DNA from: Calonectria ilicicola
Lineage: Eukaryota; Ascomycota; Sordariomycetes; Hypocreales; Nectriaceae
Direction of reading: 5' to 3'
Assembly (NCBI GenBank): GCA_020809705.1
Contig: CP085835.1
Span: 3,844,001 to 3,908,000, forward strand
Length of the DNA: 64,000 nucleotides
The position numbers and the translations under genes were made by a program. The notes under the pieces were generated by a model that did no database searches, was not told the origin of the DNA, and saw only the letters and a program-made list of their open reading frames with translations. Each line of letters begins with the position of its first letter. Position 1 is the stretch's first letter. Below, piece after piece: positions 1 through 64,000 of this stretch.

Positions 1-2040
1 TCATCAATTCTATCACCCATTTCGGATCCATCAATAACAGTTAGATGCGACTCATTGACAAAGGGACTGTCTGAACGCCACGATTCACCAAGTGAAAAGT
101 TCGTCACAGGCTCCAATGGAGAGAAGAGTAAGCGTCTCTACAGAGTCCTGTCCAGATCAACCCCGGTTGACTAAAACTTGACGCAAAGTTTACATCGGAG
201 ACGCGGCATCAATCTCATTTTTAGATTTTTTGAGGGTGAAATTGAGGCCATTTGTAGGCTCTACTCCATTTACAGACGGCCTTCCAGTCGTTCCGGAGGA
301 TCAGTTGGATGACACTCAAATTAATAACATAGACTTAACCTTAGAGCAAAAACGACAATATATGCAATCTTATTCAGAAGCTGTAAGTTCAATGGAACAG
401 AAATCTATACTCTGTATAACGCCTTTCAGACCAGCCCGCTTCTGCAACTCTTTTCCCAACCAGAGCTTGATGCCTTTTTAAAAATGAGGCGCCCGAAAAG
501 GCATCGGATATGAAAAGTCTAGACCTAGCCGCTTTGGAGATGGCAGTAGCCATCGGGGTCCAGGCTCAGATGGCTGGTCAAAAAGAGGAGCAATCTGCCG
601 CTTCTCTTTTTGCAAAAGCTAGGCAAGTTGCATTCGAGGGAATGTTGTCTTCGCCCAGCCTTAGTATGATGCGATTGTTTGTGCTGCTCGCCTTTTATTC
701 CATGGGAGCACGTCAACAAAATGCAGCCTTCATTTATCCAGGCGTGGCTTCCAAGGCTGCAATAGTGTTAGGGCTCCACCAACTAATGAGTTGGAAGCAT
801 ATTGATCAAGAACAGTGGCCACACCTAAGGTAAGTCTATATCGCATATCTTAATCGAGCATGTTTTCTTTAAATGCAAAGTATCCTCTAATCAAAACAAG
901 ACTACGCATATGGCACGGCTTATGCATATTGGACGTCTTCACAAGTTCGATTCTTGGTCGACCATGCACGGTCCCTCGAGCAACGCGACATGACATTGAT
1001 GCCCTACCATTTGATCCAATGCAGCCTGGCTTTAACGCATGCTTAAAGGGAGCTGCACTTCTTGACGATATATGTATTGTTCTTGGTAGAAGTGTAGCCA
1101 TCGACATTGTAACGGCAGAGGAATTGCTCGAAAAACTACGATCATGGAGTCGAAATTTCCCTGCTTCACTACGGCAATTTTCGCCTCCTGACAAAACCTC
1201 CTTCGACTCAGCCGACCGAAAACATTTACTCTGTCAATTACACGTGTCTAGTTTATATTACTTTTCTGTTATCCTTGTCACTAGACCTTTCCTCATACAT
1301 CACCTCCTGCCTAAACTCCGACATGCAGCAGGGAACCAGTTCTCGGACACGTCTACAGATAGAAAGGTTCGGAGCGAGCCGAAACTCGCGGGTTTAGCCG
1401 AAGTCTGTCTTACTTCAGCTGCGTACATGGGAGATTTGTGCCATAAAATTACCATGTTCGTTGATAAAACGAATTTTCCGTTTGGAAATCTATACCTGTT
1501 AAAGTAAGTAGAGTGACAAATGAACTGAAATCACTACCAGAGCTGACCATTCCAAGCACATGGATTTTCGGCGCTGGTCCTATCCTTGGGTTTTCAATCT
1601 TTGCCGGGGAAAGCAGACCAGACTCCCAGGATAATTTTAATGCCATTCAACGCTTGTTATGCACAATGGGAGAGGTAAATTCACAATTAAGGCACTACAG
1701 TGAAATATTAGCGACCTTTTCCGGGGCGATTCAGCAACATCGACGACAGATGTCTCTCAATACCCGAAGAATAGCAAATCAATATATTGACGAAATATTG
1801 GTACTTGAAGTCGACCAGGAACATGGCGATAACCGGCAAGATATAGATCAGTCTTGTGGCTTTGATTCTTGGTGTAATATGGGACATATTGCCAGCCCAA
1901 CCCATTTTGGAGACTTGAACCATCAAGATCAACAGGAATGGGATGCGCAGTGGCTTGCACAGCAAGATTGGAATGATATTGCATTGCAATTTTCAGACAA
2001 TTTTGCAGTTGAATTTGCTACGCGATCGTATAGTACATGA
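1..2040 (+). CDS. Fungal-specific (Zn2Cys6-type) transcription factor, 3' part, with a one-base frameshift
   Basis: The gene enters the window already in frame, so its start and any zinc cluster lie upstream. My exon model is 1-127, 189-382, 430-829, 901-1503 and 1557-2040. All four introns have GT-AG ends and every splice keeps frame. The protein shows hallmarks of the fungal transcription factor middle domain: an acidic linker, a YMQSYSEA-like segment, a helix-rich LAALEMAVAIGVQAQ stretch, the conserved SSILGRP motif (from about 935) and a WIFGAGPILGFSIF segment near the end. Inside exon 3 the frame changes once around 478-485, in a T5A5 run; one extra A would join the two parts cleanly. 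The gene is therefore either decayed or carries an assembly error. It is probably a nuclear DNA-binding regulator; its targets cannot be seen. The family call is firm, the exact exon ends less so. Confidence 0.75.
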
Positions 2041-4459
2041 AACTTTGTACTTTTTTCCCATTAGAGATTTAGGAATACCAATAATTATAAAACCTTGTTG
2101 TATTAATACTTGATGACTTGGAGGTTGGGCTAGATCTTGTCTTTAGAACTAGAATTAGGTTCTCCTCAATCGTTTTCCGTCTGTCTAGATTACCATCTTG
2201 TTCAATCGTGGGTTGTATGATGGAATGCTTAAAAATCCTTTGTTATGGACTCGTCGCAATAGTGCCAAATACAGATCCTGAAGCACATTGGTAGCAAAAT
2301 AAAAAGGAGTCGCGATGAAAAACATTTCTCGAATCCATCTCGATCTGTGACCAGCCAATCCTTCCCTTCGAAGCTTTTTCGCCACAAATGATAAAAAATG
2401 TTGAGAGGTTGATTTCATGTCGAAATCACCACACTATAACTTACTTTCCATTTGATAAGCGAGAAGATGTGGCTGTTGGCGTGGTAAATTAGTGGATAGG
2501 TGACTCTAGGGTAATGATCTCGTCACATTGGGAGTTGTGTATACAAGTTAGCCTGAGCGACTAGCGGGGGGTAGTGCCGAACCCCGAGCCGTAGCAGTTT
2601 TAGGAAGGTGGGTGGCAGAAACCTGGTAAAGTTTGTTTGCGAATGAATGTTTGGGCCTTTAAAATGGCACTTAGATTTGGTGTGTGCGGTGAAACAAAAT
2701 AAAACATGGGGATGGAATGTGGGTGGCGTCTGGTCAGCAGTTCATGCACGCACTTGCTACTTTAGACGTGTCACTAAGAACCTACATCCGAAAGGATTCA
2801 CAGGCTGGAGGATACCAAAGTTTTGCCATTGTTTGCGAAGCTTCGATACGGATTGATTCTTTTCATCGGCGCTGAAATGTGACTGTGACATCACGATGAC
2901 GACTACACATGCATTTTCATACCTCACTGATGAGGCATGAATCAGATTAAACCATGGTCTTATAGGCCAGGATTAGACATATAGTTTCTATAGAACAACC
3001 TTTCCTGGTAGGTGGTAAAAAATTCCTCTTTGAGAATTCGGAGTAGATTGCCCAAAATCTACGCGTTGTCTCGGGTCGAGGGGTACCGAAATGAGACCTT
3101 TTTCGGCATTCACCAGAGACATAGGTAAGAGGAAAAAAGCAATCTCAGACCGAATGAGTATCTCAGACACCTCTAGATCGATTTAACCTTCATTTTCATG
3201 CTTTGTTTGAGCTCGAGGTTCTGGACCTGTCTCATGTTGGACGCTAATGTTTTGGTGATGATGCGCGCCGTGTGGCTTGTGATGAGGATGAGACATCGTA
3301 TTCCCAAACGCGAAAAATATTTTATACCTAGGATAGAGATGTTCTCTATACAATAGCTGCGATGTAACTTCAGAAAATTTAATTATTTTAACGCTTTTTA
3401 ACGCTTTTTAACGATATACTTAATGTCAATACTACACAGAGAGAATTCCACATAAGCCGACGTCGACATTGGACTCGGGGTAGGCGAGATTCGGCGAGAC
3501 TCGGAAGACGTCCGAATAATCTGATTAATCGCAGCAAAAGAGCCGTGTTGGCTCAGCTGAGCAGGATACGGAGAGAAAAGACTACAGTGTCTCACGGTGA
3601 CCGCCCATGGAGAATAGGGACAGCTGGCGAATTTAAATTTCCCTTTTGTCCTCTTGGATATCTTGGCACGGCGATCAACTGTCAAATCTGGGCCCCCCAG
3701 AACAATTAGCCCAGGTTGCTAGCACGTCAATGGAGCACTCCCTATGCGAATCAGCTGCTGGGCACCTCAGATTTCGCCCCCAAGGGCATGGAGATGACAG
3801 GGCTCTCCCTGGGACCGCACAGACTGGTTCTGGCGACGAAACCCTTCTAGTGTGTTGTTTTAGTGATGCGCAGGAGACGGCTGAGCGCCTAGCGGAAGTG
3901 TAATTGCTAGCGCAACCGTCCGTGTAGTAGAAGACGGCGGCATAGTTAGGGGCAGCCAGTTCCCCCGCCGTCCGCAGCCCTTTGCTAGAGGTTTGAGCGC
4001 CGATGGGCGTTTGGAGCAAGCCAGGAACCGATCCGTCATTCGGCCCGACCCACTCAGGGCATTGTTGCAACGAGAGCCTGACTGACTCGTCGCTCGGTAG
4101 TTGGCTGCCAAGAAAGGGCACTACGGCTTAAGCGATGAAACCATCTTTTCAGGGCTAAATACAATCTCCGTCTGGGCTAGTCGCTGTCAACAAGTGCCGG
4201 TCTGGAGTGTCGTATCCCAAAAGTAGCGGTGCTTGGCCTGTGAGCTCCCCCCCGCACTGGCTGTCAGGGACGTCATGACACGAACTGCTCCAGATTGCTC
4301 ATCATAATTAATTAATGCTGGGCAAGAATGGTCCCGAGTCTATTGACCCGGGCCGTCGGTTGGCACATATTTCTTGGGACCTTCCTCCCGAGTGGATCTG
4401 GATCTGGGGCCCTCTTGTTCATCGTGTAGCCTTTCTTGCATCTCTCCACATTGCCCACC
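2041..4459. other. Intergenic stretch, no supported gene
   Basis: About 2.4 kb between the regulator and the membrane protein. Several short open frames exist on both strands (for example minus-strand frames at 2185-2418 and 3675-4121), but none shows a domain, a plausible splice pattern or protein-like composition. A short tandem repeat lies near 3388-3413. The last few hundred bases must contain the promoter of the gene starting at 4460. No RNA gene was recognised. Confidence 0.5.
3388..3413. repeat. Short tandem repeat, TTTTAACGCT units
   Basis: About two and a half copies of a 10-base unit (TTTTAACGCT) occur head to tail in an AT-rich intergenic stretch. No function is evident. Confidence 0.7.
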
Positions 4460-5622
4460 ATGATGGACCTCGCCTCGATATACTTTGGCCTCTTTGTAGG
4501 CATCTTCGTGTTCACCGTCGCCAAAATTACACAGCAGACCCGAGGCATCTTTAAGCGGACGCGAACTTTGATAAACACCTACGTCTTCATGATCTGGATC
4601 GAGGCGATTGTAAATCTCATCTTTGCAATCATTACATTTCTCTATCTAAATGAACTCATTCCTGCCAAGTAAGTATTTGCATTGCATCGCATTGGCCTTT
4701 AGAACTTGGCACTAACCTGATTAGACTTCCGTTTTACTTGGCAACAGGTCAGCAATCACGATCGAGCATGAACTATCCCCCGAACGTTTACTAAACAATC
4801 GTGCAGTGGCACTATGGTCAATTCAAACCCAACTCCTACCGCAAATTATTGCCAATCGAGTCTCCTTGATCATGACCAACAAGCTCCGAGCGACTCAGTT
4901 AAAATGGGCCCTGTTCCTCTTCATTCTCATTATCAACATTAGCGTCTGTTACATTTGGACAACAGCGATGCTCGACGACGCCACCGAAGTGCAGATAACG
5001 ACGAATCACATTTTCGAAAAGTTTGAAAAGGCATTCTTCCTGGTTGTCGACTTGGCCCTCAACTTATACTTTTTGTACTTGGTGCGCTATCGGTTGATTG
5101 CGGATGGGTTGACCAAGTACTGGAGGCTATTCAACTTCAACGCCGGCATGATTCTCCTTTCTACGTCAATGGATATTCTGCTCCTTGGATTTTTGAGTTT
5201 GCCAAACGCTTATTTGTGAGTTTTAACCTTGATATACCCATTCCTGCTGTTCATTGAACTAACCTCCCAATTGATACGTGCAATTTGCTCCTGTGGCATA
5301 CATTGTCAAGCTTTACATTGAGCTGATGATGGCCGTGCTGATTTCCAAGGTTGTGCGAAGTGGAGCATCAACACGAGATGGCAGTAGTCACAAATCCAAC
5401 CCAGCCGCAGGCCTCACCTCCCGTGTCGAAGTCAGCGCAGGCAGTGCCGTGAAAAAGTCTGTCAACACCTTCTTGAGCATAATGGGTAAGGAACCGCAAC
5501 CCACGCGCCTAGGCAGCTCCAGCTCCGAGATAGAACTTACGAATACCAACCCTCACACCATCACGAGAACGGTCGAGACTACGGTTGTGGTGGCACATCG
5601 AGACGAGAGCGATAACGTTTGA
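4460..5622 (+). CDS. Multi-pass integral membrane protein of unknown function
   Basis: The start is the first ATG of CCACCATGATG, a good fungal initiation context. Exon model: 4460-4668, 4725-4747 (a 23-base micro-exon), 4807-5215, then about 5277-5622, giving roughly 328 residues. At least six hydrophobic helices are visible, with loops carrying the ALWSIQTQLLPQIIANR and QFAPVAYIVKLYIELMMA motifs, and a polar Ser/Thr-rich C-terminal tail. I recognise the arrangement as a common fungal family of seven-helix-like proteins with no assigned function. The first two introns are canonical. The third has a good donor (GTGAGT at 5216) and branch site (CTAAC), but no AG occurs until 5309, past conserved coding sequence. 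One G lost from GATA(G)C at 5274-5277 would explain this. The site is mutated, misassembled or non-canonical. Confidence 0.7.
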
Positions 5623-6203
5623 TGAGATATGGAAGATGTAAGATGGGCAATTATATAATTAATCAACCTACCTGAACCAAAGCGACCTTTTCATTTTCAC
5701 TTCTGCCGCAGGTGGCAATGAGGCACTCTGTTGAGACACGTCTATTACTTGATACATGACTTTAATGCACTCAAATACAAAGGTCACACGCAGAATGATG
5801 AAATAAACCCCCAATGATGTTCTTGCTCAATCGTTTTCTCTCGCGCAGTTGTAGTAGTAGTGATGGAGTGTTGGAGCAATGCAAAAATGGTGAGTTTGCA
5901 GTTTGATGTTTTGCGGTGAGTCTCGGTAGTCACACTGGCCCTAGTTGGCATTCCAAGGTCGTGGAGAGCGGACACAGGAAAATGAGAATGATGCGCACCA
6001 TGGTTGAATTGACATTCGACTGAAAACATGTACTTGCAACCGGTCCTTTCCTTTCCTTTCCTGCCCCCTCCGCCTCAAGCTGTCGCGTTCCTCCAGAGCG
6101 AATTTGCGGATTCTCTTTTCGTCAAAAGTGAAGTGAAGAACTACTGGTGAGCTGTTAGAAAGAGTGGGCAAAGTGTCACAGGAGGGGAGGGTGCATACCA
6201 TGC
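5623..6203. other. Intergenic stretch between convergent genes
   Basis: Downstream sequence of two convergent genes, presumably holding both 3' ends. It contains a CCTTTC tandem repeat at 6045-6062. No gene, RNA or further repeat was recognised. Confidence 0.5.
6045..6062. repeat. CCTTTC hexamer repeat, three copies
   Basis: Three head-to-tail CCTTTC units form a short pyrimidine tract downstream of the zinc-knuckle gene. No function is evident. Confidence 0.8.
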
Positions 6204-6851
6204 CTACGCCTCGACTTGGTCACCGACGGCAACAGGCGTTTGGGTCTTCCAAACCATCTCCAAAGCGTCAAAGGCGCTGCGAACCAGGGCACGACGTCGC
6301 GCGTTATTTGGAGACTTGACTGTCCTGGAGGGTCGCATATCCGAAAGGATGGATCGACCGTCAGCAAGGGCGGCACGCTCGTCTCTGTCGGCGGCGTACA
6401 GCAAGACGTGAAGCACCACCTCAGCGCTGCGGTGAAAGGCCTTGGCCGAGTCCCAATCCTTGGTCTGAGGATCGAAGCGGTAATTGTGACAGGTGGCGTT
6501 TTTTTCGGCAAACTCTGGAGTCCATGGCAAAGGCCCCATGTGAGCCTTGGTGAGTCCATCGTGAACGGCCTCGTATAGGATGGGGAACCACGGTGGGGTT
6601 GCCAGCGGAGGCATGTAGCCGCGCTTCCTCACGACCATATCGATCTGGTCTTTGATGTCTTCGGGGAAGTCGGCGCACTGGGCGGTTTCGTGGTCGGCAG
6701 AGTTGCAACAAGCGCACCCGAAAATGAGCCCGTCGCGCGTCTTGAAGCACTGGATCACAGCATGGCCTGGTTCACCACAGCTGCCGCACTTGGGCGAGGA
6801 CTGGGTTGCCGCAGGCGTCTGTTGTTCAGTCTCGTCACCGTTGGATTCCAT
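6204..6851 (-). CDS. Protein with two CCHC zinc knuckles
   Basis: A single-exon reading gives 215 residues from ATG at 6851 to TAG at 6204. Two consecutive zinc knuckles of the form C-x2-C-x4-H-x4-C are visible near the N-terminus: CGSCGEPGHAVIQC, then CACCNSADHETAQC. Such knuckles bind single-stranded nucleic acid or proteins. The remainder (about 160 residues) has a conserved-looking Pro/Trp-rich stretch (PPLATPPWFPILYEAVHDG) and a helical C-terminal part, but no domain I can name. There are no retroviral-type gag or polymerase features, so I do not treat it as a transposon remnant. The last codons lie just before GTAGGC, so splicing to a further exon is possible though not needed. It is divergent from the gene at 7242. 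Confidence 0.65.
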   Translation of the reverse strand: MESNGDETEQQTPAATQSSPKCGSCGEPGHAVIQCFKTRDGLIFGCACCNSADHETAQCADFPEDIKDQIDMVVRKRGYMPPLATPPWFPILYEAVHDGLTKAHMGPLPWTPEFAEKNATCHNYRFDPQTKDWDSAKAFHRSAEVVLHVLLYAADRDERAALADGRSILSDMRPSRTVKSPNNARRRALVRSAFDALEMVWKTQTPVAVGDQVEA

Positions 6852-7241
6852 ACTGGCCACAGAGACGAGGGTGGTGGTGACTTAGGGAACAGCAACGAGA
6901 ACAAGGTGTGCCTGTTGGTGATGCACGTCTGTTTGGTTGTCAGTTGGCAGCATTCGCCTACATCTATGCAGCCCCATCCACATCACTTCACCTCACTTCA
7001 CCTCGGCGTGTCCTCAGCACAATTTGGAAAATTTTGCATCCTTCAATCGACATAGCCCTGACCCCCAATAGTCCTTACTGAACCATTCTTCTCCATTGGC
7101 ACTTGGTCATCAATTCGCTCCCAAATTGACAGCACCTGCCCGCTAGTGCGCGTGAATCACCTTGAAACCGACAAAAAGCATTTCCTCAACCACCTGCGGA
7201 AGAACTTTCACCTCTTCATCACCTCCACCGCCGTCACCATC
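6852..7241. promoter_or_regulatory. Divergent promoter region between 6851 and 7242
   Basis: A 390-base spacer between two divergently transcribed genes, so it should contain both promoters. It holds two direct copies of TCACTTCACC (about 6984-7003) and pyrimidine-rich stretches before the ATG at 7242. No clear TATA box was found. The assignment rests on gene orientation only. Confidence 0.4.
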
Positions 7242-8468
7242 ATGTCAGGCCACGCACCGCTCCCCAAACCTGATCACCGCGTTTATATCAGCACCGAAAC
7301 CTATGGCTTTTTCGACGATGAATGGGTCGGCGACACTCCCACCTCCACGGCCAGACACGAATACATCAACTCGTTCTTGGGGTGGGTCGAGGAGAGGCCC
7401 AATGCCATCTTGCTTGACATCAAAGAAGAGGCGAAGTGGAGAGCCGCCAAAAGCATGATCAGCGAAGGTCGAGCTCGTGTCACCAAGGAGTACTTTTCCT
7501 ACAGAGTCGATCAAGTCTACTGGGGCCTTTTTTGTGAGTTTTCCATGCATTCTTCGAGGCTCAAACTAACCATTGCAGTTCAAAAGCTCCATGCTACCCC
7601 TGCCTGGCCGTGGTCCAGAGCCCCAGAAAATGAGTCTGACGAAGGTCGTTCCAAAGAATACGATAAACTACAACAATGCCTTCGCAGGGGTGAGTACTAC
7701 ACATGCACCAAGCGTTCTATTATTGAGCCAAGCCCTGAAGATGGCGATAATCTTCTTTTTAGATGGGCACCCGAGACACCCAATCTCATACAGAGAAAGA
7801 AGGCATGGTCTATACTGTTTCCCAGCACTTCACACCCTGAGGGGGGGCCGTTTGAGATTTCTGTTCCCAAGGATTTCGACTTTGACTATCTTGTCGCAGG
7901 TCTAGGAAATTCGGGATTGAACTGGATTAATGCAACGTATTGCAGCGCTTCTACTCAGGTCGCGTGGAGATACAAGAACACGGGAGTCGAGAACGAGCCG
8001 GGCACTGTTGCTGACTTGGCAAAGGAGCCCAAGTTTTTGATTGTGGGCTTCTCGTTCGGGGGAAAAGAGCTTGATTTCGACCCAAACAGAAGTCCGAACC
8101 TTAAGGCACTAAAAGGAGTGTGGGAAGCGACCATAGAGTGGGCTGAAAGCATAAACACGCCACAGGTTATCCCTCTGTCCGACTTCCTCGCCGCTAAATA
8201 CGCCTTGTTGGACATTGTTCGGAGTGATCTTTGCATGCCGTCAAGGGATACTAGATTGATTGGAGACGTTATGGAGGAGCGGAAGGCTTGTGAGAAGCAG
8301 GTTCAATCAATCCTCGACAAAACCTCTGATGTAGAGCATCGAATCATGCATCTGTGCGACTGGGCTCTCTCTACCAAATCGATACTGCAATTATCTGAGC
8401 GGCTCATGTTGGCTAAGTTTGTTTGGGTCAGAAAGGTCAGACACGACTTTGGGGTGCGGTGGTATTAG
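7242..8468 (+). CDS. Unrecognised fungal protein, probably three exons, frame uncertain in the middle
   Basis: The start is ATG in CACCATCATGTCAGGC. The N-terminal part (VYISTETYGFFDDEWVGDT...) and the long C-terminal part (about 7840-8468, including a VAWRYKNTGVENEPGT segment) are clearly protein-like and share one frame. Two intron-like intervals are present: 7534-7578 (GTGAGT...CAG, 45 bases) and 7690-7762 (GTGAGT...TTTTAG, 73 bases). If both are removed the flanking frames do not match. A plausible reading (NNAFAG joined to GTRDTQSH) then needs two one-base corrections in homopolymers. If they are retained, one 409-codon frame runs right through, but its middle is less protein-like. I recognise no domain, signal peptide or membrane segment. 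Confidence 0.55.
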   Translation: MSGHAPLPKPDHRVYISTETYGFFDDEWVGDTPTSTARHEYINSFLGWVEERPNAILLDIKEEAKWRAAKSMISEGRARVTKEYFSYRVDQVYWGLFCEFSMHSSRLKLTIAVQKLHATPAWPWSRAPENESDEGRSKEYDKLQQCLRRGEYYTCTKRSIIEPSPEDGDNLLFRWAPETPNLIQRKKAWSILFPSTSHPEGGPFEISVPKDFDFDYLVAGLGNSGLNWINATYCSASTQVAWRYKNTGVENEPGTVADLAKEPKFLIVGFSFGGKELDFDPNRSPNLKALKGVWEATIEWAESINTPQVIPLSDFLAAKYALLDIVRSDLCMPSRDTRLIGDVMEERKACEKQVQSILDKTSDVEHRIMHLCDWALSTKSILQLSERLMLAKFVWVRKVRHDFGVRWY

Positions 8469-8806
8469 TTATTTCAGCTCTTTCGCGAAGCAACACTCCC
8501 GCATCCGAATGCTCTACCAAGATTCAGAAGACCTGTCAGATGGGAATGAGATGGACACAGGATTGTAGAGAACCCCATTGGCGCGAAGGAATTGGTGCGC
8601 GGATAGGTAGATTTGACTGATAGCGTCTCTCTACTCTTATTCTCTAGTCTAACAAACCCGGTCCTCGACTATGGCTAGTCTCCAATATCATGATAAGTGA
8701 GTTACCTTCTCATCATCACTTGTAAATATTTGCAATGACCCAAACATGTATGCAAATGGCCAACTTCAATCCAGAACCCCCCAACTTGGACATTTGAGAA
8801 GTAAAA
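8469..8806. other. Short convergent intergenic stretch
   Basis: A 338-base region between the 3' ends of two convergent genes. It presumably contains their polyadenylation signals. No gene or repeat was recognised. Confidence 0.5.
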
Positions 8807-10349
8807 TTAGAATAAAAATACCTGATCGGTCACCTTTGCCGACAGTCCTGGCTCCTTGAATCCCAATTGAACTAGACTCTTCTTCATTGAATTGATCATT
8901 GGCGGCGGACCGCAGAGTAACACCTTGGAATCATCCAGCGCCGGTGGCAACTTCTGCTTTATTAGATCCGCAGTGATGAAGCCCGAGCTACCCTTCCAAC
9001 TTGGAGGCGGCTTTGCCAAGACGTAGTCGACAGAGAATTTGCCAGGACATAGCTGCGCGAATGCATCCAGTTCATCGCGAAGTAAAATGTCGTCCTCTTG
9101 GTTACTGGCATAGATCAGGCTAATCTTGGTGTTATCAGACTCGTCTTCGCAAATGGCTCGGATGAGCTGGTACATGGGAGTGATTCCAGTGCCGCCAGCT
9201 ATCATTCCAATATGTTTCGCGTATTTTGTCGAGTACTGCATGGCTCCTTTTGGTCCTCGAATCTCAATCGTGTCGCCAATCTTCATGCTTTGAAGATGCT
9301 TGGACATCATGCCCTGGTCATACACTTTGACTAACAACTCGATCCGACCGAGATCGCTATTATTGGAAACTGGGGTGTACGAACGCGATACACTCTTGCC
9401 TTGAATGTCGGCGCGAAGCGCAATGTGCTGTCCAGTCGGCAAACCAAGGCGATCCTCAGGGTGCGGCAGCGCGAAGACAAACTTGTACACGTTCGGTGAT
9501 ACCAATATGCTGCGGACGAGCTTGAAACTTCTCCACTGCTGAGGGTCGAGTACGCGCGATGACGGCAGCGGTGCTGGTGACGTCTTTGCTCCCTTTAACC
9601 CGGCCTTCTTGATCGGATGGACCCGGTCATAACGCGCAGGGCGTCTTACCACTTGGCGTTTGAAGCCGGCATGTATGTCAAACTTGGACCACGCCCAGTA
9701 GGACAGCCCAGCAGTTGCTGATATCTCTGCAATGGTTGCGATCCCGATGCCGTACCAAAATGCTCCACCGCGGATCCGAGGAGACGCAGCAGAGTGTTGG
9801 AGGACCTTCTTCACAAGACTCCAATCAAAATCTCTGGCAGCCCATGCCGCTGCTCCCAATCCAGCCGTCACTGCAAGCTTACCGATGGCTCGAATGAAGC
9901 GGTCAGACGCCTTCTCAGAACGCCTTGAAATTGGAGCAACCGCTGCATTCTGAGTGATAATCTCGAATGTAGGACGGTAGATTTCAACTTTCTGGGCTTG
10001 TTCCTATTGTTTGTCAGAATGTGTGGCTATTAACAAAGTGTTGTGAATACTCTACATCTTCTGGTAAATCGCCAACGTACATGGCCTCCAATTCGTCGCG
10101 GGCTTCTGCCGAGTGGCCAATGTTCTCAAAGTCGTCCGTAGCATCGGCTCCAGCTACCTCTAGCAAGATGGCACCACCACCAGGATGTTCCTCAAGATAT
10201 TTTGTTACATCGTACACTAGATGTTTGTTCAGCATCATTTGCCATTTGATCTATACGCCAGACACCTTACCTTTATTGTGGATTATCATCCAGGCATCAT
10301 CAGGTTTGTTGTGCTTTTTCACTTCTGTGAGAGTTGTTGTGGTAGACAT
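8807..10349 (-). CDS. Cytochrome b5 - NADH-cytochrome b5 reductase fusion protein
   Basis: Three exons (10349-10271, 10216-10035, 10003-8807) join in frame to give 485 residues. The N-terminal ~80 residues are a cytochrome b5 heme domain: the core EEHPGGGAILLEVAGADAT carries the first heme-ligand histidine and IGHSAEA the second. A hydrophobic segment follows around residues 130-190, so the protein is probably membrane-bound. The rest is a ferredoxin-NADP reductase-like flavoprotein: RSYTPVS binds FAD, GGTGITPMYQLIRAI and CGPPPM bind the nicotinamide nucleotide, and the C-terminus DQVFLF is typical of b5 reductases. It should pass electrons from NAD(P)H through FAD to its own b5 heme and on to an acceptor. 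The divergently transcribed P450 507 bases away is the obvious candidate partner. The family call is firm; the partner is inferred. Confidence 0.88.
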
Positions 10350-10856
10350 TTTTCTCCGAGTTCACAAATTGAGGAGATGTGTTTATGCAAAGATATGATA
10401 CAAGTGCAATGACGACGATAACCAATTGCTGCTGTGATCATCTATCTAAAAGCTCGACACCACAATAGCTTTTATATAGGCTAAATAAAGCCAACACAAA
10501 AAGGCTAAAGATTACAAAATTACTTCCGTGATTCGCTCCCCTATGCCGATGTTGCATGCACAGTGGATCTCTCGTGCGAACTTCGCCCGAGTCCACCTTG
10601 CGGAACCCTCGGAGCTAGCGAGGCACCGACACAGAATCCACACGGATAGCAGGTGGGGACTCGGGGCAAATGGTCAATCCCTGGAGACTTGATGGAACTG
10701 GCAGATAGAAACCGAAAAAATAAATACGTTTACACGACGTAACCCTCCAAGAAGCCAGGGAACTTGATATAAGAAGAGCAACTGTCCCAAGCACTAATCG
10801 TCTCTATTCTTCGCCATTGTTCTTTTGAAATACATCAAAAACACCCTCTTGCAAGA
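10350..10856. promoter_or_regulatory. Shared divergent promoter of the b5-reductase fusion and the P450
   Basis: This 507-base spacer lies head to head between the b5 reductase fusion (start 10349, minus) and the P450 (start 10857, plus). It contains a CGG-N6-CGG direct repeat at 10601-10612, the half-site type bound by Zn2Cys6 regulators, and a TATA-like GATATAAG near 10767, about 90 bases upstream of the P450 start. Co-regulation is inferred from geometry and this motif. Confidence 0.45.
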
Positions 10857-12572
10857 ATGCATTCTACTCAGTTTTACTTAGTGGGCGAGGACCCCTCAAC
10901 CTCGACTTCTATCCCAATTGACCCAACGTGGTCAATGGAGAATCTCAAAAAAGCCATCGGTGGTCACTTCCACGTCGCTCAACCTACTGGTACGAATCAC
11001 ACGACCTATAAAAAAACACAATCAATACTCACAAACATCTGCAGGTATCACTTTCCATTCTGATGAGGAAGAATGGACAGGCGTCGGCGATTTAATGAGC
11101 TCAGACTCTCCAATTGGTATCCGCGTTGACGGCCAAACCGTCCGAGACGCTCCAGGCCCACATGGATTCCCTGTGGTGGGAAACTTTTACGAAATATATC
11201 CAGATCATCTCGGCAATCATTATCGCCTGTTTCGAAAATACGGTCCTATAATCAAGACAACCAATCTGGGCATAACGACATACCTCACCGACAGCCCAGA
11301 TGTGGCCCAAGTATGCCTCATGGAATCCAACTACTTCACTAAAAAGATCATCCCAATCCACCCTCTTTGGGGAATCAAGGATGAAACAGCGCTCTTCCTT
11401 GGTGATACCGAAACTGAGAATTGGCGCATTGCTCACAAATTCATGCCTCCTGCCATGGGACCCAAAGCTGTCAAACATTACACTCCGTTAATGCAAGATT
11501 GCGCGCGAAGTTCATTCAAAGTATTTGACGAATTGGACTCACGGGGCGAATCCTGGAATGTCTATTCGTACATGGTAAAGCTAGCATCCCAAACAATTGG
11601 CAAGCTGGCTTTCGGTATCGACTTTGGTCACTTTTCTAGCCCCGAGGCTCCGATCCATGACCTAGTGAACACCATCGTCTCACTGCTTGGTCTGAGCAAG
11701 AAAGTCTCGAATAGAGGCCAATGGTATCAGTACCTACCATTTGGCGACGCAGCGCGGCTGAGGGAGGTGCAAAAGAAGATCTACCATCAACTTCAAGACT
11801 TCATTGATGCGGCACCAGAGTCCAACATTGGAAACGTCAGCTTAAATGAAGCTGCAGTCAAGGCAACTTGCTTGGCCGACTATTTCAAACACGCTGTCGA
11901 TGAAAAAGGCGACCACTTCCCCCTGCCCTCGCCATCTCCAACATGATGGTCATGGCCGCCGCAGGGTATACAACCACGGCATCTCTTCTCTCGTGGATGA
12001 TCTATTGCATCACTACGTATCCAGGCGTACAAGAACGCCTACTGCAGGAACTTGTAGACTACTCTATTGGACCGGATACTGAGTGGACCCCGGAACTTGC
12101 CCACAGTTTGCCCTACATGGACAAATTTGTCAAGGAGACGCAAAGATTGCACAATGCGTCATTTCAGCCAGCGCGAACGACTAAGACTGATGTGATTCTA
12201 CCGGGAGGTTACCGCTTACCTCCGGACAGCATTATTACCACTGCACTATACGCGCTTCACACAAATCCGACCATTTGGCGAGACCCATTGCAATTCGACC
12301 CGGATCGTTGGGACACAGAGGAAGTCAAGAACAGGCACCGATGCGCTTACATTCCCTTCGCAACTGGGCCGCGTGGCTGTATCGGTTTCAACTTTGCTCT
12401 TCTTGAAGTCAAGATTTTGATGGCCGAGTTGGTTTACCGCTACGAGTTTGTTCGTGATGGTGTCGACTCTATCGATTATGATCCGGAGTTTCAGCTGATT
12501 AGGCCGCTGAATTTGTTTGCAATGGCAAGGAAGCGAACGGAATGGCCAAGCAAGAGCAGTGGCACTAAATAA
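10857..12572 (+). CDS. Cytochrome P450 with an N-terminal ubiquitin-like segment; one apparent frameshift
   Basis: Exon 1 (10857-10989) and exon 2 (from 11045) join in frame through a 55-base intron. The P450 signatures are the I-helix MVMAAAGYTTTAS, the K-helix KETQR, a PERF-like DPDRWD and the heme loop FATGPRGCIGFNFA with the cysteine ligand. The first ~80 residues have no membrane anchor. Instead they predict as strand-helix-strand (FYLVGED, MENLKKAIGGHFHV, PIGIRVDGQTV), like a ubiquitin or PB1 fold, before the Pro-rich APGPHGFPVVGNFYEIYP hinge. Between HFPL and SNMMVM (about 11925-11937) the frame slips by one base in a run of Cs; one extra C restores it, and no intron explains it. The gene is either a young pseudogene or has a sequence error. 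Substrate unknown. Confidence 0.8.
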
Positions 12573-12767
12573 ATTCTCACAAGTGGTGTCTGCGAATTAG
12601 AAATAAATTTCACGTAATTTCCTAAGATAAATTGAATTCTTTGTGTCGACATGATGATCAAGTCCCAGAATAAGTGAAATGGGTTGCAGTATTCCATAGC
12701 AGTCCCACCAGCGATTTAAAAACGATCATAACTTTTCCCACACATTATAGCAACCCTCATTTCAAAC

Positions 12768-15040
12768 TCATAATAGGTCACCAAATGTATCCTTTAACGC
12801 CTCCACAACGCGTGAGTGTGGCCCGAAACGCCTTACATTTGCATCTGCATCATACCACTTAGACCGCTTCTCTTCAACATCAAGCACATCTATTAACCGC
12901 CGAATCAACGGTCCAAACTTTTCCACGAGACCTTCAGAAACGGATGGGTCGGTTGACAGATGCTTGAGCGATATCAGAGTGCTGGCAACGTTGTGGACAA
13001 ATGACCATATTCGGCAAACTGTTTGTGACAGTCTATGAATATCAAGGAAGCTCTCTACTATCTGTGTTGTATGCGATGCATATTCTTCAATCAAGGAGCT
13101 GCGCACAGCTTGGTCTTGGGTAGATTCATCGCTTTCCAGGTGGAGCCGATACATGCGACAAATACCATACCCTGAGTGGAGGCGCATTGCAAGTCGCTCG
13201 AGATGGTCTCTCAGAGTCTTGCACCGAGACTTATCAGTAAGAAACGGTGCCGCATTCTGAAAAATATCGTCATATCTCTTCCTGAAGATTTGCATGGTTT
13301 GCAGACTATTAGGTGACCCGGAAGTACTGCACTCCAACCTGGCACTATCTAAAAGAATTTGAGCCATAGAAAACAGAGAATTCGCAAAAGAACTTCCTGT
13401 CTCACGGTCTTTCTCAAGTGGAATGCTACATCGTGGGGAAAGGCCACCTGGGGGGCGATCATATGTGAGTGACAAAAATATGTCTTGCCAGACAAGCATC
13501 CACCTGATAATTATCAACATGCAAAACTATTAAATGCTAATTTTTCTTGGCATACCATAGTCGATTTCTCTGCGCCGGGCCATACTTGGCGCCAGGGGCA
13601 GTAGGTGGCGTGTTTGAAGACTCGTCATGAAGGCCAATGCTTTGAGCCATGCGCATTGTAACTCCTACTAATTGTAAGCACAAAATTCGCTTCAAGGGGA
13701 CCAGTAAGGTGCAGACCCATTAACATCCATGCAGCATTCATGTCCAGGTTGTTGCGAAGACAGTGTCCAATCAAGGCCGCTGCCTGTATTTGGTCTAGAT
13801 CCGTTTGGCTAAGTAAATTGGACATGCGCAGGCATTGAAACGAGGAGCAGACTGCAGAGCAAAAGTTAGATTGGAAACATATTTCTCAAGGGTCACTCAA
13901 TAATACCGAAAACTTTGGAACGGAGATCTCGGTCCTCGATTGCATCATCGGAAAATTGCACGCCACAGGCGAGGACGCTGAATAGTAGAGCGAGCCATGA
14001 GGGGCTTGTATTCTCCGGAATGTCCTCTCCCGATGCAAGGGCAGAGCGATTATTCAGAAATGTGAACAAAAGATCGCCAAACTCTTCAATGGACACAAGC
14101 ACTGGGTAGAATGGGTGAACAAAGGTTTCAAAGACTTGCCAATAGCTGTAAGTGGATTAGTCACTCGGCACTCGCTGAAACTGGGGCATGCAAGCCAGGT
14201 TTGACGACAGGGATGAGGTTACCCACCGCACAATATCCGAGTCTTTTGGAAGAGATCTACTGACGTCGGCAAGATTTATCTGTGGGGGCCAAAGATTTAC
14301 GAATGCGTAAGTCCTGGGTTCTAGGCAGTCGGGTATCGGACTTTCCGGAAAATGACATCCCAGGGCCAACGGAGAGTCTGCATGGGAGCCCAGGAATATG
14401 TGTGCGCCCGTGACGCTCTCAAGGAAGTGGTTTCTAGAAGCCTGCGTGGGCCTAGGCACTCGGCCCGGCTTTAGGGGAGAATCCAAACTAGGCGGTGACC
14501 TTAGTGTTAGCTTAGTGTGAGCGGCATTTTTGGGCAGCTCCTCAGAATTAGAATCAATAATAGCATTGATGGATTTTTGGAGCGTCTCGAGACCATCAAG
14601 TTGGATTCCCTTGGTGTGGAGCAGCTCAGCTTGCAGGGATGACAATTGATCAGCAACGTGCTTTAAACGCGTCTCAATGGCGCTGTGCGCAACGAGAGAT
14701 GACGAAGTATTGGTATGGCTGCTAATAACAAAACCTGTTAGCAGCAAGCCAAAGTAGACGATGAAAACCTAGTCAATGACCTTGACGATGCAGGGCTTGG
14801 CGGCCGTCGGGCCGCGCGGGTGGCATCTCGATGGGGCGCGTTAGTGCTGACCGAGGTTCGGCACAGATCCGCGTGCTCGCGACGAGTGCAGTTTGAACAG
14901 GGCACAGAACCATCGCAACGCACTTTGCGATGACGGCACGGGAAGCAGGATTTGATTGTGCGGGGCTTGCGCTTCGTCTTGAGCTCCTGCACGACGGCGG
15001 CGATGTTGTAGTTGTCGGGTTCCGGAGGTGCCGAGTCCAT
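12768..15040 (-). CDS. Zn2Cys6 transcription factor (six exons)
   Basis: Exons 15040-14781, 14721-14227, 14145-13907, 13851-13702, 13664-13556 and 13503-12768 join in frame to 662 residues. The zinc cluster (residues ~31-58) starts CFPCRHRKVRCDGSVPC and ends with a cysteine before RTSV. A coiled coil follows (RLKHVADQLSSLQAELLHTKG), consistent with dimerisation. The middle domain shows YWQVFETFVHPFYPVL, RMAQSIGLHDE and LWWMLVWQDIFLSLTYDRPPG, typical of fungal regulators. One intron (13665-13701) is only 37 bases but is needed to join frames. An everted CGG pair at 15118-15128 lies just upstream and could be an autoregulatory site. Its position between the P450 and the 3-hydroxyacyl-CoA dehydrogenase makes it a candidate local regulator, which is inference. 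Confidence 0.85.
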
Positions 15041-15699
15041 CTTTGCCGCAGACAGACAGACAGAACAATAGACGACTTCCTTGAGGTTGAATCAATTCCG
15101 GGCGGACATTTTTCGGTCCGAACGACGGACCTTGTCTGTTTATGAAGGGCCGCCACTTGGTTTGCGGGGGCGTGCGTCACATTGTCGGGTCCGAGTTTGC
15201 TCCGCGGACGGCAAAACACGTCAATGGTTACACTCAAAGATAGGGCGAATCTGCGGGTCTGAAATGTGGTGCCGGTGACATCTTCCAAGAATGAGGCTCA
15301 CGGAATATTCTCCGTCGTGAGACGTCATTTTCCGGGTCCTTATAAATGTGGGATCACTACCCTACACAACACTGTTTGTACTAATTTTATATGTATGGAG
15401 CAAATGAACATTAAAATTTCCTATACAAGATGGATTTTACAAATTAAATGATTTCGACATTTGATCTAAGCACTTACGTAGCCCGAACAACAAAAACTCC
15501 TCACCGTTTCGTTAATCTCTGCACGGATCCATTGCACTCTTATGGCGGTGTGCGAGATAACTTCAATCATCGCCACATCACAGCTTGGCAATCATAAAGA
15601 TGGATAAAACCCACATGCATAACTTATTCAAAATGCATTAAAAAAGGCAGATTTACTACACAACCGCGCAAATCCAATTTTATCCAACTCCCAAGAAAC
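15041..15699. promoter_or_regulatory. Upstream region of the Zn2Cys6 gene
   Basis: A 659-base spacer between the start of the regulator (15040) and the stop of the dehydrogenase (15700), both on the minus strand. The part near 15040 is GC-rich and contains TCCG-AACGA-CGGA, an everted CGG pair at about 15117-15129 of the kind used by zinc cluster proteins. No gene was recognised in the remainder, which is AT-rich. Confidence 0.35.
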
Positions 15700-16626
15700 C
15701 TATTTCTGGTAGAAGCCCCCTTTGTCGGATTTGTTACCAAGTTTTCCTTGCTTCAAATAATTCTCCCGAAGCCAGTCAACCGTCAGCGAACCATCGAGAT
15801 TCCGCTCCTGGATGTAATTGTCCTCAATGAAGGCGACCGTGTCAAGACCCACCTGGTCCATCAATTTGCAAGGTAAAATCTCGGCGCGAAACATGTGCGC
15901 AAATAGGCTGTCGATTTGCGCTGGGTCGCTCACTCCTTCGGCAAGGATAAGTAGAACCTCCCTCTTCATCGCTGCCCACAAGCGGTTGAAGATGAAACTA
16001 GCAATAGTTAGCTGCGCCGCATGCTTGCACGCAATGATCGCCACATACCCAGTCGACTCCTTCTTGGCAGTAGCTGGGATCAATCCACAGCGAGTAAGAA
16101 CTTCTGAGACGAATGGAAAAATCTGAGGCTCAGTCTGCCCATCTGTCATGAGCTCCACGACGCGGATATCGGGCGGCATCATGAAATGAATGTTGAAGAT
16201 AAGTGGTCGACGTTTGTCGCTCACTTTATCTAGCATCAAACTAGATTTGTATGAGGAACTGTTCGAACCCAAAATGCAATCTGCAGGCGCCTTTTTATCC
16301 AATTCGCCAAACACATCTGTCTTGAGTTCCAGCCTCTCTGGGATGGCCTCAATTACTAACCAAGCTTCCTTGATGGCCTCGTCTAGGCTCTCGAAAGTGG
16401 AGTAGGAACCAAATTCCTGAGAGGTTAGAGATGGAGTAAAGGTAGCATACTCGGCCTTGTGATCTGTGATGTAATCCAAAGCAGCGTTCCGAGAGTCGGC
16501 TGAAAAATCGACAATGTGCACATTGTACCCGCCAGCGACAAAAGCACAGCCAATACGACGGCCCAGAACACCGGCGCCGAGAACCACCACGGGCCGGGAT
16601 CCAATGACAGGAGGCTCCCAAGACAT
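15700..16626 (-). CDS. 3-hydroxyacyl-CoA dehydrogenase family enzyme
   Basis: I place the start at the ATG at 16626 (MSWEPPVIGSR...). Frame upstream is open but has no ATG. One intron (15998-16048, GTATGT with CTAACTATTGCTAG) is exactly 51 bases and stop-free, so it is easily missed. The spliced protein has 291 residues. VVVLGAGVLGRRIG is the Rossmann NAD-binding loop, WLVIEAIPERLELK and ILGSNSSSY are conserved substrate and catalytic region motifs, and FNIHFMMPP carries the expected catalytic histidine. The C-terminal helical domain contains STGFIFNRLWAAMKREVL. Members oxidise 3-hydroxyacyl-CoA or related 3-hydroxy acids with NAD; the L-gulonate dehydrogenase/lambda-crystallin branch is an alternative. 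At 291 residues it resembles a single-domain enzyme, not a multifunctional beta-oxidation protein. Cytosolic by default. Confidence 0.85.
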   Translation of the reverse strand: MSWEPPVIGSRPVVVLGAGVLGRRIGCAFVAGGYNVHIVDFSADSRNAALDYITDHKAEYATFTPSLTSQEFGSYSTFESLDEAIKEAWLVIEAIPERLELKTDVFGELDKKAPADCILGSNSSSYKSSLMLDKVSDKRRPLIFNIHFMMPPDIRVVELMTDGQTEPQIFPFVSEVLTRCGLIPATAKKESTGYVAIIACKHAAQLTIASFIFNRLWAAMKREVLLILAEGVSDPAQIDSLFAHMFRAEILPCKLMDQVGLDTVAFIEDNYIQERNLDGSLTVDWLRENYLKQGKLGNKSDKGGFYQK

Positions 16627-17479
16627 TTTTCCTTTATGAATTCCGATGTTGATATTTTTAGAGACTGATATATTGGAGTGCGTTGTTGATAACCTTTTTT
16701 TCTTTTTCCCAGGGGCTGAGATGAATTGGTGGGACACGCTCGGAGCTATATATGTATTGGACCTTGATGGAATAATCTGACGCTCTTTCGCCTCAATAAC
16801 GTGGCACTACCTCTGCACCGAAGTATCCGAACTACGAAATATCGGCTTGATACCTGTGGACAGAGTGGAATGCGCGAACGGTGGCCGAGGTTCGTACGAG
16901 GTGGCCCACCATGGGTTTGCCACTAGAGGCTCCATATCAATTAGTTAGCACAGATTAGTGTCCAAAAACCATCCGAATACGTAAAATCTCATGGACTTGT
17001 CTCTTGTCTGTCTTTTGTGTCGCAGGAAGACCTTTCGACTGCACGACGCGCCACGTGAAAAAAAAAAAATTAAAAAGTTTGGGTAATGGACTGTCAAATA
17101 TTAAATATAAAATAAAAAATGGGCTCGCTGCCACGAGGCATAACCTCCCTGCTGAACCTTTATGTAGCTCAACTTATTCGGCAGCTGTCAGACACCAACC
17201 TGAACAGTTTAGCTTTTTCAGATACATCGTAAACCCTACAAAGATCCATGTGATCGAGCTAACACTGCAAGTTTTGGTCTCTAGGGTTGGAGATTGATGG
17301 CTCTGCGCCTTGCTGGCCCCAATGCGATTCGGTTTCTAATCCGAACTGCTTCGTTTGTTTCTTCCGTATCTCCATAGGTGGGACTCTTATCCCTTTCTTT
17401 TTGGGCTATGACCATGATAAGGTCATGGTAAGGTAATTGAAGAGTCTCTTTTGCTCATTGTAAGTGAGTAATTTACAGG
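16627..17479. other. Intergenic stretch
   Basis: About 850 bases upstream of the dehydrogenase and downstream of the large membrane protein. It contains a small plus-strand open frame at 17004-17297 without protein-like composition, and an A-rich run near 17058-17068. A TATA-like TATATATG near 16747 may belong to the dehydrogenase promoter. Nothing else was recognised. Confidence 0.45.
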
Positions 17480-19783
17480 TTATCTGTATTTTACCCCCGG
17501 CTTTGCGTAGTCTAGCTGATCAGAGGTATCATCTCTGTCACTGGTAATGTCCCAATCATCCTGGGCTTGATCAATCTCTGTCTTGGGGTCTACCATTAAG
17601 TGTAAACGTCCTTCATCTTTAATATGTCTAATAATCATATTTCTGCTCCATGTCTGAGAGCTTGAAACCCCCCCACTGATGTTTCTTAACTCCTCTGGAG
17701 CCTTGGACTGTAACGCCAGAGCTAACATTTGTCCAAAACTTCCCCAACTGATTCCAAACCATGGCCGTCGAGAAGCAAGGATGATTGTCAAATGAACTAG
17801 CACAATGCATACATGTAGCATTAGGCCAGACAGAGCTAGTATAATAGTAGTGCTGTTCTGCAGCCTATATGCGTACGAAAAAGTACTGTAAGTCAGCTTT
17901 ATGATGTTGTCGCCTGAGCCTGGTCGTGGATATACAGGGTTTGATGCACCAGCCAGGCTAGGGGTTGACAACCACTCTCTACTAGTTATTGATCGCCCCA
18001 GAGCATCTGCAAGATAGACACTTAAAGACATCGAAATGCAGTTTTCATTACCCATGTTACTCACATGAGGCAACTCGAAGTGACAGAACCGATTTGCTTC
18101 TGTAAATATTGGATTCGCCTTGGTGTCAAGTGTACCATTAAAAGGTATGCTTATGGCTTGTAAATAGCTTTCTTGGAGTATAATGATATTATCAACTGTT
18201 GAGGTTCGTTTCATATATTGTGTTGTATCCTTAGCTGAAAATCCGAGGTTACTCTGAATATTAGAACTTAAGTAGTAATGAGTACTTCCTTGGTTGAGTT
18301 TTCTGTAAATCTCTTGACGCTCCTGAGAGACTTCGGCCTCGATCCAGCGAGCTTGGACAAGACATAGAGTAAACTCAAATTCAATGAATTCTTTCTTTTC
18401 GAGGGTCAATTTCAAGTCAATATCTGATTCATTAAATGTTTGAAACGTAGGCAGCAATATAGCCGTGCTTCTTAGCTGACTTCGTTCCGGTGGTGGTTTT
18501 AAAAAGATCGGATCCAAAGTCCCCGAAGAGCCTTTGTTTTTGGTTTGACTCTTCAAATTTTCAATTTCCACGTACGATCTAAGATCGACGGTATAATTCT
18601 CATATAACCCATTAAATCTAAAGGGTGCGGGAAGCCCTAGATAGGTACTGTTCGACAAACACTCAACAGCGACCAAAGGCTGACTCCATAGTCCACCGAA
18701 GGTGTCCAGGTTTCCCGTTCTAGCTTTAACGAGAACTGTTTTATTTTCTAGCTTGCGTGGCAGCTTATCTTGGCTTCTAAGTGATTCAGCAACAAAGCCC
18801 ATAGGGCAAGTAGCGAATGACAATGCAGAACTCCCAATATTGTCAACCGTAAGAGAAATAGGCCGGTTATCAGTGAGACTAGATGTGTCATATGATACAT
18901 TGGCTACCAGTGGAACCACTGGCAAACTGTTGAAAGCCGCTGCTTTCAGAGCTTGGAACATTTGCTGAAGGTCTATGTCTGGAATATTGCACGAAAATGC
19001 GTTCTTTTGACTCAGGTTTAGAGGATAAGGGTTTCCATGAATATAGTTTGCCCAATTGGCGTTGGAGCTCCTGGCGGCTTCCCACCATCCCTGACGTGGA
19101 ACCATAGCAGTTGCTGAGAATGGTGCTGCTCCAAGCCCAAGGATTAGAAGGAATAGAATAAGTAAACTGTTTATTGCATGGGAAAAACGCTCTTTAGAGG
19201 GATTAAAAATTGTAGCCCAGAGCTCCCAACTTGTAAGATAATAGACTGGTGATCCAAGATGAAATGCGGAAGTAATGAAGCCAAGCTGCATACCGTTCCC
19301 CTCAAGAAGATTAAATTGGATACGATGTAACATGATGTCCATAATAGAGACCAGGATAAAAGACTCATGGGCCTTTGCAAGATATTGTAAAGCGCTCAAT
19401 TCATTAGGTGTCGGATGAGAAGGCGCCCATTCAACTTCTGCAAAATACAACGCAAGGAGGGTAAAGGTGATTCCAATAGCTGGAAGATGATAAAGTGCAA
19501 AATGAGACAATACCAATCTCGCTCTATTACTAGAAACTTCCTTTGGGCATTCTTCGCTATTGAACGTCTTGAAAGCTGATCGAGGTGAGAGAAGACAGCT
19601 TGCTGCCCGTCGTGCCCATGCTGAAGGAACTGATGTCGCCTCCAACACCTGTTCCTGACTTGGGGAATGATTCGATGTTCTTTCTACCTGAAGTGGTGCA
19701 TAGAAACTATTCGAAGGATGCGAAAATACAGTAGGTGTTGAAGATCTGCATGAGATTTGGGAAATGGTAGTTTCTGAATCCAA
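17480..19783 (-). CDS. Large fungal membrane protein with a long glycosylatable ectodomain
   Basis: A single open frame of about 767 codons. Hydrophobic helices lie near residues 92-115, 170-190, 200-225 and 644-671. Between the third and fourth is a loop of about 420 residues with many Asn-X-Ser/Thr sites, so it is probably extracellular or lumenal. A ~95-residue acidic tail follows the last helix. I recognise the architecture as one seen in uncharacterised fungal proteins, but cannot name the family. The start is unresolved: the frame begins with TTG, the first in-frame ATG is far inside (about residue 145), and the DNA just upstream has an acceptor-like CTTTTCAG. A small 5' exon is likely, but I found no donor giving the right frame. 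Confidence 0.65.
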   Translation of the reverse strand: MDSETTISQISCRSSTPTVFSHPSNSFYAPLQVERTSNHSPSQEQVLEATSVPSAWARRAASCLLSPRSAFKTFNSEECPKEVSSNRARLVLSHFALYHLPAIGITFTLLALYFAEVEWAPSHPTPNELSALQYLAKAHESFILVSIMDIMLHRIQFNLLEGNGMQLGFITSAFHLGSPVYYLTSWELWATIFNPSKERFSHAINSLLILFLLILGLGAAPFSATAMVPRQGWWEAARSSNANWANYIHGNPYPLNLSQKNAFSCNIPDIDLQQMFQALKAAAFNSLPVVPLVANVSYDTSSLTDNRPISLTVDNIGSSALSFATCPMGFVAESLRSQDKLPRKLENKTVLVKARTGNLDTFGGLWSQPLVAVECLSNSTYLGLPAPFRFNGLYENYTVDLRSYVEIENLKSQTKNKGSSGTLDPIFLKPPPERSQLRSTAILLPTFQTFNESDIDLKLTLEKKEFIEFEFTLCLVQARWIEAEVSQERQEIYRKLNQGSTHYYLSSNIQSNLGFSAKDTTQYMKRTSTVDNIIILQESYLQAISIPFNGTLDTKANPIFTEANRFCHFELPHVSNMGNENCISMSLSVYLADALGRSITSREWLSTPSLAGASNPVYPRPGSGDNIIKLTYSTFSYAYRLQNSTTIILALSGLMLHVCIVLVHLTIILASRRPWFGISWGSFGQMLALALQSKAPEELRNISGGVSSSQTWSRNMIIRHIKDEGRLHLMVDPKTEIDQAQDDWDITSDRDDTSDQLDYAKPGVKYR

Positions 19784-20748
19784 GATATCATTTCCTGAAA
19801 AGTCAAGGGGCGTGCGCGAAGGTATATGGACTAAATCGATCGTTTCATAAGGTGTTTCGTTCCCGTTTATCTAATGTATGTTAGGTGAGCTCTCTTTTGG
19901 AATTGGACTGACAAACATCTTCAGACCACAAACTTGAGCTTGCCGGGGATGAGCGGTATTGACGCTCTTGGAGGTTAACGGTCATGACTGTTATTCTTGA
20001 AAGAAAATCATTGGCAGAGCCTAGCGATCCTTAAGATACAATGGATTTTAAATGCGGGGGAAAGCTGGCTTTAAAACCCCTGCTGAGCCTGATAAGACAT
20101 TCAGCCTTTGGATGTGTGGCGCCGCCACGCACCAACTAGCCACCATCTCTGACCAATGTTCCTCGGTGATTATTTTAAGATATTGCACAGCCTTTGCTTA
20201 CCATCTTCTAATTCGTCCGAGGAGTCTGCTGGGGCCCTGATTTTGCACCCTCAACTTTATGCTTATTGGCCTAGATACGTGTTGGTTGCATCAATTGTTT
20301 GGACCAGTTATGACCATGAGTGTTGCACATTTCTGCAAGGACACGTTGTCGCGGAAGGTCTCCGTTACTGTGCGGAGAGCTGAAGGTGTTGCACTGTTTC
20401 TTTCTTCTTTTCTTTCTTTCCTTTTTTTTTTTGCTGGGCATAGTACGAAAATCGATGATGTATTGCTTAGTAGGTATGATAGTTATGTTAATTGTCACAG
20501 TGTTAGGATCGCTCCAGCATGTAAATTGATAATTGAAGGATCTTTGAATTTCTCAAAACTAAGAAACGGTCCGTAAGTTGATTTATATCTAATCGAGCTC
20601 CCTCCTATTGTGCCGCTACGGAGGTCTCTCGTAAAGCTTTTGGAGGTGATTCGTGGATGCCCCAAGCAAGAACCGATCTCAGTACGTTGTCTTGACAAAA
20701 GCCAATCCATTGAATGCCTATACTAACTATGATTGGAGACATTTAATC
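19784..20748. other. Intergenic stretch
   Basis: Almost 1 kb between two minus-strand genes. It should contain the promoter, and possibly a first exon, of the membrane protein ending at 17480. A long pyrimidine run lies near 20398-20432. Short open frames on both strands overlap each other and look spurious. No RNA gene or repeat was recognised. Confidence 0.45.
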
Positions 20749-23231
20749 TCAACCTAACATGACTGTCATATAAGTTAGCATCGGAATACAGCGGTGATTG
20801 TGATCATACCTTCCCAACCCCATTCCTTCATGACATTCATCCAATGTAATTTGCTTTTAACCGTAAATTCGGCCAACAACTCTGATTCTGAATCAAGCCG
20901 CTTGGTGGGGATTAGATCTTGATTTATCGCATAGGGGCGTTGGGTATTTCTGTTGCCCCTCAAATCAAAATTCATTTCCAGCCCACCAATGGATTCAGAG
21001 GTTGTTCCGGCATAAGGCTTCTGGTGTGCGTCGTTGTTATCCTTATGGAAATCACGTCTTCGCCAGACCTCTAGAGTCAGCTCCAGACATCGATCAACAA
21101 TACCGGAGCTATTTCCTGTAGACAGACTGTGCCACCTATTCCGAACCCAATCTCTGTCTTCAGGCTCTGTCGCCTCACAGCCAGCCACCATGAGCGGGAA
21201 AACAGGGAAGATTATTGCGCGAGATTCCAGGGGAACTGTTGCAAGCAATATTAAAACTTTTTGCGCCATTTCAGAGATGGACAGTTGGCCGGGCAGCTCA
21301 GGCACCGCTTGGTACAAAAGAAGCAACGTGGCCCACTTGTATGCATTGGCAGTTTGTACCAAGTCAGAGGCAGTGGAAGTCAGGGATTCTCCATCAAATT
21401 TCTGATGTAAATCGATGGATGGAGACCAACGTTCTATAGAGGTTTTGAGCTCGACTGCCTTGGACACGATAGCGGGTGAATTCAGCTTTTGTGGCATCCC
21501 TCGGACGCGAGTCACTAGATCTGCGACACGACCAAGCAAAGGAAACAATGTCTCTGCACATCCCATAAGGGGGTCGATTTGGAACCCAGGCTCTGGTTTA
21601 GTCGACATTAGAGCATTGCAGCTGGTCATCAATTCAAAGTCGAGTGCTTGAACATTTTTGCAGGTGATGCGGGTAATGACGTCCATGTAAATCCATGTGT
21701 TTGCAAGAAAACTCAAACAGACGAGATTTCCTTCTGGTTGGCGTGAGGATAGGTGCTTGGACAATGCTTTTTGTAGCAGCTCCTTTGCTCGTTTTATATG
21801 ACTTATGCCGGTTGAAGATCTTGGATAGTACCAGGTTTCAGCAAAGCCGAGAGCGACTGCCACTGTTAATGCAGCCTCGAGGTGCATGCTACTTTGTCCT
21901 TCAGAAGGTAACATCTGCATACTGTTTTGAAGATGTCGAATGCCCTTCGCTCTGAATTGTGGCAGATTATTTGAAGCCTGAAAACAAGTCATGGCAGCAA
22001 TGGCATGATAAAGAGAAGCATGTTCCTTCGCCAGCGGCCAGACAATCTTGCGCCATGGGTTCTCGTTTGGATTCTCCTTTATACATAAAACTTCACATAT
22101 ACGACGGTCGAACAAGATTGCAATATTCTCTGGGCTGTCGCCATGAATTTGCGGGTTCTGGTAAATAGAGAACACGCCCTCTCTGTTTGCTCCCACAGAA
22201 GGGGTAAGTTGAAACTCGGGCAGCAGATTCAATGTCTCGTTGTTAATACCGAAGCTTTGAAAGTTGAAGCCATTTTGAATAGGATTATATTCCCTAGAGG
22301 CGTGACTGAGCTGTTCATTGAGTGCATTCAGCGTGGAAAAGTCGAATTCTGGAAGGTTGGCAAAGTCCAGTTCATCAACTAGGGTGGTGGTTCCATTGGC
22401 CACCAGTGAAGTAGCCTCATCTGTCGAATCAACCATAGAGGCAAAATTCGAGAATAATGCATCAAAGTCCGCGAGTGTCGCTAACGAACTGTATGATGAT
22501 GCTGTCGGGCCTGCAGTACCACTGGACACTTCAGCACCGTCATCATCAGCGCCATCCTGACTGCTTGATTTGATGTTCGAATCATCGCTGGTGGGTTCAA
22601 AGGACATCGGATCGCTAAGTACGTGCTCGGCATCATACTCCGGACTGTTAAAAGGAACCCTTTCTCCGGATGAATTTGGTTGTAGAGATTGTTGCTCGTT
22701 TTGGAGGCTGTGCGATTTTTTTGTCGCTTCATTATTAGCTACTCTTGTAAGTACCCCTTTTTTGCTAAACCCTCAATATCATTTTGCAACATACTATTGA
22801 ACGAAGAAAGGAATCTCTCTTCGGGTTTTCCAAATTCTTTCCACCTCAGGTTCTTGCTATAACCTCCACAGACAATCTTACGATTAGTACATTGGGAGCA
22901 TGCCGGTTTGGCTTCATCACATTTCCTCCGTCGTGCTTTGCAAGTGATGCAGCCTAGAAAAACAAACATTAGTTATCAGCTTATTTGATGCCATCCAAAT
23001 ATCACGTAGAAATGCTACAAAAGATAAAAAAAGTATGTACAGACCATTCCGACTTTTGGTATTCTTGGGCCTTTGAGGTGTTTTAGTATCGGCCTGTCCG
23101 CGCAAAGTTTGTGGTAATAGCTGGCGTGGCTGTGCTCGAAGCTCCCTTTTCCTCGATCTGACAACGGCGTGTGAATCTTGCAAATTAGTTTCAGCGGGCG
23201 ATGTCGGTTGTGCCACGTTCATCCCGGACAT
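20749..23231 (-). CDS. Zn2Cys6 transcription factor (four exons, 765 residues)
   Basis: Exons 23231-23045, 22953-22755, 22707-20810 and 20762-20749 join in frame. The first splice assembles the zinc cluster: RNG joined to CITCKARRRKCDEAKPACSQC, then TNRKIVCGGYSK. A basic N-terminal extension rich in Arg and Lys precedes it. The second intron (22708-22754) is 47 bases. The last exon is only 14 bases and completes the C-terminus as WGWEVMLG, a conserved ending in one subgroup of these regulators; without it the protein ends in an unrelated tail. The middle part is a helical fungal transcription factor domain. The Asp/Ser/Ala-rich linker around residues 150-220 could be an activation region. The neighbouring zinc alcohol dehydrogenase is a possible target. 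Confidence 0.85.
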
Positions 23232-24025
23232 AAAGCTAGCCTTTGAAAGAATGGTGATGGTTCATACACCACATTACCTATGCGCCCATTCAACAGAGGA
23301 TTATGAAGAGGGCAAAGATGCGCGAGTGTCGTCAATGATGAATTTAGTGGGGAAGATGTCCGTAATCGGTCAATATGGGCTAAAAGTTCTGTTTCCGAAC
23401 TAGTGCTGCGCCAAGGGCGAACCAATGGCGAGATCAGATTTTGGAGGCTAATCAAGATGGAATCACATGAAAGATACGCAAAAGAGAATGAAGTGGGTAG
23501 GATTTTGAGAATCAATGCAACCCTTCTGTTCGGGGAGCGACGCACGATAAGCCGCGTGGGACACACCATTTTAATGGTCAAAAGTTAGGGTTGACTCGCG
23601 GATTGATCCCTGCTGCGAGAACCAAATGAAAGCTCAAGGTGTCCAAGTAGAGCGTTTAGTCGCCAACTACGAAATGCCCCCGCCTCACTTTCATGTAAGC
23701 CGACCATTATTAGCACGGCCCGACCCGGCGGTCAGTTTTAATGGGCTGAGTCGTAGCCGCCAATAGTAGTCGTCGGATGTTGAGGCAATCTTTCCATTCC
23801 GTGCCAGCTCAGTAGACTACTATCCCGTGTGGATCAACGCGGCATTATTTGGCGCCTTTTTAGTGGCTGATTGTTGGCGAACACATCAGTAAAATGGCCA
23901 TTAGGATGGAGATCGACGAATCGCTTAAACATTCACAGCTGATGTTGTCCACGTATAGTGATAAATAAGGCCACGGTATGATGATGAGAAGAAGAAAATT
24001 CTAATATTCATAGAAATATGGACCT
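23232..24025. promoter_or_regulatory. Upstream region of the Zn2Cys6 gene, downstream of the alcohol dehydrogenase
   Basis: About 790 bases. The stretch nearest 23231 should hold the regulator's promoter. A minus-strand open frame (23219-23581) overlaps the start of the regulator but shows no domain, so I do not call it. Nothing else was recognised. Confidence 0.4.
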
Positions 24026-25263
24026 TTAAAATTCCAAAACTGCTCGGTATCGTATCTTGTTTGCCACCAGGTCCTCGAAAACTCTCTCAATGGTTTCGGG
24101 GCCCTCATGTTTGTATACCTGCACAATTGGCTTGATGCTGCAGCGCGCCGCAAATTCCAACATTTCATCGTGTTCAGCCCGCGACGCCACCATGCTTGAA
24201 TGGATGCGGTAGCCGTAAGAGAGCATCGGTCCAGCCCTATGATATATGTTTAGACATGCAAAACTCAGCTGATAACTTGCGACTACTCACGGAAACGCCA
24301 GAGGCCCAGTAGGTACAGTCAAAGGGACCACCACGCCCCGATTGGCCAGAACTTTTGGCGTCATGAACCTAGTGTTGTAAGCATACCGTGTGTAGATTCA
24401 GCCAGCGCGTAATATACTCACTTTTCCAAATCCGGGTATTGAGAGCTTGTAATAAGAACGGCATCAAGAGGCTTTTGACAGTCCCATGCGTCAATATTAC
24501 CAAATTCAGAAGCACCAAGCTGTAGGGCCTCCCTCTCCTTCGCCAGTGTAGAGCTAAGAGCCACAACCTCGGCGCCAAAGTGAGCTGCAAATTGGATGGC
24601 TAGGTGTCCCAAACCTCCAATGCCGAAAACACCAACGCGCATGCCTGGTACTACCACTGCCTTTAGGGCAGTGTAAACTGTGGCACCGGCACATTGCAAG
24701 GGTGCAGCGTGTTCGCTCGCCAACGCCTCTGGGATTTTGTGCACATACGTTTCCTTGCCGACATAATACTGCGCAAACGTTGCGTTGTCAGTATCTCCAC
24801 GGCCATAAATGACGCGCGAAGGACAGTAAATGTCCTGACCCGAAAGACAATATCGGCAGTGACCGCAAGAATGACGGTGAAAGCCACCACCAGCACGATC
24901 ACCAAGAGTCAATTGAGTGACTCCCGATCCCACTGCTTCGACAACTCCAACACCCTCGTGCCCAAGAGCTATCGGGGCCCCGCTCTTAGCGTAAAGGGCA
25001 TCCGCATTGCAGACACCGGAATGAGTTATACGCAGCAAAACATCCCTGGGTCCAAGAGGCGGGATCTGGACTTGGGTACCAACGATGGCCCCGTCTTTTG
25101 AGCGATAGACCGTATATGCCTTTCCAGCCATGATGCTTTGAAAATCTTTTGTGTGAAATAATGATGATTGGCCAACGATAGATTTGAAAGTTGAGCGACT
25201 TGAACCTGGAGGACCCGAGCAAAGTCTTCGTATATGTATGCGCGCGCGTCGAATGAACCACAT
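24026..25263 (-). CDS. Zinc-dependent alcohol dehydrogenase
   Basis: Exons 25263-24422, 24368-24291 and 24236-24026 join in frame. From the first ATG the protein has 376 residues; from the internal ATG at 25131 (MAGKAYTVYRSK) it has 332, the usual family length. The catalytic zinc site is visible in GVCNAD and GHEGVG. The structural zinc site is the four-cysteine run CGHCRYCLSGQDIYC, and VFGIGGLGHLAIQFA binds NAD(P). The N-terminal extension from 25263 is Arg-rich with almost no acid residues (MWFIRRARIHIRRLCS...), like a mitochondrial presequence, so two start sites could give mitochondrial and cytosolic forms. It oxidises an alcohol or reduces an aldehyde; the substrate is unknown. Confidence 0.88.
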
Positions 25264-26503
25264 GGCGGAATATTTACAGACGTCGGATTATGCACATGCT
25301 AGGAAGATTACGAAACGAAGAGTCTACACAGCATTGGATTAAAAAAAAGTTCCACAGTTCCCTTTTCCGGATCACCCTTGACAGGCTTGCCGCTGATCGG
25401 ACACATTTTACATCATCCAATATCACCATAGCTCTCGGGATACCAATCGAGCAGTTTTCTTTCCGGCACTGGCCAGCTCTTGGGGCACCTCGCCGACCAA
25501 ACTTATCAGGTCGCCGAAGCGGGGCGCTGTGCAATTCTTTTTTTTTTCTTGGACATTCTAATTAATCATGACAAATAAATAGTTCATTATCAAGCATGTT
25601 GATAAATCTCCGGCACGGAGAATTTTGATGTGGGGTCTAAAATATTCCGCAAAGGGATCGAATTTACAATTCATTCAATCGGTAGAAAATCAGGGTAAGC
25701 GTTATTCTTGGATGGTTTGTGGTAAAAGTTTCATGTGCCATTTATCTTCAAGGCAATCTAGCACCCACCACAACGAATGGCCTGATGTGCTTAGTTTCGC
25801 ATGTGCAAGCACATACTATCTGTCAATGAAACAACAAAATCGCCTGCCGGTTTGGAGCGTTCCACTAACCAAGATCGCAATAGCTCATCAGCCGTGCGAT
25901 ACATAGCTGATTTCTTTCGAATCACATGTTTGGCCAGACCTCGGTGAGCTAGCCACCTCACTGTCTCGCATCATGCCGCTAGCCAGCACAATCAGCTAGA
26001 CCAGTTTGGCCATAAGCCAGCCACACAGCGGAGTCTGGAGTGAAGACCCAGTCTAGAAAGGATTCATTTTGTCTTCGAGTATGGCAGTGCAATGGTATAT
26101 ATGCCAAATTTAAATATGGTCACTATCAATCGCCCCAAGTAGGCGCACCACTATGCCTCGAAGGGTCCCATGGACAAGCCCTAAAAATGGGTGGCGGGCA
26201 GTCGCCAAACCGGCTTACGGAATCCACGTTGAGCCACAGTGACAAGGGTCAAGAGCTGCTACTAGCATGCTCGTGGCTGGCTGAATACAGGCATCTTCAG
26301 CTCGCCACAGACTCGACTGCATAGTACTGCAGTATATGGCAATTTCTTTTCTTAGCCATGATGGCCGTCTGACTACAAATATCTTTAGCACTGCAACATC
26401 CACCATTATAGTCAAGACATTATACCTATCATTTCAATCTCTCCTCTCTGTGGATCAGAGAAACTAAATCTATCCCACTCATCCTTTTTGTTTACTCGCA
26501 AAC
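25264..26503. other. Intergenic stretch between divergent genes
   Basis: About 1.2 kb between the alcohol dehydrogenase (minus) and the interrupted gene at 26504 (plus), so it should hold both promoters. Small open frames (for example 25290-25565 and 25625-25906) lack recognisable features. A T-rich run lies near 25537-25550. No RNA gene or repeat was recognised. Confidence 0.4.
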
Positions 26504-26920
26504 ATGTCGTCAATGGATGTTGAAGGGAGTAAGCGTGAGAGTCGATCAAATGACATAAGTTTGTCAGTTCGAGACCTGAAAGGCATGCTGGGTCAGATAA
26601 TGGTAACCGAAGACATGACAAACGCAATATGGAACAGCATCCTCCATGACATTTTTAAAGCACCAAACTTCCTTATTTCGCCCGAATATTACTTTGGTAC
26701 CAAGCAAAAAACCGGAAAGGCAGATCTGGCTGTTCTCCGAGTACGTCCCGGAAACGATGTCTCCTACAGAGTTGTGCTCGTCTTCGAAGGCAAGAAAACG
26801 GGCGGGAGTACAGTAGCGCTCTCCGATGCATGTTGCCAAGCTATCGATTGTCTCAAAGCAGATGGGGCACAAAGCGGCGTTGCAATCGCCGCACTAGGTG
26901 ATAAATTTGACATTGTCAAT

Positions 26921-27095
26921 TGTGGAGACTAGTTGTGGCTGGCCTCGATGGCCTCACGGCCTCAATGCGTTGTCGCAGCCCCACAGCCAATTGGGGCTAG
27001 ACCTAGCTATAAAACACATAGTTGATTGCTCTTTATTTCATAGGAATTAAGGCTCTTTCAATCTCTCGTTATGACCTAATGACCAAAGTGTGATA
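26921..27095 (+). repeat. Copia LTR 1 (175 bp), outer left
   Basis: Begins TGTGGAGACTAGTTG and ends GTGTGATA. The same 175-base length recurs at 40690-40704 plus 47606-47765, at 54231-54405 and at 54673-54847. It is hardly mutated compared with the interior. The host TCAAT duplication lies immediately to its left. Confidence 0.92.
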
Positions 27096-27109
27096 GTTAT
27101 GAGCCTGGG
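27096..27109 (+). other. Putative primer-binding site of the Copia element
   Basis: Immediately after LTR 1 is GTTATGAGCCTGGG. Its complement includes GGCTCATAAC, which matches the anticodon arm of fungal initiator methionine tRNA as I remember it. Copia-like elements such as Drosophila copia and yeast Ty5 prime from a cleaved half of that tRNA, so half-tRNA priming is suggested. The second unit has the same site, GTTATGAGCCTAGG, at 47766-47779. Confidence 0.45.
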
Positions 27110-28043
27110 TGGTTATATAAGTTAGTAATTTTTATTATTATATTTTATATTTAATTAAATAGATTAAATAATATTTTTTTTTATTATTTTTTAATATTAG
27201 ATATAATAATTATTATTATTATATATTTAAAATAATTATTAATATTAATATTATAAATATTTAAAGATTTTTAATTATTATTAAATTTTATTTATTAAAG
27301 TAATAGATTAAATAGATTTTTATATTAAAAGATTATATATAAAGTTTAGAGTTTTAAGAATATATTAATTTTAATAAAGAAAATATAATAAATAATTTAA
27401 ATTTAAATATTATTTTTAATTTAATATTTTTTAATAAAATAAAAAAAAGATAAAAAATAAATAAAAGAAAAAAATGAATAGATATATTATAAAATATAGA
27501 TATTATTATAAAACTAAGAATAAAGCTTAAAATAATTAACTTTAAGCTTATTATCTTTAAAAAATAAACTTAAGAGAAATTAGCTTTATATACTTAAATT
27601 ATTAAGATTATTAAGGAAGCTTATTATTAAGAAATTATTAATAAGATTATTAAATAATATAAAGATTATATTATTTATAAACTTATTAAAGCTTTTAAAG
27701 TAAAGTTTATATTAGAAAAAAATAATATAATTAATAAAATAAGGTTATATTATATAAACTACCTAAAAAATATTAATTATATAAATTAAAAACCTAAAGC
27801 TTAGTATATAACTTAAAATTTAATTTAAGTTTAAGATAATACTTATAATATTTTTAAAATTAAAAAAATATTTATTATTTATAATTTTCTTTAAGTAATT
27901 AATATTTAATTTACTTTTTCTTAAATATAAAATTAATTAAATTAATTTATAAAAAAAAAGTTAAGAAATAAGTAATTAATTTATTTAAGAGCTATAGAAA
28001 TATCTTTCTAAAAGTTATTTTAAATTAATTAAATTTTAAGTAT

Positions 28044-28120
28044 ATAGGCATTTATATTATATTAGGAGATCTCTTAGAGATATAATAAATAGCCTCTTTT
28101 AAGAGCCCTAAATGCCTATA
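28044..28120. repeat. Inverted repeat in Copia unit A1, conserved in A2
   Basis: TATAGGCATTTA (28044-28055) is repeated in perfect inverted form as TAAATGCCTATA (28109-28120), with a 53-base spacer containing further inverted pieces (GAGATCTC; CTCTTTTAAGAG). The corresponding arms in unit A2, near 48712-48787, are also intact. Less RIP decay is seen here than around it. Confidence 0.6.
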
Positions 28121-31100
28121 CAATAGAAAATTCTATAAATTTATAGTAGCCAAGTATATATACCTTTAATATATATTTATAAAAAACTTTGATTTTAAGC
28201 TTAATAAAAAGCTAATAAATAAGGATTATGCTTATATATATATATAATTTTAGAAGTCTAAATGGAATAAGCTTTATAAAAAGATAGTATAAAAAGATTA
28301 GATTTTTATTATAATAATTATAAAAAATAATAAATAAAATATTATTTTATTAATTATTATTATTATAATTCTTAATTTAATATTATTATATATAATATAA
28401 AAAATTATATTAATATTTATAATATTAAAAATAGCTTTTTACTTATTTTATTAAAGTATATTAGTTAATAATTATAGTACTATTTATTTAATTAACTTAA
28501 AGGAATAGTTTATAAAAGGATTCTTTATATTAGAAAAAGAAGGCTATATAAAGATAAATTTAAGTTAATTTCTAATTATAGGAAAAGATAAATATATATT
28601 AAAGAATTTATTTAAAGACTTAATTGGTACTTATATAATTAATCTAGAGCTTAATAATATTATTATAGTAAAAGGATTTTATATTAATATTATATTAAAA
28701 GCTTATTTAAAGGAAATTAAAGTCTAATATTATAACTTTAATTACTTTTTATATTTTAAAAATCTAAAATAAAGTATCTTTTTAATTAAATATAAATATA
28801 TATATAATATAATAGTTTTTTAATATAAACTAATTTTTATTTATTTATTAAATTAATTAATACTTAATAATATAATTCTAATTAATAATATAAATATTTA
28901 GTTAATTATTATTATATTAAAAAATAGAAAGTAAAGCTTTACTTATTAATTTAGATCTTCAAGAGATCCTCTAAAGCTAAGAGAGAATATTAAGAAGTTA
29001 TAGTATAAATAAGCAAGGCATCTTAAAGCTATAATGCTAAAGAAGTTAATAAGAAGGGGTTATAATATATAAATTAAAGGAACTATAAAAATAGACTATA
29101 AGATCTATACTTAAATATATATAAAATAAGTTATATTATATAGGTAGTTAGATTATTATTTATTAAAGCTATTTTAGTATATTTACTAGGATTTATAAGA
29201 TTATTTTAGAGAATATAATAGCTCTAATTGGCTTTTAGTTATAAAAGATAAATATAGTGGTATATTTTATATATAATCTATTATTAATAAGTAAAAAATT
29301 ATTATATTTAATAAATTATTTTAATTTAAAATTTAAATTAAAAGATAATTTAATTTTTTAATATATATTATTAAGTATAATAATAAGATTATTATTATTA
29401 TAATTAAAGGTTTAATTAAATATTAAAAATAAATATATAAATAAAATATAGATTTAAAGCTCTCTTTACTAAAGACCTATAAGCTAAATAGTATTATTAA
29501 ATATATAGATTAAGAAGTAATAAATAAATCTAATATAATACTTAATAAAGTAAAACTTCTAATAAAACTATAGCTAAAGAGTACTAGAATAATTATATAT
29601 TTACTTAATATATTATCTTTAAAAATAAGAAATTAAATATTCTTACTTAAGAAATTAAATATATAGTTTAGGTATTATACTCCTTTACTAATAAAAAAGC
29701 TTATAATTAACTTAAAGCCTAATTAAAATAATATATATATATATAATTACTATATCTATCCTTTAATTAAAGATAAAGTATTAGGCTAATAAAAGAGAGA
29801 TATAAAAGTTAGCCCTAGAGGTTATATAAGGTATTTAATAGGATATATAGCTTATAATATATATTATATATAAATACTTTAACTTACAAAGGTTATTACA
29901 ACTTAAAATATACAATTCAATAAGCACATCAATTATAAACTAGATAAGCCAAGCTTAGCCAAGCATATAGTTATCTAACTTAAAGATTAGGCTCTCTAAA
30001 TTAAAGAGGAAATTAATAATAAGGCAATATATAAGAGATCTTTGTAAGGATTAATATCTATAGATTTGAATTTGAGAGTAGAGGTATTTATAAATATAAA
30101 AATAATTACTTAAAGTATAATAAAAAATATTAAATATATATTTAATTAAATATTTATAGGATTTTAAATATTAGAATAAACTTTAGAATTAAAAAATATA
30201 TATTTAAAAAATATAATAAAAGTTTAATAAAATATAAATTAAATATAATAAATAAAGATAAATATAATAAATTAATTATTAATAAAATAATTTATAAATT
30301 TAAAAATATATATATTTAAAATAGTAAATAAATAATTAAAATAATTAAAGTAAGTAATAAATTAATTAATAAGTAAAGTAGTAAAAGAAATAGTAATTAT
30401 ATTACTATCTAAGCTACTAAAGCTTATAATTATTATTAATATTAATATATTATAAAGTTAGGAATAAAAGTTAAGATCTATATATAAAAGAGGTAGAGAT
30501 TAAAGGTAAAATTAATTAATTATTTAAATATTTATAAATATATAAATATACTATTACTAAGCTTAAAAAAGTAATATAAAATAGAACTAAAGGACTTTAA
30601 TATAATAAAATTATAATAAGAACCTAATATTAAATTTCTTTATAATTAATTATTATAAAATAAATTATATAGATTTTAAAAGTATTTAAATTATATTTAT
30701 AATATTTATAGAAGTAATAAAGCAAAAAGAAGCTACTTAGATTAATATAGCACCAAACCACCCCAAGCTATACTAAAATAATCTTCTTAAGCCTTTATAA
30801 AATTAAAAAGAGATAATAAAATACCTATTAAATAAGCTATTTATTTAAGCAATATATTAAAAGATTAGAACCCTAATTAAAAAGGGAATATAAAGAGAAA
30901 TAGAGTATATAAAGGTATAAATTAAACTATTATTATTTAAATAAATCTTTACTTATAAATTTAATTAAGATAGATATTTTAAATAATATAAGGTAAGATT
31001 ATATATTTAAGGTAATTTATAAAAAAGCTTTATAATTAAGAGTATATATACTATAATACTTATAATATAATTATTTTATATAATTATTATTTTAATTACT

Positions 31101-33182
31101 TAATTTAATTTAAAAATTAAATAATTTAATATTATTAATATTTTTATTAATATAATAAGAAATAAAGATAGTATATTAATTATATATAAGTTATTAGATA
31201 GATTTAAATAGTTAAATAAATGTATAAAGCTAGATTGAGCTTTATATGGTTTTAGAGATTTATTCTAGCTATAGTTCAATGAGTTTATTTTAATCTTTAA
31301 GAAGTTAGAAATAGAAGCCAGCTTAGAAGAGCCTTGCTTATTTTATATTAAAGCTTATAATATATTTATTATATTCTTTATAAATAATATTCTAGTATTA
31401 TATTATAAAAATAATATATTTATAATATTAAAAATAATAAAAAATATTAAAAAAATATATAAAACCTTAAATAAAAATAATATATAATAGTTTTTAAATA
31501 TAAAGATAATTTAAGATTATATAAAATATAAAATATATTTATTTTATAATTTATATATTAAGAAAATAATTATAAAATTTAAATTAAATACTATAAACAC
31601 TCACCCTAATATACTAATTCTAATAATAAAGCTAGCTAAAAGATAAGATTAAGTAATTATATAGGAAATAAAGATATATTAAAAAAAGTTAGTTCTTTAT
31701 TATATATAATAATAATAATTAAACTAGACCTTATATTTATAATATTATTATTATCTTATTTTCTTATTAACCTAAGTTAGGAGCACTAAAACACTACTAA
31801 CCAAGCTATTTAATATCTCTTTATAATATAAGATCTTATAATTTAATATAATTAGAGTAATAAATTATAAATTATAATAATTATTAATAATATCTTTTTT
31901 ACTAATAACCCTAAAATATAAAGATCTTTATAAAGCTATATAATAAGCTTATTTAATAAATTAATTATATAGAAGGCTATTTATTAAACTATTATAATAA
32001 TATTAATAATAGAGGTAGAAATACTTATTTTAGAATATATTATAAAAGAAATAATTAGCTTAAAGTGTTTTTTTAATAAAATATACTTTAATCTAAAGGT
32101 AGATTAGAATTTATAATATAATAATCTTTAAATTATATAATTTATTATTAAAAAAGATAGTTAAATAATAATCTAACTATAGTATATTAATATTATAAAT
32201 ATATAATTATATTAAAAGTATAAAAAGGACTCTTTTAAAATAACTTATTTAGAAATAAAATAAATGCCTACTAATAGGCTTACTAAAGTATTATTATAAT
32301 AATACTTTAAATAATTTTAAATATTATTAAATATAATAAATCTTAACTAAGTAAAGCAAAAATAATATATAAAAAAAACTATTTATTAAATTAAGCTTAT
32401 TTTAATTCTTTTTTAAATAATACTTAAAACTATTAAATTATATACTATATTACTTTTTAAATATACTTTAAATAATAATAATATTTATAAATTTATTAAA
32501 TAAAATATAAATATATAAATATTATTTCTTTAAATTATTAATAATACATTAAGATTTTTCTTTATTTACTTCCTAAATAACTATCTTACTAATACCTTAC
32601 TTAAAAAGCTTAGGATTTTTATTTAATATCTTTATAAGTAAATAAAGGGTATATTTTATATAAGTTATTATTTATATAATTAATTAATATAAAACTTTAA
32701 GTAAATTAAAATAATACTTACTTATTTAATATTTTTTATTATTTAAAGTAATAATAAAATAATATATTAAAAATATAAATATTTAATAATTATTTATAAA
32801 TTAATAATAAAGTATAAAACTAATTAATATAAATATATTAAAAATAATATTAATAATTATTTACTTTATAAATAATATAATACTTAAAATATCCCTCTAT
32901 TATATAATAATTCTTAAGCTAGCCCTTTCTAATAATAGTAGAGCATAGGTAATTCTTATAGAATAGATTGAATAATACTCCTAAAGCACTAGGAGCTAAA
33001 AATCAAGCATAAGAAGAAGAGTCTAAAGCATAAGAATCTAAAGTCTTAGCTTAAGAACTAGGAGTTCTAGGCTTAGTAATCTAAATATATTATAAAATAT
33101 AAATTAATTATATAAAATATAGAAAGTAAATATAAAAATACTTATAAATATATATTTAAAAGTAAATAATAAAGGAGTTTAT

Positions 33183-33571
33183 TGTTATGACCCATGCTAC
33201 AACGAGGGCGGTTAGACTCGGCAGAATAAGGATAGACCTACCTACCCTAGACTGTGATTATTATATATATATAATTACTACTATAATCAGAATATAATCA
33301 CTACAACTGCTACTATGATTACTAGAATGATTATTGTAATATCTAGTGATTGTATATTAAGCTTAGAAGTATATAAACAAGTTAAAGCTAACTGTAAGGA
33401 ACAATCTTAATTAGCTTTTAATATAACTTGGTTATCTTAATTACAATTGACTATTACCTAATATAATACTTTTATTACTTTATTTTATTATAATATACCT
33501 AATTATCCTACTAATAATAAACCCTTTATTTTAATTAATTTATTAAATTAAGAATTAATTAAACTATTATA
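33183..33571 (+). repeat. C1 left LTR
   Basis: Starts TGTTATGACCCATGCTAC and ends ACTATTATA, the mutated form of ACCGTTACA seen in element B. The first ~90 bases keep normal composition; the rest is AT-shifted. Its partner is at 40149-40539. Confidence 0.85.
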
Positions 33572-33771
33572 TATTAAAAGCTCTTATTTAATTAATTACT
33601 TATATTAATAATTAAGTAATAATAATATCTAGAAAGAACTCTATTATTACTACTTCTTTTAATAATACTAAATTAATTATAGAATTATAATAAATTAAAA
33701 AGAAACTTATAGATATATAAGCCTAGCTTAAAGTAAAAGAAGCCAGAACCATTATAGTTGAAGGAAGTAAG

Positions 33772-33906
33772 TGTTATGACCTGGCCTGCGGGCACAGGGC
33801 TTACAGGGCTCTTAGGTGCTGTTAGGTGCTGCGATAATTGCCGCAATAGCAGTTATTGACCAATCTTTTGCCCTATGGTACAGCGGTCAACAGCACAGCC
33901 GTTACA
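33772..33906 (+). repeat. Left terminal repeat of the miniature element
   Basis: 135 bases, TG...CA, identical throughout to 34126-34260. Contains GTGCTGTTAGGTGCTG, a small internal direct repeat, and an A-box-like TGGTACAGCGG near its end. Confidence 0.95.
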
Positions 33907-33945
33907 CGATAACTGCTACAGGCAGGTGGGCTTAGGTTCGATTCC
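33876..33945 (+). promoter_or_regulatory. tRNA-like RNA polymerase III boxes spanning the repeat/interior junction
   Basis: TGGTACAGCGG (33876-33886) fits the A-box consensus TRGYNNARNNG, and GGTTCGATTCC (33935-33945) fits the B-box exactly. They are 59 bases apart start to start, within the range seen in tRNA genes. A hairpin (AGC-C-GTTA, loop CACGA, TAAC-T-GCT) straddles the end of the left repeat. A full cloverleaf cannot be folded convincingly, so this is tRNA-derived or tRNA-like, not a tRNA gene. TTTT follows the B-box closely and could terminate a transcript. The right repeat carries only the A-box (34230-34240). Confidence 0.5.
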
Positions 33946-34125
33946 CGGTTTTGAGGGTTTTTACCGCGGAAGCCCGTTCCGGCCTGCTTACAAAGGGACC
34001 CACTTTTCTCGCAAGCTAGGGCAGCTTGGGGCCTCTTTGGGGGTTGATAACAGACCAACGGAAAAAGGTTAATCCGGCCCGTGGACCTTACAGCTCGGGA
34101 CTAGCTGTTTGGGAGGGGAGCATCG

Positions 34126-34260
34126 TGTTATGACCTGGCCTGCGGGCACAGGGCTTACAGGGCTCTTAGGTGCTGTTAGGTGCTGCGATAATTGCCGCAA
34201 TAGCAGTTATTGACCAATCTTTTGCCCTATGGTACAGCGGTCAACAGCACAGCCGTTACA
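34126..34260 (+). repeat. Right terminal repeat of the miniature element
   Basis: 135 bases, identical to the left repeat. It is preceded by the purine tract GGGAGGGGAG (34111-34120) and followed by the GTAAG target duplication. Confidence 0.95.
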
Positions 34261-37200
34261 GTAAGGATAAAGATATTAATAAAATTCTAAGATCCCTGGC
34301 CCTGGAACCCTTCTTAGGAAAAGCTGCCAATATAGTCCTCTTCCTTACCTAAATAAAGGAATACTTTTATTTTTTCCTAATATAATTTATAATCTTTGAA
34401 GCCTAGGTATTATATACTAAAACCCTTCTTTAAGGGGATATAGAAGTATAATTTAAATTTATTATAAGAGATTATTTAGAAAATGAGGATAATATTAATT
34501 AAAATAAAAAGATTTAAAAGATTTTTAAAGATTAGGAATATTTTAAAATTATTATTAAAAATAATTTTAATATAATTAATATAAAATAATAAATTATAAA
34601 TTAATTATATAAATTTAAATAAATAAAATCTTATAATTAATATTTAACTAAGTTTAAAAGAATTATAATATAAATAGTCTAAGATGATAATATACTAATG
34701 GAACTTTATTATAAAGGTTTAAAGAGTAAAGTTAAAGATAAAATCTATAAGAAAGATTGGTTAAAAAAACTCTTAAAGTATATTAAAAGTACTATTAAAA
34801 TTAATAAAAGATAATTTAATTAATATAAAGAATGTACTTAAGATAATAAAACCTTATATATTTTAAATAAAAAAAAATCTAGAATAAGTAATAAAGTATT
34901 ATATATAGGATTTATTTAGAATTAATAGAACTTAATATTACTTAAGGTTATAATAAAAGTAAGATTATCTGCTTTAATTATAGAAAGAAAGGATATAAAT
35001 CTTTTGAATATTATTCTTTGAAAATAAGAAATTAGTTTAAATTTGTACTAGAAGGATAAAAATAACTTAATATTATAAAAACTTAATAAATCTTGGTATT
35101 AGAAGGAAAAGAGGATATTATAAGAAAAGTTATTTTTATTATTATTAAGAAATATAAATTAATTATTATAGTTAAGTAATATATAGAAGATTATAAGTTA
35201 TATAAGGTAAAGCTTATCTTATAATAAGAAATTAATAAAACTATCTAAAAAGCATAATTAATCTAATAAGAAGGCTAATCCTACCTTCCTTACAAATGGC
35301 TAGAATAAGCTAAGAAGATAGAAATCTTTATATTCATTCTAGATATATATACTAATAAAGTACTAGTATAGTGAGATATCTGCACTTATAATAAAAATAG
35401 AAATAGGAAATAGATAACTAGTATTAAAAGAATAACCTAATAAGTTAAGGAACCCTTATAGGATAAAGATAAAGTCTTTCTACTTATATAAAGTAAATAG
35501 TAATTAGAAAATCATAATCCTTAATTTATTTAATATTAAGAGAATAATTTTAAATTAAATATAATATATAAAAAATATAAGAATATCTTATAGATAAGCT
35601 ATTATAATTATAATTACCTCTAATATATAAAATAAAAATAATATATAATATACTTCCCTATTAGGATAAAAGATATAATTATTTACTATACTTATAGAAA
35701 ATACTTTAACTAATATAAAGTAATAGAAAGAAACCCTTATTACTAGTTTATTATATTAGAATCAGGTAAGCCTAAGTTCCCCAATTATAGTGAATTACTT
35801 TAGAATAAATATTAAAACCTTAAATATAATATTTATATAATAAATAAAATAATAGCTTAGTATTAAATAAAACTAAAAAACAAGTAAAGCCTTCTATAGA
35901 AGAGCAGTAAAAGCAGCTAGGGCAATAACCTCTAGAATTACTAAAAGAACTTCTTAAAAAGCTCTATACTTTATAATTAAAAAGCAACTTTAATAATAAT
36001 TAAAAATAAAAATAAGAATTAAAAGGAAGTAATATAATATTATAGTAAATAGTAAAGCTAAGTAGAATTATATAAATCCTTAAGTAATTAATTAATTTTA
36101 ACTACTATAGATAACAAAAGTCAATCTATATAAAATTATTAATATAAAAGGAACCCCTTTTAACTATAATAATAATATTATAAATAAAAAGATTAATTAC
36201 CTAAAAGTCTTTATTAAAGGAAAAAACTAAAGAATAACCTTTAATATTATTAATATTAGATAATATAATCTAGTTTTAAGGTACCTATAGTTATATTAAT
36301 ATAATCTTAATATCTATTAGTATATTAGCTAGGTGTAAATATTTAAAGAGTATAATATAATTAATAATATTTTTATAAAATATAATAAGAGATCTTAAAC
36401 TTCTAGCTCTAATTAAGCAAGAGATATAAGCAAAGAAGAATCTTTATTATTTAAAGAAATAAAATATAAATATAAGAATAATTAGAAAAGGTAAAGATAA
36501 TAAATAATTATTTACCTTAGAATATAATTCTAATAAATTAATAAAAGCTTTAAAAAAATAAAAATTAAAATAAAAATAGATAAATTATATAATATACTCT
36601 TATAGTACTAAATCTATAAAAAGCTTTTTATAAAAGAATTAAATATTAAATTATTTAAGTTTAATTAATAAGATTATAAAATTGTCCTTAAAAATAGATC
36701 TAACACCTAATTTTACCCTATTTATAATCTTAATTAAATTAAGCTTAATATTTTAAAGGAATATATTTAAGATATACTTAAAAAGGGATATATTTATATT
36801 TTAAACTCTAAAGCTAATTACTTTATTATATTTGTGCTTAAGAAAAACAAGAAGCTATACCTTATTATAGATTACTAATAGCTTAATAATATTATTATTA
36901 AAGATTATATTTTATTACTACTAATTAATAAAATAAAAGATTACCTTTATAAAGCTAATATCTTTATTACATTAGATCTTAAAGGAGTATATAATCTTAT
37001 TTATATTAAAGAAGGATATAAATAGAAAATTACTTTCTAAACTAAATTTAAATTATTTAAATATCTAATTATACTTTTTAAATTTATAAATATACTAACA
37101 TTATTCTAGCAAATAATAACTAATATATTACAAGAATATTTAAATATCTTTATTATCTACTACTTAGATAATATCCTTATTTTCTCCAAAAATGAAGAAG

Positions 37201-40148
37201 AATATAAAGAATATGTTTATAAGGTCTTAAAAGCCCTCTAAGATACCAAACTCTTAATTAAATTAAAAAAAGTAAGTTCTATATTTAAAAAGTAGAATTT
37301 CTAGGATATATTATTAGCTTTAATAAAATTTATATAGATTTAAAAAAGTTGCTATAGTAAAAGATTAGAAGGAATCTACTAATATAAAGGAAATATAAGC
37401 TTTCCTTAGATTTACTAATTATTATTAAAGATTTATTAAAGGATTTAATAAAATTGCCTTAAGTATAATAGAACTAATTAAGAAAGGAATTATCTTTTAA
37501 TAAAAAAATAAAGCATAATAATTATTTAAAGCTATAAAAAATGCTATTTTAGAAAAACCTATCCTTACAATATTTAACCCTAATAAGCCTATAGAGCTAG
37601 AAATCAATACATCAGACTTCACCTTAGAGGCCTAGATTAGATAATAAGATAAATAAGGAAATCTATATCCTATAGTATTTTATTTATATAAATTATATAG
37701 CCCTAAGCTAAATTACTTAATCTATAATAAAGAATTCCTTATTATTATTAATACTTTTAAAGAATTCTAATAATATCTTTTAAAAAGTAATTATAAAATT
37801 ATAATATATATTAATTATAAAAATATTACTTATTTTATAATTACTTAAAAACTTAATAAAAGATAACTATAATATATAAAATACCTATCCAAATTTAATT
37901 ACCAAATTATCTATATTAAAAAAACTAAAAACAGCTATATTAATATAATTAGCCACTAATCTAATTATAATACAAAAAAACCAAAAATATAAAAAAAACT
38001 ATTAATCTATAATACCAATAAAGGCCTAGAATAAGCCTTAATTAATAAAATAATAATAGAAATAAAGAAAATAATTACTACTATAAGAATAAAAGGATTA
38101 TTATATATAATTAGAACCATTACTATAGAAATACTAATATAATAAGTGGAATAAGGCAATCTACTATTAAGAAAAATTGAAGAATATAATCTAATACTTT
38201 TAGAAAAAGAAAAAATAGATTACCTATAAGTGCTAGAGGAATATTAAATAAAACTAATAAAGGATATCTATAAATACCCTTTATATAATTATAAAGGTAT
38301 TAATAAAACCCTTAAATAAGTTAAATAAATATTTTTCTTTATTAAAATAAAAAAGAAAGTTAAATAAGTATGTAAGGAATGTAGCCTATGCTAATACTTT
38401 AAAAAACTAAGATATAAACTATATAGATTATTGCAATTATTCTTTATTATATAATGATTATAGGATTTAATTATAATAGACTTTATTACTAACCTTCTTT
38501 TATTAGTAGACCTTATTATAGAAGTATACTATAATAGTATTTTTATTATTATTAATTATTTTATAAAAGTAATATATTATCTTTTTTATAATAAAGTAAT
38601 AAAAGAAGAATAATTTACTTATTTTTTCTTTTAATATATAATTACTATATATAGCTTATTAATCAAAATTATATTAGATAGAGGATAACTATTTACATTT
38701 AAGTTTTAGTAAAGCCTAATATTCTTAATAGGGTTAAATTATAAGTTAAGTATAGCCTTCTACCTTTAAATAAATAGATAAATTGAATAATAAAATTAAG
38801 AAATTAAGTAATATCTATAATATTATATTAATTATAAGTAAATTAATTAGGTAGAAAAGTTATTTATTATATAATTAGTATATAATATATCTTATAATTA
38901 TAGTATTAAAATAATATTAATAAAAGCTAATTTTAGCTTTATATTAAATACTTACTAAGCCCCCTTAGAAGGCATAATCCAAGCAAAAGTAATAATTAAG
39001 TTAGATAATCTAAGAAAATTATATAAAGAAATAAAGATTGAATTTAAATTTATTTATAATATTATAAAAAGATATTATAATCTTAAAAGGCTAAAAGGAC
39101 TAATCTTTTTAAAGGGAGATATGGTCTACCTAGCAATAAAAAATCTTATAATAAAAAGATAAAATAAAAAAATCAACTTTATATAGATTAGACTATACCT
39201 AATTAAAAGAAAAATATTAGAAAATAACTACAAGCTTAATCTCCTAGATAATATTAAAGTTTACTCTATCTTCTATATTTTACTACTAGAACCTAATAAT
39301 AATATCTAAGTTAATATAGGACCTAGCTATGAACTATAAATAAAAAACCTAGAAGATTAATAAAAAGTTGAAAAAATCTTATAAAGAAAAAAGAAGATAA
39401 GAAATTTAAAATTAAATAGAAAGGCTATAAAGAAATAACTTAGGAGCCTGCTAAATACCTTATATATTATTTAAAGATATTAAAAATATTTCTTTAAAAG
39501 AAGCAAAAAGAAAATCTATAGCATTCCAATTAATAGTATCTAAAGTCTCTAGAGCCTGCATATTAATTATTACTTCTAACTCTACCTAATCTACATTATC
39601 TAAATTATTTATAAATAATAAACCATAATGAACTATTTTCTTATTATAAGACTTTAATAAATACTTCTACTTTTATAAATATATTAAATAAATAAAAACC
39701 TTATTTAGCTTTACTTAAGTAGCTAGTATCTTCTTCTTAGCTTGCTCTTTTACTTTATCTAGATAATTGGACTTCTTACTTAGTTTAATTACTATTATAC
39801 TTATTAATTATAAAAATATTATAAAAATAAAAATCTCTTATAAGAATCTATTGCTGCCTCTAATGTATTATAAGAATGACCTTAATATATATACTCCTTA
39901 TAATGAGATAATTGAGCTACTATCTAGTAGCAAAAACCCCTGGAAGAACAAAAAGAATAAGGCATAATATTATAGCTAAATAAAGTAATATTCTTAATAA
40001 GATAAAATTAGTGATAAGCGGATTTGCTAGATATACTATTAGTATTAGAAAAATAATAGTTATAAGTCTAAGTTGACCTACTTTAAATAAAACAGTACTA
40101 AGGTTATATATATGGTCTTAAGGATAAGAGCTAATAGAGGAGGGATAT

Positions 40149-40539
40149 TGTATTATGATCTATGCTATAATGAGGGCGGTTAGACTCGGTAGAATAAAGA
40201 TAGACCTACCTACCTTAAACTATAATTACTATATATATATAATTATTATTATAATTAGGATATAATTATTATAATTGCTATTATAATTATTAAAATAATT
40301 ATTATAATATTTAATAATTGTATATTAAGCTTAGAAGTATATAGATGAGTTAAAGCTAATTGTAAGGAATAATCTTGATTAGCTTTTAATATAATTTGGT
40401 TATTTTAATTACAATTAACTATTACTTAATATAATACTTCTATTACTTTATTTCACTATAATACATTTAACCATCCTGTTAATAATAAATCCTTTGTTTT
40501 GATTGGTTTATTAAGTTGGGAATTGACCAGATTGTTATA
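40149..40539 (+). repeat. C1 right LTR
   Basis: Starts TGTATTATGATCTATGC, matching the left LTR apart from RIP-type changes and a 2-base difference, and ends ACCAGATTGTTATA. The final ~100 bases are only lightly mutated. TTTAT follows. Confidence 0.85.
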
Positions 40540-40704
40540 TTTATATTAGTTTAAGATTAAATCCTTTAATAATAATATATTAAAAATAAGTAATAATAAA
40601 TTAAAATATAATATTAATAAGTATAAATAAAACTATTATATATATTTATAAATAAAAGAAAGAAATCTTAAATTATTATATTAAAATTATATGGAGACTA
40701 GTTG

Positions 40705-41103
40705 TGTTATGACCCAAACACCTAAAGGCGGTAACCATAGGCAGAACCCCAACCAATCATAACAAAACTACCCTAGACCCACATAACCAGCCAATAAGAG
40801 TAAAGTCGAATAGCCTCTATTTGATATTACTAAGGATTATAATAAATATTATTGAACCAACTTTGTTTGATTATTATAATAATAGAACCCTAGATATAGT
40901 AGTATATAGACAGATCAGGTCCTACTGTAAGGAATAGAATTAATTAGCTTTTAATATAATTTAATTACCTTAATTATAATTAATTATTATTTAATATAAT
41001 ACTTCCATTGCTTTATTTACTATAATACATCTAATTATCCTATTAATAATAAATCCTTTATTCTAATTAGTTTATTAAGTTAAGAATTAATTAAATTATT
41101 ATA
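40705..41103 (+). repeat. Element B left LTR (399 bp)
   Basis: Begins TGTTATGACCCAAACACC and ends TTATTATA. The first ~230 bases differ from the C1 LTR, while the last ~160 bases match it closely. Confidence 0.88.
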
Positions 41104-44100
41104 TATTAAAAGCTCTTATTTAATTAATTATCTATATTAACAATTAAGTAATAATAATATTTAGAAAGAACCTTGCTACTATTACTTCTTCTAGTAATAC
41201 TAAGTTAACTATAGAATTATAGCAAGTTAAGAAGAAACTTATGAATATATAAGTCTAGCTTAAAGTAAAAGAAGCCAGAACTATTATAATTAAAGAAAGT
41301 AAAAGTAAGGATATTAATGAAATCCTAAGACCCCTAGCCCTAGAATCCTTTCTAAGAAAAGTTGCTGATGTAGTTCCTTTCCTTACCTGAATAAAAGGAT
41401 ATTTTTGCTTCTTTTTAATCTAACTTACAACTTCTAAAGCCTAAGTATTATATACTAAAACCCTTCTTTAAGGAGATATAAGAGTATGGTTTAAATCTAT
41501 TATAAGGGATTATTTGGAAAATAAGGATAATACTAACTAAATTAAAGAAACTCAAGAAATCTTTAAAGATTAGGAAAATTTTGAGATTGCTATTAAAAAT
41601 AACTTTAGTATAATTAATATAAAGTAATAAGTTATAAATCAATTATATAAGCTTAAATAAATAAAATCTTATAGCTAATATTTAACTAAGTTTAAAAAAA
41701 TTATAATATAAATAGCCTAAAATAATAATATACTAATAGAACTTTATTATAAAGGCTTAAAGAGCAAAATCAAGAATAAAATCTATAAAAAAAACTAACT
41801 AGAAAAACTCTTAAAGTATATCAAAAGTACTATCAAGATTAACAAAAGACAATTTAACTAATATAAAGAATATACCTAAAATAATAAAAACTTATATATC
41901 CTAAATAAAGAAAAAACCTAGAATAAGCAGTAAAATACTATATATAGGACTTATTTAGGACCAATAGAACTTAATATTATCTAGAATTATAATAAAAGTA
42001 AGATTACTTACTTAAATTATAGAAAGAAAAAATATAAATCCTTCAAATACTACTCTTTAAAAATAAAAAATCAATTTAAACTTATACTAGAAGAATAAAA
42101 ATAACCTAATATTATAAAAACTTAATAAACCTTAGTACTAGAAGGAAAAAGAATATTACAAGAAAAGTTATTTTTATTATTATTAGAAAATATAAATTAA
42201 TTACTATAATTAAGTAATATATAAAAAATTATAAATTATATAAAATAAAACTTACTTTATAATAAAAAATTAATAAAGTTATCTAAAAAGTATAATTAAT
42301 TTAATAAAAAGGCTAATCTTATCTTCCCTATAAATAATTAAAACAAGCCAAGAAGATAGAAATCTTTATATCTATTCTAGATATATATACTAATAAAGCA
42401 CTAGCATAGTAGGATACCTACACTTATAATAAAAATAAAAATAAGAAATAGATAATTAATATTAAAAAAATAACCCAATAAATCAAGAAACCCTTATAAA
42501 ATAAAAATAAAGTCTTCCTATTTATATAAAATAAATAGTAATTAGGAAATCATAATCTTTAATTTATCTAATATAAGAAGAATAACCTTAGATTAAATAT
42601 AATATATAAAGAATATAAAAATATCTTATAAGTAAATTATTATAACTATAACTACCTTTAATATATAAAGTAAAAATAATATATAGTATACTTTCTTATT
42701 AAAGTAAAAAATATAATTATTTATTATACCTATAAAAAATACTTTAACTAATATAAAATAATAGAAAGAAACCTTTACTATTAATTTACTATATTAAAAC
42801 TAAATAAGCCTAAGTTCTTTAATTATAGTAAGTTACTTTAGAATAAATATTAAGATTTTAAATATAATATTTATATAATAGATAAAGTAATAATTTAATA
42901 TTGAATAAAATTAAAAAATAAGTAAAGCCTTTTATAAAAAAGTAATAAAAGTAGTTAGAGTAATAATCCCTGGAGTTATTAAAAGAACTTCTTAAAAAGC
43001 TTTATATTTTATAATTAAAGAGTAATCTTGATAATAATTAGAAATAAAAGTAAGGATTAAAAGGAAGTAATGTAATACTATAGTAGATAGTGGAGTTAAG
43101 TAAAATTATATAAATCCTTAAATAATTAATAAACTTTAATTATTATAAATAATAAAAGTTAATTTATATAAAATTATTAATATAGAAGAAATACCCTTTA
43201 AATATAATAATAATATTATAGATAAGAAGATTAATTACCTAAAAGTCTTTATTAAAGGAAAGAACTAAGAAATAATCTTTAATATTATTAATATTAGATA
43301 ATATAATCTAATTTTAAAGTATTTATAATTATACCAATATAACCCTAATATCTGCTAGTATACTAGCTAAGTGTAAATACCTAAGAAGTATAATATAGCT
43401 AGTAATATTTCTATAAATCTAACTAAAAGATCTTAAACTTCTAGCCCTAATTAAGTAGAAGATATAAGTAAAGAAGAATCTTTATTACTTAAAGAAATAA
43501 AATATAAATATAAGAATGATTAAAAAAGGTAATAATAATAGATTATTATATATCTTAGAATATAATTCTAATAAATTAATAAAAGCCTTAAAAAATAAAG
43601 GCTAAAGTAGAAACAGATAGACTATACAATATACTCCTATAATACTAAATCTATAAAAAGCTTTTTATAAAAGAACTAGATACTAAACTATTTAAGTTTA
43701 GTTAATAGGATTATAAAATCATTCTTAAAGATAAATCTAATATCTAATTTTACCTTATTTATAATCTTAATTAAATTAAGCTTAATATTTTAAAGGAATA
43801 TATTTAAGATATATTTAAAAAAAGATATATTTATATTTTAAACTCTAAAGTTAATTACTTTATTATATTTATATTTAAGAAAAATAGAAAGCTATATCTT
43901 ATTATAAATTACTAATAATTTAATAATATTATTATTAAAGATTATACTTTATTATTACTAATTAATAAAATAAAGGATTACCTTTATAAAGCTAATATCT
44001 TTATTATACTAGATCTTAAAGGAGTATATAATTTTATTTATATTAAAAAGAATATAAATAAAAAACTACTTTCTAAACTAAATTTAGATTATTTAAATAC

Positions 44101-47100
44101 CTAGTTATACCTTTTAGACTTATAAATACACCAGTATTATTCTAGTAAATGATAACTAATGTATTATAGGAATACTTAGATATTTTTATTGTTTACTATC
44201 TAGATAATATCCTTATTTTCTCTAAAAATAAAGAAAAATATAAAAAATATATTTATAAGATTTTAAAAGCCCTCCAAAATATCAAATTTTTAATTAAATT
44301 AAAAAAAGTAAATTTTATATTTAAAAAATAGAATTTTTAGAATATATTATTAGCCTTAATGAAATTTACATAGATCTAAAGAAAGTTATTATAGTAAAAG
44401 ATTAGAAGGAATCTATTAATATGAAGGAAGTATAAGCCTTCTTTAGATTTACTAATTATTATTGAAGATTTATTAAAAGATTTAATAAAATTATCTTAAG
44501 TATAATAGAATTAATTAAAAAGGAATTACCTTTTAATAAGGAAATAAAGCATAATAATCATTCAAAGCTATAAAAAATGCTATTTTAAAAGAACCTATCC
44601 TTACAATATTTAACCCTAATAAGCCTATAGAGCTAGAAACTAATATATTAGACTTCATCTTAAAGGCCTAGATCAGATAACAAGATAAATAAGAAAATCT
44701 ATATCCTATAGCATTTTACTTATATAAATTATATAGCCCTAAACTAAACTACTTAATCTATAATAAAGAATTTCTTATTATTATTAATACTTTTAAAAAA
44801 TTTTAATAATATCTTTTAAAAAATAATTATAAAATTATAATATATATTAATTATAAAAATATTACTTATTTTATAATTATTTAAAAACTTAATAAAAAGT
44901 AATTATAATATATAGAATACTTATTTAAATTTAACTATTAAATTATCTATATTAAAAAAACTGAAAATAACTGTGCTAATATAATCAGCTACTGATCCAA
45001 CTATAATATAAAAAAACCAAAAATATAAAAAAAACTATTAATCTATAATACTAATAGAGGCCTAGAATAAGCCTTAATTAATAAAATAATAATAGAAATA
45101 AAGAAAATAATTACCACTATAAAAATAGGAGGATTACTATATATAACTAGAATCACTACTATAGAAATACTAATATAATAAGTGGAATAAAGTAATCTAC
45201 TATTAAAAAAATCAAAGAATATAATCTAGCACTTTTAGAAGAAGAAAAAACAAACTACCTATAAGTACTAAAGGAATATCAAATAGAACTAATAAAGGAT
45301 ATTTATAAATACCCTTTATATAATTATAAAGATATTAATAAAATCCTTAAATAAATTAAATAGATATTTTCCTTTACTAAAATAAAAAAGAAAGTTAAAT
45401 AAGTATATAAAAAATATAGCCTATATTAATACTTTAAAAAATTAAAATATAAACTATATAGATTATTATAATTATCTTCTATTATATAATAATTATAAGA
45501 CTTAATTATAATAAACTTCATTACTAACCTTCCCTTATTAATAGACCTTACTATAAAAGTATACTATAATAGTATTTTTATTATTATTAATCACTTTATA
45601 AAAGTAATATATTATTTTTTTTATAATAAAGTAATAAAAGAAAAATAATTTACCTATTTTTTCTTTTAATATATAATTACTATATATAGCCTACTAACTA
45701 AAATTATATTAGATAGAGGATAACTATTTATATCTAAGTTTTAATAAAGCCTAATATCCTTAATAAAGTTAAACCATAAGCTAAGTATAGCCTTCTACTT
45801 TTAAACAAATAAACAAATTAAATACTAAAATTAGGAAATTAAGTAATATTTATAATATTATATTAATTATAAGTAAATTAATTAAGTAGAAAAATTATTT
45901 ATTATATAATTAATATATAATATATCTTATAATTATAATATTAAAATAATACTAATAAAAGCTAATTTTAGTTTTATACTGAACACTTACTAAGCCCCTT
46001 TAGAAGGTATAATCTAAGTAAAAGTAATAATTAAGTTAAATAATTTAAGAAAATTATATAAAGAAATAAAGATAGAATTTAAGTTTATTTATAATATAAT
46101 AAAAAAATATTATAATCTAAAAAGATTAAAGGGACTATCCTTCTTAAAGGGAGATATAATCTACCTAGTAATAAAAAATCTTATAATAAAAAGATAAAAT
46201 AAAAAAATTAACTTTATATAGATTAGATTATATTCTATTAAAAGAAAAATATTAGAAAATAACTATAAACTCAACCTTCTAGATAATATTAAAGTTCACC
46301 CTATCTTCTATATTTTACTACTAGAACCTAGTAATAGTATCTAAGTTAATATAAGATTTAATTATAAATTATAAATAGAAAATCTAGAAGATTAATAAAA
46401 AATTAAAAAAATCCTATAAAGAAGAAAAAAGATAGAAAATTCAAAATTAAATAGAAAGACTATAAAGAAATAATCTAGGAATTTGCTAAATACCTTATAT
46501 ATTACTTAAAAATATTAAAAGCATTTTTTTAAAATTAATATAAAGGAAATTAGGTAAATTGCTCTAATTAATAACCCTATAATCCTTAAATAATTATACC
46601 TTTAATAATATTAATATCTTAGTATACTCCTTTTCTTCTAATTTATCTAAATCCTTATAATCCTAAGAAATTATCTCCTTTACCTTCTTATATAAATAAT
46701 ACTCCTAAATATATAAATATTACAATTAAATTAGAGTACTTATTAAATCTACCTTAATCTTCTTTTTCTCCCTATTAATTTAATTCTTCTTATAAAAAAC
46801 CTACTTAATTAAAAAGAAATAAATATATAAAAGTAAAAGGAAGAATATACTTATAAGCCTAAGTAAAAATATCTCCAAAATCATAGCTAGAATATTTATT
46901 CTTTATATAAAATTTATAATAGCTTTTTCCCTTAATTATAACATAGAATAACTACCTAATATAAAAATAAACTAAATAATAAAATATCTTAAAACCAAAT
47001 TTATTAATTAATTTAATAATATCCTTTTAATAAGCTTTAATTACCTTAAAATAAGGCATAATCTTAGTAATATAATCTAATATTCTATTAATACCTAGAT

Positions 47101-47201
47101 TATAAGAAGATAAAAAGAGAAAAAATATATAATAATTATAAATAAAGAAACTAGCTTATTTACCTAGCCTTAGGATAAGACCAACAAGAGAGAAAGTATT
47201 A

Positions 47202-47600
47202 TATTATAACCTAAATACTTAAAGATAGTAATTATAAATAGAACCCTAATTAATTATAATAAAATTACCTTAAATCTATATAACTAACTAATAAAAGTAA
47301 AATCAAACAACCCCTATTCAATATTACTAAAGATTATAATAAATATTATCAAACCAATTCTATTTAACCATTATAATAATAAAACTTTAAATATAATAAT
47401 ATATAAATAAATTAAATCCTATTATAAGGAATGGAATTAATTAACTTTTAATATAACTTAATTACCTTAATTACAATTAACTATTATCTAATATAATACT
47501 TCTATTGCTTTATTTACTATAACACACCTAACCATCCTGCTAACAATAAATCCTTCATTCTGATTGGTTCATCAAGTTGGGAATTGACCAGACCGTTACA
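47202..47600 (+). repeat. Element B right LTR (399 bp)
   Basis: Same length as the left copy. The first part is AT-shifted, but the last ~85 bases, ending GACCAGACCGTTACA, are unmutated and show the original LTR terminus shared with the miniature element. Confidence 0.9.
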
Positions 47601-47765
47601 AGTTGTGGCTGGCCTCGATGGCCTCATGGCCTTAATGCGTTGTCGCAGCCCCACAGCCAATTAGGGCTAGACCTAGCTATAAAACATATAGTTAACTGCT
47701 CTTTATTTCATAGGAATTAAGTCTCTTTTAATCTCTTATTATGACCTAATAACCAAAGTATAATA

Positions 47766-50700
47766 GTTATGAGCCTAGGTGGCTATATAAGCTAGTAACT
47801 TTTATTATTATATTTTATATTTAGTTAAATAGATTAAATAATACTTTTTTTATTATTTTTTAGTACTAGATATAGTAATTATTACTATTATATACTTAAA
47901 ATGATTATTAATATTAGTATTATAAGTACTTAAAGACTTCTAATTATTATTAAATTCCACTTATTAGAGCAATAGATTAAATAGATCTTTGTACTAAGAG
48001 GTTATATATAGAGCCTAGGGCTTTAAAAATATATTAATCTTAATAAAGAAAATATAATAAATAACTTAAATATTACTTTTAATCTAATATTTTTTAAGAA
48101 AATAGAGAAGAAGATAAAGGATAAATGGAAGGAAAAGGGATGAATAGGCGCACTATAAAATGTAGATATTATTGTGAGGCTAGGAATAGAGCTTAAAATA
48201 GCTAACTTCAAGTTTATTATTTTTAAAGAGTGAGCTTAAGGGAAGTTAGCTTTATATGCTTGGATTATTGAGATTATTAAGGAAGTTTATTATTAAGAAA
48301 TTATTAATAAGATTATTAAATAATATAAAGATTATATTACTTATAAGTTTATTAAAGCTTTTAAAGTAAAGTTTATATTAAAAGAAAATAATATAATTAA
48401 TAAAATAAGATTATATTATATAAATTATTTAAAGAATATTAATTATATAAATTAAAAATCTAAAGCTTAATATATAATTTAAAGTTTAATTTAAGCTTAA
48501 GATAATATTTATAATATTTTTAAAATTAAAAGAATATTTATTATTTATAATTTCCTTTAAGTAGTTAATATTTAGTTTATTTCTTTTTAAATATAGAATT
48601 AATTAAACTAACTTATAAAAAAAGAAATTAAAAAATAAATAATTAATTTATTTAAGAGTTATAGAAATATCTTCTTAAAAGTTATCTTAAGCTAATTAAA
48701 TTTTAAATATATAGGCATTTATATTATACTAAGAGACCTTTTAGAGATGTAGTAAATGGCCTCTTTTAAGAGCCCTAAATGCCTATATAATAGAAAATTC
48801 TATAAATTTATAGTAGCTAAGTATATATACTTTTAATATATACTTATAAAAGACTCTAATTTTAAGCTTAATAAGAAGCTAATAGATAAAAATTATATTT
48901 ATATATATATATGATTTTAGAAGTCTAAATGGAATAAGCTTTATAAAAAGATAGTATAAAAAGATTAGATTTTTATTATAATAATTATAAAAAATAATAA
49001 ATAAAATATTATTCTATTAACTATTATTATTATAATTCTTAATCTAATATTATTATATATAATATAAAAAATTATATTAGTATTTATAATATTAGAAATA
49101 GCTCTTTACCTACTCTATTAAAGCATATTAGTTAATAACTACAGCACTATTCACTTAATCAACTTAAAGAAATAGCTTATAGAAGGATCCTTTATATTAG
49201 AAAAAGGAGGCTATATAAAGGTAAGCTTAAGTCAATTTCTAATTATAGGAAAAGGTAAATATGTGCTAAAGAACCTATTTAAAGACTTAATTAGTACTTA
49301 TATAGTTAATCTAGAGCTTAATAATATTATTATAATAAAAAGATTTTATATTAATATTATATTAAAAGCTTATTTAAAGAAAATTAAAGTCTAATATTAT
49401 AGCTTTAATTACTCTCTATATTTTAAAAGCCTAAAATAAAATACCTTTTTAATTAAATATAAATATATATATAATATAATAATTCTTTAATATAAGCTAA
49501 TTTCTATTTATTTATTAAATTAATTAATATTTAATAATATAATTCTAATTAATAATATAAATATTTAATTAATTATTATTATATTAGAAAATAAAAAATA
49601 AAGCTTTATTTATTAATTTAGATCTTTAAAGGATCTTTTAAAGCTAAAAAAGAATACTAAAGAGTTATAATATAAATAAATAGGGTACCTTAGAGCTATA
49701 GTACTAAGGGAGCTAGTAAGAAGGGATTGTAATATATAAATTAAAGGAATTATAAGAATAGATTATAAGATCTATATTTAAATATATATAAAATAGATTA
49801 TATTATATAGATAGTTAGATTATTATTTATTAAGGCTATTTTGGTGTATTTACTAAGACTTATAAAACTACCTTAAAGAATATAATAGCTCTAATTAGCT
49901 TCTAATTATAAAAGATGAATATAGCGGTATGTTCTATATATAATCTATTATTAATAAGTAAGGAATTACTATATTTAATAAATTATTTTAATTTAAAAGC
50001 TAGATTAAGCGATAATTTAATTTCTTAATATATATTATTAGATATAATAATAAGGTTGCTATTATTATAATTAAAAGTTTAATTAAATATTAAAAATAGG
50101 TATATAAATAAGGTATAGATTTAGAGCTCTTTTTATTAAAGACTTATAAGCTAAATAGTACTATTAAATATATAGATTAAGAAGTAATAAATAAGTTTAA
50201 TATAATGCTTAATAAAGTAAAGCTTTTAATAAAGCTATGGTTAGAGAGTACTAAAATAGCTATATACTTACTTAATATATTATCTTTAAAGATAAGAAAT
50301 TAGATATTCTTATTTAAGAAGTTAGATATATGGTTTAGATATTATACTTCTTTACTAATAAAAGAGCTTATAGTTAATTTAAGGCCTAATTAGAATAATG
50401 TATATATATATAATTACTATACCTATCCTTTAATTAAAGGTAGGGCATTAGGCTAATAAAAGAGAGATATGAAAGTCAGCCCTAGAGGCTATATAGGGTA
50501 TTTGGTAGGATATATAGCTTATAATATATATTATATATAAATATCTTAATTTATAAAGGTTATTATAATTTAAAATATATAATTTAATAAGTATATTAGT
50601 TATAAACTAAATAAACCAAGCTTAATTAAGTATATAATTATCTAATTTAAAGATTAAGCTTTTTAAATTAAAAAGAAAATTAATAATAAGATAATATATA

Positions 50701-53700
50701 AAAGATCTTTATAAGGATTAATATTTATAGGTTTAAACTTAGGGGTGAAGATATCTATAAGTATAAAAATAATTACTTAAAGTATAATAAAAAATACTAA
50801 GTATATACTTAATTAAATACTTATAAAACTTTAAATATTAAAATAAATTCTAAAATTAAAAAATATATATTTAAAAAGTATAATAAAAGCTTAATAAAGT
50901 ATAAATTAAATATAATAAATAAAGATAAATATAATAAATTAATTATTAATAAAATAATCTATAAGCTTAAAGGTATATATATTTAAGATAGTAAATAAGC
51001 AATTAAAATAATTAAAGTAGGTAATAAACTAATTAATAAGTAAGATAGTAAAGAAAGTAATAATTATACTATTATCTAAGCTATTAAAGCTTATAATTAT
51101 TATTAATATTAGTATATTATAAAGTTAGAAATAGGAATTAGGACCTATATATAGAAGAAGTAGAAGTTAAAGGTAAGGCTAAACAGTTATTTAAATGCTT
51201 ATAAGTATATAAATATATTATTATTAAGCTTAAAAAAGTAATATAAGGTAAAATTAAAGAACTTTAATATAATAAAATTATAATAAAAATTTAATATTAA
51301 ATTTCTTTATAATTAATTACTATAAAATAAATTATATAAATCTTAAAAGTATTTAAATTATATTTATAATATTTATAAAAGTAGTAAAGTAAAAGGAAGC
51401 TACTTGGATTAATATAATACCAAATCATTCTAAGCTATACCAAAATAACCTTCTTAAGCTTTTATAAAACTAGAGAGAGATAATAAAATATTTATTAAAT
51501 AAGCTATTTATTTAAATAATATATTAAAAGATTAGAACCTTAATTAAAAAGAGAATATAAAAATAAATAAAGTATATAAAAATATAAATTAAATTATTAT
51601 TACTTAAATAAATCTTTACTTATAAATTTAATTAAAATAAATATCTTAAATAATATAAAATAAGATTATATATTTAAAATAATTTATAAAAAAGCTTTAT
51701 AATTAAGAGTATATATATTATAATACTTATAATATAATTATTCTATATAATAATTACTTTAATTACTTAATTTAATCTAGAAATCAAGTAACTTAATATT
51801 ATTAATACTTTTATTAATATAATAAAAAGTAAAAATAATATATTAATTATATATAAATTATTAGATAGATTTAAATAGCTAAATAAGTATATAGAGCTAG
51901 ATTGAGCTTTATATAGTTTTAAGGACTTACCCTAGTTATAGTTTAATAAGTTTACTTTAATCTTTAAGAAGCTAGAAATAGAAGCTAGTTTAGAAGAGCT
52001 TTATTTATTTTATACTAAAGTTTATAATATATTTATTATATTCTTTATAAATAATATTCTAGTATTATATTATAGGAATAATATATTTATAATATTAGGA
52101 ATAATAAAAGGTATTAAGGAAATATATAAGATCTTAGATAAAGGTAATGTATAATAGTTTCTAGGTATAAAGATAATTTAAGATTATATAAAATATAAGA
52201 TATATCTATTTTATAATTTATATATTAAGAAAATAATTATAAAGTTTAAATTAAATACTATAAATACTTACCTTAGTATATTAATTCTAATAATAAAGCT
52301 AGTTAAAAGGTAAGACTAAGTAATTATATAAAAAATAAAGATATATTAGGAAAAAGTCAATTCCCTATTATATATAGTAATAATAATTAAACCAGATCTC
52401 ATATTTACAATATTATCATTATCCTATTTTCTTACTAATCTAAGTTAGGAGCACCAAAATATTACTAATTAAGCTATTTAATATCTCTTTATAATATAAG
52501 ATCTTATAATTTAATATAATTAAAGTAATAAATTGTAGGTTATAGTAATTGCTAATAATATCTCTTTTATTAATAATCTTAAAATATAAAGATCTTTATA
52601 AGGCTATATAATAAACTTATTTAATAAATTAGTTATATAGAAGGCCACTTGCTAAGCTATTATAATAATATTAATAATAAAGGTAGAAATACTTATTTTA
52701 AAATATATTATAAAGGAAATAATTAGCTTAAAGTATTTTTTTAATAAAATATACTTTAATCTAAAGATAGATTAGAATTTATAATATAATAACCTTTAAA
52801 CTATATAACTTATTATTAAAAAAGATAATTAAATAATAATCTAGCTATAATATATTAATATTATAAATATATAATTATATTAAGAGTATAAAAAAGACTT
52901 TTTAAGATAATTTATCTAGAAATAGGGTAAATGCTTATTAATAGGCTTACTAAAGTACTATTATAATAACATTTTAAGTAATTTTAAGTATTATTAAATA
53001 TAATAAATCTTAATTAAATAAAATAAAAATAATATATAAAAAAAATAATTTATTAAATTAAGCTTATTTTAGCTTTTTTTAAATAATATTTAAAATTATT
53101 AAACTATATATTATATTACTTTTTAAATATATTCTAAATAATAATAATATCTATAAATTTATTAAATAAAATATAAATATATAAATATTACTTCTTTAGA
53201 TTATTAATAATACTTTAGAACTTTTCTTTATTTACTTTTTAAATAATTACCTTATTAATATTTTACTTAAAAAACTTAAAACTTTTATTTAATATCTTTA
53301 TAAATAAATAAAAAATATACTTTATATAAATTACTATTTATATAATTAATTAATATAAAATTTTAAATAAATTAAATAATATTTATTTATTTAATACTTT
53401 TTATTATTTAAAATAATAATAAAATAATATATTAAAAATATAAATATTTAATAATTATTTATAAATTAATAATAAAATATAAAATTAATTAATATAAATA
53501 TATTAAAAATAATATTAATAATTACTTATTTTATAAATAATATAATACTTAAAATATCTTTTTATTATATAATAATTCTTAAATTAGCTTTTTTTAATAA
53601 TAGCAAAATATAGGTAATTCTTATAAAGTAAATTAAATAATACTTTTAAAGTATTAGAAGCTAAAGGTTAAGTATAAGAAGAAAAGTCTAGAGTATAAGA

Positions 53701-54230
53701 ATTAAAAGTTCTAGGCTTAGTAATCTAGGTATATTATAGAATATAGATTAATTATATAAAATATAGAAAGTAAGTGTAGAAATATTTATAGATATATATT
53801 TAAAAGTAGATAGTAAAGGAGTTTATATTAGTTTAGAATTAGATCTTTTAATAGTAGTATACTAGGAATAAGTAATAATAGGCTAAAATATAATATTAAT
53901 AAATATAAATAAAATTATTATATATACTTATAAATAAAAAAAAATCTTAAATTATTATATTAAAATTAAAGATAAATAAAAAAGAAAGAAATAAGATTAT
54001 AAATATAAGAAATTATAATATTTATAAACTTTAATTATATTAAATTATAAATATTATTTAAAATTAAATTTCTTATACTTTAAAAAATATAATCTTATAA
54101 TTACCTTTAAAATATCACTCTAAGAAATAATTTTAATTATTATATTTATTTATATAAAATTATAATAATAAAGATAAAATTATTTATAATATTTAATAAT
54201 TTATAATAACAGACTATAGAATAGGGGGTG
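47766..54230 (+). mobile_element. Copia-type unit A2, internal region
   Basis: A second, uninterrupted copy of the Copia interior, starting with the same putative primer site as A1 and lying between LTR 2 and LTR 3. Reverse transcriptase remnants around 51900-52460 and the RNase H end near 52920-52950 parallel those of A1. Its last ~260 bases (53968-54230) are a 3' tail ending in the purine tract AATAGGGGGTG; A1 lacks this tail. Plus strand, stops in all frames. Confidence 0.82.
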
Positions 54231-54405
54231 TATAAAAACTAATTATAGCTGGCCTCAATAGCCTCACAGCCTCAATACGTTGTTATAGCCCCACAGCCAA
54301 TTGGGGCTGGACCTAGCTATAAAACACATAGTTGACTGCTCTTTATTTCATAGGAATTAAGGCTCTTTCAATCTCTCGTTATAACCCAATAACCAAAGTG
54401 TGATA
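54231..54405 (+). repeat. Copia LTR 3 (175 bp)
   Basis: Starts TATAAAAACTAATTATAG, an AT-shifted form of the other LTR starts, and ends GTGTGATA. Exactly 175 bases. It is followed by a lone copy of the element's 3' tail, not by a full interior. Confidence 0.9.
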
Positions 54406-54672
54406 AATTAAAAATAAATAAGAAAGAAAGAAGTAAAATTATAAATATAAGAAATTATAATATTTATAAACTTTAATTATATTAAATTATAAATATTATT
54501 TAAAATTAAATTTCTTATACTTTAAAAAATATAATCTTATAATTACTTTTAAAATATTACTTTAAAAAATAATTTTAATTATTATATTTATTTATATAAA
54601 ATTATAATAATAAAAATAAAACTATTTATAATATTCAACAATTCACAATAATAAACTATAAAATAAGGGATA
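54406..54672 (+). mobile_element. Truncated third Copia unit: 3' tail only
   Basis: About 267 bases matching the tail at 53964-54230 of unit A2 almost base for base, placed between LTR 3 and LTR 4. It contains only the segment that A1 is missing, so the tandem array has lost complementary parts of its units. Confidence 0.82.
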
Positions 54673-54847
54673 TATGGAGACTAGTTATGGCTAGCCTCAA
54701 TAGCCTCATAACCTCAATGCGTTGTCGCAGCCCCACAGCCAATTGGGGCTGGACCTAGCTATAAAACACATAGTTGACTGCTCTTTATTTCATAGGAATT
54801 AAGGCTCTTTCAATCTCTCGTTATGACCCAATGACCAAAGTGTGATA
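54673..54847 (+). repeat. Copia LTR 4 (175 bp), outer right
   Basis: Starts TATGGAGACTAGTTATGG and ends GTGTGATA. The first ~35 bases show C-to-T changes; the rest is nearly identical to LTR 1. The host TCAAT duplication (54848-54852) follows. Confidence 0.92.
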
Positions 54848-54987
54848 TCAATTTTAGCAAAAATAGGGATGCAATCCTGAAGACGTATAAAGACACCCAA
54901 AAAATAGCTCTTCAGGATAACCTGTGGCAAATTGAATCATACTTGACCAAGGTTAGAGGTACGTGGCATGCCCTAGTAGTCTCTTGA

Positions 54988-55879
54988 GATCTTTAGGAGA
55001 AAAGTTTGCTCACACTTTCTTGGCCGCACAGACCAATATTAATAGCCCTTCAAGTTGTATGCCAGGATGATGGACATTGCGATATGAACACGTTTGATCA
55101 CAGCCGTATTCATAGATGTCACTAAAGCCGAAACTACTTATCAGTCAAAATGAATGTTTCAAATTACTATTAAATTAACAGTCGCTAGTGATGAAATTCC
55201 ATGTAAAGTTGCTGGAGTAGTTGGATCTTGGCCAATAACCGGCTGAGGAATTTGCCAAAAGTTCGGCTCATAGAGAAATGTCAGCTCTGCTCATTTTTAT
55301 AGTTGGGTTTACACTCTCTGATAGACCAATTTTAACTTCTCATGGTTCACCTCAGCTCTAAGCTTAATTGAACACTTTGCCGGATGTCTCGGTTATCTAA
55401 ATGACCTCGCCGCTTTCCACTATTCGGTGAGCTGGTTGAGATTTCCAAGACTAATTTACGTAAAGTGTAGCAAGCTGAGAGACAAAGGTCCCAAAGAACT
55501 GCGGACCGTCTATTCTTGGCGACAATAGTACCATTCCACGTGCCAATGACATCCCAGATATTGACCACTGACTCGCAATGGGTCCCACTCCCGCATTCCT
55601 TCACCTTCTGCTCCCTTCCTATGTCTCTTGTCAGCCTCATAGTTTTCGAATCACAATCCTTAGATTTTCAAAGATAAATAACATGGCCGGAGGAATGTAT
55701 TTGAGTATGCCAAGCAAATGTGCACTGACCTGACTAACCTTTTATCATCAGAGTGGCAGATTTCATCTATTTAAACCGAGTGCAGCCTCCCCCAATCTAT
55801 CAAGCATTATCCATTCTTATTTGCATAAACCAACATCCAGTTCCAAAATCAGCAAAAAGACTAGAAAACTCACTTCATC
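54988..55879. other. Intergenic stretch
   Basis: Normal-composition DNA between the 3' half of the interrupted gene and the small secreted protein gene. A minus-strand open frame (55347-55640) has no recognisable domain. A TATA-like TCTATTTAAACC near 55766-55777, about 110 bases before the ATG at 55880, probably serves the downstream gene. The interrupted gene might have a further exon here if GTACGT at 54959 is used as a donor. Confidence 0.4.
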
Positions 55880-56287
55880 ATGAAGGTTCTTAGTTCTATC
55901 CTCTTTTTATTCGTGGCGGGATCTTTTGCAGGTCCAGTGCCTCAAGAAGAACAAAGCTGCCAGGTATTAAAGATTAACCCTGCGATGATTCCGGAAGACA
56001 CTTATTGACTAAATTTCACCTTTTCTTCTACATAGGAAAATTCCGAGTATACTTTGTGTGGGTCAGCGTGCCCACTTACTTGCGAATCTAGAAACAAGTT
56101 TTGGGGCTGTATTGCAGTGTGTCGCCAGGGTTGTCGATGCAAGGCCAATTACATTTTGAACAGCGTCAGTCCTTCTAATCGCAGATAAGATATTTTGAGA
56201 TAGTCTACTAACAGTAAGGTATAGGAGGGCCAATGCATTTTGGAGTCGGAATGTCCCAAGCAGACACCTACGTTAAATGGCTCTTAA
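55880..56287 (+). CDS. Small secreted ten-cysteine protein with a TIL (trypsin inhibitor-like) domain
   Basis: Three exons, 55880-55963, 56036-56164 and 56225-56287, join in phase 0 to give 91 residues. The first ~17 residues (MKVLSSILFLFVAGSFA) are a signal peptide. The mature part contains exactly ten cysteines with TIL-like spacing: a leading SCQ, then LCGSACPLTC, GCIAVCRQGCRC, and finally GQCILESEC in the third exon. TIL domains use five disulfides and usually inhibit serine proteases, in animals and in some fungi. A secreted protease inhibitor or effector-like role is possible but unproven. The exons are too short to stand out as open frames, so the gene is easily overlooked. The intron ends are GT-AG, though the last donor (GTCAGT) is weak. 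Confidence 0.78.
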
Positions 56288-56594
56288 GCGAAGAGTGCTG
56301 GATTATGTTGCCCAGTCGCCTTATTACACTACCTCATCAGTCATCTCTGGCTTCTGATGTCTCCAACGGGTACCTGGAACATTCCAAATTCAAGATTTGT
56401 TGGGCGGTGGGAAGCCATTTAAGATAATCCATTCAGATTTGGAATCTGAGATGTTTGGTTTATTAATTTAACATATTCCGCATGCACTTTATGCGGGATG
56501 TCAGCATTCTAAATGCTTCATAGTAGCTCGCAATACAAGAAATAAAACTAACCATCATTACTAAGCTCCGCAATCTTTTTTCTGCATAACTATA
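56288..56594. other. Short convergent intergenic stretch
   Basis: About 300 bases between the 3' ends of the TIL-type gene and the iron-site oxygenase gene. It contains open but apparently non-coding sequence. Nothing was recognised. Confidence 0.45.
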
Positions 56595-57716
56595 CTATGC
56601 CGGAGACGGCTCCACGACTTGAGCTGACTCCGAAATAAAACCCGTCTTTTCATTTTCTTCTTCTGCTTCTCTGTCCTTTTCATACTGATCAAGACAAAGT
56701 TCGAAAACCCGGTTCTGATAGTCTATGATGCATGCGTAAGCTTATGGTTCAACGTGGGGGTATAATTTGACATACACGCGACGCCGTTTTCCTTTTCTGG
56801 ATTGAGAATACCCTCAGTGTAAATGCCTGCCTCAAGGTTTCTTTGGGCCTTCTCGCAAAGTTCGTGATCCTCGATTCCCACGGTTCGCGCAAATTTGTAA
56901 TAAGACTCGAATGTTTCTGAACCAAGTGGTGAGATGTGATAATAGTCAAATTCCATGGTGGTTTGAGAAGGGTTGTCCGATGGGCACGTGCGGAATGACG
57001 ACATGCCACCTCCGTACAGGTTCAGTGTAGAATTAGGGAAGAAGTATAGGAACAGTCCATCATTGGGTTTATCCGACTCTGCAATGTGCTGTGAGTAATT
57101 TTGTCGGTTCAACACCTTGTAAGTCGGTTGCTTGTACACCTTCGCAAATCCTGGGTGAGCAAACGGACAGTGAAGGCATTCTTGGTACCCGTCGATTAAT
57201 GTCTTCCAGTTGTACTTTCCCACATAATTAAGGCTTCTTCTGACTGGAAACTGCGTAAAATCGATGCGTGATATTAATTCCTCTAGGCCAGGAAAATATT
57301 CCTCAAAGCTGATTGTTTCGTCGGATAGTGTGATGAATAGCAGGCCTGTTGGTGTCATGTGGTAACGAATCTTGGAGCCCTACAAGATTTTGTCAGAACA
57401 TTGAGAGATTCACATCTATGGTTGTTTTACCTTTTTTAATTCTTCATCTTCTAAAAATACTTCAATGCTTCTCCAATCAGCGGAATTCCGCCGAACAACG
57501 AATTTAACCTGTGCCATTTCGTGCGAGTAACGCTCTCCCACATTTGGCCATCTAGAAGCTGCACCAAGGAGAATCCATGACTAAAAGCGTTAGAATGCAT
57601 CTTATAGTAGGTTTAATTCATGCACATACCTTGAGAAAAATTGAGCACCTTTCAAGGCCATATATGGCCTTGCTGGTGAACCATGAGGCTGGGAGGGTGG
57701 TTGGACAAGTTGTCAT
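56595..57716 (-). CDS. Rieske-oxygenase relative with the mononuclear iron site but no Rieske domain
   Basis: Exons 57716-57630, 57580-57431, 57379-56776 and 56722-56595 join in frame to 322 residues. The N-terminus (LPASWFTSKAIYGLERCSIF, then SWILLGAASRWPNVGERY) matches the start of choline monooxygenase-like alpha subunits. The ~70-residue stretch that should follow, with the CxH...CxxH Rieske ligands, is absent; about 25 unrelated residues bridge to TPTGLLFITLSDE. The catalytic domain then looks complete. NWKTLIDGYQECLHCPFAHP holds the bridging Asp and the two His iron ligands, and EDHELCEKAQRNL probably holds the acidic ligand. The ending NGVAYYQNRVFELCLDQ is typical. An oxygenase of this type needs electrons from a Rieske cluster, which it lacks. 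The divergent neighbour at 58484 has one. The model is firm because all splices keep frame and restore conserved motifs. Confidence 0.85.
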
Positions 57717-58483
57717 TTTGATTGTGCTTTGGGAATGCATTGCAGATTGATCCGAGATATCGTCACAGACTTGCAATATATACATTCGCGCTGAGTGAAA
57801 AGTCAATCTAAATTTGGAATGGTGGGTGCTAAATCTACGTAACGATTCCGATGACGACGATCCAATCAATTTCCTCGCTCATGAGGTCCATCAAAATCTC
57901 CACCAGTAACTACCATTCCCATTTGGGTAAAAACTTCCACCGATACCAAGCCAATGAAAACATTTGCATGATTAATACGGTGTGATGGTCGGCAAACGTG
58001 GTTCCATGCAATCCACAACATCTGTCCACGAATGACCGAGCCACGGGCGGGATGCTGCTCTAACCAGAGTGGGCCAAGATTCAGGCCCATCACCGGGACA
58101 CGCCTGGGGATCGGACTTCTGCAAAGGGAAATCAAGTCCACCATTTCACCGAGAATGTTGACCAGGATTTTTTATTTCTGATTAACCATAGTCCAAAGAT
58201 AATGATTGGTAGCGGCGAAATGTTGCTTGTCTCCGGCGTGGGGACGATGTGCATCGTGAGGATCAATTTTCCAACTTGGGTTTACCACGCCAACCATATC
58301 GTACAGCGTTGCAAAAGATTGAGTGTCATATGCGCTGTAATTTTTCACAGTTGCCTTTTTAAGGTGTATGTTCCAAAATGAGAAAACTAGGTTTCCATTA
58401 TAATTCAACCCGTTGGTCATCGCTTTTGGCTCCGTTGAACTCTGCAAGCAAGCTTCAGCATCAAACTACGGGATTATTTTAAA
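57717..58483. promoter_or_regulatory. Divergent promoter region of the two Rieske-oxygenase relatives
   Basis: This 767-base spacer is head to head between the two genes and so should contain both promoters, which makes joint regulation likely. Minus-strand open frames at 57866-58144 and 58172-58447 show no domain and no splice continuity with the gene at 57716. I see no convincing regulator site. Confidence 0.4.
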
Positions 58484-59932
58484 ATGATAGAACACATCAC
58501 CTCCCTTTCCCCAGGAATTATTGGGGGTCTTTTTCTCTCAGTGATATTCATTTCCCTTTCTATCTGGAAATTCGCTGAGAGAATTTCCATTACACCCAAC
58601 CGCCCCAGACTACGGTCTCCCTCAGACACAACGACAAGTCAAGCCCAAAAACCAGTCGAGCTTCCCGAATGGTATTGGAGAGATCCAAAGGGCTTCCAGC
58701 TTGAGAGACGCGCCATCTTCAGCAAGGTTAGTGTTGCTCCATAGATATCCAAACTCGACTCACTCTCCGCCAGACTTGGATTTGTGTCAGTCATGTTGGC
58801 CGCTTCGCACAGCCTGGGGACTACGTTTCACATGACTTGGCCAGCTTTCAATTCTTCCTCATACTAGGCAAAGACGGCTTAGTGCGCGCATTCCACAATG
58901 TTTGTCGGCATCGTGCCTTTCCCGTTACTAAAAAAGCTTCTGGATCATCCACTGTTCTTAGCTGCCAGTATCATGGTTGGAGCTACAACACCAAGGGTGA
59001 ACTGATCAAAGCACCGCAATTCGATGGCATTTCGGGCTTTGATAAATCCCAAAACAGCCTGTTCGAGATTCAAACCCGCGTTGATAGCTCCGGGTTTATT
59101 CACATTAACTTGAATGGCCTGAAGCAGGATAGCAATGATGAAGTGTCAACGGCACAAAAGATTGATGAACCTGCCGGCATCAACCGTGATTCACAATACG
59201 TCCACACTGTTGAATTAACGGGCAAGTTCAATTGGAAGATTGCAGGTCAGTTCTTATCTATGTACAGAAACCGCGACCAAAGCCCTCTCTAATAGCAAAG
59301 TAGGAGATGACCGTTTGCAGAAATGCATGCCACAGGCAATGGCAGGGATTTCCAGAAGTGGAAGGTTTAACTTCTTCTCCAAGCCCAGTTCCAAAACCCC
59401 TACACAGTTCCAATTCTTTCCATTAACCGCCGTCTTCATGGAGAAAAATGCTCCGTTTTGGTACCAAATCACGTATTATCCAGATTCGGCTGAACAAACA
59501 CGCGTGAGATGCGACGTGTACATGACCAAAAATGCCAATGTTACGAGTTTCGACGATGCCTCAAAAGAGCGCTTAGAAACAAAACTAAAGCTAGTGATTC
59601 AACAATATGAGGCGGCATTTTCAGAGTTTACAAATCCTCAGCATGTTCCAGTTCAGACAGAGCGTAAGTTGGTCCTAAACGCTTCAAGTATTTTCGAAAT
59701 CTGACCAGTTCCCTGCTTAGGAAATCAATTTTTAATTGCCAATTTGGTCAAATCTCACCTCAAAGAAGAGGAATTGAGAGGAACAGAGATCAAACCAGCA
59801 TCGGTCCAGCAATGCAGGAGTGCAAACTTTACAAAAGCAGAAGGAAGTGCGTTGCCCTTGATAATTATTTTTTTCACGGACATGAAGCTAAATTATAAAA
59901 ACAGTCTGTCGGGCGATGGAATGCTCAAGTAG
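58484..59932 (+). CDS. Membrane-anchored Rieske [2Fe-2S] protein with a degenerate oxygenase domain
   Basis: Exons 58484-58726, 58774-59245, 59301-59663 and 59721-59932 join in frame to 429 residues. A hydrophobic helix (residues ~11-30, IIGGLFLSVIFISLSIW) should anchor it. LPEWYWRDPKGFQLERRAIF is the usual family start. The Rieske site is complete: NVCRHRAFPV gives CxH and LSCQYHGWSY gives CxxH. After FNWKIA, where relatives have D-x-Y-x-E-C-x-H-C-x4-H, it continues VGDDRLQKCMPQ and contains no HxxxxH or HxxxH pair, so the mononuclear iron site is missing. The rest (FFPLTAVFMEKNAPFWYQI, VRCDVYM) is recognisable as a ring-hydroxylase-like C-terminal fold. It probably acts as an electron carrier or partner, not a full oxygenase. 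Family call sure, role inferred. Confidence 0.85.
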
Positions 59933-60162
59933 CAAGCTTGATTGGTAAGAACGGAGTGGCAAATTGTAGAGCCTGTGGACGGTGTACCATCTATGAGATA
60001 TGGGACAATGAAGGTGGATTTTAATTCCGGTATCAATTAGCCATTGCGAATGGTGGTTGGGAGGCTATTGAAAAAGAAAATCGGATAGTCATTCTTCGAA
60101 CAAATAGACATGAGTCATATCAACTAATTAACATCCCGCTCCTTAATAAAATAACCACTCGC

Positions 60163-62171
60163 CTACTCATAACCTATTTTGTACAGCCACTCAAAATCAG
60201 GGTCATAACCGACATGGATACGAAAAGGATTGACTCTCGAAATGTCGCGAAACCAGACCTCGCGGCCCCCATCATCGCTTACAATCTTTTCCGCTTTGCC
60301 CGTCCCTTTTTCACCCTTGCCATGGAATTTTGATGCAAACTCCCATGACCCGCGGGACGCTGTCAGCTTTTTAAGATTACACCTATCCTCCCAAACATAC
60401 GGTCTGCCACTATCCAGCTCAGATGACTCAGAAGGCCCTTGGCGGTCCAGAAAAGCTTTTGTGACTTTGGAAATCATCGCCAAGGTATCTTCCTGCTGCA
60501 TTTGCATGAACCAAGTGCAGAAATCAATTGAGGAGAGATTGTCGCCGCAAGCAAGCGCTTGAGCCATCTCGTCCTGGTTGGAGAAAGCAGAGAGTTAGTG
60601 AATATTCTTGGAGAAAGGGAGATTAGCCACTCACGATTTTGTCTGTGTCTGGTACAAACTGGAATTCTCTCAGTTCGGGTAATCCATTCACGATTTCCCG
60701 GACGGTCTGCGGTGCCAGTCTGCGAACTGACCTGCCGCTGCTAACTCCGCCAATATATATCTTCAGACTTTTGAGGCCGCGGTGCTTAAGAATAGCCTGC
60801 AGCATTTCATCATGGAATCCGGGGTTGGGGCCCCCATCATCAGCTGAGTATTCTCCATAGCGATCGAATTTCAAAGTCTCCAATGAATCGAATGAAGAGA
60901 TGAAGCGGCACTTGGCCTCAAATTTACCTTGAGCGTCTCGTCCTTCTCTTTCGTCCATTTCCAAGGACAAATGTCGCAGGCTGAGGCGTTTACCTTGAGA
61001 TGATAGACGTTTGGCTGAAGCCGTGAGGCTCTGAAATAGCTCATCTTCTTCCTCGTAAAAACTACCCACATCAAGCGAAGTGAGCTTTGTAAAGTCAATG
61101 GCCTTTTTCATGGCTTCAACGGTCCCCCTTTCGACACTATAGCATTTCAGAGATAGCGATTTCAATTCCTTCAACGCCGCACAATTTTCCCAATTAACCA
61201 GCAAATAAGAGTTTGGGTACAAACTGCTAACATGAACATCCAAGCTCTCCAGTGTAGAAGCGGAATTCACGATGATGGATTGCAGGTGTTTGCGGTCGGA
61301 GTATGACCAACGAACATCGCTAAGGCACAAGTGCTTGAGGTTCTTGACTTTAGCCAATGCGTCCGTTTCCACCTTGTCCTCATTGCCTAGAAATAGGCTA
61401 AGGGCCTTGAGATGGTTTAGCGATGCGATACTCTTGGCAATTGACCTACAAAGCCTAGTTAGCAGGTTCGAAGTAAGGTTTTGGTGGTTTTTGCGCTCAC
61501 TCAGTGAGTACTCGAGTCTCGAGAGCCTCCAAATTGACCAGATTCTTGAGCACCTCTTCCATATATCGTTCTACAATATACTTGTGCTTTCGCCCAGGAT
61601 CGGCAACACCAATTACTAGTTGTTGTACATAGGATGCACAAGACGGTATTTTCTTTTCATCCAAGCAAGTGGGATACCGTTCTTGCTGGCCTTTGTACTT
61701 GCCCTCCTTCTTCAGCTGCTTCTTTTGGCCAATAGACAGGAGCGGCTCTGTTTTGCGAATGAGCTTGGGAATGTGGGCATGAAACATGGCAGCAACGGCG
61801 ATGCGTCGGTAAAGACGAGGCGTCATCCTTGCGTGGAAGTCTTTGCAGGTTCGTCCCAGAGCATGGATGGTTTTGATGTCATGGATGTTGTTTAAAACCA
61901 TAGACAGGATTTCGGGTGGCAGGGAGTGGAGACGATCTTGGGCGCTTGACGGGGCATTTGGCTTTGACCCTTTGCCTTTAACAGGCTTTTGTGTGGCCTT
62001 TGCTTGTCCTTTGACACCCTTGGATGCGTCTGGTTGAAGACGCTGTCTCTTAGCCACGGGTTTGGCAGCTGGGGCTGGTTTTTTGACTTGAACAGGGAGC
62101 TGAACTGGGTCCTCTGCAGGTGTTGTGGATTCAAGTTGCTGTTGTCGGGTACGGCTTCTAGTTGACACCAT
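60163..62171 (-). CDS. F-box protein with leucine-rich-repeat-like C-terminus
   Basis: Exons 62171-61501, 61445-60635 and 60573-60163 join in frame to 630 residues. The first ~75 residues are basic, Pro/Lys/Gln-rich and probably disordered. An F-box follows at ~80-125 (LHSLPPEILSMVLNNIHDIKTIHALGRTCKDF, written here in part), which binds Skp1. Irregular leucine-rich repeats with LKHLCLSDVRW, LKELKSLSLKC and LETLKFDRYG segments follow, as in substrate receptors of SCF ubiquitin ligases. The C-terminal ~135 residues have no recognised domain. The substrate is unknown. Fungal genomes carry many such genes, and nothing here links it to the oxygenase pair. Confidence 0.82.
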
Positions 62172-63743
62172 TGTGGCTGTTATTCAAGTACAAAGGGGAT
62201 GCAAAATCTCACTTGAATAAAATGAATAGAGGATGCTGTGCAAAACGCGCCGGACAGTCGCGACTCCTTTCTTATATTCCAGTAAAATTAACCATCGACT
62301 TGAGCTGACGGATGCCTATTGAAAGTGGGTCAAAGGATCAAACACGTCTCTTGCGCGGGATCACGTGGTTGTCCGTTCTCAGTTTAGCGCTATCCCTGGA
62401 GACTGCCCAATTTAGTTAAACCAATGCCCTAGTGCAGTTCGAAGAAAATGGGTGAGGTACCAACCTTACCATCCTGACGACAAACTTTCTCGATCTACTG
62501 TTAGGATGCCACTGTTGAGAGAGATGGGCGGGGCCTCTCCACCACTCAGCACCTCACCACAGCCAACATCTGTAAAAAATGTTTCACAAACCAACCACCT
62601 TTGTTTAGTGCATTTCTCTTGTTATATTTGTTCTCAGTCATGAATCTCATTTTATGCACCCAATTCTCAAATTTACTTGCCACATTTTATCACTTTCACA
62701 AACTGATGTCTCATTCAATTTTTCTGTCAAGCTACCCTAGACCCAGCCTAGAACACGCCAAGAATAGTAGATAGATTACTCAACTCTAAACCCTAATGTC
62801 TCTATAACGTTTAAAGCAGTGAACTGGCAGGAGTCGAGCATAGCATAAAACATACACACTGCCCGAAAACCCGTCAAAGGGTCAGCTATCCGTCGGGGTG
62901 GTGAGAGGGGACGTTGTGCAGGTCAATTACTTATGAGAAGGGAAGTAGGCAAAACCCAACTCAATAAAATCAAATAAATATTATAAATATTATCAATGGC
63001 CAAGGATCCAATAGTCCCTCAAAAGAATGACTGAAAAAGAGACCCGGAGACATTTTATTGAAGATGCATGCTATTGTGCCTCAATGTTAGGACCAAAGGC
63101 CCTTCATCGCTCAGATCAATGTTGCACCCGGACTAATTATTCCGCCAACCAGAGCTAATTTTTTAAGAGGTCAAGGGTTCGAATCCACGTCCCCAACACT
63201 CTAGCAAAAACGTCATAGAATAATTGCGAAATACAGCTACAATGGCCAACAGAACCCATCATGGAGATATCCGTGAGTGTCGGACTGAATAAAAATACAG
63301 AAAATTCATTTTCGCTCCAACAAGCATGCACTGCTTCAAAAAGCGCCAATAGTTGGGTTCTAAAACAGCAAGGGAAAAGTCTAGTGTGTTGGGAGAAAGG
63401 TCTAGCAAATGGGATTTCACTCAGTGTCGTCCAAGACAGTCACCGGGTGAAATCTACACATCAAGAATGGTCGCGGTGATGAAGAGATTGTGGCAAACGT
63501 GTATATTCATCTGCTGCTAATTCATAGGCGCCAATGCTTGGCTCTCCTAATGAGGTGTTCGGACCCGTGGTGTAACTCAGAGACATTACAGGGTTAAAGG
63601 ATCGTAAGAGAATGACTCTTGGGCATTAAGACACAATGCCAAAGGCAGTCTTGTCAATTGCTGTCATGTCGCGCATAGACAAGAAACAAGGACCTGTCAA
63701 AAATAGAAAACCATAAAAGAATACCAGTTTAGTCTTTAACCGC
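62172..63743. other. Intergenic stretch with an isolated tRNA T-arm-like sequence
   Basis: About 1.6 kb with no supported gene. The part next to 62171 should hold the F-box gene promoter. A B-box-like GGTTCGAATCC is at 63176-63186, following GGTCAAG as in tRNA genes. The acceptor stem does not close and the candidate A-box (around TCGCTCAGATC, 63107-63117) is weak. It may be a degenerate tRNA or SINE relic. Confidence 0.45.
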
Positions 63744-64000
63744 TTAGAACTTGCCGATGCCATTTTCAGCAAGGTACGATTTGGCCATGGTAATAAACTC
63801 ACGCATCTCATGCTCGTGGGTGGCCATTGTCTCTCCGGTGCTGGCCCAGACGTAGATGACCATTCTGAGTCGCTCCGACAGGTACAAACGGTAATGAAGC
63901 CTATCAACGAGAGCCCAATGCAAGAGATGCAACTGCCTGACATCTCTGGTAAGAGGCTGACCGAGGATCTTTTGTACTTGCCGCTCGCAGACGTCGCGGT
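63744..64000 (-). CDS. 3' end of an unrecognised gene (cut by the window edge)
   Basis: A minus-strand frame is open from the window edge to TAA at 63744, about 85 residues: KILGQPLTRDVRQLHLLHWA, then a basic strand-rich part (RLHYRLYLSERLRMVIYVWAS) and a helical end (MREFITMAKSYLAENG). The composition is protein-like and ATG is not needed inside the window, so the gene continues beyond 64000. I cannot name the family. An intron within the visible part is not required. Confidence 0.55.
   Translation of the reverse strand, partial: RDVCERQVQKILGQPLTRDVRQLHLLHWALVDRLHYRLYLSERLRMVIYVWASTGETMATHEHEMREFITMAKSYLAENGIGKF

Follow-up and report, generated by a model that had tools for sequence, protein, structure and literature searches.

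In the ascomycete Calonectria ilicicola, two divergent neighbouring genes divide between them the two metal sites of a Rieske oxygenase. The minus-strand gene (M) keeps the mononuclear iron site and lacks the Rieske domain, and the plus-strand gene (P) keeps the Rieske cluster site and lacks the iron site. Both lie in the window, by which is meant the whole stretch of 64,000 nucleotides that was analysed (C11:3844001-3908000 of an assembly of 69.9 Mb in 12 contigs). Judged from its sequence, this split truly exists in the DNA and goes beyond chance or simple decay, and the reading of M and P as complementary half-enzymes, the kept half of each being under constraint, is well supported. That P also passes electrons to M in trans, as happens between neighbouring subunits of Rieske oxygenase trimers, is the best explanation, although in our judgement the odds on it are even. 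An unlinked pair of sister genes in the same genome (M2 and P2) seems to have divided the two sites independently.

Gene models and constraint on the kept halves

The features of the pair are collected in Table 1. The three introns of M (49, 51 and 53 nt) are all GT-AG, and Ring_hydroxyl_A (E 6.5e-21) is the sole Pfam domain of the protein above cut-offs, with no match to a Rieske domain at E<=1. Within the iron-site motif are found Y144, the bridging E146, C147, the ligand H149, C150 and the ligand H154; the third ligand is D250 by alignment, which completes a 2-His-1-carboxylate site (H149, H154 and D250). By the same alignment, Y144, E146, C147 and C150 are the residues characteristic of group V (CntA-like) enzymes, and they are absent from P. 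Relative to five full-length paralogues, the Rieske segment of M is shorter by 43-45 aligned residues, all four cluster ligands among them, so that M alone is without the CxH...CxxH ligands that a Rieske oxygenase alpha-subunit carries on its chain. An earlier note on this DNA had described a full iron motif without a Rieske domain in this gene, which is confirmed by the motif, the single Pfam domain and the four missing ligands; the loss itself stands, at 43-45 aligned residues instead of the approximately 70 residues given there.

Table 1. Features of the M/P pair (positions within the window) and members of the family in the genome
Feature	Position	Strand	Details
Gene M, iron-only half	56595..57716	-	322 aa, four exons; Ring_hydroxyl_A, without Rieske domain
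M exons	57716-57630, 57580-57431, 57379-56776, 56722-56595	-	
M iron-site motif DGYQECLHCPFAHP	57152..57193	-	residues 142-155
Region between M and P start codons	57717..58483		767 bp; divergent genes
Gene P, Rieske-only half	58484..59948	+	predicted 415 aa, five exons
P exons	58484-58726, 58774-59245, 59301-59663, 59721-59846, 59905-59948	+	
P hydrophobic N-terminal segment	58517..58573	+	residues 12-30; Kyte-Doolittle mean 2.03 over 19 residues
P Rieske cluster site CRH...CQYH	58903..58974	+	ligands C125, H127, C145, H148
P intron 4	59847..59904	+	GTGCGT...AAACAG, 58 nt; predicted
P exon 5	59905..59948	+	predicted; ends ...CRAMECSSSKLDW-stop, C-terminal CIA tripeptide
Complete paralogues (both sites)			L042, L044, L045, L046, L047; Pfam matches and gene models
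Iron-only models			M; M2 (in L041)
Rieske-only models			P; P2 (in L043)

The initial model of P had four exons and 429 aa, and its C-terminus looked wrong in comparison with the paralogues. A single GT[AG]NG donor is present in 59745-59930, at 59847, and when acceptors following C or T were allowed at an intron length of 45-120 nt, two candidate models resulted. With the acceptor at 59904 the tail reads ...AEGICRAMECSSSKLDW-stop, which resembles the tails of the paralogues (FCRGVCESS...LAW) and ends in an exact tripeptide of the kind recognised by the cytosolic Fe-S assembly (CIA) machinery. This five-exon, 415-residue model is taken as correct on the strength of its predicted tail; the four-exon model ended at 59932, not at 59948, because the 58-nt intron had been read through. 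The description of the two genes as having four intact exons each thus holds for M and gives way to five predicted exons for P, whose introns measure 47-58 nt, and frames and splice sites are intact.

In P, the Rieske domain (E 1.6e-15, residues 82-166) is the sole Pfam domain above cut-offs. Ring_hydroxyl_A has no match in the five-exon model at E<=0.01; the four-exon model gave a sub-threshold match (E 0.023) that did not reach the cut-off, so that a catalytic remnant is recognisable but degenerate. Downstream of NWK the histidine pair is absent, and P alone is therefore without the 2-His-1-carboxylate iron site of an alpha-subunit; the complete Rieske site and the missing iron-ligand histidines are as first described. 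Because M has no Rieske ligands and P no iron site, neither suffices alone, and the two jointly carry both features. In sequence they form a split of the NdmCDE-like kind, a Rieske-less oxygenase and a Rieske domain on another protein. P is further set apart by its N-terminus, since the strongest hydrophobicity anywhere in the other eight family members is at most 1.34; it is the sole member with a strongly hydrophobic N-terminus, which is possibly a membrane anchor.

A hidden exon that would supply the missing parts was rejected. The introns of both genes (49-53 nt in M, 47-58 nt in P) are too short to hold them, and a six-frame scan of 57717-58800, 59949-61000 and 55500-56594 for a Rieske site (CxH-x10-30-CxxH) or an iron site ([DE]xxHx4H) found neither motif. 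The intergenic region possibly serves as a shared promoter. An AT-rich block resembling the product of RIP ends about 2 kb from the pair, and the dinucleotide indices of M and P resemble those of the flanking genes despite it. Such a block and introns this short would suit a filamentous fungus.

The kept half of each protein is strongly conserved. Among columns invariant in 45 bacterial catalytic domains (of 77 usable sequences), M keeps 8/8, including the iron ligands and the bridging Glu, and among 90%-conserved columns it keeps 14/15, the exception being an Asn replaced by Gly. Among columns invariant in 38 bacterial Rieske halves (of 73 usable sequences), P keeps 13/14, including all four cluster ligands, and the fourteenth, the Glu that follows NWK, falls past the end of the aligned exon. 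Of the 90%-conserved columns of these Rieske halves P keeps 15/20; one miss lies before the aligned exon and four after it, and these four belong to the iron motif that P has lost. Compared with the five full paralogues, P reaches 48-55% identity over the Rieske segment, 20-30% over the iron site and 23-30% over the remaining catalytic domain, whereas the paralogues share 61-74%, 53-73% and 32-54% with one another in these segments. For M the identities to the full paralogues are 41-56% over the iron site and 22-27% over the remaining catalytic domain. The possibility had been raised that M and P are decayed copies of full-length oxygenases encoded elsewhere; such paralogues do exist, but P is not merely a decayed copy of them, given the difference between its Rieske half and its catalytic half.

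The best PDB match by sequence is CntA for both M (E 2.1e-13) and P (four-exon model, E 4.8e-32), so that the resemblance is not a matter of chance. AlphaFold2 models, which cover single exons and not full-length proteins, gave mean pLDDT values of 86.1 for M exon 3 (201 aa) and 87.1 for P exon 2 (157 aa), and the best PDB matches of both were CntA chains, at a TM of about 0.75 of the query; the predicted folds are biased toward the Rieske oxygenase fold because the alignments supplied were of bacterial Rieske oxygenases. Together with the invariant columns and the segment identities, these matches support the earlier proposal of complementary half-enzymes, each constrained in the half that it keeps.

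The family in the genome and a second pair

Pfam profile searches of the genome gave at least 10 matches to Rieske and at least 11 exon-level matches to Ring_hydroxyl_A. Three of the Rieske matches, as the frames were read, probably lie outside the oxygenases: a nitrite-reductase-like protein (L048), an AIF-like protein (L049) and the Rieske protein of complex III (L050). The remaining matches resolve into nine Rieske oxygenase gene models, of which five are complete, two are iron-only and two are Rieske-only. No relative was found in the viral contigs scanned. Among the best 80 of at least 497 bacterial relatives, 78 loci carry the Rieske ligand motif; the two exceptions have an ambiguous residue at one ligand (L087) or are cut by a contig end (L112).

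M2 matches Ring_hydroxyl_A (E 1.6e-22) and has no Pfam match to a Rieske domain, the cluster loops being missing from one uninterrupted exon. In P2 the Rieske match (E 2.8e-15) is accompanied by a remaining match to Ring_hydroxyl_A (E 2.5e-12). Its iron motif reads NESYHSNTTTSD; the Glu and the first His are still present, as is the Asp further on, but the second His has gone, and so have the two group V cysteines. P2 is thus less eroded than P. M2 and P2 have one intron each, at the same position, and are unlinked (M2 on C2, P2 at C11:585 kb); when the 10-kb regions around them were searched by tblastn with M and P as queries, no further member of the family came up.

Two trees were calculated, one of 36 rows (nine own genes and 27 bacterial; IQ-TREE, LG+C20+F+G4) and one of 22 rows (nine own genes and 13 bacterial), the latter with AU tests of constrained topologies. 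M2 and P2 were sisters in both (99/99 and 100/99), and their sisterhood is firm. P fell within the fungal clade (100/98) in the 36-row tree, where the placement of M beside this clade and two Obscuribacterales rows was not resolved; in the 22-row tree the eight fungal genes without M formed a clade (100/100). In the tree alignments, M reached its top identity (32%) with a protein of Candidatus Obscuribacterales, a link weakly supported at 60/18. The longest end branches in both trees were those of M and P (2.12 and 2.15 in the 36-row tree). In the 22-row tree, constraining M and P together was 13.3 log units worse with a p-AU of 0.06, above the rejection level of 0.05, and a clade of all nine fungal genes was not rejected (p-AU 0.43). 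M and P thus likely have different origins, and a reading of them as halves or copies of one ancestral gene is disfavoured, since the free trees put P, and not M, in the fungal clade. In the 36-row tree the loss of the Rieske site needs two changes and the loss of the iron site also two, and the counts are the same from the starred branches alone.

Codon adaptation was measured against a single reference gene, the EF1A frame of L136 (386 codons). The two highest values of the nine were those of M2 (0.573) and P2 (0.422); the five full genes ranged from 0.228 to 0.272, and M (0.215) and P (0.199) were the two lowest. With such values M2 and P2 do not look like decaying genes. The codon argument supports functional M2 and P2 and lends no weight to M and P.

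The C-termini of the family follow the cluster. The reported consensus for CIA targeting is a C-terminal [LIM]-[DES]-[WF] (PMC10623007), and the tail of P, KLDW, ends in an exact instance (LDW), given the predicted five-exon model. The cluster-bearing proteins end in LDW (P), IEW (L044), LSW (L046), LAW (L042, L045 and L047) and LAF (P2), and the cluster-less ones in SPA (M, whose C-terminus, ...EPSPA, is without a CIA signal) and IAV (M2). An [LI]-x-[WF] end is thus present in 7/7 cluster-bearing and 0/2 cluster-less proteins, so that 9/9 family members of this one genome fit; three of the seven cluster-bearing tails (LDW, IEW and LSW) match the published consensus exactly, and the other four have Ala in the middle position, outside it. 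The chance probability of this division is 1 in 36 on the assumption of independent genes, and because the nine genes are related the match is supportive and not decisive. The joint loss of cluster and CIA-type tail suggests that the C-terminus could serve as a simple marker by which relatives without a cluster are found and interpreted in other eukaryotes.

Electron transfer in trans and its alternatives

CntA is reported as a head-to-tail alpha3 homotrimer in which the distance from cluster to iron is 44 A along one chain and 12.2 A from one subunit to the next across their interface; its bridging Glu, E205, serves transfer from the Rieske cluster of the neighbour, and the E205 mutants made were inactive (PMC7948474). 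As electrons in Rieske trimers cross between subunits, each interface uses only one site per chain, and it is this inter-subunit transfer that would have made a division of the two sites possible after duplication. M and P would then be complementary half-subunits of one CntA-like, group V quaternary-ammonium Rieske oxygenase. P would be loaded with [2Fe-2S] through its C-terminal LDW signal for the CIA machinery, would possibly be held on a membrane by its hydrophobic N-terminal segment, and would receive electrons from a reductase. Its Rieske domain would dock on the catalytic domain of M in a hetero-oligomer, at an interface equivalent to one of the CntA trimer, with P as head and M as tail. 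Electrons would reach the iron of M through E146, the counterpart of E205, and M would activate O2 and oxidise the substrate; the bridge had been expected to be an Asp, and the bridging residue is instead a Glu, as in CntA. With the head missing from M and a working tail from P, a heterodimer or an alternating ring could be the smallest unit, and as the hydrophobic segment is on P alone, the complex may sit on a membrane. Two genes elsewhere in the genome, both unlinked to the pair, have reductase parts as their sequences were read: L133 is probably a PDR-type reductase that seems to include a MOSC part, and L131 is probably a P450-reductase fusion.

Besides the constraint on the kept halves, the C-termini and the CntA-like models, the pairing of M with P is supported by their position as divergent neighbours 767 bp apart and by M2 and P2, sister genes with opposite losses and high codon adaptation. 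Against it stand the low codon adaptation and the long end branches of M and P, which relaxed constraint would also give. M2 and P2, moreover, are unlinked, and the iron site of P2 is not wholly lost, as a His, the Glu and the Asp remain. The degenerate catalytic half of P may not fold or assemble normally, and the interface would have had to adapt, because M and P are not sisters in the free trees. In addition, the five full-length paralogues could supply or receive the electrons instead.

It is also conceivable, although unlikely, that M and P mainly join these paralogues in mixed trimers, as partial subunits that alter activity or specificity. The five paralogues are encoded in the same genome, P is close to them in its Rieske segment (48-55% identity), and alpha3alpha'3 heterohexamers are reported among Rieske oxygenases (PMC12445004). 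Against such trimers, M is only 22-27% identical to the paralogues over most of the catalytic domain, and M and P lie divergently side by side and have complementary losses.

Less probable is that M and P have become pseudoenzymes that are slowly decaying or that serve in regulation, their catalysis having been lost after duplication and their adjacency being accidental. A parallel among eukaryotes is human CMAH, which became inactive when part of its Rieske region was lost, and the branch lengths and codon values, the most extreme of the family in M and P, point the same way. Yet frames and splice sites are intact across three introns in M and four in P, every invariant column of the kept half is preserved, P carries an exact CIA signal, the dinucleotide indices resemble those of the flanking genes despite the nearby RIP-like block, and M2 and P2 are strongly codon-adapted. 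Equally improbable are separate new roles, with P a membrane-bound Rieske carrier for another enzyme and M an oxygenase with another donor or with peroxide: the hydrophobic N-terminus is found in P alone of the nine, and CntA is reported to work through a peroxide shunt when neither NADH nor its reductase is supplied (PMC10952381), but a peroxide route would not evidently need the bridging Glu that M has kept, and the two genes are adjacent and complementary.

It is tempting to speculate that in this fungus a homo-oligomeric Rieske oxygenase has on two occasions given way to an obligate pair of a Rieske-only protein with a CIA tail and an iron-only protein, M/P being linked, divergent and perhaps membrane-anchored, and M2/P2 unlinked, strongly codon-adapted and derived from sister genes. 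This wider picture is tentative, and the balance lies against it. The second pair was unexpected and raises the interest of the M/P split. Should the picture be true, a eukaryotic pair without unused sites would be a natural proof of inter-subunit transfer, would show a route from a homo-oligomer to an obligate hetero-oligomer, and would offer a clean test of the rules of interface and electron transfer.

Comparison with known Rieske systems

No eukaryotic split Rieske oxygenase was found in a limited search of the open-access literature (titles and the beginnings of abstracts), which is weak evidence of absence; within that scope the view that none has been described stands, and a precedent exists in the bacterial NdmC/NdmD/NdmE system. 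A 2025 review gives alpha3, alpha3beta3, alpha3alpha'3 and alpha3alpha3 as assemblies of Rieske oxygenases and yielded no mention of eukaryotes or fungi; as it yielded none of NdmC either, its silence on eukaryotes says little (PMC12445004).

The full-length paralogues of C. ilicicola group with P and share with it the N-terminal segment and the C-terminal [LI]-x-W. Unlike P they carry both sites, and M lies outside their clade in the free trees. Neverland and choline monooxygenase are single-chain eukaryotic Rieske oxygenases with both sites. A C-terminal CIA tripeptide is reported for these two enzymes (PMC10623007), and in this they resemble P, but they do not divide the sites between chains. 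CntA (PDB 6Y8J and 6ZGP; group V, quaternary-ammonium) is the closest structure to M and P by both sequence and fold. Its group V residues include Y203, E205 and C206/C209, with roles reported in PMC7948474 and PMC10952381. M has residues that align with Y203, E205, C206, H208, C209 and H213 (numbering by alignment), and P has those that align with the cluster ligands. In CntA, however, both sites are on one chain, whereas here they are on two genes, and the hydrophobic N-terminus and CIA signal of P are unlike CntA.

The nearest parallel to the division itself is the bacterial 7-methylxanthine N7-demethylase NdmCDE, in which the non-heme iron monooxygenase NdmC has no Rieske cluster of its own, and NdmD is thought to supply the cluster in trans (PMC4408171). 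NdmC is thus a Rieske-less oxygenase like M, with the cluster on another protein. Pfam found no reductase domain in P, so that P is not a Rieske-reductase fusion of the NdmCDE kind. In NdmCDE the reductase NdmD itself carries the Rieske domain as a fusion, and the system also depends on NdmE, whereas in C. ilicicola the Rieske half is a degenerate oxygenase subunit, and the host is a eukaryote.

A second complementary pair

Besides M and P, the iron-only and Rieske-only halves encoded in the window, the C. ilicicola genome contains a second complementary pair, M2 and P2, which are placed as sisters in both trees (36 and 22 rows). The two loci are unlinked (C2 vs C11), and M2 and P2 show the highest codon adaptation among the nine members of the family.

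Features in the window and elsewhere in the C. ilicicola genome (G000; C, contig)
Feature	Position	Strand	Basis
Flavoprotein reductase	window 8810-10003	-	FAD_binding_6 + NAD_binding_1
AT-rich block	window about 26000-55000		base composition, dinucleotide indices
Small cysteine-rich peptide, trypsin-inhibitor-like (TIL) domain	window 55881-56188	+	PF01826, E 1.1e-9
M2, iron-only (L041)	C2:1150001-1160000
P2, Rieske-only (L043)	C11:580001-590000
P450 + phthalate-dioxygenase-reductase-type module, apparent fusion (L131)	C4:3766 kb		named by eye
Apparent MOSC-reductase-ferredoxin protein (L133)	C1:4893 kb		named by eye
Full-length Rieske oxygenase paralogue (L046)	C9:4639001-4649000

Surroundings of M and candidate electron donors

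The AT-rich block stops some 2 kb short of M; its GC content (0.17 over window 28001-54000) is accompanied by a TpA/ApT index of 1.27 and a (CpA+TpG)/(ApC+GpT) index of 0.40, values which we take to match those of RIP-mutated repeats. The dinucleotide indices of M resemble those of the flanking genes. Between the block and M lies the TIL peptide gene, modelled by eye with two exons and encoding an apparent signal peptide.

Candidate electron donors are the products of L131 and L133. The flavoprotein reductase is located ~47 kb from the M/P pair, on the far side of the AT-rich block. A P450-like reading frame, spotted by eye, shares a 10-kb stretch with the full-length paralogue of L046.

Possible bacterial relatives of M

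Support for the link between M and Candidatus Obscuribacterales in the tree is weak (60/18). Because M shares the DGYQEC iron motif with full-length Rieske oxygenases of these bacteria (L051 and L055), and the GILNP..ENGVAYYQ tail with L051, there is a hint in the sequences that M may belong to a lineage separate from the other fungal paralogues.
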